A stretch of DNA of 64,000 nucleotides from Lojkania enalia (Eukaryota; Ascomycota; Dothideomycetes; Pleosporales), in NCBI GenBank assembly GCA_010094045.1, contig ML986764.1, positions 34,454 through 98,453 of the forward strand, given 5' to 3'. Of this stretch, positions 1 to 64,000 are shown one piece after another. Position numbers and translations under genes: made by a program. The stretch's first letter is position 1. Each line of letters opens with the position of its first letter. Below the pieces are notes generated by a model. That model ran no database searches and was not told where the DNA came from. It was given only the letters and a program-made list of their open reading frames with translations.

Positions 1-3000
1 GTATATTAATGTATAGAAATTTCTTCAGTGCTCAAATATTTTGTACACAGGTGGTGTAAAGAGAATATTCTAGTAGTAGGTACCAGAAGAGTAGTTTGTT
101 TTCAGGAGGGTTTTTTTTTGTTGAGGGGAGAGGGGGGGGGGACAATGGGTCGCTCTATCATAAAGCTTTTGCTATTTCGTGGGCTAGTACGGTACAACCC
201 AAATAGCAAGACCACCGAACCTAGTTGAATTTGAATCATCGGCTCTCCATAGGACCGCGAACAAGAAACCCCTGCACTCATTAGCATCTCAGTAGGTTGA
301 CGCGTTATAAATCTGATCCGATTGGCAAATAAAATTTAGTCGAAATTAGCTAGACGGGAGCTCTGGGAGTTGTGTGAGAGGCGAGGCTAGTAAGGTGAAG
401 GGCCTTTTTTTTTGGTTTTACATTTTTCAAGATGGTAATCTAAGTACTCACGGCGATAAATTACCCATTGTCTAAGCCTTTCGGAAGTCGATATCGAGCT
501 GAAGTCCCGAGACGGTCGACTTTTCAAATTAGGTCCATGTGAGACTCAGTGTTGTTTTCGTGACACCTAGTATTTGTTTGCCTGATACTAGAAGAAAGGC
601 CTATCGTTACCCTGAACTCACGTGGAAAGTCCCTAGCCAGTACCACCACACGGGAGACCGACGAGGTTGCGATAAGCCTGAAAACGCCTTGTTGGAATCC
701 TAGAAATCGAGTGGATCTTTACGCCCATTCCTCATCGAATCTGCTAGAAGGGAAATCTGAATTAGCCACATTTTTTCGTCTTGAACGCCACAAGCATGGC
801 TCATTAGAGAGCGCGTCCCAAGAATAGCTGCACATATCGAAGGAATAAAGGCCATGCTTTATTAAGTCTGATACACGACATATGGAAGGCAATATCATTG
901 AATAGCGCATCTTCAAGTGGCTACTGTACAACACACCCCTAACTGTTAGAACGTAGAGGCGACTAGTTAAGAGTCTAGCAAAATTGTCGGGTTCGGAAGA
1001 TTACTTTATTTGATAGATTGGGTACAACCATGCAAGTTCCCGTCGGTCGATCAGCCGTACAAGTGGGACATGTGGCAGCTCAAGCTTGGTGTTTCGTAGT
1101 GCAAAGGAAAGGGCGCCTGTTGACTTTCTAGATAATGCAATTGATATTGTGTTAGACACATCTCGCCTTCGATTAGGCTGGCTCTGCAAATGTTTCGCAA
1201 TTTAGCCGACCTTAACGGTCCGTATAGGAAGTTCCGAGAAGTGCATACCATGGGGCTTCATTCATCCAAGGCTGGTGTGTAGGTGCTCTCAGGAGACTAA
1301 ATAGGAGGCATTATGTTTGATCAATTTTCATGCTCCCATCGAAGAAATAATTGTCGTGTCTAATACCAAGTATGGGAAGTATCCGAGCTCCTGGGACGTG
1401 GGATTCTCGGAATCTCCGGGGTGTGGGGGATGGCCTTTTGCAAATGCCCATCCGCTGCGACCTGCAAAGATCAAGGGGAGGTAGACCTTGCCTGTGCTAG
1501 TCTGGGTATGAAAATGCCACATGCACATGCGTACCGTAGATTGACCAGGACCCAACGGTTCCTTCTCTGTTGTCCACGTATCGCTTCACACCGCTAGTTA
1601 GGCAATAATTAGCAACCTTCACACCGCAGCCGCCTTTCGCTCTGACAGGTCGAGTTCTTTGCATAACGCCTAGCCCGCAGCACAACTAGCACCTCTCCAT
1701 CGGTGCTCGGGTCTGTACAGCATTCACAGGACTTAGAGATGGTGGCGATGCCATAAACGCTGACGCGGTGTTGCGTACTCTCGCGACTGTTGCAGCCTGC
1801 AAGTACAAAGCGGTCGCACACGTAACGGAAGGCTGAATTGCCTCACGATTCTGCTACATAGGTGTCGGAAGAACTTTAGTCTGGGAGGATCAGTAGACGT
1901 ACATACTCATTAACAGGATCACCGGATGCTCAATCACACCCCTGGACGGGTTAAATGCCGAACCATCTCGATACTTTTGGACGAGGCGTGGGCTGAACAC
2001 GTCCTTAGAATGCCGCTCCGTACCGTTTTCGTCCATATTAATGGCTCATGGTGATCGGTGGAGACACCAAATCCTCACAGCGCGCTCCGCGGCGGCTTTG
2101 GCTATGAGATCACGCATGAGAGTATTAACAGTCCCTGATATAGGCAGGGAGCCGCTCTGACATTTTGTCTTCCACAGGTGCCAGCTCCCCGTGCCAGACC
2201 CAAAAGAGATATTGCCGGCCATCGCATTATCGTGTGGGTGGAAGTTGCATTTATTCGCCTTTGAAGAGGTCCTGGATCCCCAAAGCGGAGGTGCCTGGCC
2301 ATGTCGCTGCGGGTTGCAGCCAGCGGGCATGCAGCGGGCATCTTACAACCGGGGTCTTTTGTCAACAGCGTGTCTTTGACCTTCTTATTATTGCCCGGTA
2401 CGTACGCTGGCGCAGATCAACACAGGTTGTCTTCTTCCTGGCGGGCTCGGCGCAGGCGGGCAAACTGCACGTGTGGAGTGTGATGGAGCGTCCACAGGTG
2501 TGATGGCCCTCGCCTCCGCTGTGCGTGTGCATGCTTGTGCTTTGGCCAACGCAAACGGGCCGACTCAGCAAAACCCAATCCAGCGGTTCAATCCCAGAAG
2601 TTCGGGACGGCCGGAGGAAGGCCTTTTAGCGAGCACCGCTGTGTTTCACATTCACATCGGGTTGATGAAAGGCTGGTCCGCTTCTCCTTTACATGACCAA
2701 TCCACAAACCCCCCGCCTTCTGGGTTCTTGCTGACCACGGCCTTGTACAGGCAACCGGCGCCTTATTGGAAGACTTCGCGCACGTTTCGGTCTGGCCCAT
2801 GGTTGTCTGCTGCGCAACTACTGGCCCTGAAGAGAGGTGAGGCCACGACGAGCCCCCAACCTCCCTACACGATTGAGACAACGGCATGGGGCAAGGTGGA
2901 GATGAACCGTAGCGTAGTCGACGCCAGACGGGGAAGGTCGTGGGTTGGCGGCCTGCATATTCTGCACGTTGCGACCAACTGCAACTCTTCTCGGCGTCGG

Positions 3001-6000
3001 AGCTATCTACTCATCTGGGATTCCCGTCTGACCAGGGCGTCCTTTCTGCCAGCCTTCCCAGCTCTCTTCGACCCATCACATGTTTCCCAGAGGGGCCACG
3101 GGCCTTTCACGATTGGAGGGGTGCGGCCTAGCAGCAACCGCGTGTTCCAGCGATAGTACATACTGTAGTTGGGCCATGCGCTCTCAGCGTTCCCGTCGAT
3201 CCGCTTCCCGACTGTCTGGATGTAAATTACTCCCGAACAGCAAAATTGGACAAGGCGCTCGCTGATTTAGCAGATATGTATGTACCTATGTCCGTGTCTG
3301 CGGCTGGCTCTCTATTTCTCACTGGCAGCACCGCATCGCAATTGCCGCGTGCAGGCCCTGTATCTCTATTCCTTAGGCTTGGGCTAGTCGGCGTGTAGAG
3401 GCTCCTTAGTCCTTACCGACGCCATAATGGGGCAGACGGCAGCTAGAAGCATGGCCCAACAGCGGCCTAGCTCAGACTTGCGAACCATACCGCCGGGATC
3501 GTATACGATTCAGGATGCCTCAGAGTTACATACGTACAGTACAGTAGAGGAGCTCTCAGAAATAAGCTTCCTTTCGTCGCCCCTTGCCAATCAGTTGCCG
3601 TCAAAGTCCGGCTAGGGCACGGCGGCGAGCATAGCCAGGGACTGACTGTGCACTAAGTGTCAAAGAATGTTGACGGGGCTTGCATGCCTGGTGCAACTAG
3701 AGAAGCTGTGATTTGCGGGATGCATTCGAATCCTCCCTCCGCATCTAAGCGACGACGACTGCGGCTTGGTTTCTACGGCCTGGACGGGCGAGCAGCGACT
3801 GGCCTTTTTCCCCCATGAGTCGTTGTCACCATCCATGGGACCATGGTGTTGTCCCGCCGATCCTAACAGCCCGGTTGTCTGAGGTATATTTTCACCAGGT
3901 GGTCGGAGACACCACCACCGACTACCATGACAACGACAGAGAGCCCTGAGCTGGGCTCGTCTACTATGTTTCGATATACGACAAATAGCAGCAGGCGCAC
4001 TTGACAGCACCCTTGAACAGCCCTTTCCCTGCGCGCGCAGTTCTTCTGCCGAGCCCGGCGGCGGAACGGCGCGTGGCTCTCTGCAAGAAAGAAAGCTGCA
4101 CATATGCAGTACATATGCAGCAGCACGCGCGTCCCGAATCCGCTGACATTGGGGGCAGGCGTCGTTGCGTCCAAGTACAGAGTCTCGTGATTTTGAGGCG
4201 CATTACCTCCCTAAGATCTGGCAGACTTTGGCTACCCTGGGATACGTACTCTGGCATCCCGGGAGATGCATTGCGTGCAGGAGGCCGAGGCGGGCTTGGA
4301 GACCAACGCCTCTAAAACAGACCTCTGGGTCAGCGCGGCTCCGTGGCAGGCGCGTGTCAGAGGCCGCGTCTGGTCATGACCAAGCTGCACTACTAGCAAC
4401 AGAAGTGATGTGTTAGGAAATTTGTGCGAGAGCTCTCTCGCGATGGCGCGACTGAGGACCAGCCCACCACGAGCACGGAGCGCCAGGGACTCTACCGCGA
4501 CGCGGGAGAGCTGTAGATTATATATAGTGTTGTCTCATGTTACAGCATCACAGTATATATTCTGTGCAAAGATATGACGCAGTCGGCGGGTATGGGAGAG
4601 AAGAGAGCAGAGACGCGGGCAAGGGTTGGGACCGCTTCCGTCTAGCTGTTAGCGGGCGGCGTTGATGATTGGGTCGGATGGCAGCCATGCATATCACTAC
4701 CACTACATCTATTCTTGGAGGGTTCGGTGCGGCAACCAAAGGGACTAGTCGACACTGCTCACTCTTTTGGACTGTGTGGAGTATGCGGCCATGTCTATCA
4801 GTCATGGCAGGCGCGCGTGTCTGTAGCAGGAGGCAGGCTATGTGTGTGCGAGTGAGTGAGCGAGTGAGTGAAGGTGTGGATGTGTGTGCAGATGACGAGC
4901 AGCGCCGTCGTCGCCGGGCGGCCATCCGCCCTTTCGGCATTCACTCCTCCATTACGTTACATGGTCAGCGTCGTTCGATGGCGGGCTGGGAGTGCAGGAG
5001 CTGCTGCTGCTGCTGCAGCCCGCGGTGGCCGATAGCAGCGCCCTATATACATATGTATGTGGTATGTACACGCCGGGCGACGGGGCAGACGCCAACGAGA
5101 GCGCGGCCTTCCCTCCTGAGTGAGGCGGCAGGCGGACGACGGGCAGAGAGAGGACATGGGATGATGGCATCCGTGGCATGGCATGGGGGCACGGGGCCTG
5201 GGGTGGGTCGAGCGTGCCGGCGCGCAGAGTAGTCATCCACGGCTCTGCTGCGAGCCAGAGCTGTGGGAGCCGCTGGCCAATGGCGCGCCGTCGCCAGCAG
5301 CGTTCCCGAGAGAGTGGATTTGGGTCCGGCGGAGGTCTTTTCCTTGGATTGCGCTGCAGCCCGGCGGCCTGTGACTGGCTGCCGCTCACGCCCACCCCTA
5401 CTGCTCAGTGCTCGACCTGCTCCGGAGGAAGCATGTCCAGGTGCTGCCCCGTTCGTGGCGCACGAGCCGGCAAAAATAATAGCGACCGCTGTTATGCCTC
5501 CTTCGCTCGGCCGGTGCGCCTGTCCTGTCTTGTTCAGTAGTTGCAACTTGTTGGAGCTTGCCGTGGCGGTCCCCTGTCTCCTCCCCCAGCCAGCCCGCCT
5601 GCCTGTGTGCGTCGACTAAACTGCCTGCGCTTGGGTCTCCTCGTGCCGTGCGACGGCTACTGCACGGCGCCCCGAGGGACATGGGACGAGGGGACGCAGG
5701 ACAGGGCCTTCTTTTTTGGCTCCCCTGGTCGTCTTTATAATTGAGAAACCGCTGCCGTGGAATCCCGGTCGGAGTGGCTCTTGATCTGGCGCTGGCTCTG
5801 GTGCTGGCTCATCTGGCTTTACGCACCGCACCCAACCTTCCTTGGAAGTAATAAATCAAACCTCCCCGCCTCCCCTCCGTCCACTTACAATCGCCCTCCC
5901 ACCCCCTCGCGCCGCCTCACCTCACCTCACCTCCCCCGTGCCCATCGCCCTGCACCGCGCTCTTCGCCGTCGCTGCAGCCCCAGGTCCTTCTTGTCGACG

Positions 6001-6117
6001 ACCTCCGCGACGCTCGCATCTGACGTCTCATGACCTCGTCGCTGCTATCGACTCTGCGCGTCCTCGCTCCGGCTGCCCAAACTTATTAAACCGCGTCCCC
6101 CGCCACCAGCGGCCTTT
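1..6117. other. No supported gene; GC-rich in its second half
   Basis: I see no gene here. Open frames up to 227 codons exist between about 2.4 and 5.7 kb, but they lie in GC-rich sequence where stops are rare, overlap each other on both strands, and show no recognisable domain, signal peptide or conserved splice pattern. The stretch holds simple repeats: a GAGT/GCGA tetranucleotide run at about 4850-4871 and five CTG units at 5001-5015. The last few hundred bases are the upstream region of the laeA-like gene. Confidence 0.6.
5861..5960 (+). promoter_or_regulatory. Pyrimidine-rich tract upstream of the laeA-like gene
   Basis: About 100 bases consist almost entirely of C and T with repeated CCTCACC/CCTCCCC units, ending about 160 bases before the proposed ATG. 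CT-rich blocks are typical of filamentous fungal core promoters, where transcription often starts just downstream. The position fits the laeA-like gene at 6118. No binding site for a named regulator is claimed. Confidence 0.4.
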
Positions 6118-7619
6118 ATGAGGAGCAAAGCTGCTCCAATGGTTACGATGGCTACGAATGGGTGAGTTGCAGCGCCTCTCCCCGCTTTCCGTGCGACCGC
6201 CTGCCCGCTTCCCGCTTTCCGCTTCCCGCACCGTGCTGTCCGCCCCCGGCTGCGAGAGAGAGAAAAAAAGATAGAGAGCTGCGCGGCCTCTATGTGAATC
6301 ATTGCTGACCCGCCCAGGATGGCTGTTCCCGCTTCGGGCGGCAACTACTCGGAGAACGGCCGCTGGTACCATGGCTTCCGCCGCGGAATATACATGTATC
6401 CCTGCGACGAGGTGAGAATAGCCTCCTCTAGAATCGCTGCGGGAGGAATTGCGCGGAACGGCTAACGCGAGACGCATTGTACAGCCCGAAAAGGACCGTA
6501 TGGACATTTACCACAAATTATTCCTCGTTGCACGGAGAGACCAGCTGCATCAGGCTCCGATTCCGCAAAATTGGGAACAGCCCCGCATCCTAGACTTGGG
6601 CTGTGGAACGGGCATCTGGGCGATTGATATGGCAGAGTAAGTCATGTTCCGCAGTCTGCAGTGCACCCCTCTCAAGTCAATGCCCGTGCTCCAGACACCC
6701 CTGCTAACTGGCCCTGTCCACAGTCGATACTTGCACGCTGAGGTTAGATTCGCCTACTTCTGGGCTACCACTTTCAATTGATGGCTGACTTCAAAAGGTC
6801 GTGGGCTTGGACCTGGTCAATATCCAGCCGGAAAAGTGCGTAACTGATTACGGATTGAGTACGGCAAGTATTAACCTTGTTTGTGTATAGGATCCCACCA
6901 AAACTGCGCTTTCGCGTCCCACACGATTACGAGAGCCCATGGTCTCTCGGCGAAGACTCCTGGGACTTGATTCATGCGCGAATGGCCTGCGGCAGCGTTT
7001 CCAGCTGGCCAGAGTTGTACCAGAAAATATATTCGTATGCTTGTGCCCTGTAGCATGTTTCGCCTAAGCTAACTTCTGGCTAGGCACCTGAGGCCTGGTT
7101 ATGGGTGGATTGAGCACGTCGAGATCGATCTTGAACCACGCTGTGATGACCACACCCTTTCTCCAGATAGCGACCTAGTCAAGTGGTACAATTACCTGGC
7201 GGATGCGACGGCCCGAGTTTCACGACCCATTGCCTACAACCACCAGACCCGTCAAATGCTGCAAGCTGCCGGCTTCATTGATATTCAGGAAATCGTCATT
7301 CGCGCGCCGTACAATTCGTGGCCCAACGACCCTCATCAGAAAGAGATCGGCAGGTGGTACAACCTGGGTATAACCGAGGGTCTGGATGCTCTGAGTTTCG
7401 CAGCCTTTACGAGAGTGTATCGGTGGGATCTGAACGAGCATGTCAAACCACTAGTTGAATCTGTCCGTAAACAGATATGCAACAGAAAAATTCATGCGTA
7501 CAACAACATGTAAGGCGACCCACGGTATTTGTGATACCAATTCATTGATGTCACCCACCCAATGCTGACCCCTTGCTCCCGGCAGACATATCTGGACGGC
7601 TCGAAGACCCCAGCAGTGA
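6118..7619 (+). CDS. laeA: LaeA-like SAM-dependent methyltransferase
   Basis: Predicted 316-residue homologue of LaeA/Lae1, the nuclear methyltransferase-like partner of velvet proteins that controls secondary metabolism and development. Eight exons: 6118-6161, 6318-6411, 6485-6636, 6724-6742, 6798-6835, 6891-7034, 7084-7509, 7586-7619. The core opens with [19 protein letters not shown], the LaeA signature before the domain. SAM motif [10 protein letters not shown], lies at about residues 81-89. Later come [26 protein letters not shown] and the family C-terminus [14 protein letters not shown], which is restored only if the last intron (7510-7585) is removed. The first exon rests on a good GTGAGT donor and GCTGAC branch site; a start at 6319 is the alternative. 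The N-terminus is shorter than in Aspergillus LaeA. A LaeA-like paralogue (Llm type) cannot be excluded, but the C-terminal motif favours LaeA itself. Neighbouring DNA is gene-poor on both sides. Confidence 0.88.
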
Positions 7620-8260
7620 GCTAAAGCTTTATTGACGATTTATGTGGTATTACGGAGTTGGTGCTTCTTCTGGGTTGTTATACCTCGTCACGATCCGATT
7701 TGCTCCCAGTCATTTTACTCTGGTTAGCGTCTGTTCGCATGGATATTTACCCACTCAGTCTACCTTTAGGGCTGGACCTTGGCTTGCAGAACTGGATTGC
7801 CCTTGGGGTACATCTCTATATCTCAGCGTACTAGTTAAGGCTCTGGCCTGCCTAAAATGTAGGCAGCTGGTCCTCGGCCTCAGCAACAGGGCACTTCTCA
7901 TCCATTGGGGTTTCCTTGGACACGTAAGAGCGACGATGGTGGATCTCCGATTCGACGGTTACTATTCCGAATACGCCCACGATATTCGCGTCGAGAGTTC
8001 GTTCCGGTGGCTTGCTCGTATCGTCGTTTTGTTCATTTCCTTTTGGGAGCGCATACTGGCGCGGGATTAAAAATGGAGTCATTCCAAGTCACTTGCACAA
8101 AGCCGGGCGTTATGTTTTGTTTCGGGCCAGCATCGTCACAGTATTGATACCTTTTTCTCGCTTTGCACTTGGTCGCCTTTCGCGACATGCCAAATTATTT
8201 CTGATCTGTTTGTAGTTGTAATTAATTGATCCAAGGGAATCTTTTTAGGCGTCTATTTTC

Positions 8261-8284
8261 TTTTTTTTTTTTTTTTTTTTTTTT
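8261..8284. repeat. 24-base poly-T tract
   Basis: An uninterrupted run of 24 T follows CTATTTTC and precedes AAAGAG. It lies in the gene-poor interval downstream of the laeA-like gene. It may be a simple mononucleotide microsatellite; no flanking duplication that would mark a retroposed tail was seen. Confidence 0.9.
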
Positions 8285-9910
8285 AAAGAGATGGTTAAAG
8301 TGATTGGCCTTTTGTTTGCATTCCCCCTTCCGTTATGTCATGTCTGATATTCGGCTCATTTCGCAGGTGGCGCGGGGCATGGCTCTTGGCATTGAAAGCA
8401 TTTTTCCTATGGGCTGCGTGGAGAGGAGTTTGCTTCTCTCTGTACAAGGGACCGGCTCCGTGCACACGACGAATTTCCGGCCCAAATGCGCGCCGAGCTT
8501 TCAATGGGTGGGGATGTGCGGTTTTTTTTGTTTTTTTTTTCTTTGCTTTTGGCGGCCCAGTGGCTTTTTCCCACTGCGCGATTGCGTGTCCAAAATGCAC
8601 CGTAGACGAGGTTGGACGGCCAGAATAGGTGTGTGATGGGATGTTTCGGTGCCCGAGTGCGTTTCGCGTCCATATAATTAATAGGATGCACGCATACCCG
8701 CTTCCGTAAACTAAGGACTTATTTGAAGGCAGAGGGGCGCCTGCTTTGATCTCTACGTGATCGTGCAAAATGAAGGTGCTCCTGAGGAGTGCACCAGGCT
8801 AGCATGCCCATACGAGTCGGTTGCGTCGTCAGAAAGCCCCGGACCACAACGCCGGTAGCTCGCAGGAGCCTCTCGCTTCAGCCTCATCCCACCCGGGACC
8901 CGCTCTGGCGCTTGTCTGCAACGGTAGGCATGAGGTTGCAGAGCTTAAGAGACGCGAAATTCTACCGGGCGAGCGTAGAGTAGTAATAATGGCCCCTCAG
9001 GGGCGCGGGCGCATGGGTCGTGGGTAGCGGTGGTGTGTGGTGGCGAAACATGTGCAAATGAAGCCATATACGGTGTGCAGCGCGGAGTAGACCTGCCTAG
9101 ATGGGCATTTCGCGTCAGTCGGCAGAGCGCCTGGCTGACTGTGCCCGACATTCGGGACCGGTTCCCAGCGTGAAAATAGTATGTAATAGGCGGTCTGACG
9201 GCACACGTATTGGCAATTATTGTTCATGCTCGGCCCAGCATGCTGGGAATGATGATGGCATCATGCGGGACGTGGGCGACGAAAATAGAGAGGCGAAGAG
9301 GCAAGCGGCAAAGGACAAAGAGCAATAATGACCGACTGCTGGGAGACATGGATGGATGATGAATTGACTAACTCTTGGGCGAGCGTTTGGGCCGGGGTCG
9401 AGCGGTGCAGACGATTTCCACAGGTTGCAGCCGGTGGGCTGGCTCCGTGCATGGGGGGGCCCCAGGCGGGACAGGCCGTCTCGTCTCATCTGCCCAAGCG
9501 TCCTCTTTTTCCTTGACCCCGTGATGGCCGGCGAACATCCTTCCTTCCTGATCCTTCCTACCCTTACTAAGGGATGACTACGCTACACACATCCGCCCAT
9601 CATCCACGCCTGCCCGCCCTCACGATCGCCTAGCGCCCACCTCGCCGTCTTGCGTCCCTCGGCGCATGCGTCAATCAACGAGGGTTGCGACACCTTTATC
9701 CCGACTCCAGAGCCTGTCTTATTCACCGACGACTCCGCTCCGCTCTCCGCTGTCGGCGAACCCCTTACCGGCCTTGATTCGTGGGCCCTGTCGCTGCGAC
9801 AAGGTTCGCGACAGCATTCCAGCTTCGGGGGCATCGATCGTCAGACCCCGCGTTCTGTCTGGGCGGCGCGCCCCTCGTACCTCGCAACAGCCATGCGCGT
9901 TGTCAGCCTA

Positions 9911-9940
9911 CGACTCGTGGCGACTCGTGGCGACTCGTGG
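9911..9940. repeat. Three tandem copies of a 10-base unit
   Basis: The unit CGACTCGTGG is repeated three times without a mismatch. It sits in non-coding sequence and looks like a recent slippage expansion. Confidence 0.9.
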
Positions 9941-12900
9941 CAGGAATCCATTATTATTGCCGACAAAAACAAAGTTTGGCATTATTCTAGCAGCTGAGAT
10001 GCCATGCAGCTCCTAGCCCTCGGTCCTCCTACTGCTACTAGAGACTAAAGATAGCGCACGCTTCAACCACATCGCCTCCTAGGGTCATCTCCACGCCGAT
10101 ACATACCGTGCCGGTCGTCCTACCACATTGTAGTCTCCTTTCACGATCTGTGTTCTTCATCTGTATCCTTCTTTGTCCCTGATATGGAGTCTCGACCATA
10201 AGGTGAACGGCAGCTTGGTTCTACCAAAGATGGGAATAGCATTAACCCCCTAAATAACATGTGATCAACCCTTATCTTCACAATTCCATGTTCTACACCA
10301 CGGAAAAGACATCCCTCATGAACTCTTAGGTAGCGTGAATCATCGTCTCACGGCAGCGGAGAGGTTCCAGCACCGGCAATTGTTTGCGGTTAAGGGTCGA
10401 CGACGTATCTCCAGAAGCTCTTCCTCCGATACAATATCCAACCCCCCAATCCACGAAGGGTCTTGGCTATTACCGCCTTGAAGCGGTTTCCTCCCAGTCG
10501 CAGATCTTTGATTTCTGCTTATCTTTATGTATGGTAAGTACTATCTTCTCGTCCACCCACTAACTTCATATTCAAATGATGACAAACGCTGGGGCCATAT
10601 GAGTCATGTCAAACGTGGCGCGAACGATAAATAAAGTTGTGCACACCGAGACAATAAAAAAATGACAATGGTTTGAAATACCAGTAATAATTCATAATCT
10701 TCTCACCGTTGTCTGAATTGTGCTGTAGATATTAGAAAATGAACCGCGTACTTTTAAGACCAGTATCCGTCATGGGATTGCTAACGAATGCTTTTAGATC
10801 ACGTTCTGCACTCCACTCTCCAGTTTTTAAGATTGTATATGCATATTGCGCTAGCATCTATATACTAGTGTAGCGCAGAATCAAAGACTAGGGTTCTTTG
10901 GTACATTGATCCCGACTCGGGCATCGTCTGCATTGTTATTGTCGGGTGAGGCTTTATAGATTCGGGGCATTTGGCGTCGTCTTATCAGATTAGGCTACCT
11001 AGTCGATTGCAAGATGATGATACCAACTAGCTGCTGGCTCTCCTGGTAGTTGTAGAGGTAGATGGTTGCGAGGGCGGGTGGACGACTCGTGGGTAGAGGA
11101 TATCGTTTTATCGTTTTCGGAGACATATGAGGTAGGCCATTTTAGCTACTAGATGGGATGTTGGAGTCGGTCCTCTGGAATCCTAACCTTCATCTCGCTC
11201 GTTAGGGTGCTTTGTATTCTTGCCACACTGTCCTCTGCTTGGTTTTGGTGGTATCAATTGGGGATAGTAACAATCGTAGAGTACTACATTATAAGTTATA
11301 TGCAGGCAGGCGCTTAGGTGCTAAGTGTTTTAGAAGTTTTCGGGTCGGTCTTATTGTGTGACTGCTGCATGACGGATGGCACCGTTTCGTTTGCAGGGGG
11401 ATGATTGGTGCGCAATTCGTTCGTTCAACAGTTTGGCTGATGGCATAGCTATCCGTGTACGATGTAGCAACGAATAAACGTCCTGGATAGGGATACCGAG
11501 TGATGGATCCATTTGTTCGCATCCATGTAACAAACGTGTTCGTTCATGTCACATGTGGCCTCCGCCGACCCCTCGACCGTAGTTGTGACCATATCTAGAT
11601 GGCAAAAGCTCCCGCGTGGTAGGAACGGATGAGTGTTTATTCCTTCATCCTGCGAAATCTAGGGAGAGGAGACGAGAGGAATAGTGTGTCGGTGCCTGGG
11701 TTGGGGTAAGGCGGTTATGCTGGTTTCTACATCATTACTTGAAGGATATGGTAGAGTGTAAAATAGACGGACGAGCGGATAGAGAATAATTTGGTTAGAT
11801 GGGGGGTTCGGTAGTACTTGTCTGATCTAACGCACTATGTGATGTTGGGTTTTGAATTAACTCCTGACACATTTTTTAGTCACCTTGCAAACGCATAGCG
11901 TATCACGGTGGTAATAGAAATTTCTCCGCATCGTCGTTGTAGATTTATTATTTCACCAGCTGGTCTACGTTTAAACTACACCTGTCCCTTGTTCAGGATC
12001 AATCTCATTGATAAGGTTTTACGTGCAAGGTTTCCTTGTTGGAAATACTAGCTCGATATACAACACCCACGTGGTTAGTTTTTGCGTTTTATACTTTGGA
12101 TGGGATGGAAGCGTGAAATGCGTCGAAGCTTGTTAGGTAGTGGATATTAGGGCTAAATCGACGGTATTCACACGTTCACCTCTGTGTCGATTGCATTTTG
12201 GAGTGAATGTTGGTAAGATGCGTTTAGTTAATTAATTCGATTCATAGGGTATTTGTCTTAGATATATCTATTTTCTTTTTTCCTTTTGTAAGACCCTATG
12301 CCCATCTTCATAGCGTTTACCAGGAACTGAGACGCCTCATCATTTTTCCTTCCTAGCCTTCCTTGGTACCTGATTAGGTCTTCCCTGGCAACCATCCAAC
12401 CTCGAGTAATCAAAATCAATAATCGATTTTTATGATAACAAGGTGTCGATATTATATGCTGAAGCAAGCGAAAAGCCGTTAGGAAGAATTGGCGTCAAAA
12501 CACGTGATCGAGCTGCACAACATCTACCCAGGTGGGTAAGAATGCGAAATACGGCCACCATACCAAGAAGCGGGGGAATGGTATGTCTGACTTCAAACTT
12601 CCAGACTGCAGCTCCAAGCCCAAATGATTTTGCATTACCAACCAATTATCGGAAACGCCTAGCCGCCATCCGAGGTAAATGTCAGATCGAGCTGGTATAT
12701 ATTTCAGAAGGCGCACTTTTGCTTGGTGTATGTGGGAGCGATTACTGATCCCATGAAATTTTGGCCATCACTAATCACTACAATACCACATATGTAGCTC
12801 ATCTTCTTCACCTATTTGTTAGCACTAGGTATGGTTCGATTTGATGAAGGCAGCAATATGGTACGAGTTGCAATACGAGTTCAATCGATCTCGATGAAGG

Positions 12901-13085
12901 CTTCACTTTTATTATCGTCCAAGAATAACGGATCACACGTTCGCTACGCACTGTTTGCAATAACCTATGGATATAGAGTAGTGTAACTGCGTCATAGAAC
13001 ATATATTCCTGACGGCTAGAGTTTCAAAAGCTCAGTCTTCGACCTGTCCCTGGACATCTGTCACTGAGCATATTCAAGGTTGATA

Positions 13086-14821
13086 TTAGATAGTATATCT
13101 GAATCCTCTCTGGTGGTCCTCCTGTACTTGTGTTAACAGTCTATAGGTTTTCCTATGCTGGACTATACTTACGTCGCTATCTTCGAGCTCAATTTCCCCT
13201 CTAGCGGCCCGCTTATTCTGATAGATGAATACAATCGTTATCGAAGCAACGGTTACAAGTGTGAGTAAGGAGCATGCAATACAGGCATACAAGCCAGGAT
13301 GGTAATCAGGCGCATCCTGAGTCCTAAAGACTAAACTCCCCGCAATGCCACCAATACCGCCGAAGCCAACCAAGGTCGCCGAGCAGAAAGCACGCTTCCA
13401 TTGACCACGGATGTTATTGGCTTGGTAAGACATAGTTGCCGGCACGTTCGAGTTGGCACCTGCCGTCGTCAAAAAGACGCCGAAGTAGCGGACAGCGGAG
13501 CTTGAGTGGAAACCCATGATCGGGAGGCCAACTAAACAGAGAATCATGTTGAAGACAATGATGGGCCCTCTAGTCTTATACTTGTCGCCAATGTAACTGG
13601 TTGTGTACATTATTATGGCAGCAAATGCATAGGGTGGGGCAACTTCTCCCGTCAACTCTCGATCTAAAATGCGCGATATTGAAGGGACATACCTAAGCAC
13701 TGTGCTGCGCCGACCGAAAATCCCATGTTCTCCATTAGAATGATAGGAAGGAAGTACGCCAAAGCGTACGATACGGTAGTAGTATTGAAGAAGATCTATC
13801 ACAGATGTCAGTAATTTACCGCCCGCTATGCATCCGATACTTCGAACTTACCAATGCATAGCCCCAAATTTTTATATCAAGTCCAGCACGGAAAAACTTT
13901 GCCAAGGAGAATTCCTCAATTCTAGCGTCACCTCGGTCTCTGTTGACCCTGTCGATGATGAATTTGGCTTCCCGCTCATTGAGGAATTTCCAAGAGTTAT
14001 GCGCCTTGTCGGGGAAGTCCACGAGCATCCAGAAACTGCCAATAGCCAAGACGCACGTTATTACTCCTTCAATAATGAAGATCCATCTCCATCCACCAAG
14101 GCCTTGGAGACCGCCCATTTGCATCAGCTGCAAGTGTATCAGTTTCAATGTTCCAATACGCTCGTAAAGACTTACACCGTAGGCCAAAATACCAGCGCAA
14201 GCCGATGCAAGACTTCCAAGAATGTAGAAGACCGAATATCGCTTCCCGACGTCGTATCGAGTGTACCAGGTACTCAGCAAATAGACACAACTAGGGAAGA
14301 AACCAGCTTCCAATATGCCAAGAACTACGCGCAAGCCTGCAAGGCTCTCCCAGTCGTTGACAAACCCCATTCCAATCATCACAGCGCCCCATGCTAGCGT
14401 AATGGCGGACAAGTGGATTCGAGGACCGATTTTTCGAATGATGACGGTTGACGGGGGCTGGAAGATAATGTATGTAATGAAGAACACCAATGTCACAATA
14501 CTGTAGCGGCTAACGGTTCCATATGGTACGTAGAGGCTTAACTCCACCGTCATGCTGATTACTGATTAACTTTCACACCCGATTTCGGTTAGTCACTCCA
14601 ACATACCCAGCAATTGATGCGGCTGACAAATTGGTGCGGTCCATCAAGCTTATACAATACAAGACTCCGACTGTCACGACCAGACGGCGATCGATACGAT
14701 GGATGATCTTTCTCTGCTCTGCGGGAGTGAATTCGGTTTCGAAATCGCCACTCGTAGTAGTTGGCGACTTCTCGACGTCCTCCATCGCATTTGCATGGTG
14801 TTTGTCGTGATCTTGAGCCAT
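13086..14821 (-). CDS. MFS transporter, Dal5/allantoate permease-like (anion:cation symporter)
   Basis: Predicted 493-residue plasma-membrane permease of the ACS family, whose members import allantoate, nicotinate, pantothenate or other organic anions with protons. Six exons on the minus strand: 14607-14821, 14176-14554, 13852-14127, 13693-13795, 13173-13645, 13086-13121. The N-terminus is hydrophilic; the first membrane segment ends in LMDRTNLSAASIAGM, the family form of the MFS entry motif. About twelve hydrophobic segments follow in two blocks around a charged loop. The C-terminal EDHQRGFRYTI matches the family's usual tail, typically ending FRYVL, and is joined by a 51-base intron (13122-13172) that keeps the frame. 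Introns are 47-57 bases, short even for this window. The substrate cannot be read from the sequence. No catabolic gene lies beside it to suggest one. Confidence 0.87.
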
Positions 14822-17533
14822 GATGAAGGATGTGGATGTGTACTTGCAAGAGATGGGAAGGAATGATGCGCCAAAACCGTTAAGAGGCGATCAGGGGGAC
14901 AACACTGCAACTGAAGGGACCTTGGAACCATGATATATAGGGACGTGGTATACGGTTGGTCAGATGCATTGTACTGCGCCAAGAGCTGAGAGAGAACATT
15001 TGGCAAGTTACCGAGGCTCCCAGGAGGTGGAAACTGTGACTGTCCACCACAAAAGCAGCAATTTCACCGTGGAATAGACGCATCCAAGATGACGCTTGCA
15101 CGGGATGGGCTGGTGTAAACTGGGGTTGTGGCTTGGCACGTGGAGACCCCATCAACCCCGCAGATGAGTGGAGCGCCACTGCGCTAGAACACCAGCCCTC
15201 ACCAATCTTCGTCCAACGCCCAGGCAGACAAGACATTTTCCTCCTTTGTCCCATCTGTAATCCGCCCCTGATCCCGTCATCGTGACCCGCCCCGACGCGG
15301 GTGGAAGCGCAAAATGACGGGCTTCGCAGATCGTCTTTTCTCCCTCGATTTCGGTGCCGGAGCGATCAAAGATGCGCGTTGCTTCAGTCGCGGCTCTGGA
15401 GATAATCCATTGTCTCGGATTTCGCATATCTACGTCAGGCGGGTTTCAATCGGCGGGCCTCGAATCGTACTTGATAGAGTCACCGCCCATCCAACGCTTG
15501 TCCCGAAGCATTTTATCTTCCCGGCACTATGGCAACCACTAAACCAACGCAGTAACCGATGGCCGATTCACGATGGTGCGAGGCATACGAAATCTTCTTT
15601 GCCGTGTGCCATCTCCGACCAGAACGCAGAGCCATAAGCGCCGTTCTGCAGCCACCGCCTGTCATCGAAAGATAATGTGCACATAGGTCAGGACACCAAA
15701 GCGCGCTTCAACGTCATGTGCGTTCGTTTTAGGAAAAAACCTCGGTTCATAGACAAGCGATTTAGAACCAAGTCTATACATAGCCCCGGCTCCCAAGAGA
15801 AAGAATAACGGGCATTCGGAGAGAGACTAGATCTCATTGTGTTACCGGCAATCTCGAATCCTGCAGGTGCCGTGACCGAAAACGTGGAATGTGCAATACC
15901 TCTCCCGAATGCTCCCGGAAGGGCCTCGTGTGCCATTATGTACCCCTCCTCCTATCCTTGTGCATCTGGACTGGCCTCGTGCGGATCCGGACGAATAGGG
16001 TTAGGAATGTTCCCAACGATTCTATCTTTACTGAGGTCCTGTGCACCATAGTAATTCAACATATTCCGACGTGGCCTCGAAGCATATCGCTATCATCGTT
16101 GTCCCTCGGCAGGCGTTCGTAGTCCCACGGCGCTATTTCCGCACCTCGGCGAACGGACGAGTACCGAGCCTAAACTGGGGTCCAGAAGCTCAGAACTCTA
16201 AATCAATGTCTTGGTTCATAACTATCTTACCGAAGGGTTTGGGCATTAGACGACTCGCAATGTCAGTCTTAGTGTGGCAATACCTTGCAATTTCTGCCCT
16301 TTCAAGCATCGTGATAGTGCCAAGATGGGATTGCCGAGCCCCCTTCAATGGTGAGACCGTTCTTTACGATTCTAGTCATGCGTGTCTACGTCTGCAAATA
16401 TCATCTCCCAAATGAGGGCGGTTGAGGTATTCGTTTGGTACGCGTTCAAGCGAAGACTGTCCAGCAGCTCGTGTCTAAAATGTGGTCAATGAAACGTGGG
16501 CTTCCGAGCAAATATTTCCGTTATCAGCATCTGATGAGATGTGTCAGTGTCCCCAGGTCTTCTCTTTACTCATATAGACAACGAAATCCATCAGAACCCA
16601 CTACGACTCCCCACTGAACATCCTTCTACCCTCTACAACAGAAATGGCTCACTAGAATCTTATTAGACTAGGGAGAAATTGCTCGAAGCTAGAACCGAAA
16701 ATACCGCTTATTGTAACCAGAACGCAAGACCCACACTGTTACCCCCTTTTCTGAGTCGCTCAAGGCGCCATATATTCTTCGAGACTCAATGTTTCGTCCT
16801 ACACCGCGTCTCCGTTTCGTGGCGTTGCGTTCCGAGCTGTCTAAGTTAGTGGCGTGGTTGATTATGGCACGAGCGCTGGCTTCATTCATTTCGGTGTGCA
16901 TGGCGATACCGAATAGAGGCTCTCTGCGTCGCTAAGAACTTCATGTTAGCGACTTTATTAAGTCGAAATGGCACATCTGGTGATCGCAGATGCATGGTTG
17001 GATGATAGAAGATGCGGTTCGATGTAACATGTCGACTTTGTGGGTATCCCTAAGCGCTCAGATCCCCCGATCAAAAACTCCCACGAGACAACAAAAATCC
17101 CCGGGGACTATTACCGAAGTCGGAATTTACTGCGTCACTGCACTATCCGAAGTTGCTCCACTGCCCAGTAAATGGATATACCTACATTTATCAGCTCCTA
17201 CCGAGCGGATAGTATTCGGCAGTTTCTTCGATATGAGAGCTAGATTACATCCTAGTCATATACCAGATCATGCAGTGGTTCAGACAAGGTTCCTCGACTG
17301 ACCTTTCCACAATTTTTTGTCCCCAAGAGATTAGGAAACCATAACCTTTTGCCTCCATGACCCTCATATAACTTCAAGCCTGTCTGTCGCCAAGACTCTA
17401 GAGACGTGCTTTAAGAATCATCTAGCCTCGTTAGAACCACCCAATTTTTAGGATAGTGACTTCCGAGTATTCTCACGGCAATATGCGCACCCGCCCCGCT
17501 CAGGCCACAATAGACCCTTCTCAGCGCCTCTAG

Positions 17534-17959
17534 CATCCTTCCCTATTCGCGGCCGTAATATCCAATGTTCAGCTTGAAGCCTTTATTCACCCGCAGCTCG
17601 AGCAACTCGTTGGAACTATCCCTAATAGTCTTCCAGTTTGTGTTTTAATTTTCCATATCCGGAGCAAGCACTCGGAGATCGAACCTGTCGAGCGTGAGAA
17701 ACTCGCTCAGATCCATGAAATTATATTGGACTATGCACGGTTCTACGTGCTGATAGAAGAAGACGGATGCCTCCTTCGCAACTTGCAAGCCGATGAAGGC
17801 CTGCGGCGATTTTTGTTGTCGTATCCATTTACCGTGTTTTTGGCCAACCACATCGACTATTCATCCCAGCCATACCGGTACACAGTATCGCGCAACTCGG
17901 GAGGTAGTTTGACGAGAAGCATTTTTGCTAATTCCAAGCAATCCTCTTTGGCATACTAG
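17534..17959 (+). other. Orphan open frame, possible exon or gene remnant
   Basis: From the codon after a TAG at 17531 to a TAG at 17957-17959 the frame stays open for 141 codons with a protein-like composition, including VCVLIFHIRSKHSEIEPVER and EEDGCLLRNLQADEGLRRFL. There is no ATG near its beginning, so if real it is an internal or terminal exon or a decayed gene. I do not recognise the family. Reading of neighbouring frames gave no confident partner exon. Confidence 0.25.
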
Positions 17960-18925
17960 TCTAGAGCCGTGTCGAAGTCATTGTGGAGCTGTCCTTCAGC
18001 CCGTTTGAGGGCCGTGATTCTGCAAATCTCACAGCGATCGTGACGACACGATATTAATTAGAGTGCCTGTTAACTTCTTGGCGATCACCCGCTTCTACAC
18101 CACGAGGCTACATACTATTAGCATTGGTAAGGGGGCAAGAAGAGTGGAAAAAAAATTTACTCATAGACCCGCTTGTACGAAGACTGCTCCATGCTGGAAA
18201 GGCTGCTGTTGTCTCTGTAGAATATTAGCAACCTAGATGACACGAATCCCTCAGGCCCGTAGCTCACACACCCAATCTATTCCATCAAAAGTCACGCCAG
18301 CCAGGCTACCAACGCCCGAATAGAAAACTGCCAGTTTCCAGGAGAGACGCTTTCGGATACAATACAGCATATCCCTATCTAACTGACTAGCCAACCTTTC
18401 GGGAACCAATTCGCCATGGAGCATATCCACGACGGCCAAACATGTGTGCCTGTTTGATTTCTGAAAGGGTGCTGGATGGTGGCAGCTTTTTCCTTGGAAA
18501 TCTGGATTGACGACTGATGGCGGAACTCACATGGCCAACGCGATTGATCGGTGCTTTTAAAGTTAGCTAGCTAAATATATACACAAAGGGTGTCTCAGAA
18601 TAGTGCTTCACTGCTAATCCAGCGGGCGAGTTTGGCCGGCGTCTCTGAGGATTTAGCGTGACGAGTCGATGTGCCGAGGTAGGAAGTAAAAAAGCCCCAG
18701 TAAAACGGAGACGTCCCTTTCAAGGTCGAACTAGCACGTTGCATGGCATGACCAATTAAACTCTGATAGAGTAAATTCCCTACAGTGCACCTTTGCCCTG
18801 CGCCCAAGTGTCTCACGCAGAACAAATCGCACAATCCACGCTTCAGACACTAAACCATCGATTCACTTGATAATTATGCATTGCCATAGGGAAACTTAGG
18901 TGTAACTCTGTCCTACAAACACCAA

Positions 18926-18943
18926 CCGACCGACCGACCGACC
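18926..18943. repeat. CCGA tetranucleotide repeat
   Basis: Four CCGA units in a row followed by CC, in non-coding sequence just downstream of the coiled-coil gene's stop codon (which lies on the minus strand at 19017). Confidence 0.85.
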
Positions 18944-19016
18944 CTAGTATGCAGCATTCCTCGCGCTAAATGACCTTTATCCAGGTAAAAAAGGTACCAC
19001 CCGATAAACCACCCGA

Positions 19017-22000
19017 TTAACCCAGACTTTTCCTCTCGTGTCTGAACAACTTCCTAACCGATGCGCTCCACCTCTTCTTCTCCGAATCCGATGTCTTCGG
19101 ACGACTCTCATCTGAATGTCCGCCAAAAGAGTTCCTCTTGTTCAAGAACTTGCCAAAGCTGGTGCTTGGTCTTGATGAAGTATGCGGTCGAGGGAGGGAG
19201 GACCATCTGTGAGGATTGGGTCTATCGCTCTGATCTACCTTCTGTAATACAGGCATCGCAGTTGAAGGTCGCACATCTGTTGAGCTAGGGTTACTTCCCG
19301 TTGTAGGGCGGCGTTTTGTGAGGAGAGTGCGATGACGTTTGCTGCAATGATTGTTAGTATTCCAGCCCCATGTTGGTTGATCCGAGGTTATGATAACCTA
19401 CACTTTCCCCTGCTTCTCCAAGTCGTGCAACTGAGCCTTGCTTTCCTTCAAAGTCTTCTTGAGCTCGTGTTTTGACCGTCTCATTCCCTTGAGTTGAATC
19501 GCTGCCTCATCCCTCATCATTCGTATTCTCTCCACCTCCTTGGCCCATGAGGCAAGGTGATCCTCGCCTGCAGAGCTCGTGCTCATAGCGGTCTCTGGTC
19601 TCGACTCATGCTCCGGCTGGACACTTCCTTCGCGTCGGCTTTCGGGGCTGTGAGGACTGTGTGCGCTAGTAGATTTTGAGCTTGAAGCGCTTCGAGCTAC
19701 AGGACTAGGAGTGCTCGGCTCTCCCTCACATTGATGACCTTTGGCGCTTACCCAAGATTCCGGCTCAATCGGCTTAGGTGGACTTTCTTCCCATTCTGCA
19801 AGAACCTCGAGATGCCGAGACTTCTCCTTCAAGCTCTTTACCATCTCTTCAAAAGTTTTCTTGCTCTCTTGGAGAAGCCTCATTTCTTTCTCTAACGCTT
19901 CAACGGACGCCACATAATCGTCCCGACTCTTCTGAAGCTCTTCTATTCTAGTATCCTTCGCCTGCAACTCGGCATGAAGCCTTGATTCATTAGCCTTCAA
20001 AGTGTCGATGTCTCTATCTTGTTTGCGGATGTTGTCACGTAAATCCGCGTTCTCGCTCTGGAGTGTTTCCAATTCCTTCTTTTTAGAGTACAGACGACGC
20101 TTGTACCTCGTCTTTGCGCTTTCAGCACTGAGGAGTTTGTCATTCGATTCATCGATGAATTTGTCTAGGCGATCTTGATTCGCCTCTACCAATTTTTCGG
20201 CTTGAAGAATGTCCTGTTCTGCCTGTTCGAGGAACGTCTCCAATTCTTCGTTCGCGCGCATGACAGCGTCCAATTCGTTCTCAGCTGTGGCTAGATAGCG
20301 GGCTAGGCCCTTCTCGGACTGCTTAAGCTGTAGATTCGAATCACGTAATACAACAATCTCACTGTCCGCAGCGGTTAGCTTCGACTTAAGGTCCAATCCC
20401 TCGGATTCAGCCTTAAGCAGTCGACTTTGAAGAGAACCCTGTGTGTTTTCAGACGTCATAATGCGATCCAACAAATGTTTCTTATAGTCCTCGAGTTGTG
20501 TGTTTGCCTCGCGTAGTGTATTGAGTTCTCTGTCCGCAATGGAAACTTTCGATTCAAGGTCAAATTTGTCGATTTCAGACTCAGAAAGTTGTCTCTGAAG
20601 GGAGTCCTGCACATTCTTAGATGTTGCAATGCGATCCAATAAAGCCTGTCGAGACTTTTCAAGCTTGACGTTCGCTGCGCGCAGGCTGTCGAGGTCTTTA
20701 CCAGCTTCAGACAGCCTCGAAGTAAGACTTAAGCCCTCAAACTGAGAGTCTGATAGTTGCTGTCGAGTAGATTTATGCTCGTTTTCAGTAGCTGCAAGGC
20801 GAGCTGTAACATCCCTTTCTGACTGGATCAGTCGTGAGTTTGTGTTGCGGAGCGAAACTAGCTCTCTCTCTACCTCGGACAGCTTTGACTTGAGGTTAGT
20901 GCCCTCAGCTTCGGCGTAATCTAAGCGCTCTTGACTTTCGCTTTGAGCTTTTTCCAGCCCTGTGTGCGATTTCAAGAGTTCAGTAAGGGACGCTTCCGCA
21001 AGTTTCTTTGATTGTTTGTACTGGAGTAGCTCTTCCAAAAGAGTAGACTTCGATTCTTCAAGTTGATCCTTTGTAAGACGTAAAGCCTCAAGTTCTTTCT
21101 CACTTTTAGAAAGTCTCCGTTTAAGGTCATCACTACTGGACTCGGATTCGTGTAGTTGTGCTTGAGTAAACTGATACTCAATTTTCAGGTCTTCATGAGA
21201 CTTGGCCACAAAGGTGAGTTGCTCTTCGAGCTCGGCCGTTGATTGCTCGATTGACCGCACCTTGGCCTCAAGAGTAGACTTGGATTGCTCTAGTTGAATA
21301 TTCAGATCGCGGAGATCACTAAGATTCTTTTCAGCTGTGCTTAATTTCCTTTGTCGCAGCTCGTCGTTTGATTGGGCTAGGAGTAGACTGGACTGGGTAG
21401 ATTGAAGCTCCTTCTCAACATCCTCGCGAGCTCTCAGCTCATTGCTGAGGTGCCCCTCAACTTCATTCTTCGTACGCTCCATATTTTGCAGTTCTTCACG
21501 TAGATCCGCTTTGGACAGTTCAGATTTTCTGAGCTTGTTTTCTAAGTCGGCCATGGATGCTTCTAAATTAGCTAGCTTTTCTCGAGTGCTTTCATGATCT
21601 TGCTGTAAAGCAGATGCATTGTGGCGGATGTCGGCAATACTCCTCTCCAAAACCTCTTTCCCATCTCGTAATGACTGGAGCTCGTGTTGAAGTTTCGGAT
21701 CTGGTTGCTCAAGCAGAGCGATCTTCCTATGAGCCTCCTGTAGATCTTCTTGCAAATTGGTCTGTGACAACAGTAACGACTTCAACTCAATCTGCAATTC
21801 AGAAGTGATCGTTTTTTCATGATTGAGCTTGCTAGTCGTTGATTCAACCTCTTTCTCGAGTTCAGATTTGGCTTTCTGTGTTGAACTCAAATCCACTTGC
21901 AGAGAAGTGATTGATTCCGCTGCAGATTGCAGATTCGATTTAATCTCAGTGTATGCCGAGTGAGCGGCTGCTAGCTCGTTTTCCATCTGTTCCTTCGATT

Positions 22001-22918
22001 TCTCGGAATTTTTCACATCCTCGCGAAGATGAGAAATTACGCCCTTAGTAATCTGGTCTTTCGTCAGGTGTTCGTTCGCTCGTGTCTCTAAAGAGGCTAC
22101 AGCCTGTTCTAGTCGATTAACATTTTCCTTGCTTTTCTCCAGATCTGATTCTAGTCCAGCCCGATGGCATTCATTTTCAGAAAGTTGCCGTCGAAGATCA
22201 ACTTCCTGGTGCTCTAGAGCGTTTAATTGGCTTTGTAAGGCTCGCAGCTCCTTCCCTAGTGTGGAGATTACGATCTCTAGCTCTTCGATTCTGTGGTTCC
22301 GCTGATTGACTTCTTCCTCCAACGTCACATTAGATCGATTGAGGGTATTTATTTTGTCTTGATCCATCAGGGATATTTGTTCTAGCTTCTTGATCTTACG
22401 AACATGCACTTCGATTTCAGCCTGGAGCTCGGCCTCGTGTTTAGTCGAGTCATCGAGCTGCAACTGGGTTGACTTAAATGTATCTTCAATATCGACTCTT
22501 GCCCTTTCTAGCTCCCGCATGCGAGATTGGTAGCCTCTAATTTCCTGTTCGAGACTCGACTGGCTGATTTCCATTACTCTTGCGTTCTCTTTGCGTCTAA
22601 GACATTCAGCTTGCAGCGAATCGATTCTATTCCGGCAGACCATTAGCGCATGGTCAGAGCCACGTTTTGCTTTTATCAGTCGTGCATTCGATGTACGTAT
22701 TTCGGTTTGCCTGCTCGAGCTAGTGTTGGAGTCGACGCTTGTTGGGGGTGAAAGAACGGAGGCTGCTGTCGATCGCATTGGGGTCCTTGGTGTCGGGGTA
22801 TTATGTTCAAATAGATTCGCGAGACGAGCCGGAGGCGATGGAGGCGGCGAGAGTGGTCTTGGCTGGTGACCATTTTGAGGTTTCGGATCTGGAGTTGCAT
22901 CTGAAAAAGTCCAAATTA

Positions 22919-22953
<35 letters not shown>

Positions 22954-23578
22954 AATGCATGCGGCAGGGGATGTGTATACATTGCAAAGTCAACATAGAA
23001 GCCTTCTCCAAGCTTTCCAGAATCTCTTGGTTTCTGCGCTCTTCCTCCTTCAATGTCTTGGTCAGCTCCTCAATGCGCCTTTCTACATCACGCGTGGTCA
23101 AGTAGGTCTTCTTCCTGTGTTGTGCCAGGTTCTTGGCGGTGTCCATGATACGCTTCTCCTTGACCGATATGTTGACTGCGAGACGAAATGCTAAGCGGCG
23201 CAATGCCGTGATCGAGGCTTTCGCTTCTGCACCGGCAATCTGCTGAGCCTTGAGCTCTGAACGGAGAGAGTTTCGCTGGTTTTTAATGAGAGACAAATGT
23301 GCCAAGTTGGCTAAGGGTGCAAAAGGTTCATCTTTTGTTGGTGGTGTCCGAGGACGGGCATCGTCGAGGAGGTCAGCGACTGAACTTCCAGGACTTTGCG
23401 GGGGAGCGCCATTGTGGTCTGAAAGGAAGCTGTCCATCATTGAGCGCTCCATCCTTGGGGTGTGAGGGAGCGCTCGCTCCAGCTTCGATATGCTGGGCGG
23501 CAGAATGTTCTCCATCCCCGACGTGTAGGTGTGCTGCATATGGCGATCATTATCCGAGGTAGAGCTCTCGGGAGCCAT
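19017..23578 (-). CDS. Large uncharacterised coiled-coil protein with heptad-exact repeats
   Basis: Predicted 1473 residues in three exons: 22981-23578, 19402-22900, 19017-19341. I do not recognise a named family. The first 90 residues are polar and proline-rich, a basic helical block follows (LRSELKAQQ, then LRRLAFRLAVNISVKEKR), then a proline-rich linker with SPPPSPP, and from about residue 260 to 1250 an almost unbroken left-handed heptad pattern with charged residues. Inside it, residues about 712-865 hold two 77-residue units and 866-1089 four 56-residue units. The tail is serine-, proline- and arginine-rich with a basic end (KLFRHERKSLG). Intron 1 (22901-22980) carries a 28-base T run on the plus strand; intron 2 (19342-19401) has a perfect TACTAAC branch site and restores the last exon. 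Such architecture suggests a scaffold of spindle pole, septum or cytoskeleton, but that is inference from shape only. Confidence 0.82.
20232..21365 (-). repeat. Coding tandem repeats: two 231-base and four 168-base units
   Basis: Within the coiled-coil gene the units begin at 21365, 21134, 20903, 20735, 20567 and 20399, read on the minus strand. The first two are 77 codons long, the next four 56 codons. Each begins with a DL-x-SKLS-like stretch followed by EL-x2-LR-x2-N and a Leu/Glu/Ser/Lys-rich segment. The copies have diverged in DNA but keep exact length, so the repeat is old and its length is conserved. Confidence 0.8.
22920..22947. repeat. 28-base poly-T tract inside an intron
   Basis: On the coding (minus) strand this is a run of 28 A between donor and acceptor of intron 1 of the coiled-coil gene. 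If read as coding it gives a string of lysines after a false start, which argues that the region is intronic. Mononucleotide length variation here should not affect the protein. Confidence 0.9.
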
Positions 23579-24730
23579 GTTGCACGGGTTATCAAAACAT
23601 GGGAAAATGCCAGGCCAGGGTAGGTTTCCGATTGCTGAAAGGCAAACGAGGCTGTGGTTGGCGGGATGCCACGCACGATTGGAGATGCTGATTTGCTGTA
23701 GAGCACTCGGAAACGTGGAGTGCGGTGAGCGGCTTGTCACGCGACAGAGGGGTAAACAAAAGGAAAAGGGAAAAAACAAAAATAGGATTGCGCACAGACA
23801 GGGAAAGAGAATACAGAGGAGAAGGACGTAGGAATTGAGGAATTGGCCAGCAGAAGCGGCGAAAAGGAATGAACGGCGTCACAAACGTCGTTTGCCCAAA
23901 GAGCGTCAATGCCGGGGCGTCGTCAGAGGTATAGGCCGGTGCGAGAGGCTGGCGTCCGTGGTCTCTTCCCGCTGGCGCCCGACATCAGCCCCCGCGGGAG
24001 GAAAAATTGGCGCGTCTTCTTGTGCGTCAACGGCATGGATAGCGGGTGTCTGGCGTCGGTCAAACTTCCCTCTCGCCATTGTGGGGTGAGGTGGGACCTG
24101 CACGGGTCTCGGACGCCTGAGCAGCACAAGTAGGAGCGAGGCATTTTGCGGCAAGTGTCAGTCGCGGTCATCGCCGCAGTCATTCATTATTCCACATGTG
24201 ACGTGAGTGCAGTCCGACGCAGCCCACCATCGCTGATTCTAGTCATCCCGCCCAAGTCTAGCGCAGCAAATGTCATGGTGCGCGAGTCGGAGTCGTCCAT
24301 CTGTGGGCTTGGCCTGGGCTCAAGTCAGACGTTCGTCGGATGGACTAAGCCGCAATTGGCCACCCAGCAGGACGCTCTCCTTGCTTCGATCTGCATCTTG
24401 CGTCGGTAAGAGTTGAGGCCCTGATCTCATATCGAGTACGCCATCAACGAGCCCTACCGATAACCTGGATTACGCCTGCCTGGATTGCATGACGGATCAG
24501 TGAGTACTCTTTCTGGCCGATAAGCGAGAGTCTACCCGCAACAAGTATGAGGGGCTCTGGAGGCGTCGTCTCCGGTGTATTTACTCGCAAGCATCGCTGC
24601 TCTATTCTTTCATTTTCCTACACTACAATGTCTGCTTGTGAGCAGAGCCTTGGAAGAGCCATGCGTATTACAACCTCCGCCTGACGCCAAACGCGCGTAT
24701 CCATCTCTTTTTGGCCAACGAGATATCGGC
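23579..24730. other. Intergenic: upstream of coiled-coil gene, downstream of acyl-CoA dehydrogenase gene
   Basis: No gene is supported. The part next to 23579 is the upstream region of the coiled-coil gene, with long A/G stretches on the plus strand that read as CT-rich on the transcribed strand. The remainder is mixed-composition sequence with only short overlapping frames. Confidence 0.5.
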
Positions 24731-26206
24731 TTAATTGGTGTACGTCTTCTGCAGATGTCTCGCAATAGTTGTTAACTGAATGTTGCTCGTTCCCTCGTAG
24801 ATTGCACCGATCTTGCTGTCTCTGAAGTATTTCTCCGCGAGGCCCTCTCGCACAAATCCCATGCCTCCCATCCACTCAACCGCAGAACCCGACACTTTTC
24901 CGGCGACCTGCGAGGCATACAGCTTCGCCATGGCGGCATCCATCACAAAGTCTTCGCCAGCTTCCTTCTTGCGGGCAGCATTGTAGACCAGGGCACGGGC
25001 AGCCTGGATCTCAGTCCAAGCTTGGGCCATCTGATGCTGCATGCCTTGGAATTCACCGATCAGCTGTCCAAATTGCTTACGGTCGTTCCAGGCGTAGCTA
25101 AGGTACGGTCAGAATTGTTATATCCAATATAAATATGTTGCTTACCCGGCCGCGTTTTCGAAAGCACCTAACGCCAAACCAGTCATTTGGGCTGCAATAC
25201 CGATGCGGCCTTCGTTCAAAAGACCAATTGCATATTTGTACCCTTCGAACTCGTTGCCCAGCAAGTTTTCTTTGGGAATTTCGACATCGTCAAAGTTGAT
25301 CACGCAGGTGCTACTAGCCTTAATCCCAAGCTTCTTCTCTTTCTTGGCGATTGAGAAACCAGGAGTTCCCTTCTCCACAATAAAGGCAGTAATGCCTTTG
25401 TACTTCTTACTTGGGTCCAGGTTCGCGAAAACAATGAAGAAGTTGGCCTCCATGCTGTTCGTTATCCACATCTTCCCTCCGTTAATCTTGTATCCGTTCT
25501 CTGTCCGCGTAGCTTTCGTTGCGAGGGCAAATGCGTCCGAGCCCGACACCGGTTCCGAGAGACAAAAGGAGCCTATTAAGTCAGCCTTCGCAAATTCACC
25601 AATGTAATTGAATTGAGAGAAGCTGGCACTCACCGACAGTATTCGTAGCTAGCTTCGGCAGCCATTCTTTCTTTAACCTCTCCGATCCGTACTTCAATAT
25701 TGCTGTATTGCAGAGAGTGTTGTGTACATCGCACATGACGCTCACACTGGGATCGACCCGCGCAAGTTCCTCAATGGCAATAATCGCGGATGTGAAGTTC
25801 ATGCCGGAACCGCCGTATTCCTCGGGTATCTCAACCCCCATGAGGCCCTGTTCGAACAACTGTTCCACCACTGTAGGATCCATTGCCTCGGCCTCATCCA
25901 TATCTCTCGCCTTAGGAAGGATCACATCTTGGGCAAATTTCGACACGGAATCGGCCATCAAGGTCTCGGTTTCGGAAAGGTGAGTGATTGGCGTTGGCGG
26001 TATATCTGATATGTCCACTTCGCGCCGTACTGCAGTCGCCGAGAGACATCGTACTCTTGTTGCACCTCGTGTCAGCACTCTATGTTTCATTGAGGTAGCT
26101 AGGGAGCGTACTGCGGGGCCGTCCGCGAGAGAGCTGGTCGCAGGGGGCGAGAAGAAGCAGTGGCAACGCGGGCAAGTGGCCGAAGAGCCTTGGTGATAGA
26201 GGCCAT
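24731..26206 (-). CDS. Mitochondrial short/branched-chain acyl-CoA dehydrogenase
   Basis: Predicted 436 residues; a flavoenzyme that oxidises short and branched acyl-CoAs to enoyl-CoAs in isoleucine/valine breakdown or beta-oxidation, passing electrons to ETF. Exons: 26112-26206, 25634-26055, 25146-25572, 24731-25097. The first exon gives an Arg/Ser/Ala-rich mitochondrial presequence starting MASITKALRPLARVATASSR; a 56-base intron (26056-26111) joins it to VRCLSATAVRREVDIS. Family landmarks: GVEIPEEYGGSGM, FCLSEPVSGSDAFALATKA (substrate/FAD side), MWITNS, LLNEGRIGIAAQ, and near the end YEGTSNIQL, where the glutamate is the expected catalytic base. Length matches ACADSB-type enzymes. An internal ATG at 26090 would give a slightly shorter product but lose the clean presequence. 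Exact chain-length preference is not decidable from sequence. Confidence 0.93.
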
Positions 26207-27138
26207 TGTGGTATAATTTAGGGGTAGGGTACAGAATACAAATTAGGAGAGTATAGGGCCTCTTTTGTGGTGTTTAGAAGGCGGTGATGGCTGCGGGTTC
26301 TCGCTTGGCCGAGATGCTTGAACCGAGGGTGAAGGTTGCCGGTGCCAGCCGTACTTTACCCTTTCTAGCGGTTGTTCACATGCCACACACATTCCAATCG
26401 CGTCTCGAACCAGCGCGTCACCATTTTCAGAGCCTCAAACTTCCGGCTCTCCGATCCTCGGGCACGTCTTATGTTCCGCGTCTCCATCTATGAAAGCCTT
26501 TTAAAAACTTCCTAGCAAAGATATCTCATACATCTTAGTCTCCCTTTCGAAACGCTGATCATTTCACTAAAACATCATAATTCGCACTGGAAATGAATGC
26601 TCGTGGGCGCCTTAATAGCGACGCAGAAGCATAAAATCACTTCAACAACTTAAGCAACTGTCCACAGAGCAAACGAAACTCAAGAAGACTTCCACGAACG
26701 AGGTGGATTATATAGTCAACTGCCCTGGTTTTGACACCCATACATCCGTTTGGCTGACCGCTTATGTTTTGGTTCAGCTGCATCGTAGGTTTGCAATACA
26801 ATCGCAGACATATTTTCGTTTGTTGAAGGCATGAGTCATCTCCTTGTGCCGTATTGGGTCTCCAACGACATGAACTGCGCGCGCGCGGCACAGCAGTGAG
26901 GCTTCGGCGTCTGTATACAGAGTAGCAATGCCAATGTCGAAGAATGATACAAAATGATTTGATACTCACTCCTAAGCTAGCGACGAGACATTAGCCCCGA
27001 TATCAGTAATCCATTTATTATGATCACTCGGAATATCTACAATAGATCATCATGTTGGGTGCGTACACACCATATTTTTTACATTCGTTCTCCCTCCTCT
27101 TTAGGTTCAATTATACATCTACATCTATCGAATATAAC
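26207..27138. other. Intergenic region upstream of acyl-CoA dehydrogenase gene
   Basis: No gene is supported. The part next to 26207 is the upstream region of the dehydrogenase gene. The rest is AT-balanced sequence with short unrelated frames. Confidence 0.5.
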
Positions 27139-28017
27139 ATGACCTCAGGTGAGAGCTACTGCCACAACCTTGGGAATCCTAATTTCAACGCTACGGGCTC
27201 AACAGCATCTAGCCACCCCGCTGGACGCTGGACCGGGTGGTGGCGCACCAGTCTCTTTGGGTGCATAGGAGAAAAAGGAACCCTAATTCAAGCATTTTGA
27301 GCCCACGCAACCGTGATCAAGTCACGTCACGGCTGAGTTTTCGTGTTGGACGATTCTTCCGCTAATGTCATTGGGAATGCCAGGTGGGACACGGGGGATT
27401 GCAAAGAGATATTAGGCCCAGAATGCATATCAGCTATCACGGCAACAGTCGCAAACAGGAAATGGAACTTGTCCTTATATATCCGGATTTATGACTTCTC
27501 TTCCTAGGGCCTGCGATATGCTCGGGAAGGAGAATCTAGCAGCCCTTAGCATGAGTAGGTGTGAAAAGAATTTTATCCTTAATCCGTGCTAATGTCTTCG
27601 AAAGGCCGCTCTATTGGTGCCAAGAGCGGTAACAGCACTTGCGAGACATCCCGTAACGAACACAGCGACAAGTCTGCCTCCTTGACTATTACCTCCATCG
27701 CGGATGGATTCGGTGAATACCGAGATTACCATCAAATGGCGCAGCGCGCATATCTCCTCATCCATGGCCTTTTTGAAGGGGGAGAAGGGCAGGGAACAAT
27801 TGTCCCTAGTGTTGTCTGCTTAAGGAATGAGGACTCTGCATTAGGCTCTAGAATCTTAGACAGCATAAAGGGACAGCCTTCGAATCCGACTTCTCAATCG
27901 ACAAGTTCGACAACAAGCAGCCCCCTGCCAACAGATACCGGCAGCGGGATAGAAGTCCTGAGGGCTGCGGAGTTAAAATTGAGTCTGCTTAGCGTTATTA
28001 GAATGCTTATTGCGTAG
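27139..28017 (+). pseudogene. Broken paralogue of the neighbouring GPI-anchored secreted protein
   Basis: Three blocks, in order but in different frames, resemble the intact gene at 29208. Block 1 (about 27150-27240): CHNLGNPNFNATGS against CEGVQSANFNLTGS. Block 2 (about 27389-27450): DTGDCKEILGPECISAI against GPGKTCNDILGKECMDAL. Block 3 (about 27600-28017): NSTC, then DYHQMAQRAYLLI against NYDTMAQKVYVIL, and CLRNEDS against CLWNEDV, followed by a Ser/Thr-rich stretch and a hydrophobic end as in GPI proteins. Stops and frame changes separate the blocks, and I found no splice set that joins all three into one frame with a signal peptide. A working gene with unusual introns remains possible. 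Confidence 0.55.
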
Positions 28018-29207
28018 AGATAACCTAAATAGTCGAGAGGGGATTGTTTGTCGTTCTACTACTGCCTGTGGACTACTACGACTACTTGAGCTGTCAACAG
28101 TTAGTTTTGGCTAATTGTAACAAAAATTTTTTAAAGTATTTCTGAGAAGCTGAGCGTTTAGGGGACGTTCCTTGGCAATCCACTAGATACTCTTAGTGCG
28201 AACTTTGGTGCAAAGGCATTTGTATAATTTAAGGGAAAGACGCCGAGGACTCATCTTAAGAGTCCCGTGACATTCGCCGAAATACCTAGGTACCTTTTCG
28301 CCAATAAAGTTCCAATGTTGTTATTTGGAAAGCTTGCCCGTATTATTTTTGGTTAAGGAGGAGAGCTCGGCCCATGGCTTGGCACACCCAGGTGCCGTTT
28401 GTCTACGAGCGTCCTAATCAACTATCCATTCGTCTATCCAATACTTCTCTTCTAATTCCATCTATTGTAACTCTGTTTTTGTTACTCCATCTCACTGGCG
28501 GAATAATAAACCAATAGACCGCTTGATCTCCCTTCGTTTCCGGTGGCTTCCTTTTGCATTGGGGCTTGAAGCGACACGTGTGGTCTTCCGCATCCTACGA
28601 GGCTATGGCCACACAACACCGCGCTTGTCTGAAGGCAATGGCAGCCCAACAGTTCGAGTGAGATTGAGGCGCTAGGAACGCTCGTGAAACGAATCTTAAC
28701 AGATGTTCGTGTTATTGGCCCGCCCCGCTATTGATGGGCGAAAACACCCATATCATAGTTTCTAGGTGCTGGTATCGGGTTAGGGAGACGATCCCGCTCA
28801 AAATCGCTGTAAACTGCTCGTGGCATCCAAATTTAGCTGAATTTCCTGGCGTTCATTATTGAGACCCATATGGTTGTGGGATGCTGCATTTTGTCCTTAT
28901 TCCTCCCGATTCCGTGGAGTTGAGGGGGAAAGCCTGTGCCGCAATAGGGCCCCCATCACCATTCCTGATATCGCAAGGCTGTGCGCCTTTGGATGACGGA
29001 GGAACAAAGGTGTCAACAGGAGGCCAGGAAGAACAAGGTGTTCATAACCCTACTCCCTTGGATGCAATAGACTGTATAAAGATCCTCCCTCATCCATCAT
29101 GGCATCCATTCAATCCTCGAGTCACTCCCTCCTCCTTCTGTCATACCTAGAGATTCCTCCTAGGATCTGCATTTTTCGATACCAATAGGAAGACAAGAAG
29201 AAACACT
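28018..29207. other. Intergenic, upstream of the GPI-anchored protein gene
   Basis: No gene is supported. The 3' part is the promoter of the gene at 29208, with a TATA box described separately. An 89-codon frame at 28881-29150 overlaps this promoter and has no features of a protein. Confidence 0.5.
29075..29080 (+). promoter_or_regulatory. TATA box of the GPI-anchored protein gene
   Basis: TATAAA lies 128 bases before the ATG at 29208, followed by C-rich sequence. Spacing to a start site some 30-60 bases downstream and a short leader is reasonable for a filamentous fungus. Confidence 0.45.
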
Positions 29208-30235
29208 ATGTTGTACACATTGAAGCTTTTATTCGGCGCTATTGCCATCCTTTCTACCTTCTCCCAGGGGTCGGCACGTTTGCTTAGGCGTCAGAACAAC
29301 CTTTTCCGGCGCGAATTCGACGAGAATGGCTATCACGGTACATACTCACCATGCGAGGGAGTTCAAAGCGCCAATTTCAACCTCACTGGCTCCTTCCCAA
29401 ATAGCATGATCGTTGGTGGGGATTGGACCTACCACACGGGTCTCTCTGGAAATGCTAGAGGCAACGCCACGCAGGAGTTTTGGATTGACTCCGAGAAGAA
29501 GGATAACCTGAATGCAGCTAATTTCAGCTCGGACGGATGTCTCCAAATTTACTATGACCTCCCCATCGAGCTGTACGCGAAAACTGGCCCCGGCAAGACA
29601 TGCAACGACATCCTTGGCAAGGAGTGTATGGATGCTCTCCGCGCCGCTGTCGGTGACGGCACGGACACTTATCAGACTTGCAATGATCCATTTAGATATG
29701 AGATCCCGGAGCAGTGTGCTCCGCTTAAAGATGCTTCGCCTAGGGCTTTCAGTAAGTATAACCTTCCGAGCAATCTACCACCGTCACTAATATAGTCACA
29801 GGTGTCACACCCGGACGTCCCAGCGCTCAAGGCTCATTCCCTGCAAATGCAACATGCAGCACTCAGAACAACGCCAACGGCAATTCATCCCACTTTCTCA
29901 CTCTAACCCACAAGGCCAACAACTCTGAAGCTGACTTCGCGAACTACGATACCATGGCGCAAAAGGTCTACGTCATCCTCGAGCACTTCTGGATTGAGAC
30001 CCGGGATCACGGTAACGGCTCGGCGTCCACGGGCCAGTTTGCGACATCGGCATCGTGCTTATGGAACGAGGACGTTGTCGAGGGCTCCCGGGAGCCAGAT
30101 GCCCTGAAGAATAAGCAGGACCAGCCCGAGGAGCCGAAGCAGGACGAGCCAGAGAACAGCGTTGCGGCTACCGGGGTCGACGGCTGGGCGTGGGGCTTGC
30201 TCTTCTTCATGGCCGCTTTTGTCGCCATGTCGTAG
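29208..30235 (+). CDS. Secreted, probably GPI-anchored cell-surface protein of unknown function
   Basis: Predicted 325 residues in two exons (29208-29751, 29802-30235) with a 50-base intron. Residues 1-23 form a signal peptide (MLYTLKLLFGAIAILSTFSQ, cleaved about SGSA). Dibasic sites LLRRQ and LFRRE follow, suitable for Kex2-type cleavage. The mature part has several N-glycosylation sequons (NLT, NAT, NFS, NSS) and about eight cysteines. The C-terminus is acidic (EEPKQDEPEN), then small residues and a hydrophobic tail (WAWGLLFFMAAFVAMS), the pattern of a GPI-attachment signal. I do not recognise a catalytic domain. A decayed copy lies about 1.2 kb upstream, so the gene arose in or gave rise to a tandem pair. 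Surface display on the cell wall or membrane is likely; the role is unknown. Confidence 0.8.
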
Positions 30236-31365
30236 ATGCGTTTTTCTTCTTTCTTCACCACTTTCCCCTTTAACTTTTCTGTTGTTTTATTTTTATTTCG
30301 CTGGAATGTCTGGGGCGTACGGTGGCGTTGGAGGATACCCAATTTCCTATTTTCCTTGTTTCCTTATATCACTTCAAATGTTCTGGCTTAGGGTGGTACT
30401 GTACATTTTAAAAGTCTTCGAAATTAAATTTATATTCACACCCCCTTTGCATCACTCTCAGATCTAGCGGGAGTTCTACATATCCCTAACATCTACATCC
30501 ACTAGTCGATCCGTGCGATAACGGACGTCCACGGTAATAGACGTTTTGCTTTATCTACGTTGAGATCTCTAGCGCTGTATTATAGACAATCCATCTCGCA
30601 AATTAGAATAAGGGCCGGTGCTCGAAAGATACGTAGTACGGACCAGCAAGACGAACCAGCAATAGCATAGAAACTTTGTTCGTACTTCTTTATTTATATA
30701 CTTATTTAACACCTATATCTCTTTCTATCAATGATAAATAACGCTTTAAGCTTACCTTCCGCATGCCCCAACCTCGAACATTCACATCGCTTACCGCTTC
30801 ATTATCGCACCCCGAAGCCGGCAAACGGGCCCCAGCACACCTTATAAAACTTATTTATTTACTTTTCTCAAACCCGCCAATCCGGAAAAAAAAAAAAAAA
30901 AAAATTTAAATTTTTTATCCGAATAGAGAAAGCAGCAAGGGTCTAAGCTATAAAAACCGAGCCAGCCTTCTCATCTATAAATATAAAAAGGCCGGTCTCT
31001 ACGGTCAATACATGCTCAAGTTAGTCAAGATCGACATACTTCCACTCTGGCGGTTTTCACGAATGCGGCGTGTCACAACCATCACCTCATCACACATTTA
31101 CACATTCATGCTTTCACGTAAATGAACAAGGTTAGAGAAATATCATTCTAATAAGAGCTACAACAACTCCATACTATTTGGAGGGAATTGTACATAGGGA
31201 AATGCTCCTTGGTGTAAAAGGAGGTTCGTCTTTCATATTAATGTAGATGATGCATGGAGTTAGTGCTGATGGAGAGAAACGGTCTCGTGGGTTCTGCTGT
31301 TGTCTAAGGCTATGGGCTGGCGGACTGGCTTAGAAGCCTTGGGGCCCTGGAGGGTATCGTCCACG
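30236..31365. other. Intergenic, AT-rich
   Basis: Between the 3' ends of two convergent genes. AT-rich, with a 19-base A run at 30886-30904 followed by TTTAAATTTTTTA. No gene is supported. Confidence 0.6.
30886..30904. repeat. 19-base poly-A tract
   Basis: An uninterrupted run of 19 A in the AT-rich space between convergent genes. It is probably a simple mononucleotide repeat. Confidence 0.9.
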
Positions 31366-34300
31366 TTACGCGGCGTTTCCGAGCGGGTCGTCCAGTGAGA
31401 GCACTGGCTTGATGATGTGGTCGTGGAATTTATGCATTTTCTCGTGTTTTTGGGGTTTGTTTCGTTTGACGCGTTGAGATGGATTGATCTTGCTAACCTT
31501 AGAAGGAAATCTAAAGCTGAACTCGAAGTGGAAGGAATCATCTTGCTTGGTGGGAGTTGAGACCGAAGTTGGTCGTCGCAGCGGGAGACGCCAGGACTTG
31601 GACTGGGATAAAGCGAGACGTTGATAGGAGTTAACCAGCGTCTCTTTATCTTCTCGCTTTATGTGCTGGCAGTCTCTCCATACGCGGGGTAACCCTGATG
31701 CGGGCTCGGACTTAGCAGAGATAGGTGCTGGCATTCCCAGGCCCTTGGTATGTACCTTCTCCCACACGAGGGGCGGGAGTCCTTGAGGGAATGTCTCGCT
31801 GGCCTTGAGTGCGTTGCATTCCCAGTACATTTGCTCGCCCGCAGTGTGGAGGAGCCGCCGGCTGAGGAGTCTCTCCTGAAGACTCCAGGCTCGAGTATCC
31901 CATGCAAAGCCAGTCGTGTACCAGTCGAGTGTGGGGTCAGGGGCTTTGTTGTCGACGACGATGGTCAGCGACGCGTTGCGGTAGACGGATGCCATGGCTG
32001 CACATTCTCTCTGCTTCTCCTCTTCCGAATCCTGCAGAATACAGAGTGAATCTAGCCAGATATATCGATAGCCGATGCAGCTGGCGGTAGAGATGGCGTT
32101 GGCGATAGGTCTAGATAGTATATCCCGAGGGAGTACACCTGCTGTGTCTTGTAGAAGCTCGTCGGTAAGGATTAGATCTGAAGAGCTCCACATGTGGCTA
32201 ATCACGGCGTAATCGATCTGTTCCGAGCCCATGTCTGCACTGCTGATTATCTTCACTTGAAGTCCTGCGTTGTCACTTGGCTGAACCTTTAGAAGGCGTG
32301 TTGGTAAGGTTTTGGCATCATCGGTTTGCTGACGACATGCCGAGTGCGACTGCGAGCATTCATCAAGCCAAGTTTGTGCTTGTTTGAAAGATTCCCGTTT
32401 TCTCTTGTCGTTTACGCCATGGCAGAGCTGGAGGTGGTCAAGGCAATCGACACCATCCTCGTGGATTAGCATCTCTACCGTGCTAAGCTCTTCCAGTGGA
32501 CCGGGGAAGGCTACATTGTCATTGGGCCAACTGAGACAACATGGTGCAGGCGTGAAGATCATGGTGAGTCGTGTGGCATCTGGTCGCTCGGTCGGTTCAT
32601 TATGAAGCATGCTCTTGACGGTATGGAGTACTGTGGCCTCGAGTAGATCTGCAGATTGATCCAACAACTCAGACAGGTACTTTTGGAGAAGAGGCACATT
32701 TTGCCAGTAGTATTTTCCGTCGCAGCCACAGAATTCGTGGCGGAATCTGTGCCATTGCTTCTTATCATGGCCGAAGGCAACCCCTGCCATCTCCAGGAAC
32801 ACGCAACCTAGGCTCCAGATATCGGCAGTTTGTTCGCGAGCGACGCCGGCAGGTACCTCAGGCGCACAATATTGGCGTGTTAAGGGTGTAGAATGAGGAC
32901 CATGTGCTATATCATCTGACGAGCTGATACCGAAATCGCTTAGCACTACATGTGGATGCTCGTAGTTGCCGTGCATAACAAGAATGTTCTGTGGCTTGAT
33001 GTCCATATGTTTGACAATTGGACGTTGCTCATGGAGGTAACGGACTGAGGAAGCAAGGCAGCCATACATCTTTACAATCGTAGCAGATAGGCCTGAAGGT
33101 TTCTCTAAGGAATTTTGTGCGAGCCAAGCTGCAAGCGTAGTTTCTGCGACAGGCGAGAGAAGGATAGAGACCTTGTCCCCTTTGGAGTAGGCTCCAAGGA
33201 AGCGAATAATATGTGGATGGCGAAGTTTTTGGAGGACTGTGACCTCTTTCTTGAGCTCTTCCATGGCAGATCGTTCACGATTCTTTAGAGTCTTACGACC
33301 AACCCTCAAATTTGTTTCGCGATGAATGACTTCGTCTACTGTGCTAAATCCACCTGTGCCCAAAAGCTTAACACTTAGGAAGGTTTGTGAAAGGTTAGTA
33401 ATTGTTGACATCAGGGTATTGATGTTACTCCATCCGGTTGTCGCTGCGCTCAAATGCATACGAGCCACCCTTACAAATTCAAAGATGTTCCCGAGACTTG
33501 ATCGCTGTGTTGAGTCTAGCTGGCCGATATTTTCCATTGCTTCGAGAGCCACGGAAAGGAGTAAGGGTTGTTGGCTGTTAAGAGTGGCTTGGCGATCAAT
33601 CTTGCCACTGAGCTGCATAGGCTTGGTGTCCGGCTCGTACATCATGTTCCACAGATCCTCTACAGTTGTGCAATTCGCGAGTGTGCTCGCTATGCCAACT
33701 ATGGCGACCTGGTCCCCTGGTACGTTTTCGTCTGGTTTGCCAAGGCCATTGTCGGAGTCACCAACTTCCATTTGGGTGTCTTCAGTCTCCAGAGAGCTGG
33801 TTGGTACAGCGTATATATCCATGGGTTCAGCTTCTTGCTTAATTTGGGGAACCTCAGAGGTCTGCTGCACAATTGGTACTTTACTCTTCACGATGGAGAA
33901 TAATGAAGGGAAGACTTGGTAGGTTACCTGTTTCTCCGCGGACGTAGTGGCACCATGGGTAAAGTACTCAGTAATCCCTTCGCATTGCATCTAAGGAATT
34001 GTTAGTAGATCTTACAAGGTGTTGGGTGTCTGATAAATACGTTTAGGTAGTTCCATTGTCGTTTATTCCGAGAAAATGAGCTCTCCGCGCTGAGAATAAA
34101 TTGTGCACGGTCCGAAGTGAAATCGGTACGAATTTTGCTAGAATTATCGATTAAGAAGATAATGTCTTTGTGAGTGAACGGGTCCCGAAAATCATCGATG
34201 CTCTTCTGAGGTGGCATTTTCTTATGCTGACATCCGTTCGACAGTGTCTTGCATTTCTTGAAGCCGCAAGGGTACGCGACTTTTGATGGGACAAGAGTAT

Positions 34301-37300
34301 CCGAGACATTGCCATCGGCACAATTCGATGGCTGGGTTGGATGCTCGTTCTTGACGCACCTGTCACGGAAAGCATTCGTACGCAATCCCCTCTTAGAACG
34401 CTTACTTGTCGGTGTCGGGTAGTTGTATCGTGGTGTATGCAGCCAGCTACGACTCTCTTCCGAGTCGCTTGCATCGTCCATAGCGGTATCGGATGAGTTC
34501 ACTATATCGGCGCCGGTGGAGCCTTCTTCATGTTCAGGAATGCCTTTAGGACCCCTAAGTCCTTGCTGGCTACTGCCATTTTCGAGTGTAGCACCCAGGA
34601 TGCAGTTGTCCAGATGCTTATAGAATTTTCGCGCGTTGTCATATATCACGAAGCAAGCTGAGCTGTCGCCCACCTTCTCGGTTACTAGTTTTAAATTGCC
34701 AGCCGAGGGCTTATTGGACCGGACATTGTGGAATCGGGCCAAGTGCCGTTTGAAGAGGTCCGCACGGTTGAAAGTCTTTTCAATGCCTGTGCTAGACTTG
34801 GGATGATCGGGACAGAAGCAACAAACCCATGTTCCCTTGGAGTGGGTCAAAGTGTCTTGGTCCTTGGTATACTTCCCTGCAAAACACTTCGGGTGGTACT
34901 CACAAGTAGCGATAGGACACTTCTCTGGTTGGTGGTTTCCATGGGTCCGCATGTGTGGCTTTACGACTTGGAGGACTTGGCCAGAACCCTCTGATCTGGT
35001 TTTCAAGCATACCGGGTATAAAAGACAGAACTGGCAGACAGTATTATCCATTATTTCCTCGCCCTTATTAGCATTGCTTGGGCCCTCGTCGGGAAGTAAC
35101 GGATAAGCCAGTGGAGACGGATTTTGCGGACCCAAAACGCCGTCGTATATTACTTGAGGAGACATCATGGACGGCGCTAACCCAATGCGGGGGTCTGGAT
35201 TAGCTAAGTACATGGAGAAAGCATCTCTGGCCAGAGTATTCGTGTTATCTCTCTCTGCCTCGCTGTCCCTGGATTGGTAGCCATGGTTGGGCGACGTGTT
35301 ACATGATTGGTCGACAGGGACGAGGACTTGGTCAGGACTTTGGAAAGACGATTCCAGAGCTTGGTCCGGCTCGGAGGAGCACTGCCTCCAACGTTGGCTT
35401 CTCGAACTTGTTGGCTCGATATCCTGTGGGTGGGATGGACTAATAACTTGTCTATCCCTATCAATAGCCTTGGAGTGTTGGCCTCTATTGTAATTACCGC
35501 AATTTTCTGATGCGTCGGCCTTAGCAGACTGCTGTTTGGTCTCTGCGCACTTAAATTCAGAGAGGTCGAATTGCGTGAAAGCGTTGGAAGGGGGAAATTG
35601 GCTTCCTCCGAAACCATTTCCACCGCCGTTTCCGTTGAAATCTTGCTTTGGGCCTGGTTGGTTCTGATCGTCGTTGTCTGATTGACCATCCGAGGGCCTA
35701 TTATCGTCGGAGCCGTCGGTATCAGGTCTATCATCATCGTCATCCGTATTGTCAGAACTATCATCTTCTTCATCGTTCCAATCTAGCATGCACTTTCCTT
35801 TCTTAAAGTGATCTATATCAAGATTAGCTAAAGCAAAAGTATGACATTGAAGGAGAGACGTACCTGCTATATGGTCGATACGGTCTTGCCTTGATACAAA
35901 GCGATGAGGACAGAATCCACATTTGCGCGGAAAGGCAGTATCAGTATAAAAAACGCTTTCATCCTCGTAATCGGCGCTGTTCAGCCCAGGATGAATGTTT
36001 TTGAAATGCTATGACACAATCAGCGGACGCAATTTCGGGGGAAGATTGATTCTACTTACCTGGGAGAAATGATACCGCCTAAAACATGGTTTTACTCTGT
36101 CTGCACCTTGGCTCTTGCATAGGCTGCACATCCACGATTTGGATGGATAGCCTTCTTCCTCGTTCCTCTTCCAGTCGCACTTCCGGCCATATCTCTTTCC
36201 ACATTTTCTCGTGCACTGGTAGATCTTGGTTGGATCTCGGCACAATAGTTCGGGATCTGAAGTGGGAGTGCAACCTTTCCTACCGCCCCGGAGGATAGGC
36301 TGAGTAGTTGAGGTGTGTGCGGTCTCGTGATTGCATGAAATAGCTTGGGATGTCTGGCTCGATGTCGTATCTTCGTTCGTGGACTGAGACTGATCCTGCT
36401 GGCTCAGGCTGGTTTGTGACTTATAAGCAGAATCATGTCCAGCAAGACCCTGTTTCAACATCTGACCAAACCAGTGCCTGATGGCCGACGAAGACTCTCC
36501 AGTAAGTTGGCTAAGAGACTCTACATGCTTATCACTATTTAAAACGTTAGCTATGACGAACAATCTCTGGCCCGAGCAGCAATCCGCAGCTTGTTGCAAA
36601 GTGGTAAAATATTACTAGGCAATAATGATAGATGGACACAATACTTACCTTGGTAAGATAGCATACTTGCTAAACCACGTAGCACATACATCAGCGGCCT
36701 CATCGCTAAGACCAATTTCTATTGAGCTCGATGGAGTAGGCTGAGTATCTATCGTCCAGCTTGATCCAGTAACAGAACCGGAAGTTGCAAAGGGTGAGAA
36801 GCCGGTATAATCCGTGCTCTCGTGCCTCTTTGGCTGGGGGAAGTCATGGGTGTCGAGCTGTAGTGGGCGCTTGTTATGGCTGAACTGTGGCTGATACATA
36901 GACGCAAACGACTGGTTGGGCGCAACGAAGTCATTCATAATAGGTGAGAATTGACTATTCCACGAAGCATTTCCAACGGTGTTATCCATGCTCTAGCCCA
37001 AGTAGTCAGCGCGAGTCTGGGTTGTCCTTCTGGGGCAAAGGTTTCTCACAAGATTCCGCTGCATTCCGTAGTCTGTCTCCGGAGGGATTGGGAATATACC
37101 CGCATCGATCGAATCAAATGACTGGACAGCGCCCATATCGAATTGGGCGCCCGTGGTCGTATCGATTCCCTCGTCACCTGAAAAAAAGAAGCTGGGGGTG
37201 TTACCCTCCGCAGGCTTCATAAACGATTGTTCATCACCCATTGTGTTATTCAAATGCTCGGTCGAGCCGATATTAAAGTTACTAAAATCCATGAAGCTGA

Positions 37301-37319
37301 TATTCTGATTCGCATCCAT
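31366..37319 (-). CDS. Homeodomain-C2H2-ketosynthase-like-kinase-HET fusion protein
   Basis: Predicted 1876 residues in six exons: 37050-37319, 36649-36992, 36060-36534, 35864-36008, 34041-35812, 31366-33990. Domain order: divergent homeodomain about 184-235 (SAIRHWFGQM); zinc-finger block about 305-412 ending KCGFCPHRFVSRQDRIDHIA; acidic stretch 424-460; further Cys/His clusters about 670-775 (WVCCFCPDHP, FKRHLARFH); ketosynthase-like fragment 1096-1159; Ser/Thr kinase about 1209-1477 with GTGGFSTV, DIKPQNIL, DFG, APE and DIWSLGCVF; HET domain about 1596-1690 (YRYIWLDSLCILQDS, ERLLSRRLL). Homeodomain plus C2H2 is a known fungal regulator type; HET domains act in nonself recognition. The key join, intron 33991-34040, is phase 0 with a CTACTAAC branch site and TTAG acceptor, and no stop separates the halves. 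Two adjacent genes remain the main alternative. The start at 37319 is chosen over an in-frame one at 37454 because upstream sequence looks untranslated. Confidence 0.72.
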
Positions 37320-38500
37320 GAAGCAACGTTGAATGTAGATAAGGATGGGACGTTGTGCCGATTTGAAGGTCGTTACGTCGAATTTAGAATTCGACCCTCT
37401 AGGCTTGGGTGGAATGAGGAGATTGTGAGTCAGGCCTGAGGCCGGGCAGATCATGGTATTAGAACCAGGACTAGTGTAGCCGGTGAGGTAGGGTCGGAGT
37501 CATCCAGTAGCCCTTCGCCAGAGAAGGGCGGAGCGTCAGCCCTAGGCAGCTATTAGCGTGGAACGGGCTGGTGAGTTAGCGAAATTTACGACAGAAACGA
37601 GCGGAACTCGCAAAAGAATGAGCAACGCCAGTTTGCCGGTTTCAAGGGATTTTCGCCTGTTGAAAAATTTATATAGATGAGTATTATGGTTCTAAGAATA
37701 TGAATCCAATAGATACCCTGAAAGGGCACCGTATGCACCGCAGTCCCGGAGGCTTCAGGTACTCCTGCTTCTTAAAATTACGAGTCTACCGTCTCGAGTG
37801 TCGCCCAGAACTGGTGTATTAGCGGAAGGGCGGAGGCTGTGCAGCGCATTACCGATGCTGGTGGCTGTGCGGTTCTCCGCCCGCACATATTGTGGCTATT
37901 GGTATCACTCAGGTCACCTCATGCAAGAAAGTACGACCGCTGGTTGTGTATACTCCTACTGCACATGCCGAGAAATCTTCGATAGGTTATCTAGAATTCT
38001 ATTAAATAAGACAGTCGGTGAGACTAATTGCTGTCCTAAAGGCCCGCATCTGATAGTTTGCAACTATGGAAATCGTTTTCAACAATATAGGGACACTACC
38101 CGCCATAGGCTGATTAGAGAGTCATTAGCACGAAGTGAAAATGTGCATAGGATTGTATAGAAAGAGCAAAAACAATGAGGCCTCCGTAGTGTTCTAAGAA
38201 CCCGAAAACCAGAATTGTAGATAGCATAGCCACTTCGATGTTGCTGATTGAACGTGCAATCGCAACGCAACCCGATAAGTCTCACCCCCAACCTGTAAAC
38301 GGAGGCTAAATGATATGTTGGAAGATCAATAATTACATAATGTTCTACATAGTTGCGCTTTCCGCTGTCGCCTGTGTAGAGTGAAGGGGTATCTGAAAAA
38401 AAAAAAAAAAAAAAAACTGAGTGTAAAGAGAACTCAAAAGGTAAGGCAACCAAGCTTTTGATAAATTTTTGACACATAAAAATTTTACTGTGGAGGAGAA
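37320..38500. other. Intergenic between two minus-strand regulator genes
   Basis: Upstream region of the fusion gene and downstream region of the Zn2Cys6 gene. A 21-base A run lies at 38396-38416. A 120-codon plus-strand frame (37798-38160) has no ATG-led, domain-bearing protein and is not called. Confidence 0.5.
38396..38416. repeat. 21-base poly-A tract
   Basis: An uninterrupted run of 21 A about 100 bases downstream of the stop of the Zn2Cys6 regulator gene. It is probably a mononucleotide microsatellite. Confidence 0.9.
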
Positions 38501-41130
38501 TTAAACTGGGTTTTTCATGAACCAGTCCGAGCTTGCGTCCACCATGTAATTTGTAATATTGAATTCATTGCTTGGTGCTCCTTCATGCAGGTGTATCGAT
38601 CCATCTGCCCCATTGGCAGGCCCATAACTCGTTGGAGTATCCATAGAAACTGGCAAGCGCGGCATATTAAAGAAGTCAAACACGTCAAGGTATTCAAACT
38701 CGTTTGGTCCAGGAGTCCGAGCAGGTGTGACAGACCCAGGCCGAGTCAACGAGTGAAGCTTCGGCTGTCTGGATATAAGGAAGTCCAGATCGAATGCACA
38801 ACGACGCATATCTGCTAATATTTTCACGGTGGAAGGCGTTACTCGGTCTCCGTTGACGCCAGCATGTGTTCGCTGAGATTCCTGATACTCATGAAGAACT
38901 CGAGAGAGTAAATTGGCGTAATTCTTGGCAACCTCCCAGTATTGGCCAATTTCTTGCAATGTGCTGACCAGGAGGTTTACGGATGGATCAACTCGATGAT
39001 CGATAGTTGAGCCATGAACAAGTAGAACCCGCGCCGCGACCCAAAGAGAGAATGCAAATGGCGGGCCAAGCTTGGTTAGGAGCCCATTTTCTCGAATGCA
39101 GCCACAGAGAGCTGTGATGCTCTCAACAGCGTTTAGACACCTCTGGCTAGCGCTGAATGAAGGTGTGAATATCGGTGACCGGTGAGTTGGATACGCCGCT
39201 GACGAGTGCAATCGGATCACAGTTCTATGATGAAGTTAGCTTGGACAGTTGAAATATTGGCAGATCTGAAAGAATCCCGGCCTAGCTTACGTGTGGAATG
39301 CGGCATGTAGCATAACTAGGCCGCTGTTGAGGTTCTTGTTCGTCCCTGGCCCTGAAAAGAGGCGTGCCGAGTTGCCATATTCACTCGGAAGATGGTACTT
39401 CCACTGCTCGATTGCATTATCAAGCTCGCGGTATTCCCCCTGCCATTTCTCTACGTCCGAAAGGGATGTTATGTCCACAGGCTTTTTAAGGAAATTGTGT
39501 ATGCGAGACAATATGCCGAGAATTTCCACGTAGTAGGAAAACGAACCCAAATTTTCTGGCCTATTCATACGGTAGTCCGACCGCGTCGAAGTGTGAAACC
39601 ATCTCGTTTCTGCTGATACATTGCGCGTAAAGAAATCATCCCGACAGGGTAGCCGGCGGTCGATTTCCTTTTCATCCAACGCAAACTCAAAAGCTGTAGC
39701 AACAGTCGCATAGCGATCAAGTACGTAGATCATCCAAAAAAGCCGGCGGCGGCTCTCTTCTTCTATCCAGTCCTTAGGTTCAGGTAATATGGTTGCACGC
39801 AAGGTGTAAATAGACTTGTACTGAGGCTCCACCATTGGCGAGGATGTCTCCATGGACAGACCGAGTTGCACGACCGAACGCGTGATGAGGGCAAGCATAT
39901 TCCACCCAGGCGGTCCATTGGAGCACCCCACGACATCCAAGGAAAGAATGACAAGGGCTTGCAATGACTTGACAGAGCTGTTCTCAATGCCATAGAGCAA
40001 GACTTTTTCTTTTGACATCCGATGATATCGGCCCCTCTTCTCTAGGCTCAGGCGGACGTCAGTTGAGAACTTGAGCGTGGTCGCAACAATGGCGTGTAGG
40101 ATGATGCGATCGGCTTCGTCCAAGCTCGCTTCTCCAAAGAGGGAGTTTAGGGTGGTTTGACGATGCAAGATGGGGCACCACGGGTATATATGCTTGAAGA
40201 ACAGGTCAACGAGGCCGTAGAGGAGGTCGTACGGTGGGAAATCGGTATCGCTGTGTCCGATGGTCCCCTGCCCGAGAGGCCCGTTCATCTGTGGCGGTGC
40301 GAATCGCTCACTGGCATAGGGGGAAGGCGCAACTGGGCCGTAGACGTCCCGCTGCAGCCCACCCAACGGAGGCTGGATCTCGTCGGCCGGCCCGTTGTAG
40401 CCATTGGTCCCGACAGGAGGAGGCGGGGCGGGCGGCCGCTGCTCCGGGATGCCACTGCTGAAGCTGGACTGGATCGGTGCTTGTGGCGGGAAGGCAGCTG
40501 GCTTCTGGATGAAGAGCGCGGTCTCGGGGCGGGGCACGTGCGGTGTGTGGAGGAGGGGAGGGGTCCTGAAGACGGGGGGGTCGTGCGGCGAAGCCACGGA
40601 CGGCGCGAGCTGGCTGTTCGACAGCTGGTTGATCTGGCTCTGCTGCTGGTGGAGCAGGGCCTCGAGCTTGTCTGTTGGTCGTGTCTCCCGTCAGTGTTCC
40701 GTTGGCTACGACAGCGGGTGGAATCTCTCAACTCACCAAGCCGTGCCTCCAGCTCTCGCCCGTAGCCGGCGCGCAGGCCGGGCTTCTTACGCGGCAGATA
40801 GGTGCATGGCGAGTGGTTTTTCAGACACCAGCCGCACGACGGCTGGCCGCGATCGCACTTGACCTTGCGCTGCTTGCACGTCTCGCAGCTCACGGACAGC
40901 GGGCGTTTGCGCTTCGACGAGCCGCTCTGGCTCCTGTTCGCCTCATCCGCGCTCGAACCATCGCCGCTCCAGTTGTCGTGGTCGTGTAGGTGGTCGTCGT
41001 CGGCCGGCGGCGAGTGCTGGGACAGCTTCGCATGGGCGTCTGGACTGACATAGGGCTGGTCGGGGTTATTGGCGCTGGCCGGATCCATGGTAGGCAGCGG
41101 CGCATGGAAATGGGAGCGCGCAACATTCAT
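38501..41130 (-). CDS. Zn2Cys6 transcription factor, candidate L-rhamnose regulator
   Basis: Predicted 832 residues in three exons (40737-41130, 39291-40671, 38501-39224). A binuclear zinc cluster with the spacing C-x2-C-x6-C-x6-C-x2-C-x6-C starts CETCKQRKVKCDRGQP at about residues 82-109, followed by the linker KKPGLRAGYGRELEARL and a short coiled coil (LLHQQQSQINQL) for dimerisation. After a proline-rich stretch comes the fungal-specific middle homology region, with DLFFKHIYPWCPILHR and EEESRRRLFWMIYVLDRYAT. The third exon starts TTVIRLHSSAAYP, completing HAAFHT across a 66-base intron. The gene is divergent from L-rhamnonate dehydratase with 468 bases between start codons; yeasts and Aspergilli have Zn2Cys6 regulators of rhamnose catabolism (TRC1, RhaR), so that role is inferred from position. 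A second ATG at 41088 is a possible start. Confidence 0.88.
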
Positions 41131-41598
41131 CGCAAGAGCATTAACCCGAGGACGAGCGCGACGTTCCCCGCTGTCGGGTGGGAGCTTTTGCCGCCGCCGC
41201 CGAGCTACCCCAGGCCGTTGTTCTGCTCGTTCGCCCGGCCGTCAACGCCCCCTCACTGGCTGCCGCTGCTTACCAAGCCTCCTGTTGCTTGCCCTCATAG
41301 GCGCGAAAACCACCTACTCTGCCTCGTGTGCTAGCCACGGATGGTCAGCCTCACTGCAATCCTCACAACTACCAACGGCTCCACACGCTCCGCGCAAGTC
41401 ACCATGGTCCGTCTCTTCGGCATAGCAATCGCTGCGAGATCGACCGAGGAGCCATCTGACGGCGCTTTTAGTCTACTTGACGACGCAACTCGTGCGCCGC
41501 ATATTTAACATTCCGTGCTCCTCCTCACCACTCTGCCTCATGACCACACCATCTGTGCCCTTTCCCCCGCCTTCTTTCTAATTGGCATCCCGCTCACT
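41131..41598. promoter_or_regulatory. Shared divergent promoter of regulator and rhamnonate dehydratase genes
   Basis: The 468 bases between the two start codons must hold both promoters. An AT-rich TATTTAA-like element at 41501-41510 lies 90-100 bases before the dehydratase ATG. The half next to the regulator is GC-rich with several CGG/CCG triplets, the half-site type bound by Zn2Cys6 proteins, and GCGGGG on the minus strand at 41166-41171 fits the CreA consensus SYGGRG. Such short motifs are frequent by chance in GC-rich DNA, so only the arrangement is certain. Confidence 0.5.
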
Positions 41599-43083
41599 AT
41601 GCCTGATGCCACTGCCTCCTCTACTGCATCGCGAACCTTTCCAACTATTCAGCATGTTCGCACCTTCGTCACTCAAGGGCCCGGTTCCGGCGGAGATTAT
41701 CACAACGTGCACGGCGGCCATTGGTTGATAGACTCGAAGATTTCCACGCCCATGTCGCAGTATGAGCAGTATAGGAAATCACGAACGAGCTGGGGCATAA
41801 ATGTCTTGGGGTCCTTTTGCGTCGAGATCGAAGCTTCCGATGGCTCCAAAGGATTTGCAACCGGTTTCGGGGGACCGCCAGCGTGTTGGCTGGTTGCAGA
41901 ACACTTCGAGAGGTTTCTAATAGGCCAAGGTAAGCTCCGTCTCATGTATGCTGTCTCGAGGACCACCTTCCGCCGAACGTATTTTTATGTTCCGCTTCAC
42001 GTTGTAACGGTTACAAAGTTTGCTGTATTTTTGTTTCAGTAATGCCTCACAATTCCTTGAATAATGGAGAGTTCTAGAGAGCAGATGCTTTTGCTAATAC
42101 CACCCCCAGATCCTCGAGATACAAACTATTTGTTTGAGCAAATGTACCGCGCCTCAATGTTTTATGGACGGAAGGGGCTTCCAGTCGCCGTCATTTCCGT
42201 GATCGATCTTGCAATCTGGGATCTCTTGGGCAAGGTTCGGAATGAACCAGTTTACAAAATGATTGGCGGTGCAACCCGACAGAGGCTAGATTTCTACTGC
42301 ACCGGGCCGGAACCGGCAGCAGCGAAGGCCATGGGTTTCTTCGGTGCAAAGGTTCCTCTACCTTACGGCCCAGGAGAGGGTGCAGAGGGCCTGAAGAAAA
42401 ACGTTGAATTCCTCCGGAAACACCGTGAGAGCGTCGGACCAGACTTTCCTTTGATGGTCGATTGCTATATGAGTCTGAACGTTCCCTACACAATCGAGGT
42501 AGTCAAGGCGTGCGAGGACCTCAACCTTAACTGGTGGGAAGAGTGCCTATCGCCTGATGACACAGAAGGGTTTGAACTGATCAAGCGGGCCCACCCGAGA
42601 ATGAAATTCACCACGGGCGAGCACGAGTACTCCAGGTATGGATTTCGGAAATTGATTGAGAGGCGCAATTTGGACATTGTCCAGCCCGATGTCATGTGGG
42701 TGGGTGGAATGACCGAGCTGCTCAAGGTCTCGTCTATGGCAGCGGCATATGATATTCCCGTTGTTCCCCATGCCAGTGGGCCGTATTCGTATCATTTCGT
42801 GGTCAGCCAAGCGAACTCTCCTTTCCAAGAATATCTTGCAAACTCTCCAGACGGCAAGTCCGTACTGCCCGTGTTTGGAGACTTGTTCCTCAACGAGCCC
42901 ATCCCAACCAACGGGTGTCTGGACGTATCTGAATTAGACAAACCTGGATTTGGTCTCGAGCTAAATCCCAATGCACGATTGATCGATGCCACACGTATCC
43001 TCAACCCAGCGCCGGTCAAGCCCCTGAAAGTTGAGGAGGTTGAGGCCAATGGCGTGCAGGTCAACGGCAATGCTTCTTGCTGA
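41599..43083 (+). CDS. LRA3: L-rhamnonate dehydratase (enolase superfamily)
   Basis: Predicted 434 residues in two exons (41599-41929, 42110-43083). It dehydrates L-rhamnonate to 2-keto-3-deoxy-L-rhamnonate, third step of the fungal non-phosphorylated rhamnose pathway. The protein follows bacterial RhmD closely: IQHVRTFVT, GGDYHNVHGGHWLIDSKIS, SWGINVLGSFCVEIEA, VISVIDLAIWDLLGKV and the lid motif. Expected metal ligands are Asp228 (MVDCYMS), Glu255 (WWEECLSP) and Glu281 (TTGEHEY); the His-Asp dyad is Asp304 (VQPDVMWVGG) and His331 (VVPHASGPYSYHF). The 180-base intron is the longest clear intron in the window; reading through it meets stops, while joining G at 41929 to AT at 42110 restores GQDPRDTNYLFEQM. 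The partner regulator is divergent from it. The other LRA genes are not in this window. Confidence 0.93.
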
Positions 43084-43662
43084 GATTCATTGCATTCCCT
43101 TCAATTTTTCAGTGGCGTAGCCTTCCTTCAGGTGTTGAGGATCTCTTGTAGTTGCTACGTCGTCACCCGGCGGTTCCGTCGGACTGGTTTGGCCCCTGGT
43201 CTCGCATCATCGGCTGTTGTCCAGACAGATCTAGCGCATTGCATACTGTTGATGCATTTTGGCGGCTGCAATTTGACGAGCGTTTTCATAGAAACACTGT
43301 TACATATACTGTCGTCTATGACCCAATACAATAGCCTCGTGCGAGACCACCCCTCCCCATGTTGACTATATTTAGTGCTGGATCTGCAGCCGCTGACAGA
43401 ATCTAGTGAGGCCAACCGCTCGTTGCCCCGTGCTCTCGGCGCGCCGCAGGAACCAGGACTGGTGCGGAGTGGGGCACCGTGGCTGTTCGCGCAGCCCAGC
43501 TGAGGTTCTGGCTTTGTTTTAAAAGCTCAGGCGGAGAGCAAACTCTGGCCTAGCCTTTCCCTTCTACTACACCATTGCAACGATTGTACGTTTTTCAATT
43601 GAGCCAGTTGCCTTTCTCCCAACAGCCATCCTCCGTTAGCACCGACTTACCCCGCTTTCGTA
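43084..43662. other. Intergenic, upstream of UAP1
   Basis: Terminator region of the dehydratase gene and promoter of UAP1. A CT-rich segment (about 43555-43650) precedes the UAP1 start, as expected for a fungal promoter. No gene is supported. Confidence 0.55.
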
Positions 43663-45302
43663 ATGGCCGCCATCAAAGACACCATCAACAGTGCCCTGGA
43701 GAAGCTGCACCTCACCGGTCAGCAGGATACTCTGGCCCGGGAGCCCACTGACGAACAACTCAGCGAGCTTAAATCAAAGTATGAAAAGGGAGGCCAAGAG
43801 CAAGTGTTTGCCTTCTATGACAACCTCTCGACGGCGGAGAAGGCTTCCCTGTTTGAGCAGCTCTCTGGCTTTGACGTTGACTACATCAACCAGATCACCG
43901 AGAAAGCACTACACCCTGCGAAACAAGAGTCCGCCAAATCGACCATCGAGCCGCTCCCCGACAATGCTACGTCGTCGGTCCTCGACTCGAAGGAGGATGA
44001 TCTACAGAAGTGGTACGATAGCGGGCTAGAGCTGATCGCTGAGAACGAGGTGGCCGTGGTGCTGATGGCAGGCGGCCAGGGTACACGATTGGGAAGCTCC
44101 GCCCCCAAGGGCTGCTTCGACATTGGCCTTCCCAGCAAGAAGTCTCTCTTCCAGCTCCAGGGCGAGAGGATCGCAAAAGCTGAGCAGCTCGCCAAGAAAA
44201 CCTATGGCAAGAAGAGTGTCACCGTTCCCTGGTATGTTATGACCAGCGGACCGACTCGTGGGCCCACAGAGAAGTTCTTCGAAGAGAACAATTACTTCGG
44301 ACTCGAAAGGGAGAACGTGACCATCTTCGAGCAGGGTGTGCTTCCTTGCATCTCGAATGAGGGCAGGATCCTACTTGAGAGCAAATCAAAGGTCCGTGTA
44401 GTAGTCTTGGTGATACTGTTTTCTTCATTTCCTTACGATTTTATAGGTCGCTGTTGCACCTGATGGCAACGGTGGTCTCTACCAAGCCCTTATCCAGTCT
44501 GGCGTTGTAGCGGACATGGGGAAGCGAGGCATCAAACATATCCACGCATACTGTGTCGACAACTGCCTGGTCAAGGTTGCAGACCCTACCTTCATCGGTT
44601 TCTCGGCTTCAAAGAACGTCGACATTGCGACAAAGGTTGTCAGGAAACGAAACGCTAAGGAGTCGGTGGGACTCATCCTACAAAAGAACGGCCGACCAGA
44701 CGTAGTGGAATACTCCGAGATCGATACCGCAGATGCGGAAGCAAAGGACCCCAAGAACCCAGAGCTCTTGAAATTCCGTGCTGCTAACATCGTCAACCAC
44801 TACTACTCATATAGCTTCCTCGAGAGCATCCCTGAATGGGCGAGGAAGTTACCTCACCATGTCGCCCGCAAGAAGATCCCATATGTCAATACCGATAACG
44901 GCGAGACCATTAAACCAGAGAAGCCCAATGGTATCAAGCTAGAGCAGTTCGTCTTCGATTGCTTCCCCTTCCTTACTCTCGACAAGTTTGCTTGCATGGA
45001 AGTCAAGCGCGAGGATGAATTTTCCCCATTGAAGAATGCTCGAGGTACCGGAGAAGATGACCCAGACACCAGTAAGAAGGATATTATGATGCAGGGAAAG
45101 AAGTGGGTAGAAGCCGCAGGGGCTGTGGTCGTTAGCGAGTCCGATGACGATGGAGTGGAAGTTTCGCCATTCATCTCATATGTGAGTTCCCCTATCCTTA
45201 GCGACCGGCTCTTTGCTGATAGATATGTAGGGAGGCGAAGGCCTTGAGTTCCTCAAGGACCGAACCATCAAGGCGCCTGCAGTTATCGAGAAGGAGGACT
45301 AA
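43663..45302 (+). CDS. UAP1: UDP-N-acetylglucosamine pyrophosphorylase
   Basis: Predicted 511 residues in three exons (43663-44391, 44447-45181, 45231-45302). It makes UDP-GlcNAc from UTP and GlcNAc-1-phosphate in the cytosol, the last step before chitin, N-glycan and GPI synthesis. The nucleotide-binding loop [11 protein letters not shown] lies at residues 134-144, followed by [13 protein letters not shown]; later landmarks are [44 protein letters not shown] and [14 protein letters not shown]. Length matches yeast Qri1 and human UAP1. The final exon has only 24 codons and is required: reading on past 45181 meets unrelated sequence, while splicing to [20 protein letters not shown] gives the usual family end. 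The first intron has a less common GTCCGT donor. Confidence 0.95.
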
Positions 45303-45390
45303 ATATTGACGAAGCTTACGACTTCCCTTGGTATCTTACAAAAACCGCCCTGGATGTGAACTATAGAATTATGAATGAAACCACATGAGC

Positions 45391-45705
45391 TCAATATCTA
45401 CTCTTCCTAGCCGCTTTTTTGTAGTCACGTCTCCCTTCGTCATAGTGCACTCCGGCATAAACGTCAGTTATACATGAAAGAGCAGGGGTTGTCACGTCTT
45501 TATGCAGGAACCCACGTTGCCCGTGTTCCTCCAAATCTAACATCATCCGGGCCGAGCCAGCAATCTGCCAAGGCAGATACCCACATGCTACCGAAAAGAA
45601 ATGTGAATATCTGCGTCTTTCCTTATATATGATGAAGGGTTGGCTTAGGTGCCTCCATATCTGGAGGATATTGCGTCCGAAAATGGATGCCTCTAAGCCG
45701 GCCAT
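45391..45705 (-). CDS. Possible small protein of unknown function
   Basis: An uninterrupted 104-codon frame with its own ATG, convergent with UAP1 and starting about 400 bases past the UAP1 stop. The composition is protein-like with balanced charge (IIYKERRRYSHFF, HYDEGRRDYKKAARKSRY), with no signal peptide or membrane segment. I do not recognise it. It could be a chance frame or overlap the UAP1 3' untranslated region on the opposite strand. Confidence 0.28.
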   Translation of the reverse strand: MAGLEASIFGRNILQIWRHLSQPFIIYKERRRYSHFFSVACGYLPWQIAGSARMMLDLEEHGQRGFLHKDVTTPALSCITDVYAGVHYDEGRRDYKKAARKSRY

Positions 45706-46857
45706 TTCGCGAGTCTGGAAATCTTAACTCCGTAGTCGATCCATGTTCATTACATAACTGTTAACTATAAGAAGCTTACCACATCCTAGTTTTATTTTAT
45801 CCGCCACATCTCAACCCTCACCACCATTCTCTACCAGCTCTCTCTCGTGCACAGTGCATATTGCCCTGTTATACTATTCCCCAACGTCAGCGCTGTGGCA
45901 AATGTACCCGCACAATGCTCCTAGCCTGCACTATACTGATGAGAACTTTTACAGGCGTCTTTTCCCATCTTAGATGGATTAACCTCCTCGTTTCATTCAG
46001 AATCTTCGATTCTATCACCATGGTCTTTCAACAACCTCGAGAACAGCGCGCTGAAGCTCAATCTCTCCACATCTTTGCTCCAGAATCGATAGGAAAGGCC
46101 GTGTCACACAGAATACCACGAGCGCTTCTCTTAGATCAACAGATGGTATCACGAATTGCAGCCTTCAGCTAAATAAGGGCTCATCGCAGATTGACACTCA
46201 GGCAGCCCACTTCACTGCTGCAGCGGGTACACCTAACCTAGTTGCTATACGAGCTAATTGCGATTTCCTAATCTTGGCTTGCAATATCCACATTCCACTC
46301 GAACCGCCCCCTCCCCTTTTCGAAAGCTCACAACTAGCTACAGCAGATTATTTCTGTAGAATTATAACAATATTTGTTGCGTGTAGGACCTTTTCAGCTA
46401 CTGAAAGTCAAAGTACCCCTCATTTGTCTTGCCACACAGGGCGTCTCGCTACGTAGGGATGCACGTTAGTCCGCGCGTGATGTTCCTAGGAACCTTATGA
46501 GATTACATAAGATGGTCCGTGACACGTGGTCCCGTGACACAGGACGTTCACGTGCTTGGGAGGTTGTTCCGGGGATCCTAAAGTTCCTAGGCCCCAGTTT
46601 GGAAGCAGGTCGATATAGCATTATTGGTAACTCTTAGGTACGTCTTGCCATAAAAGCCATCACAATCTTAGCATTCAAGACATTAGGCTCACCGAAAACC
46701 AAATTGAGCAGGTTTGCTCATACACTCACGGGCCTTTGCAAGGCAGAGTGAAGCGAGGATAAAATCCCTCTGAACCCATCGCAATTCATCATCGAGATTC
46801 AATTCCTAGGCATTGATAAATTTGCCAGTTACGCCCTATCTTGATTTCCCTTCCAAA
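45706..46857. other. Intergenic, upstream of a small secreted protein gene
   Basis: No gene is supported. A 103-codon plus-strand frame (45861-46172) has no domain. The last 150 bases form the upstream region of the cysteine-rich protein at 46858. Confidence 0.5.
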
Positions 46858-47172
46858 ATGCATACATCTGGGCTACTTCTGTCCCTCCTAAGTCTCTCAG
46901 CTTCTGTTGCTACCGCATATAATTGTAAGAGAGTCTCAAACCCGGGACTATACTGCGGTTACTGCCCCGAAGTCCTCGGGATTCATCCATCATCGAAGAA
47001 CTAGGAGCATGAATACGAATGCAGCAAAATTGAGGGATGTACCGGCTATGGGTATAGCCGCCGATACACAAACGAGGACTCGGGATATTATTGCAGTGGT
47101 TATGGTAATTGGACATCATGTAGAGGGGTCAATGCGGAGGCTGGAGAGACAATAAGTCTTGCGTATTCTTAA
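46858..47172 (+). pseudogene. Small secreted cysteine-rich protein interrupted by an in-frame TAG
   Basis: The frame starts with a clear signal peptide (MHTSGLLLSLLSLSASVATA, cleavage after residue 20) and three cysteines (YNCKRVSNPGLYCGYCPE), then meets TAG at 47002-47004 after 48 codons. The same frame stays open for 55 more codons, to TAA at 47170-47172, and contains four more cysteines in a coherent Cys/Gly/Tyr-rich stretch (YECSKIEGCTGYGYSRR, GYYCSGYGNWTSCRG). So the ancestral product was probably about 104 residues with seven cysteines, resembling effector-like or antimicrobial-like secreted proteins. A CAG-to-TAG change would explain the stop. I tested a possible GTAAGA donor at 46924; splicing it to the CTAG at 47001-47004 puts a stop at the junction, so an intron does not rescue it. 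Its function is unknown. Confidence 0.6.
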
Positions 47173-47521
47173 AAGGAACTGAAAGGAACGCTACTGAGCT
47201 AGGTTTAAGTGAGAATGGAGGGTCAAAATGTTCGAGAGTCATATTAAGACCGAACTAATATGGTTTGAGGGTAAAGTTCCGGTTTATAGGCAAGATATCA
47301 AACTACTTTGAGCCAGTATCAGTCCAAGGGGCGTACAGTCAGTCCTTCCCTAGAGTCTCCATACATAGCTCTTAGACAATAATTGAATTATATATCACTC
47401 GCACACTACCAGCGGCGAATTTCCAAATTGGCAGGCAATCCTTGAGTAGGAAGGCTAGGAGGATAAGCGGAAAGCTTCTTCGGCGCCAAAACCCCCCATC
47501 CAACAGTACCACCCCTTTTCC
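47173..47521. other. Intergenic between two small secreted protein genes
   Basis: About 350 bases lie between the 3' ends of the two convergent genes. No gene or clear repeat is seen. Confidence 0.6.
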
Positions 47522-48031
47522 CTAAAAGCAGGAGACATAGACGCTTTTGAACGGCTTGTTTTCATTCCTCCTCAGACAAGTCGGCCGCCCAATAAACGCA
47601 TTGAGCGTCTCCAATCCACAATTTCCATCATCATAACCCTGAACATAGCAGGCATCGCCATCAACATAGACGGAATACATGTCTCTGAGACCACCGTCCC
47701 AGTATGAGAAGCAGCCATCACCCTTCCACTCGAAATATTGATCACTGCAGTTGGTACGCCAAAGGTAGCCGCGAACGCGTTTGGCAGCGCGTTTTTCGAG
47801 GTTCGTGTTTTCGGATTTCGAAATGTGGCCGGAGTTCGCAGTGTCGTCAAAATTCATGATGTCGTCAGAGTTTGAGGTATCATCGGGGTCCGAGGTGGTG
47901 GTGCCCCAGGTTATTTCCACAGGTACCCTGGTGCCATCTTCGAGGACCTTGACAAGGCCTGTAGTTGGAGCAGTAGGAGTGCTGCTTGCGAGAGCGATGT
48001 AGAAAGCAAGAATGACCTTTACGACATGCAT
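47522..48031 (-). CDS. Small secreted cysteine-rich protein with dibasic propeptide sites
   Basis: Predicted 169 residues, single exon, start at 48031 (an upstream ATG at 48169 would bury the signal peptide). Signal peptide MHVVKVILAFYIALASSTPTA. An acidic Asp/Ser/Asn-rich propeptide about 60 residues long ends in NLEKRAAKRVRG, two Lys-Arg sites of the Kex2 type. The mature C-terminal part of about 80 residues holds six cysteines, rich in Tyr, Gly and Asp (YFEWKGDGCFSYWDGG, ACYVQGYDDGNC), suggesting three disulfides. Pre-pro-mature layout is shared by many fungal secreted peptides, effectors and killer-type proteins; nothing identifies the target. It is convergent with the interrupted cysteine-rich gene and lies at the edge of the TA-rich region. 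Confidence 0.72.
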   Translation of the reverse strand: MHVVKVILAFYIALASSTPTAPTTGLVKVLEDGTRVPVEITWGTTTSDPDDTSNSDDIMNFDDTANSGHISKSENTNLEKRAAKRVRGYLWRTNCSDQYFEWKGDGCFSYWDGGLRDMYSVYVDGDACYVQGYDDGNCGLETLNAFIGRPTCLRRNENKPFKSVYVSCF

Positions 48032-49807
48032 AGTGTTGGATTGTTTGAAGTAAAACGACAGGATATATGTGTATGTTTTTGGAGTTTGATATGAATTGAC
48101 GGGATTTAGGGAAGTCTTCGTGCTGTACTTATACCCCCTGGAGGAGAGAATATCAATGACCGCACGCACCAGGGCAGATACGTTTTCGGATTTTTCGCTA
48201 ATTTAATTTTTTTTTTTTTTCTACCAAATTCAGCTTCTATCACAAGCCTAAAAGGGAGAAAAGCTCTTGGCTAGATGAGCCAAGAGATGAGGCTGTTGAT
48301 TTTGAAGGTAGTGGCCGTTCGGCTGGTCCCGGTAGTTTATCCATAATAATCTCTCCCCATTGAACGGATAATATGCTTACTAAAGTCATCGCATAACGGT
48401 GTGGGTTCGAGTACTTCCTTTTAGGAATGTGCACCAGTGTAGGGCTGAAGGAAAGTACGGCAACACTAACTTAGTTAACGGTAGCTGTTATAATGCTGAT
48501 TCTATAGTATAGACATCGTGTACTTAGCATAGAAACTCGGCGTGATACATCATACGATCCAAACTTGAAAGGAGAAAACTAACAACATATTCGCCGTAAT
48601 AACTAGCAAGATAGAGGTATATTTATCATGTTTAAAGCGACACACCAGACTAAGTACAAAAGCAGCATAGCCAAGGTACAATAGCCCGCTTACCAATGGT
48701 GGTGAGATAGCCGATGTGATAATGGTACAAGGGGCTTACATGAACGGGCTGTTCCGCTCCGCGGCAGGGTTGTCAACGATAAAATAATAGGCTGAAAGAC
48801 TTAGATTGCCTTCTAGAGAGTAAGGCACTTATAGCTATAAATGCACGGGCAGTAGGAATAGAAGTAGAGAAAAGGCGCCTAGAATATTAACTCTTGACTA
48901 TCAGCTCCTGCCACCCTCAAAAGCGTGTTCAAGTTAATCTAAATCAACGCTTTACAGATAGAGAGAGTATAATAGTAACACTCCAGCAGCCAGCAGCTTC
49001 AGAGTCTCACCGAGGTAGCGCTACAGTGGAAAAAGCTGCAAAGAAGGTAGGAGCAGCAGTAGCAGCTACAAATTTTGATTTTATGTGTACTTAGTGACAC
49101 CTATAGTAGCGTGGTTGATAGATACCGCATCTTTTTTGTAGGGGTCGCGTTGTGGTGGGGTGGCTTGAAACTTTATGGCCTAGCTTTACTCGAGGAACCA
49201 AAACAGGAATAAACCTAACTCATTTAAAGAAGGTTTGGTAGAACCTAGCTAGAATGCGTAGCCACTCCTAGAAAGCGGCGCAACTTCAGCGTCGACAATG
49301 AAGATATTTCATCGAAGATCAAGAAACATGTCATGGTGCTAGTAAGTCAGGCTTGTTTTGTCCCGCAGGGTCCAAATTGGCATAGGCGGGGACTGCACGC
49401 CCAGACGCTTCGATCATATCAACATCACCCACGCTATATCCCCGCACGACTTACGCCCTTTCGGGCGAAGAGACCCGTTACCCTATTAGCGGCTGTGAAC
49501 TTCCTACCCCTAGTCTCGCTTTGTCCGCGCGCTTCGAATGATTGTCTAGGCAATCATCGTTCAGACAAAGTTGCGCCACACACACCCCTACTGCGTGATG
49601 ATTGGTGGCATAACCGCACCGCACGAGATTCACAATCATGGCCAATGGGAGCCCCTGCAGGCGTACTACCCTTACTTGAACCTCTACCATCAGTGAGTGC
49701 TTAGTCGCATGTTTAGTTTTACAGCTTCCTATCTAGCGTAAGTAGTTGGTGTCTAACAATACGCCCGAACATGTCAGTTATGTTTTAATGCAACTTAGCT
49801 GCAATTG
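48032..49807. other. TA-rich accessory sequence, no supported gene
   Basis: Upstream part is the promoter of the secreted protein at 48031. Beyond about 48450 the sequence becomes rich in TA, CTA and TAG. A 123-codon frame at 49333-49704 has no domain. GGTTCGAGTAC at about 48408-48418 looks like a tRNA B box but no cloverleaf can be folded around it. Confidence 0.45.
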
Positions 49808-50602
49808 TTACTTCCGGATGCGTTCCTGGAGTGCCGCGACCGTTTGCTCTAGTTGCTGGAGCCGTGCCTCCTTGGCCTTGTTTTCCTCCCTAAGGCGTTT
49901 GATCTTAGAATTCAAATTGACTTGGTCAGCTCTTCTGATAATTTCAGTATCGATTCGCTTGTGCTTCAAGGACTCTGGTGCTTCGCGAAGATTTTTAGTG
50001 CGAGAGCCAGCGATAGCAATAGGTCCTGGGTCAGACGACCCACTCGTTCTCCCATGAACGTGGCGGATGTGCTGAGTAAGGCCCTCATTGCGAGTGAACC
50101 CCGATCCAGACCTGTGTTTTATTCTAGGAATAGATAATAGAGAGATTCCTTCATGTTTCCGTGCATATTGCGGATTTCGCGCTTATGGCGTGATAGTCTC
50201 CTTGTAGGTAAAGCCTTAGAGCTTCTTGCAGCTAAAGGCGAGACACTTGCAAGGCTGAGCGTGCTTATCCATGTGTTTACTAGATATATCTTACTAATGA
50301 TCATAGAGACAGCAATATACTAACCTTCAATCGCATTTGCAGTTAAAAGTAATGCTTGTGCACTCTTAGTGTTTGCAGATCATCTTGTTCTCATGATTGC
50401 ACGGTGGCTCTTCATCGTGCTTGTATGCGTGGTCCCTTAGAGACAATCCACGATCGTCGTCCTCCGGGGAAGAAGCGTCCTCGTATGGCTGTCCTATATC
50501 GCCATGAGAGCTGGCTATAGAATGCCGTGGGTCAGTTGTGGGTGATAGGCTGGGAGGTTGGGGGTCTTCCAGGCTAACCAGCATATCCGTCTTAGAGTTC
50601 AC
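49808..50602 (-). pseudogene. Decayed C2H2 zinc-finger gene
   Basis: Minus-strand pieces of one protein are readable in order: an acidic Ser/Pro-rich N-part (50366-50602), a finger remnant C-K-H-stop-E-C ending SKHMDKHAQPCKCLAFSCKK across a probable short intron, then RHKREIRNMHG in another frame, and finally SGSGFTRNEGLTQHIRHVHG followed by a Leu/Glu/Lys coiled coil (about 49808-50110) to a TAA. The CX4C, KHMDKH and FTRNEGLTQHIRHVH motifs are those of fungal C2H2 regulators. At least three stops and a frame change interrupt it; several fit C-to-T or G-to-A changes of CAA or TGG codons. Only the last 100 codons remain open. Original function is not identifiable. Confidence 0.6.
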
Positions 50603-52474
50603 TGGAGGTGTCTAATCATCTTATATGACCCGCTTGGTCTGTACGGGGGAGCTGTTTCCAAGTAGGGCGTGAATTTGTATGCTTTCCAATTATGAAAGTC
50701 TAAAACTAACAAGAATCAGTTAATATGTTAACATTATAGTAGCAATGCCTATATGCCCAGACCTATGTAGCTCATTACCTTCGCCTTCCTTAAAAGCACT
50801 TACCTAGTTAGTCAGCGAACTTTTGCTTCATTGCTTTTTTTAATAGGAGTCAATGGGCATATTCTATAAAGGACTTTTTTAGCCGTGGTTGCGAGCTTCT
50901 ATACGTGCCTCTATAGACACTAGTCAGCTCATCTTATTAAGCGCATAAGCATCCTGTTTAATTGCTTTTTGCAACGATCAAGAGCCTCTGCTATCACTAG
51001 CATTACAGGTGTTACAGGCGTCTACAGTACTTAATCTTGCAAACTAGATCAATTGGCATGTTCATGGACTGCTTGCAGGAGATAATAATGGCTAATAAAC
51101 GTGAAAATTTGATCCGCACTAGGTATTCGTACTAGGTGTCCAAGATTATATATTAGTAATAGGAACTTAACAAGGGGGATTCTCTTCCTCTAGGGTAAGG
51201 TACTACTAGCTATGGGCTAGTGTGTCTCTCAAGCGTCGTCCGGAATCACGATAATGAAGTGCGGAAATGGCGACATTGCCCCATTCTAATAGGGCAGTGT
51301 ATGTCCTAGGTACATCTACAGGGAGAATTTCTGCCAGCACATAGCTAGCTCAGTCCATGTTACGATTATAGTTATTAGATGGGGAAGCCATGAGAGCAAC
51401 GTGGAACGGGCACACCTAGCTTCTAAAAATAGCATCTATAAGTGATTCTAGAAGAGCGCCACACTTAAGATAGACTGAGCTTAGCGTAGAATACATTCCA
51501 GCGGACTGAGTGACCCACACAAGCGTGCTAAATTATAATGCTAAGATGCAATCCAGACCCCTTTGCGCGGATAAATCCGGAGTGCATATTTGCAAGCGAT
51601 GAGTATTTTTAAAACTTAGATACATCTTCTCATTGGACATAAATACCTCTATAATGCTCCGAAATTTGAGTATATGTTGATTGCTGAGCTAAAGTAGGGG
51701 TACTAATCTAGTGCGGTTCTCAATGCTGTGAGCGGAACGATTGACAAGATGATCAAAACTGTCGTATTATTTTTTGCTACAAACTGGCTCCCGAATGGGA
51801 AATTTCTGAAGAAAAACTTTACATGCGCTGTTACTTTATATATTCGCGAGGTGAAGAATTATAATGCTTAAACTATAGATTCATCTTAGTCTAGGGAGTT
51901 TCTCGAACCACAGGGAGGGACGTTAGGATAAAACTACCTAAATTAAGCCATTTCTATGAAGCGAGCGTACTTATAATTATCATATACGGCGTTTAGGTCT
52001 TGTGGCGGCGTTGGAACGTCTTGCAGGGCGTTCAAGATTGCGCACTTGCGATTTCGCAAGGGAGGTTGCTACTGAGTAGCTATTCTTTAGACTCCTTAGT
52101 CTTTTGCCCTTGATTAAAGGGCCTACGCTGATGTTACTGCTAATCTCCTCACGTCTCTGAGCATTGTTCATGAATCGATTAAGCATGCTTCCTTCTGGCA
52201 CTAGAGCGTAGCCTTTGCCCCAGTGGGGCTTAGCTATATCACTTCCTAAACCTTAAGGATCTAGCGTCATCGTTGGAATCAGTCCAGTACCCATCTCTTT
52301 CATAACCTAGACTGTTTGCTATCGTGCATATGATCTATCAATAGAGTGCTTAAGTGGGTATATGTAAGATGGGAGATTAGGCGCATGGATTTTGCCATGA
52401 CCGTTTCTACTTGATTGCTCCACACTAATGCACCGCCTTCAATATAGACATCACACTCTAGACGTGAGAGGGGC
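50603..52474. other. TA-rich decayed sequence
   Basis: No intact gene. Dense in TA dinucleotides and TAG/CTA words with no frame over 75 codons. A 73-codon minus frame at 51980-52201 with a basic tail (RRSNAATRPKRRI) and a reading of PTPPQDLNAVYDN at about 51965-52020 may be the C-terminal end of the recombinase-like pseudogene just upstream on the minus strand, but the link is not proven. Confidence 0.5.
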
Positions 52475-54515
52475 TAATCAAATGTTCTCTCGTGTATCCT
52501 CTTGTAATGCTTCGTAAGCTGACTCCAGCCATGAAAGTGAATGCAAAGAAGGCATTTAGACTGTTTATTATGGCCCTGAGAGAGAGCTAGGGCAGAATTA
52601 TTGGCCTTAGAGCCATTCTTTTTACCATATTCGTTCGTTGGGATCTCTAACTCTAGACTTAGTTGCGGTTGATAAGCTAGGAAGCCCACAATGAGGTTCA
52701 TATAGATCTTTGAGTGTTACTCTACTAGAGAGCCTTCATTAATATCCTTAGTGCAACGTTGTAGGGACATAGCGATGGCTGAAGTATTGCCACGCTTCTT
52801 TGATAAGGCATTTCTAAGATCACCGTTTTCTAAGGAGTACATAGGTGGTATTCCTTAGGCTCTCCTACTATCAGCGTCGTTAAAGCATTCTTCTCTCATT
52901 TCTAGCAGTATTAAAGACGACAGAGTTGAAATGTTATTTTTAATCAGTGATTTAATGCGCCTCGCCTCCTTCTTATCACCTATAGTGTATGCCGCTTTTA
53001 AGGAAGCATAGAAATTGCTGATATTGTTTGGGCTTCTCAAATCCCTGTAAGTCCTCTTTACTCAGATCTACAAGAGCACCTAGGTCCTAGCTTAGGGTTA
53101 TGTTGCGGAGTCTTTAGAAAAGACTATGGTTTTTTATAGTCATGGCACTGGAGGCTAGCATGATGGGGCCCTCGCGGACTCGCTTGGGCTGCTAGCTACC
53201 CTTAAATACCCCTGTCGTGTGGGAGAAGATATAGTTGCGTAGGGTAGGAGTTAGGACGCCTATTAGGTAGAGCGAACGTTAGTCACATTTCATGTGCAGT
53301 TAGTACACGTTAATCTCACTTACTATTAAGCCTAGATTTATAGCTGACGCGCATCATATAGAAGCGCGGATCCACACGTAGACTAATGACGAGGCACGTT
53401 TAGTGCCACAACTTGTAGAATGTAGGATTGGAGAGTTAGAAGATGGGACGGTCTAACGCATCTTCCTTCTATTTTGGTAGTGTGAGTAGAATAGAACCCG
53501 ACGTTGCAATAGCTTGGTAGACTTGCTTAGGAGCCTTAGAGACGCGTGTAGCCCCGTTCAATTTGTTTTTCCTAATTATGAGTGTTACAGCAAGTTTCGT
53601 ATGATAGCGAAGTAGACATTGTGATAGCTTGGCTTCCTAATAGTTCCTCGCCTAAAACCACCGATAGCGGCTAGAAGGAGACTACCATGAAATGAAAGAC
53701 GGGTGCGTGGTAGGCATAGGATATTATCTGCGTGCTACCACAGCGTATTAAGGAGGACGATGGTATCCTCATTAGTTGCCTTCATTTTCTTAATAGTCAG
53801 AGTGGTAGTATTATTGAGTTCATCTGCAAGAGTGTGAAAGATCCACTATTTAAAGATGTGAGTTAAGCATAAGAATAAACAGTGATAAATGAACCCTGGA
53901 GATCTCAAAGATAGGACCCTATCCGCGCTGATGGGTATGGCTTAGGAACTTCAGCTGCCATTTATCAAAAGTTCTCTAGATCCTACTTCCTCTTGACGCT
54001 AAGGACTGTAGAGTTAGCCTCAGCAATAAGATCCCTCCTGCACTGGGTAACAGAGGAGGCTGAATTTATAGCTAATCTACTTCTGAACTCCTCTAGTCTA
54101 AGGACTAGAAATATTTCCACTAACTCTACAACGCAGGTGTGGAGGAATAATTAGTAGTAATTCTTGGTAGGCTCGGTCCCACAACATAGGTCTAGCTAAA
54201 TACTATCTAGGTCTACCTTCTGGAAAATTTTATTATAGTACCTACATAAGCGAGCGAATTAGTGAGAAGAATAGTGTAGGTAAATGGATAAGGGAAAACC
54301 TAGTAAGGGTGTCCCTACTAGTTCCAGTACGCCATTATATTCTTACATTGACACTTAGTCTCATTTACAATCATCAGGCGGTCATCTAGTAGATAGGCCT
54401 TGTAAGACTGAAAGGTAGATGGCGCCCTCTCCCTCTGCGGCTCTAAGTCGGAGGAGGAGAAGTAACGTTGAGCAGCCCTCACATCCTTCATTTCATTATC
54501 ATGCGGTGCACGACC
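52475..54515 (-). pseudogene. Decayed FluG/DUF3435 tyrosine-recombinase-like gene with C-terminal C2H2
   Basis: Reading the minus strand from 54515 downward gives, in order but with many stops and frame changes, fragments characteristic of fungal FluG-domain (DUF3435) proteins: STFQSYKAYLLDDRLMIVNETK near the N-terminus split as STFQSYKAYL and IVNETK; PSARIGSYL (about 53900); then DALDRPIF, FYKLWH and FYMMRVSYKSRLNSK (about 53290-53420), corresponding to the family's LDRPIF and MRVGAGGRLDG region that includes a catalytic arginine; IGDKKEARRIKSLIKNNIST and LLEMREECFNDADSRRA (52855-53000); and a C2H2 finger KCLLCIHFHGWSQLTKHYKRIH (52480-52550). DUF3435 proteins are related to tyrosine recombinases, including captains of Starship elements; this copy is inactive. 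Many stops fit CAG/CAA-to-TAG/TAA or TGG-to-TGA/TAG changes, as produced by repeat-induced point mutation. Confidence 0.7.
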
Positions 54516-56498
54516 CATATTAAATGCTGCTTCATATTCCTTGTATATACCACGCTAAAGTTGGATAAGGAAATAATGCGTGACGATGCTTAAAGGCTTA
54601 GTTGTGAGACCTCATATGGAGATTTTGATACCTATAGACTAGGTTCTTAGATAATTGTTGTGTTGTTTGAAGCTTTACAGATGTGATGGGAGATTCAATA
54701 GATGGGCTCAAGATCCTTAGGACTAGCATGAAAAGTAGAAGGGGGAGGGGAGTAATCTAGCCGTGAAAGGGAGTAAAGATTCGTTCGAATACCTAGGTCA
54801 TATGAGGGATGAGGATAAAGAGTGGGGCGTGCTTTCTAGAATATTAGAGAAGAGGGGAGAGACGGGGTCCATTATGTGCAAGTGAGATGAGGAGCCTAGA
54901 ACCGGCTTCTAAGCATAGGTTGGAGGGTGGTGCGGCGCAGTGGGCACATGCTAGGCTTTCTCGTAAGCGCGTAACAAGACTAAGTTAAGGGACCCGTGAG
55001 GAAGGGAGGACGGGGAGTGATTCTGATAGCGGCGCATCCGGAGATTGATAGGGATAGAAAGAGAGACCTAAAGGGAAGAGGCGAGTTAACACTTAGAGAG
55101 TGAATGCAGCGGGACGTAGGGTGCTGCAGGAACGGGATCGGCTGGCGAGACGGATTACTAAGATGACATAAGTATATTTCGCGTACAGAACCATTAGGAT
55201 TCAGGGCATGGTCACGGGAAAACCGCAAGGCTGCAAACACTTGCAGTTGAGAATTTCCCCTGAATGTTACAATGTGTGCGCTAAACTGAAGATATTCTGG
55301 ATGGGTGAGTCGCATCCGGACTAACGGCTGACATGCTGTCCAGCTATGATTCGCCACGCGTGGCATTACCAGAACCAGAGGGAACCGGTTTTTTTCTGTC
55401 TAGTTGACAACTGACAGCTGCAGCACAAGCTGACCACGCAGCGCAGTTCGGTGCCAAGAACATGGCTTGCTACACGACCAGGCTTTTCGGGCCTCGGGCC
55501 AGCATTCTTCCAGGCGCCGGCTTCGACCGAAGAAGCAATACGGCGATGGAGGATCAGAAAAAAAACGCCATGCTCTCCACATGATGATGGCTCGCGTCTC
55601 CTCGGGCCCGCTGGCCGCTCGCAACAGCAGATCGCTACCCGGTCCAATATTGTGTCATCACGCGGGGCAGCCCCTATCCCATCCTTCCCTAGGATGCGGG
55701 CGGCAGAGGCGGAGGATTGCAAAAAAGAAAGCGAAGCAAGGCCCACGGCGCCGGCCAGTCGCAATCAGAGGAGCGGTGATGGCAGTAGGCGACTGCATGG
55801 TGCGTCTCTTTGCAATCTCCTAGAGGGGCCCTCGATAAGGGAGGCGACTGGGGAAAACTCAGGGTGAAAATCTCTGCTGCAGGCCTCACCGTGGCAAGGG
55901 CTGCATGAATGGTTCGTAACCAGATTTCAAGACCAATTTTGGGCTTCTGGCGCGTGCAAATTGACCTCGGGTGGCTCGCCCAAAATTGCGCAGCTACTGG
56001 TGTCGCTAGCTAGTCTCTTCTGCGCAGGGACCAAGTCGTCGCGAAAGGCTCTTTTCTGCCCGCCGCCCGACCAGTGCGACTGCTTCCGCATCGCATTTCG
56101 CATATACATTCAAACACCCCTTTGCTCGGAGGACGGTCGCAGCTGTGTCGCTGAGGGAAGGACTGGAGATCAGAAAGTGCGTTTCCCCCTTTCACGAGGT
56201 GCCATGGCCCTCTCGTGCGCGCCACGTCTGCTGCGCTCCCTCAAAAAATCTGTGCTAACTGGGCTCCACAGGTGAAGGAATCGAGTCGTGAACGAAGAAG
56301 GTACTTGCATCCTCTTCACAGTCATTTTCACACACTCTCCCTATATCCCCTCGAGCAAACGATATATATTTGAGCACGCAGCAAGTGCTTGCGTAAATCC
56401 CCATGCTGCCGCTATCTCCTCCCCTTTTTCGAGTCCCTGCATATTTCATGAACCTTCTATGCTCATACCGTGATACAGATCTACGTGGAGGATACAAA
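54516..56498. other. Boundary of the TA-rich region and long upstream region of the zinc-knuckle gene
   Basis: To about 54960 the sequence stays TA-rich like the pseudogene region; beyond that composition returns to about half GC. Overlapping frames at 55366-56275 on both strands show no domain. From about 56280 the sequence is the promoter and leader of the zinc-knuckle gene, with CT-rich segments around 56320-56440. Confidence 0.5.
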
Positions 56499-57552
56499 AT
56501 GTCTTCCCTATCTCGTCGTGCGTGCTTCAAGTGCGGAAATGTTGGGCATTATGCGGGTGGGTTGCTCCTCCGGCCGAGTCGCAGCATCAAAGACACTGCG
56601 GAAAGGGCTTTTAGTCCTCACGACTATCGCGTCCTAGTTACGCTATACTGGCTGTCTTTGATCTATTTAGAATCGCACGACTAACTTGTTCTCTATAGAG
56701 GTGTGCTCGTCTTCCGAGCGACTCTGCTACAACTGTAAGCTCCAACTGCTCCCACCCCACCTGTCGCGAGACTAATCGTTGTCCAGGCAAACAACCAGGC
56801 CACGAGTCTAACGGATGCCCGCATCCTCGCACCACCGAAAGTACGTCACGATATTCCGGGTAACCCCCTCAATCTGTCCGAAGATCCATCAGACCTCGAG
56901 TCCGTTTTCCGTGCCTACAGTGGAAACCCGTGGCAAGACAAGATGATTTTGGATTCAATGCGTTACAAAGAACATGAGCTAACATCGATATAGCAAAGCA
57001 GTGCTACCACTGCCAGGGCCTTGGACACGTTCAGGCCGACTGCCCTACTCTGCGCCTTAGCGGAGCTGGCACGAGCGGACGCTGCTATAGCTGCGGTCTG
57101 ACCGGCCACTTGGCTCGCAATTGCCCTAACCCGGGTGCCGGCATGGGCCGTGGAGCTACTCCTGGACGTGGCGGATATGGAGGCTTTAGGGGTGGTTTCG
57201 CTGGTGGCCCTCGCCCGGCCACTTGTTACAAGTGCGGTGGACCAAACCACTTCGCCAGGGACTGTCAGGCCCAGGCAATGAAGTGCTACGCCTGTGGCAA
57301 ACTAGGTAAGTCCTTCTAAATTTGGTCAGTAAAACGATTGATGGCTAATAATGTGAAGGTCACATCTCCCGTGACTGCACCGCTCCCAACGGTGGCCCAC
57401 TTAACACTGCCGGCAAGACTTGCTATAGATGTGGAGAAACTGGCCACATCTCGCGTGACTGCACCCAGACTGAGGTCAACGGTGACAGTACTGCTACCAC
57501 TGCCGCCACTGCTCCGGTTCAAGGACCGGCTCCTACTACTGCTGTCGCCTAA
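56499..57552 (+). CDS. CCHC zinc-knuckle protein, CNBP/Gis2/Byr3-like
   Basis: Predicted 217 residues in five exons: 56499-56556, 56699-56734, 56787-56840, 56994-57305, 57359-57552. Seven CX2CX4HX4C knuckles: CFKCGNVGHYAEVC, CYNCKQPGHESNGC, CYHCQGLGHVQADC, CYSCGLTGHLARNC, CYKCGGPNHFARDC, CYACGKLGHISRDC and CYRCGETGHISRDC. Between the fourth and fifth is a Gly/Arg-rich linker (GRGGYGGFRGGFAGG). The C-terminus is Thr/Ala-rich. Family members (yeast Gis2, fission yeast Byr3, human CNBP) bind G-rich single-stranded nucleic acid and act on translation of mRNAs. All four introns are phase 1 and three cut a knuckle. Every splice join is needed to complete a knuckle, which supports the model strongly. 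Confidence 0.95.
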
Positions 57553-58619
57553 TTAATGGCGGCAGCTTGATAGTTACACGAATAAAATCGATGTGACAAT
57601 GCGCCATATACCAAAATAATAGTGTAGTAGCTTGGATTTATTTTACTGTTTCCGTTATCACCATCTACAATCGTTTCATTTAGGCCCTGGCTACCCTTAA
57701 CGCCCCTCGGCATCGGCAAACTTACGCAATCACGAGTTACATCAAGAAAAGTTTTCACGAATCCTACGCTGATACCCACGAACGTTGTATCCCTTACACG
57801 CAGAAACCATCATACTTTGAACGGCTTGGCGACTTATTCGAGCACGACGACGCTTCTCTTCTATGTATCTGGATTAGTTCCTTTCTTGGAGGGAGCTTTG
57901 ATGGACTACTTGGATAGACTAGAGTTATCGCACTTCAATAGACATGGAAGGCAGGACGATGGTTGTGGAAAGATGAAGGGATTGATTGGGAAAAGGGCTT
58001 GATGGGGTGGAGGAGTGAAGCTAACGAGAAAGAAGAATTGCTATTGTGTGCGTTCCGTTAGTTGCTAATGTTAGTCTAGCATCCGCGTGGCTACTTTTGC
58101 CGATGGCTTTTGTGTTTATATGCCCTATCCCTGTTGTTTGTTGCTTAAGACGCAGACCAGTCTGGCATATCATTTCAATGAATGTGAATATCAACTGGTC
58201 AAGCATCTTGTCTCCTTAGGTGTTTCGTCTCTTATGTGGCATTGCTATCATCGACGTCAACTACTCCTTGCATTCCTATTGTTGTTGTCAATAATGTAAC
58301 TACCACTTACATAAGCCTGTATGATCAACGGAGATGTTGGTTTTCCCTTACCTCCTCAAGCATATCCTTGGAGACCGCGTTCCTTCCACAATTATAAATG
58401 GCACGTGGTTTCGCGTTTAGCGGACCACCGTGGCGCCAAAGCGCTTTCCTTCTTCAGCATTACTTAGCTAGATGCTGTTCTATACTCTGCAGCTTGTTCT
58501 CTGGTCCACGAACTCATATTACGCTCTTATCTATCCGACCATTATCCTTGCGCCAGCATATCACTCGACTTCACTTGACGCACTCTTCAGTCATCCGTCT
58601 CATCTGCAGCCGTGCAGAC
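57553..58619. other. Intergenic, upstream of DMC1
   Basis: Terminator region of the zinc-knuckle gene and upstream region of DMC1. TATAAA at 58393-58398 with CACGTG at 58402-58407 lies about 220 bases before the DMC1 ATG and may belong to its promoter. No other gene is supported. Confidence 0.5.
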
Positions 58620-60038
58620 ATGGCGCCTTCCTCTGTAGCAAGTGACGAATCCGGAAATGACGTACGAAAATCTCCAGTCTACGCCGTGACTGTCCACTCA
58701 CTTACAATAGGATGGGCTCATTGTTGATATCGATGCTATTCAAGCCCACGGCATGTGCCCGACCTGCTGTCTGCGATACTATGCTAATTTTTTCTAGGAA
58801 TCGGCGCGGTTGATATCGCCAAGCTCAAGGCAAATAGCTACTACACAATCGCGGTGAGCATGATCAAGGGAAGAACGTTATGTGCAAGTTACTGACACGC
58901 GTAGTCTGTCCATGCTGCTACCCGTAGAACTCTCATGAAGATCAAGGGCTTTAGTGAGATCAAAGTCGACAAGGTCAAAGATGCTATCGCGAAATGCCAA
59001 CCTGCAGGTGGCGGGTTCCAAACTGCCCATGAACTTGGTCAACAGCGAAAGCGGGTCATGAAAATTTCGACAGGAAGCAAGCAATTTGATGCTATCTTGG
59101 GCGGGTAGGTACTATGATACCCCTTCATTAGTATCAAGCTCACTGCAGCTAGAGGTTTCCAAACCATGAGCATTAGCGAGGTCTTTGGAGAGTTCCGTTG
59201 CGGAAAAACTCAGTTGTCGCATACTATGGCAGTCATCGCGCAGCTTCCAAAAGACCTTGGTGGTGCAGAGGGCAAGGTGGCTTATATCGGTGTGTTGGTC
59301 CCTTCTCTCAAGAGCAATGCGCTCTAACCTATAGGTTTAGACACGGAAGGAACGTTTAGACCTGAGAGGATAGCGCAGATTGCTGAACGGTTCGGTGTAG
59401 ACCCCGAGACGAGTATTTTGCTATTACCTCAGGTGAACAACACTTATACTAATTTTATGCAGCTCAGGACAACATCACCTACGCTCGTGCCGTGAATTCA
59501 GAGCACCAGATGGAACTACTCAATAAAGTCGCAGAATTTTTTGTAGGCAACGAGTACCGCCTTCTGATCATTGATAGCATCATGGCTCTTTTCAGAGTCG
59601 ATTACACTGGGCGCGGTGAACTCAATGAGCGGCAGCAAAAACTGAACCAGTTCCTTTCAAAGCTAACGCACGTCGCTGAAGGTATGCGCCTATTTCCGCC
59701 TTCTCTTTCAATAATAACACTGACGATACTGCATCAGAATTCAACGTTGCAGTGCTCATGACGAACCAAGTACAAAGTGATCCAGGAGCTAGCGCCCTTT
59801 TTGCTGGTGCAGATGGTAGGAAGCCAGTCGGTGGTCACATTCTTGCTCACGCTTCTGCCACACGAATCTTGCTCCGCAAAGGGCGAGGCGAAGAACGTGT
59901 AGCAAAAATCCAAGATTCTCCAGGCATGTTCACTCTTTCTATACCCTGAAGCATAATTGACGTTTCTCAGACATGCCAGAAAAGGAGGCCACTTACATCA
60001 TCACCAACGGCGGTATCAATGATCCAGAGAAAGTGTAG
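58620..60038 (+). CDS. DMC1: Meiotic recombinase Dmc1 (RecA/Rad51 family)
   Basis: Predicted 339 residues in nine exons: 58620-58661, 58711-58750, 58798-58853, 58905-59104, 59153-59289, 59341-59412, 59463-59681, 59738-59923, 59971-60038. Dmc1 forms filaments on single-stranded DNA and drives strand exchange between homologues in meiosis. Helix-hairpin-helix N-domain ([31 protein letters not shown]), Walker [10 protein letters not shown], Walker [16 protein letters not shown], loop [20 protein letters not shown], and [20 protein letters not shown]. Dmc1 rather than Rad51 is indicated by [19 protein letters not shown] at the end and by [15 protein letters not shown]. Two introns (58751-58797 and 59924-59970) start with GC, not GT; both are needed to keep HGIGAVD and DSPDMPEKE. 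Residue count equals the family norm. The gene implies a present or recent sexual cycle. Confidence 0.96.
58751..58797 (+). other. GC-AG intron in DMC1 (first)
   Basis: The 47-base intron begins GCATGTGCCC and ends TTTCTAG with a GCTAAT branch site. Only this join yields [12 protein letters not shown], the conserved Dmc1 sequence; using the GT four bases further in would shift the frame. Confidence 0.85.
59924..59970 (+). other. GC-AG intron in DMC1 (second)
   Basis: The 47-base intron begins GCATGTTCAC and ends TTTCTCAG with a TTGAC branch site. It restores KIQDSP-DMPEKEA across the junction. Retaining it gives a premature TGA after about five codons. Confidence 0.88.
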
Positions 60039-60968
60039 GACGAATGAAGTCCGAAAACCTTCAATCTACGTAAGCAACTGCTAGACATGTATAGACTTTG
60101 TAATGTATGATGGCTTCTCAACTATTCAATGTACCAAAATGTGTTGTTTGGGATTGAACAGAGTCCGCAGGTGTCCAGGATCGACCGGGGAGTATGTAAG
60201 TTTTGGGGGGCTAGAGGGAATGACAATATGATGGTGTCGCATATATGAACAAGTTTGCAACAAATGCAACAGGGTCTGGCATAGCTTCCATCGAAGCGCT
60301 TCATAAGGCGTGGTCACACGGAGATGTAGTCGCAATCTCAGCAAGGAGCTTACGCCACAGAAGCGGGGACGCGTGGCTTCCATCATGGCTTCACCTGGAT
60401 CAGGCATCCACTATTGCAACCTGTATGCACTCCACAAGTCTCTATCCTAAATCAAAATGCCGTCCTTGGAGGCTGGTACGTCTTCTAGGTCAGTATTTTC
60501 TTGGGTGTTTGAATATGATACCCCCTAATGGGGCGTCATGAGGGGAGACAATCGGAAGACGTCGCAAACTCGGGTCCGACGGCTGCGAAAACCCCGCCAT
60601 TCATCAGACTAGGACGGCCGCCTACAAGGGCAAGCGTGCGTAATACGCGCGGTACGGAATACGAGATTGGCAGTCTGTTCAGGCAGCAATGTCTTGTTTC
60701 ATCCAATCTTCTGAGCCGCCTCGGCAACGCCGTGATGCCATTGCAAGGGAGCTGTGGTACTGGTGGTGTGAATATATCAACGCTCTGCCAATGTACGCGT
60801 GGAAGCTCATGCAAGCCATCTTTCTGATCTGAGCATTTTGCAACCAAGCGCATCCTAGTGTGTTCTCTTTTCCTAGCTTTTCACCCACATATACCGCGAG
60901 GGGTGGATCGTAAAGCCGAAACATCGAAGCCTTCGAAGTTTCTTCCCTCCAAGACATCTCTCTTCGAT
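60039..60968. other. Intergenic between DMC1 and PPxY protein gene
   Basis: No gene is supported. Short frames on both strands overlap. The part just before 60969 is open in the frame of the next gene for 37 codons but reads as leader sequence. Confidence 0.5.
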
Positions 60969-63644
60969 ATGGCCAACAAGCCACCTCCGCATTTCAACGA
61001 TGCGAGCCTCAATATCCATCCGCCGCCACCAGCATCGACTAGTTCCAATTCGAATGCGCCCTTCACACCTCGCTCAAGCACCTTTCCCGACGACCTGGAT
61101 TCGGATTCCGAGTTCAATGTGTTTGAGCCTACGCCCACCCATTCACCAGGCGGCCCTACTTACGACGATCTTCCGCCCTCTTATGCCGAAGCGCAGCAGC
61201 AGGCGCTTGAAGATGCAAGAACCGGGCGACCGCCGTTGAGTCCGAACGACCTGGAAATCCATCGGATGATTCTAAATGACAACCAGCCCATGCAAGATAG
61301 GGTGAGACCGCAGCCGCGAACCTCGCTACTAGACGATCGAGATGCGTACGAGTTCGAGCCTGAAAATAGGAGGAACGGGAATGGGTTGGGTATGACAGTA
61401 CCCGTCCAGCAAAGCGGGGAGATCGAGTCAATTCCGATTGGAAGGGAAACAACAGTAGCTGCACCACCTAGCGACAATATGAGAAACGGGCCGCCATTTG
61501 AGAACGCAGGTGTTGCTCTAGATCCTACATCCATACTAATGAATCAAGCGCTCGAGTTTACACGGCACGAGCCCGACGCCGATGCACGATACGCGTCGAG
61601 ACTGACTCGTTGCGTCGCTATCCCACAGGAAAGCATTCAGCCTTCTCAAAAGGTCATCCAAAAGGGTGAAGACCGCCAGCGTAGGTGTAGGCGACGCGAA
61701 AGAGGCCGGGGTCCGCCATGGGCACAAGGACAAGATGGAAATGAGCCCCGACTACCTGGTCAATGGCCTACTCCCGCTTCCTCCGAGTCTCTAAGCACTG
61801 AAATTGAGACGGCAGAGGAGCCTGTTCAGTTCTTGAGGGCCTATGCAAAAGCACTACATGCTCACTCCATCCGACCAGCGGAGTTTACAGAATTCTTGGA
61901 TGGCTTAAATGCACTATGTCTCGCAACAAATACCACTACAGAGGATCTCATACACCCTGAGCCAGATCCTGAGTCTCCATCTCGATTGGTGTTCGACTAC
62001 ATCAACGCAACAAACGAATCCTTCTTCGCGCCACGCGGGCTAAAAGTCTCGCTGCAATCTCTCTCCATACTACTCGGCGCAATCCAAATCCCCGAGCAAC
62101 GCGGCCGACGCGCTGGAGCCATGGCAGGCGCTTCCGACGAAAAAAGTACAGCCGAGCAGAGGGCAAATGCCCTGCACCCCTGGATTGAAAGGTTGGAGAC
62201 CAAAGTCCCAGAACCTAGCACCCAAACCCTTGTTCTGAGAGAAATGGTGGAGCGGCTGAGGAGACGGCCTCAGTCCACTCCTCACCTGAAAGAGGATCCA
62301 TCAATCTTAACCGATGCGAAAAAATCGAGACAGAGCGCTGAAGATGAGAATCCTCCTCATTCCATCCCGGAACCGCCTACAATCCCTGAACCACCTGCAG
62401 GTCTCAATTCAGCCCTTTTCGCAGGCCCGGGTCGTGGCTGGTCATGGGGGCCTTGGAACGGAAACCCCGGCCCCTGGGGAGGGCGCGGAGGCGGACCATG
62501 CGGTCGTAGAGGGTGGGGCTGGCCTCCTCATCCTCCTCCAGGCCCCTTCAGACCCTGGGGTCCTCAACCTCATCACTCCCACTCCCACCACCATCATCCT
62601 CATCCAGGCCACCATCCCGACGGCGGTCCAGGACGCTTTACGCCTAGCTTCCCAGGCATTCCACCCCTCCCCCATGGCCATGGCAACAACTGGACAGCAT
62701 GGGGCGAAATCTGGGGGAAATGGGGCGAGGAGTTTGGGAAGAATATGGAGGTGTGGGGTCAGCAGTTTGGCAAGAGGGCGGAAGAATGGGGCACCAATTT
62801 TGGCAAGAGAGCAGAGGCTTGGGGTGAAGATATTGCCTCGGGGGCTTCCGGGCAGGCAAAACAGAATGCGGCGGCGACTACGGGGCCGTCTACTGCTAAT
62901 GCTGGACCGGAGGGGTTGCGGGGGCAGGAGACGGGTGTGCAGAGGAATCAGAGTGCTTCAAGTTTCCCACCTCCGTCGTCCACTTCGATCAAAGACGACG
63001 GGAAAGATAGAAAGAACGATCCCGAAGACGACGACGATGACGACACACTATCCATCTCCTCTTCTTCCTCCATCACCTCTCCGTCGCCCGCCCTCCCCTC
63101 TCCATCTCACATCTTTACAGCCCGCATCCGAGAAATCAACCTCCAAGCCGCTGCCGCCCAAGCCAAGGGCAAGAAGTCCTTGCAGCAAATCGAACAAGAA
63201 CGCGACCAGCAAATCGAGAAAGCAGCGCAGGACCGCGCGGCCGCAGACCTCAAGCTCGCGCAAAAGATGCAGAAGCGCGAGATCAAGACGGCGCTTCAAC
63301 GACAAAAAGAGGAGTTGAAGCACGAGCATCAGAGGGTTAAGAGGGAATTGAAGGGGCTTGAGGGGGATGGGGGAGAAGGAGAAAAACCCGACGGCATCAA
63401 CGACAACAAATCTAAGCAAGAAGGGAAGGCGAAGTTAAGCAAGCAAGACAAGAACGATCTGAAGCAGGAATACCGCGCACGGAAGAAGGAGCTCAGGGAT
63501 GTGAAGGCGGATGCCAGACGGGAGCGGAAGGGTCTAAGGGACGAGTATCGGCGCAAGAGGAGGGAGGGGAGTACGGGTTTGGGAACGGGTGTGGGTATGG
63601 ATAAGGAAGGACTTTGGGTAGTTGTGGAGAATTTGGGGGGGTGA
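60969..63644 (+). CDS. Uncharacterised PPxY protein with 11-residue repeats and basic coiled coil
   Basis: Predicted 891 residues, single exon, start MANKPPPHFND. I do not recognise a named family. The N-terminus is disordered and carries DDLPPSYAEAQ (about residue 66), a PPxY motif of the kind bound by WW domains of Rsp5/Nedd4 ubiquitin ligases. A more folded block (about 275-450: FLRAYAKALHAHSIRPAEFTEF, LKVSLQSLSILLGAIQIP) follows. Next come a Gly/Trp/Pro-rich stretch, a histidine cluster (HHSHSHHHHPHPGHH), and four to five 11-residue units of the form WGxxFGKxxEx (62700-62838). The last 200 residues are Lys/Arg/Glu/Gln-rich coiled coil (KMQKREIKTALQRQKEELK). No signal peptide or membrane helix is present. 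An in-frame extension to 60858 lacks support. The shape suggests a membrane- or scaffold-associated adaptor, by inference only. Confidence 0.8.
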   Translation: MANKPPPHFNDASLNIHPPPPASTSSNSNAPFTPRSSTFPDDLDSDSEFNVFEPTPTHSPGGPTYDDLPPSYAEAQQQALEDARTGRPPLSPNDLEIHRMILNDNQPMQDRVRPQPRTSLLDDRDAYEFEPENRRNGNGLGMTVPVQQSGEIESIPIGRETTVAAPPSDNMRNGPPFENAGVALDPTSILMNQALEFTRHEPDADARYASRLTRCVAIPQESIQPSQKVIQKGEDRQRRCRRRERGRGPPWAQGQDGNEPRLPGQWPTPASSESLSTEIETAEEPVQFLRAYAKALHAHSIRPAEFTEFLDGLNALCLATNTTTEDLIHPEPDPESPSRLVFDYINATNESFFAPRGLKVSLQSLSILLGAIQIPEQRGRRAGAMAGASDEKSTAEQRANALHPWIERLETKVPEPSTQTLVLREMVERLRRRPQSTPHLKEDPSILTDAKKSRQSAEDENPPHSIPEPPTIPEPPAGLNSALFAGPGRGWSWGPWNGNPGPWGGRGGGPCGRRGWGWPPHPPPGPFRPWGPQPHHSHSHHHHPHPGHHPDGGPGRFTPSFPGIPPLPHGHGNNWTAWGEIWGKWGEEFGKNMEVWGQQFGKRAEEWGTNFGKRAEAWGEDIASGASGQAKQNAAATTGPSTANAGPEGLRGQETGVQRNQSASSFPPPSSTSIKDDGKDRKNDPEDDDDDDTLSISSSSSITSPSPALPSPSHIFTARIREINLQAAAAQAKGKKSLQQIEQERDQQIEKAAQDRAAADLKLAQKMQKREIKTALQRQKEELKHEHQRVKRELKGLEGDGGEGEKPDGINDNKSKQEGKAKLSKQDKNDLKQEYRARKKELRDVKADARRERKGLRDEYRRKRREGSTGLGTGVGMDKEGLWVVVENLGG
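62700..62838 (+). repeat. Coding 33-base repeats giving WGxxFGKxxEx units
   Basis: Consecutive 11-codon units WGEEFGKNMEV, WGQQFGKRAEE and WGTNFGKRAEA, flanked by partial copies WGEIWGK and WGEDI. An 11-residue period fits three turns of helix, so the segment could form a long amphipathic helix with Trp/Phe on one side. Confidence 0.8.
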
Positions 63645-64000
63645 GGGGAAGGGTTACCACCAGGGGAGCTGTGTGGGAGGAAAGGTAAGGAAGGGGTGGG
63701 GGTTAGCTGAGCTAGTGATGCCATGTCTGCCTATCTCTCTGTCTAGGTATTGTGTATGTACGACAATGATTCTCCTATCTGGATCTCGTAGTGCGATATA
63801 AATGAACTTAATTCCCCAATGATGAAAACGCCTCCGCAGCGCGAATAGTCCGCATTAGCGTGCTCGGGGCTACACCTGCGTGACCAAGACGCCCCGTGAA
63901 ACGCGTCGTCACGTGAATCTGCGTTTTGTACCGCAGCTGCGGGTCTGGTGCGGCCCCCACTAAGTGGTTTCCGAGGCCCTGGTTCCCCGCATCATTAACA
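63645..64000. other. Downstream flank, no gene seen
   Basis: 3' region of the PPxY gene to the window end. No open frame, repeat or RNA gene is recognised. Confidence 0.6.

Follow-up and report, generated by a model that had tools for sequence, protein, structure and literature searches.

Lojkania enalia (Pleosporales, according to a taxonomy look-up) possesses a gene whose product, as judged from its sequence and those of its relatives, is a conserved one-chain protein composed of a module of the homeobox-C2H2 family, a protein kinase that should be active and a C-terminal HET domain. This gene is located in a window of 64,000 nucleotides, which is the whole stretch of DNA that was analysed. 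The explanation that we prefer, with a probability of about 0.4, is that the kinase controls the C-terminal HET effector, the mechanism being one that we infer.

The coding region extends on the minus strand from its start at position 37319 to position 31366, the stop codon occupying 31366-31368. It is composed of six exons (37319-37050, 36992-36649, 36534-36060, 36008-35864, 35812-34041 and 33990-31366) separated by introns of 57, 114, 51, 51 and 50 nt, all five of them with GT...AG ends. As a preliminary description of this DNA had proposed, the exons form a single frame whose length is a multiple of three: once spliced, they comprise 5631 nt with a single terminal stop and code for 1876 residues. 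The features that this description had attributed to the fifth intron (34040-33991, minus strand, 50 nt) are also present, since it is a phase 0 intron that contains CTACTAAC and ends in CCTTAG. It joins the two halves of the protein inside a variable linker and, if retained, the upstream frame would be prolonged by 12 residues before reaching a stop at 34002. A homology search identified the deposited L. enalia protein CC78DRAFT_587149 (P0001, 1850 aa), whose sequence coincides exactly with residues 27-1876 of the model, and this identity implies the splicing of intron 5. The fusion protein is, then, already on deposit, under a general name that mentions the kinase domain only. The longer upstream start is probably better than the deposited start M27, because relatives align upstream of M27 in phmmer comparisons (P0004 from residue 3 of the query, P0005 from residue 6, and P0007 from residue 2). 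Upstream of the fusion gene, two minus-strand frames (39287-41241) match Fungal_trans and the Zn(2)-Cys(6) cluster and probably constitute one further transcription-factor gene.

The homology search found 152 proteins, and the part-by-part scoring, carried out with phmmer, covers the 120 listed ones, a set that includes P0001, that is, the window protein itself. Among these listed matches, fingers, kinase and HET are present in one chain in 117 of 120, and all four parts, including the homeodomain-like one, in 101 of 120. The order homeodomain-like/C2H2/kinase/HET and the existence of one gene rather than two, both put forward in the preliminary description, are thus borne out. Scored part by part, the same 120 listed matches all cover the kinase; 119 of them cover the HET core, 119 the C-terminal HET block, 118 the finger array and 103 the homeodomain-like part. 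Of the 17 listed proteins devoid of the homeodomain-like part, 15 have jgi, lgn or ena as their source, and these start later in the protein. With respect to taxonomy, Mytilinidion resinicola belongs to the Mytilinidiales and Lophiotrema nucula to the Pleosporales, as looked up, and the remaining named relatives presumably belong mostly to the Pleosporales.

The quality of the individual records deserves attention. The first residue is V or L in 11 of the 120 listed relatives, among them P0055, a named partial record. Many metagenome entries appear to be unspliced frames, because P0128 continues past HFAQ into VS, at the site of the third intron of the window gene. Four other entries (P0115, P0116, P0117 and P0120) start with V and are continuous from the fingers through HET, so that in each of them a single intronless open frame would code for fingers, linker, kinase and HET. 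A search with the N-terminal 533 residues, in which candidates of 293-933 aa were considered, rendered 26 hits, 25 from jgi/lgn/ena and only one named to an organism; several of these stand-alone hits extend at their end beyond HFxQ, as expected of a frame that has not been spliced. The only named stand-alone N-terminal model among these hits is P0124 from Exserohilum turcica (459 aa, covering query residues 31-449), which may come from a gene wrongly divided in annotation or from one that is genuinely split.

These data bear on whether the window contains two neighbouring genes connected by a false intron call. An ATG is located directly behind the acceptor of intron 5, so that exon 6 alone could be read as a gene, and P0124 is a named protein consisting of the N-terminal part alone. 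However, homologues do not always end or begin near position 34000, the pattern that the preliminary description had set against its own one-gene model; the joined relatives, the four entries that run from the fingers through HET and are read as single unspliced frames, and the stop that a retained intron would bring just 12 codons past the upstream exon all argue for one gene. A two-gene artefact is rejected in view of the joined homologues among those listed, in spite of P0124, and we regard its probability as negligible. Since intron 5 sits in a barely conserved linker, the fusion does not depend on this intron.

The homeodomain-like part comprises residues 184-245 (36414..36713, minus strand, interrupted by the intron 36648-36535). 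Its assignment comes from the predicted model of the relative P0124, in which this part forms three confident helices, and from fold-search matches that are themselves homeodomains; the predicted structure is thus that of the three-helix homeodomain fold. It is followed by a conserved three-finger C2H2-like array (residues 309-418; 35793..36224, minus strand, interrupted by the introns 36059-36009 and 35863-35813), in which finger 1 lacks histidines; the array was assigned from the way its Cys and His residues are spaced, from its conservation and from how it aligns with factors encoded in the same genome. Pfam searches detected no homeobox or zf-C2H2 match in the window protein at E values up to 10, nor a homeobox or C2H2 match in any of 32 family members at E values up to 0.05.

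When the N-terminal half was searched against its own genome (58 Mb), the only full-length match was itself, accompanied by weaker loci. For instance, L035 contains a TALE-like homeodomain with the motif WMANTR, and L036 a homeodomain with the motif YFANQR, both seen by eye and followed, in the alignment, by the same finger array; L037 shows, by eye, fingers only. A homeodomain followed by the typical finger array of homeobox-C2H2 factors is therefore present in the window protein, as its alignment with L035 and L036 indicates. An additional locus, L039:2524-7000 (G000:C21:380500-387500), is, by eye, another case of a homeobox-C2H2 gene close to a HET gene: a homeodomain and C2H2 frame on the minus strand and a HET-like frame (5864-7000) on the plus strand are separated by about 2.3 kb.

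The residues expected to contact DNA are, however, not intact in the window family. The base contact made by Asn51 is generally considered near-universal among homeodomains. L035 and L036 keep this residue (WMANTR, YFANQR), whereas in the window family position 51 is Asn in just 1 of 87 readable relatives (33 of the 120 were unreadable). Similarly, finger 1 reads DWKRNEEE in the window family but DWxRHExxxH, with its histidines, in L035 and L036. The last finger, CGFC...H...H, is intact. Thus, the N-terminal half is, by sequence comparison, related to the homeobox-C2H2 factors of the same genome but has altered contact residues, and the ordinary DNA-binding half supposed in the preliminary description is not supported. 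It is also the most conserved half of the protein: the median identity to the window protein in 31 relatives is 0.79 for the homeodomain-like part and 0.76 for the fingers, above that of the kinase (0.65) among the relatives compared.

The region between the finger array and the kinase is very variable. Residues 426-600 (35247..35771, minus strand) form a stretch, recognised from its sequence, that is acidic, rich in glycine and of low median identity (0.19). A further C2H2 block at residues 690-835 (34542..34979, minus strand) is covered in only 4 of the 120 listed relatives and shares 52% identity with a separate gene of the same genome, located at C1:51140-51559. This second block is a minority feature of the family. 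Median identities in the 31 relatives are 0.03 for residues 690-835, 0.02 for residues 836-1002 and 0.03 for residues 1003-1190. The fast-evolving linker that holds intron 5 is about 785 residues long in the window protein versus a median of 261 in 119 measured relatives. Foreign pieces seem to be acquired by the linkers and tails, because the linker of P0003 (Zopfia rhizophila) contains VIGIDCGTTFSGVA, which by eye resembles the start of an Hsp70-type ATPase, and the relative P0008 carries ankyrin repeats.

A ketosynthase N-domain had also been suggested. The corresponding ketosynthase-like scrap (residues 1096-1123; 33628..33711, minus strand) gives a Pfam ketoacyl-synthase match of 12.9 bits against a cut-off of 20.8 (E 0.087), and it was rejected as a domain for being below the cut-off and for lying in a region (residues 1003-1190) only 0.03 identical in relatives. 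Its motif is found in P0001 alone among P0001-P0208. A ketoacyl-synt match with an E value of 0.0016 in another one of the 32 members counts against this rejection.

The protein kinase domain (residues 1209-1477; 32566..33372, minus strand) matches Pkinase with an E value of 3e-39, over the curated cut-off, and this match was obtained in all 32 members. The kinase should be active, since the 32 members do not differ in the glycine loop, the Lys of RKT, HxDIKPxN, DFG or APE. Behind the kinase lies the HET module (residues 1541-1752; 31741..32376, minus strand; Pfam core 32211-31954), which likewise matches in 32 of 32 members. In the window protein, the HET match (PF06985, residues 1596-1681) reaches 56.7 bits against a cut-off of 22.5 (E 4.6e-15) and spans positions 1-85 of the 146 of the profile. 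Among the domain searches proposed in the preliminary description, Pkinase and HET were consequently positive, while those for Homeobox, zf-C2H2 and the ketosynthase N-domain were not. The columns WxDxLC (WxDSLC), RN, RxW and YWxC (YWEC) are invariant in the 32 members; they correspond to W-D-LC, RN and R-W...YWEC, which we take to be the conserved blocks of the HET family. Of all the domains, the HET core shows the lowest conservation (median identity 0.46 in the 31 relatives), the C-terminal HET block reaching 0.74. As regards a TIR-like fold, the predicted model of kinase plus HET shows alternating strands and helices, and both fold searches were filled by kinases. A sequence comparison of the HET piece with solved structures gave 0 matches at E values up to 1, and no Pfam match to NACHT or NB-ARC was detected in the window protein at E values up to 10; the relative P0015 has a precomputed PF24883 annotation. 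The genome of L. enalia contains a single full-length match to the kinase-HET half and at least 150 HET matches (150 of 270 candidates were scored), some of them with internal stops.

The same order of parts probably occurs a second time in the Lojkania genome. At L030 (G000:C30:205500-212500, minus strand; L030:648-5287), one frame of 936 aa carries a homeodomain-like part, fingers, an acidic linker and a kinase, and a HET frame of 616 aa lies directly behind it. A predicted intron of 53 nt (GTAAGG...CTGTAG), preferred among seven possible in-frame donor-acceptor pairs on account of its donor, GTAAGG, would join kinase and HET in frame. A deposited Lojkania protein for L030 was not among 63 hits, whose candidates started near 900 aa, and for this reason the deposited model may be split or shorter. 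P0147, a deposited protein of Lophiotrema nucula (1685 aa), aligns with both halves, and P0148 (source lgn) unites an acidic linker, a kinase and HET in a single chain. At another locus, L029 (G000:C6:577500-584500, plus strand; L029:2076-6455), a short intron-like interval bounded by GTAAGT...AAG lies between a finger-bearing frame and a kinase frame, neither of which shows a HET match. In a kinase tree of 19 rows, L030 grouped with P0147 (support 100/98) and the window protein with P0119 and P0088 (99/100). Twelve of the 16 inner forks were open, branches were long and the bootstrap had not settled, so that the tree is compatible with one fusion or with two. The family of L030 and P0147 shares the order of parts with the window family but differs in its distant kinase and another HET type, and the homeodomain-like/C2H2/kinase/HET order is found in at least two distant families, whether derived from one fusion or from two.

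How the protein may work can be outlined as follows. The N-terminal module would be a former sequence-specific DNA binder that now senses or tethers, its candidate targets being a second protein, a nucleic acid contacted in an altered way or a further module of its own kind. Once engaged, this module would bring chains together, and the kinase could then phosphorylate the linker, the HET region or a partner. Phosphorylation would in turn release the TIR-related HET domain, giving rise to a cell-death or stress signal. Overexpression of a HET domain is reported to suffice for cell death, and HET domains are described as remotely related to TIR domains (PMC12881547, PMC10197012, PMC9815663). The built-in death switch suggested in the preliminary description is likewise possible. 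The joining of the parts in 117 of the 120 listed proteins, the intact kinase residues, the HET match in 32 of 32 members and the absence of Asn51 in 86 of 87 readable relatives support this scheme as a whole, and the distant second family of the same order also counts in its favour; the median identity of the HET core (0.46) and the restriction of the Pfam match to positions 1-85 of 146 count against it. Since the gene has been kept across the order, a standing role, rather than that of a polymorphic self/nonself locus, is suggested.

The main rival explanation, which we consider possible but doubtful, is that the protein is a conserved developmental or transcriptional regulator whose fingers hold it at chromatin, whose kinase acts on the transcription machinery and whose HET part is an assembly surface only. 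The relationship of the N-terminal half to homeobox-C2H2 factors of the same genome, its being the most conserved part and the intact last finger fit this proposal, and an allorecognition role is not known for most HET genes (PMC10197012, PMC12881547). However, the loss of Asn51 in nearly all readable relatives and of the histidines of finger 1 speaks against such a regulator. These same altered contact residues, together with the joining of a regulator-family module to signaling domains, would fit an integrated decoy, in which the transcription-factor half would serve to lure foreign effectors and, once disturbed, would fire kinase and HET. This bait had been one of the suggestions of the preliminary description, and the fused and altered module agrees with it; but a bait engaged in an arms race is expected to vary, and the identities of 0.79 and 0.76 speak against fast evolution, which renders the decoy quite improbable. 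The HET part might alternatively be a short inactive remnant attached to a conserved kinase. Although the partial Pfam match and the low identity of the core point in this direction, the match in every member, the invariant WxDSLC and YWEC columns and the conservation of the C-terminal HET block (0.74) make a remnant improbable. Control of the HET effector by the kinase thus continues to be our preferred explanation.

Each of these domains is known and the protein itself is deposited; it is the set of partners and their conservation that are unusual. Homeobox-C2H2 factors are a recognised fungal group, to which five of the nine homeobox genes of Phoma sorghina belong (PsHOX5-9; PMC11121360), and with which the window protein shares the homeodomain fold, the finger array and the last finger CGFC...H...H. 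In L035 and L036, no kinase or HET was seen in the same frame, while the window protein has both. With HET proteins (PF06985) such as HET-E, TOL, PIN-C and HET-6 it shares a HET domain over the cut-off and the conserved blocks, but here the HET domain is C-terminal, behind a kinase and a factor-like half. HET genes are reported to be numerous but poorly conserved between distant species (PMC10197012), whereas the window gene has been kept across the order. Kinase and HET are each listed as effector domains of fungal NLRs (PMC4986451, PMC9815663); the window protein differs in having Pkinase and HET in one chain and no NACHT/NB-ARC match. The preliminary description knew of no protein with all of these domains, and no published account of the homeodomain-like/C2H2/kinase/HET architecture was found in a literature search that had most subscription journals outside its coverage.

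In the Pleosporales, one gene keeps a HET domain across the order and carries it, within a single chain, together with a kinase predicted to be active. Whether phosphorylation controls a HET effector can thus be tested by inactivating the kinase of one protein. If the 50-nt intron were retained, a shorter product lacking both kinase and HET would arise as well. A module of a transcription-factor family appears here turned into a part of a signaling protein, which Pfam inventories of homeobox and C2H2 proteins would miss (0 of 32 members matched). More tentatively, and with less than even odds by a wide measure, there may exist a class of fungal signaling proteins, represented by two or more distant families, that employs a module which formerly bound DNA as the sensor, a built-in kinase as the switch and a C-terminal, TIR-related HET domain as the effector, making up a one-chain immune or death relay without a NACHT core that has been kept across an order.
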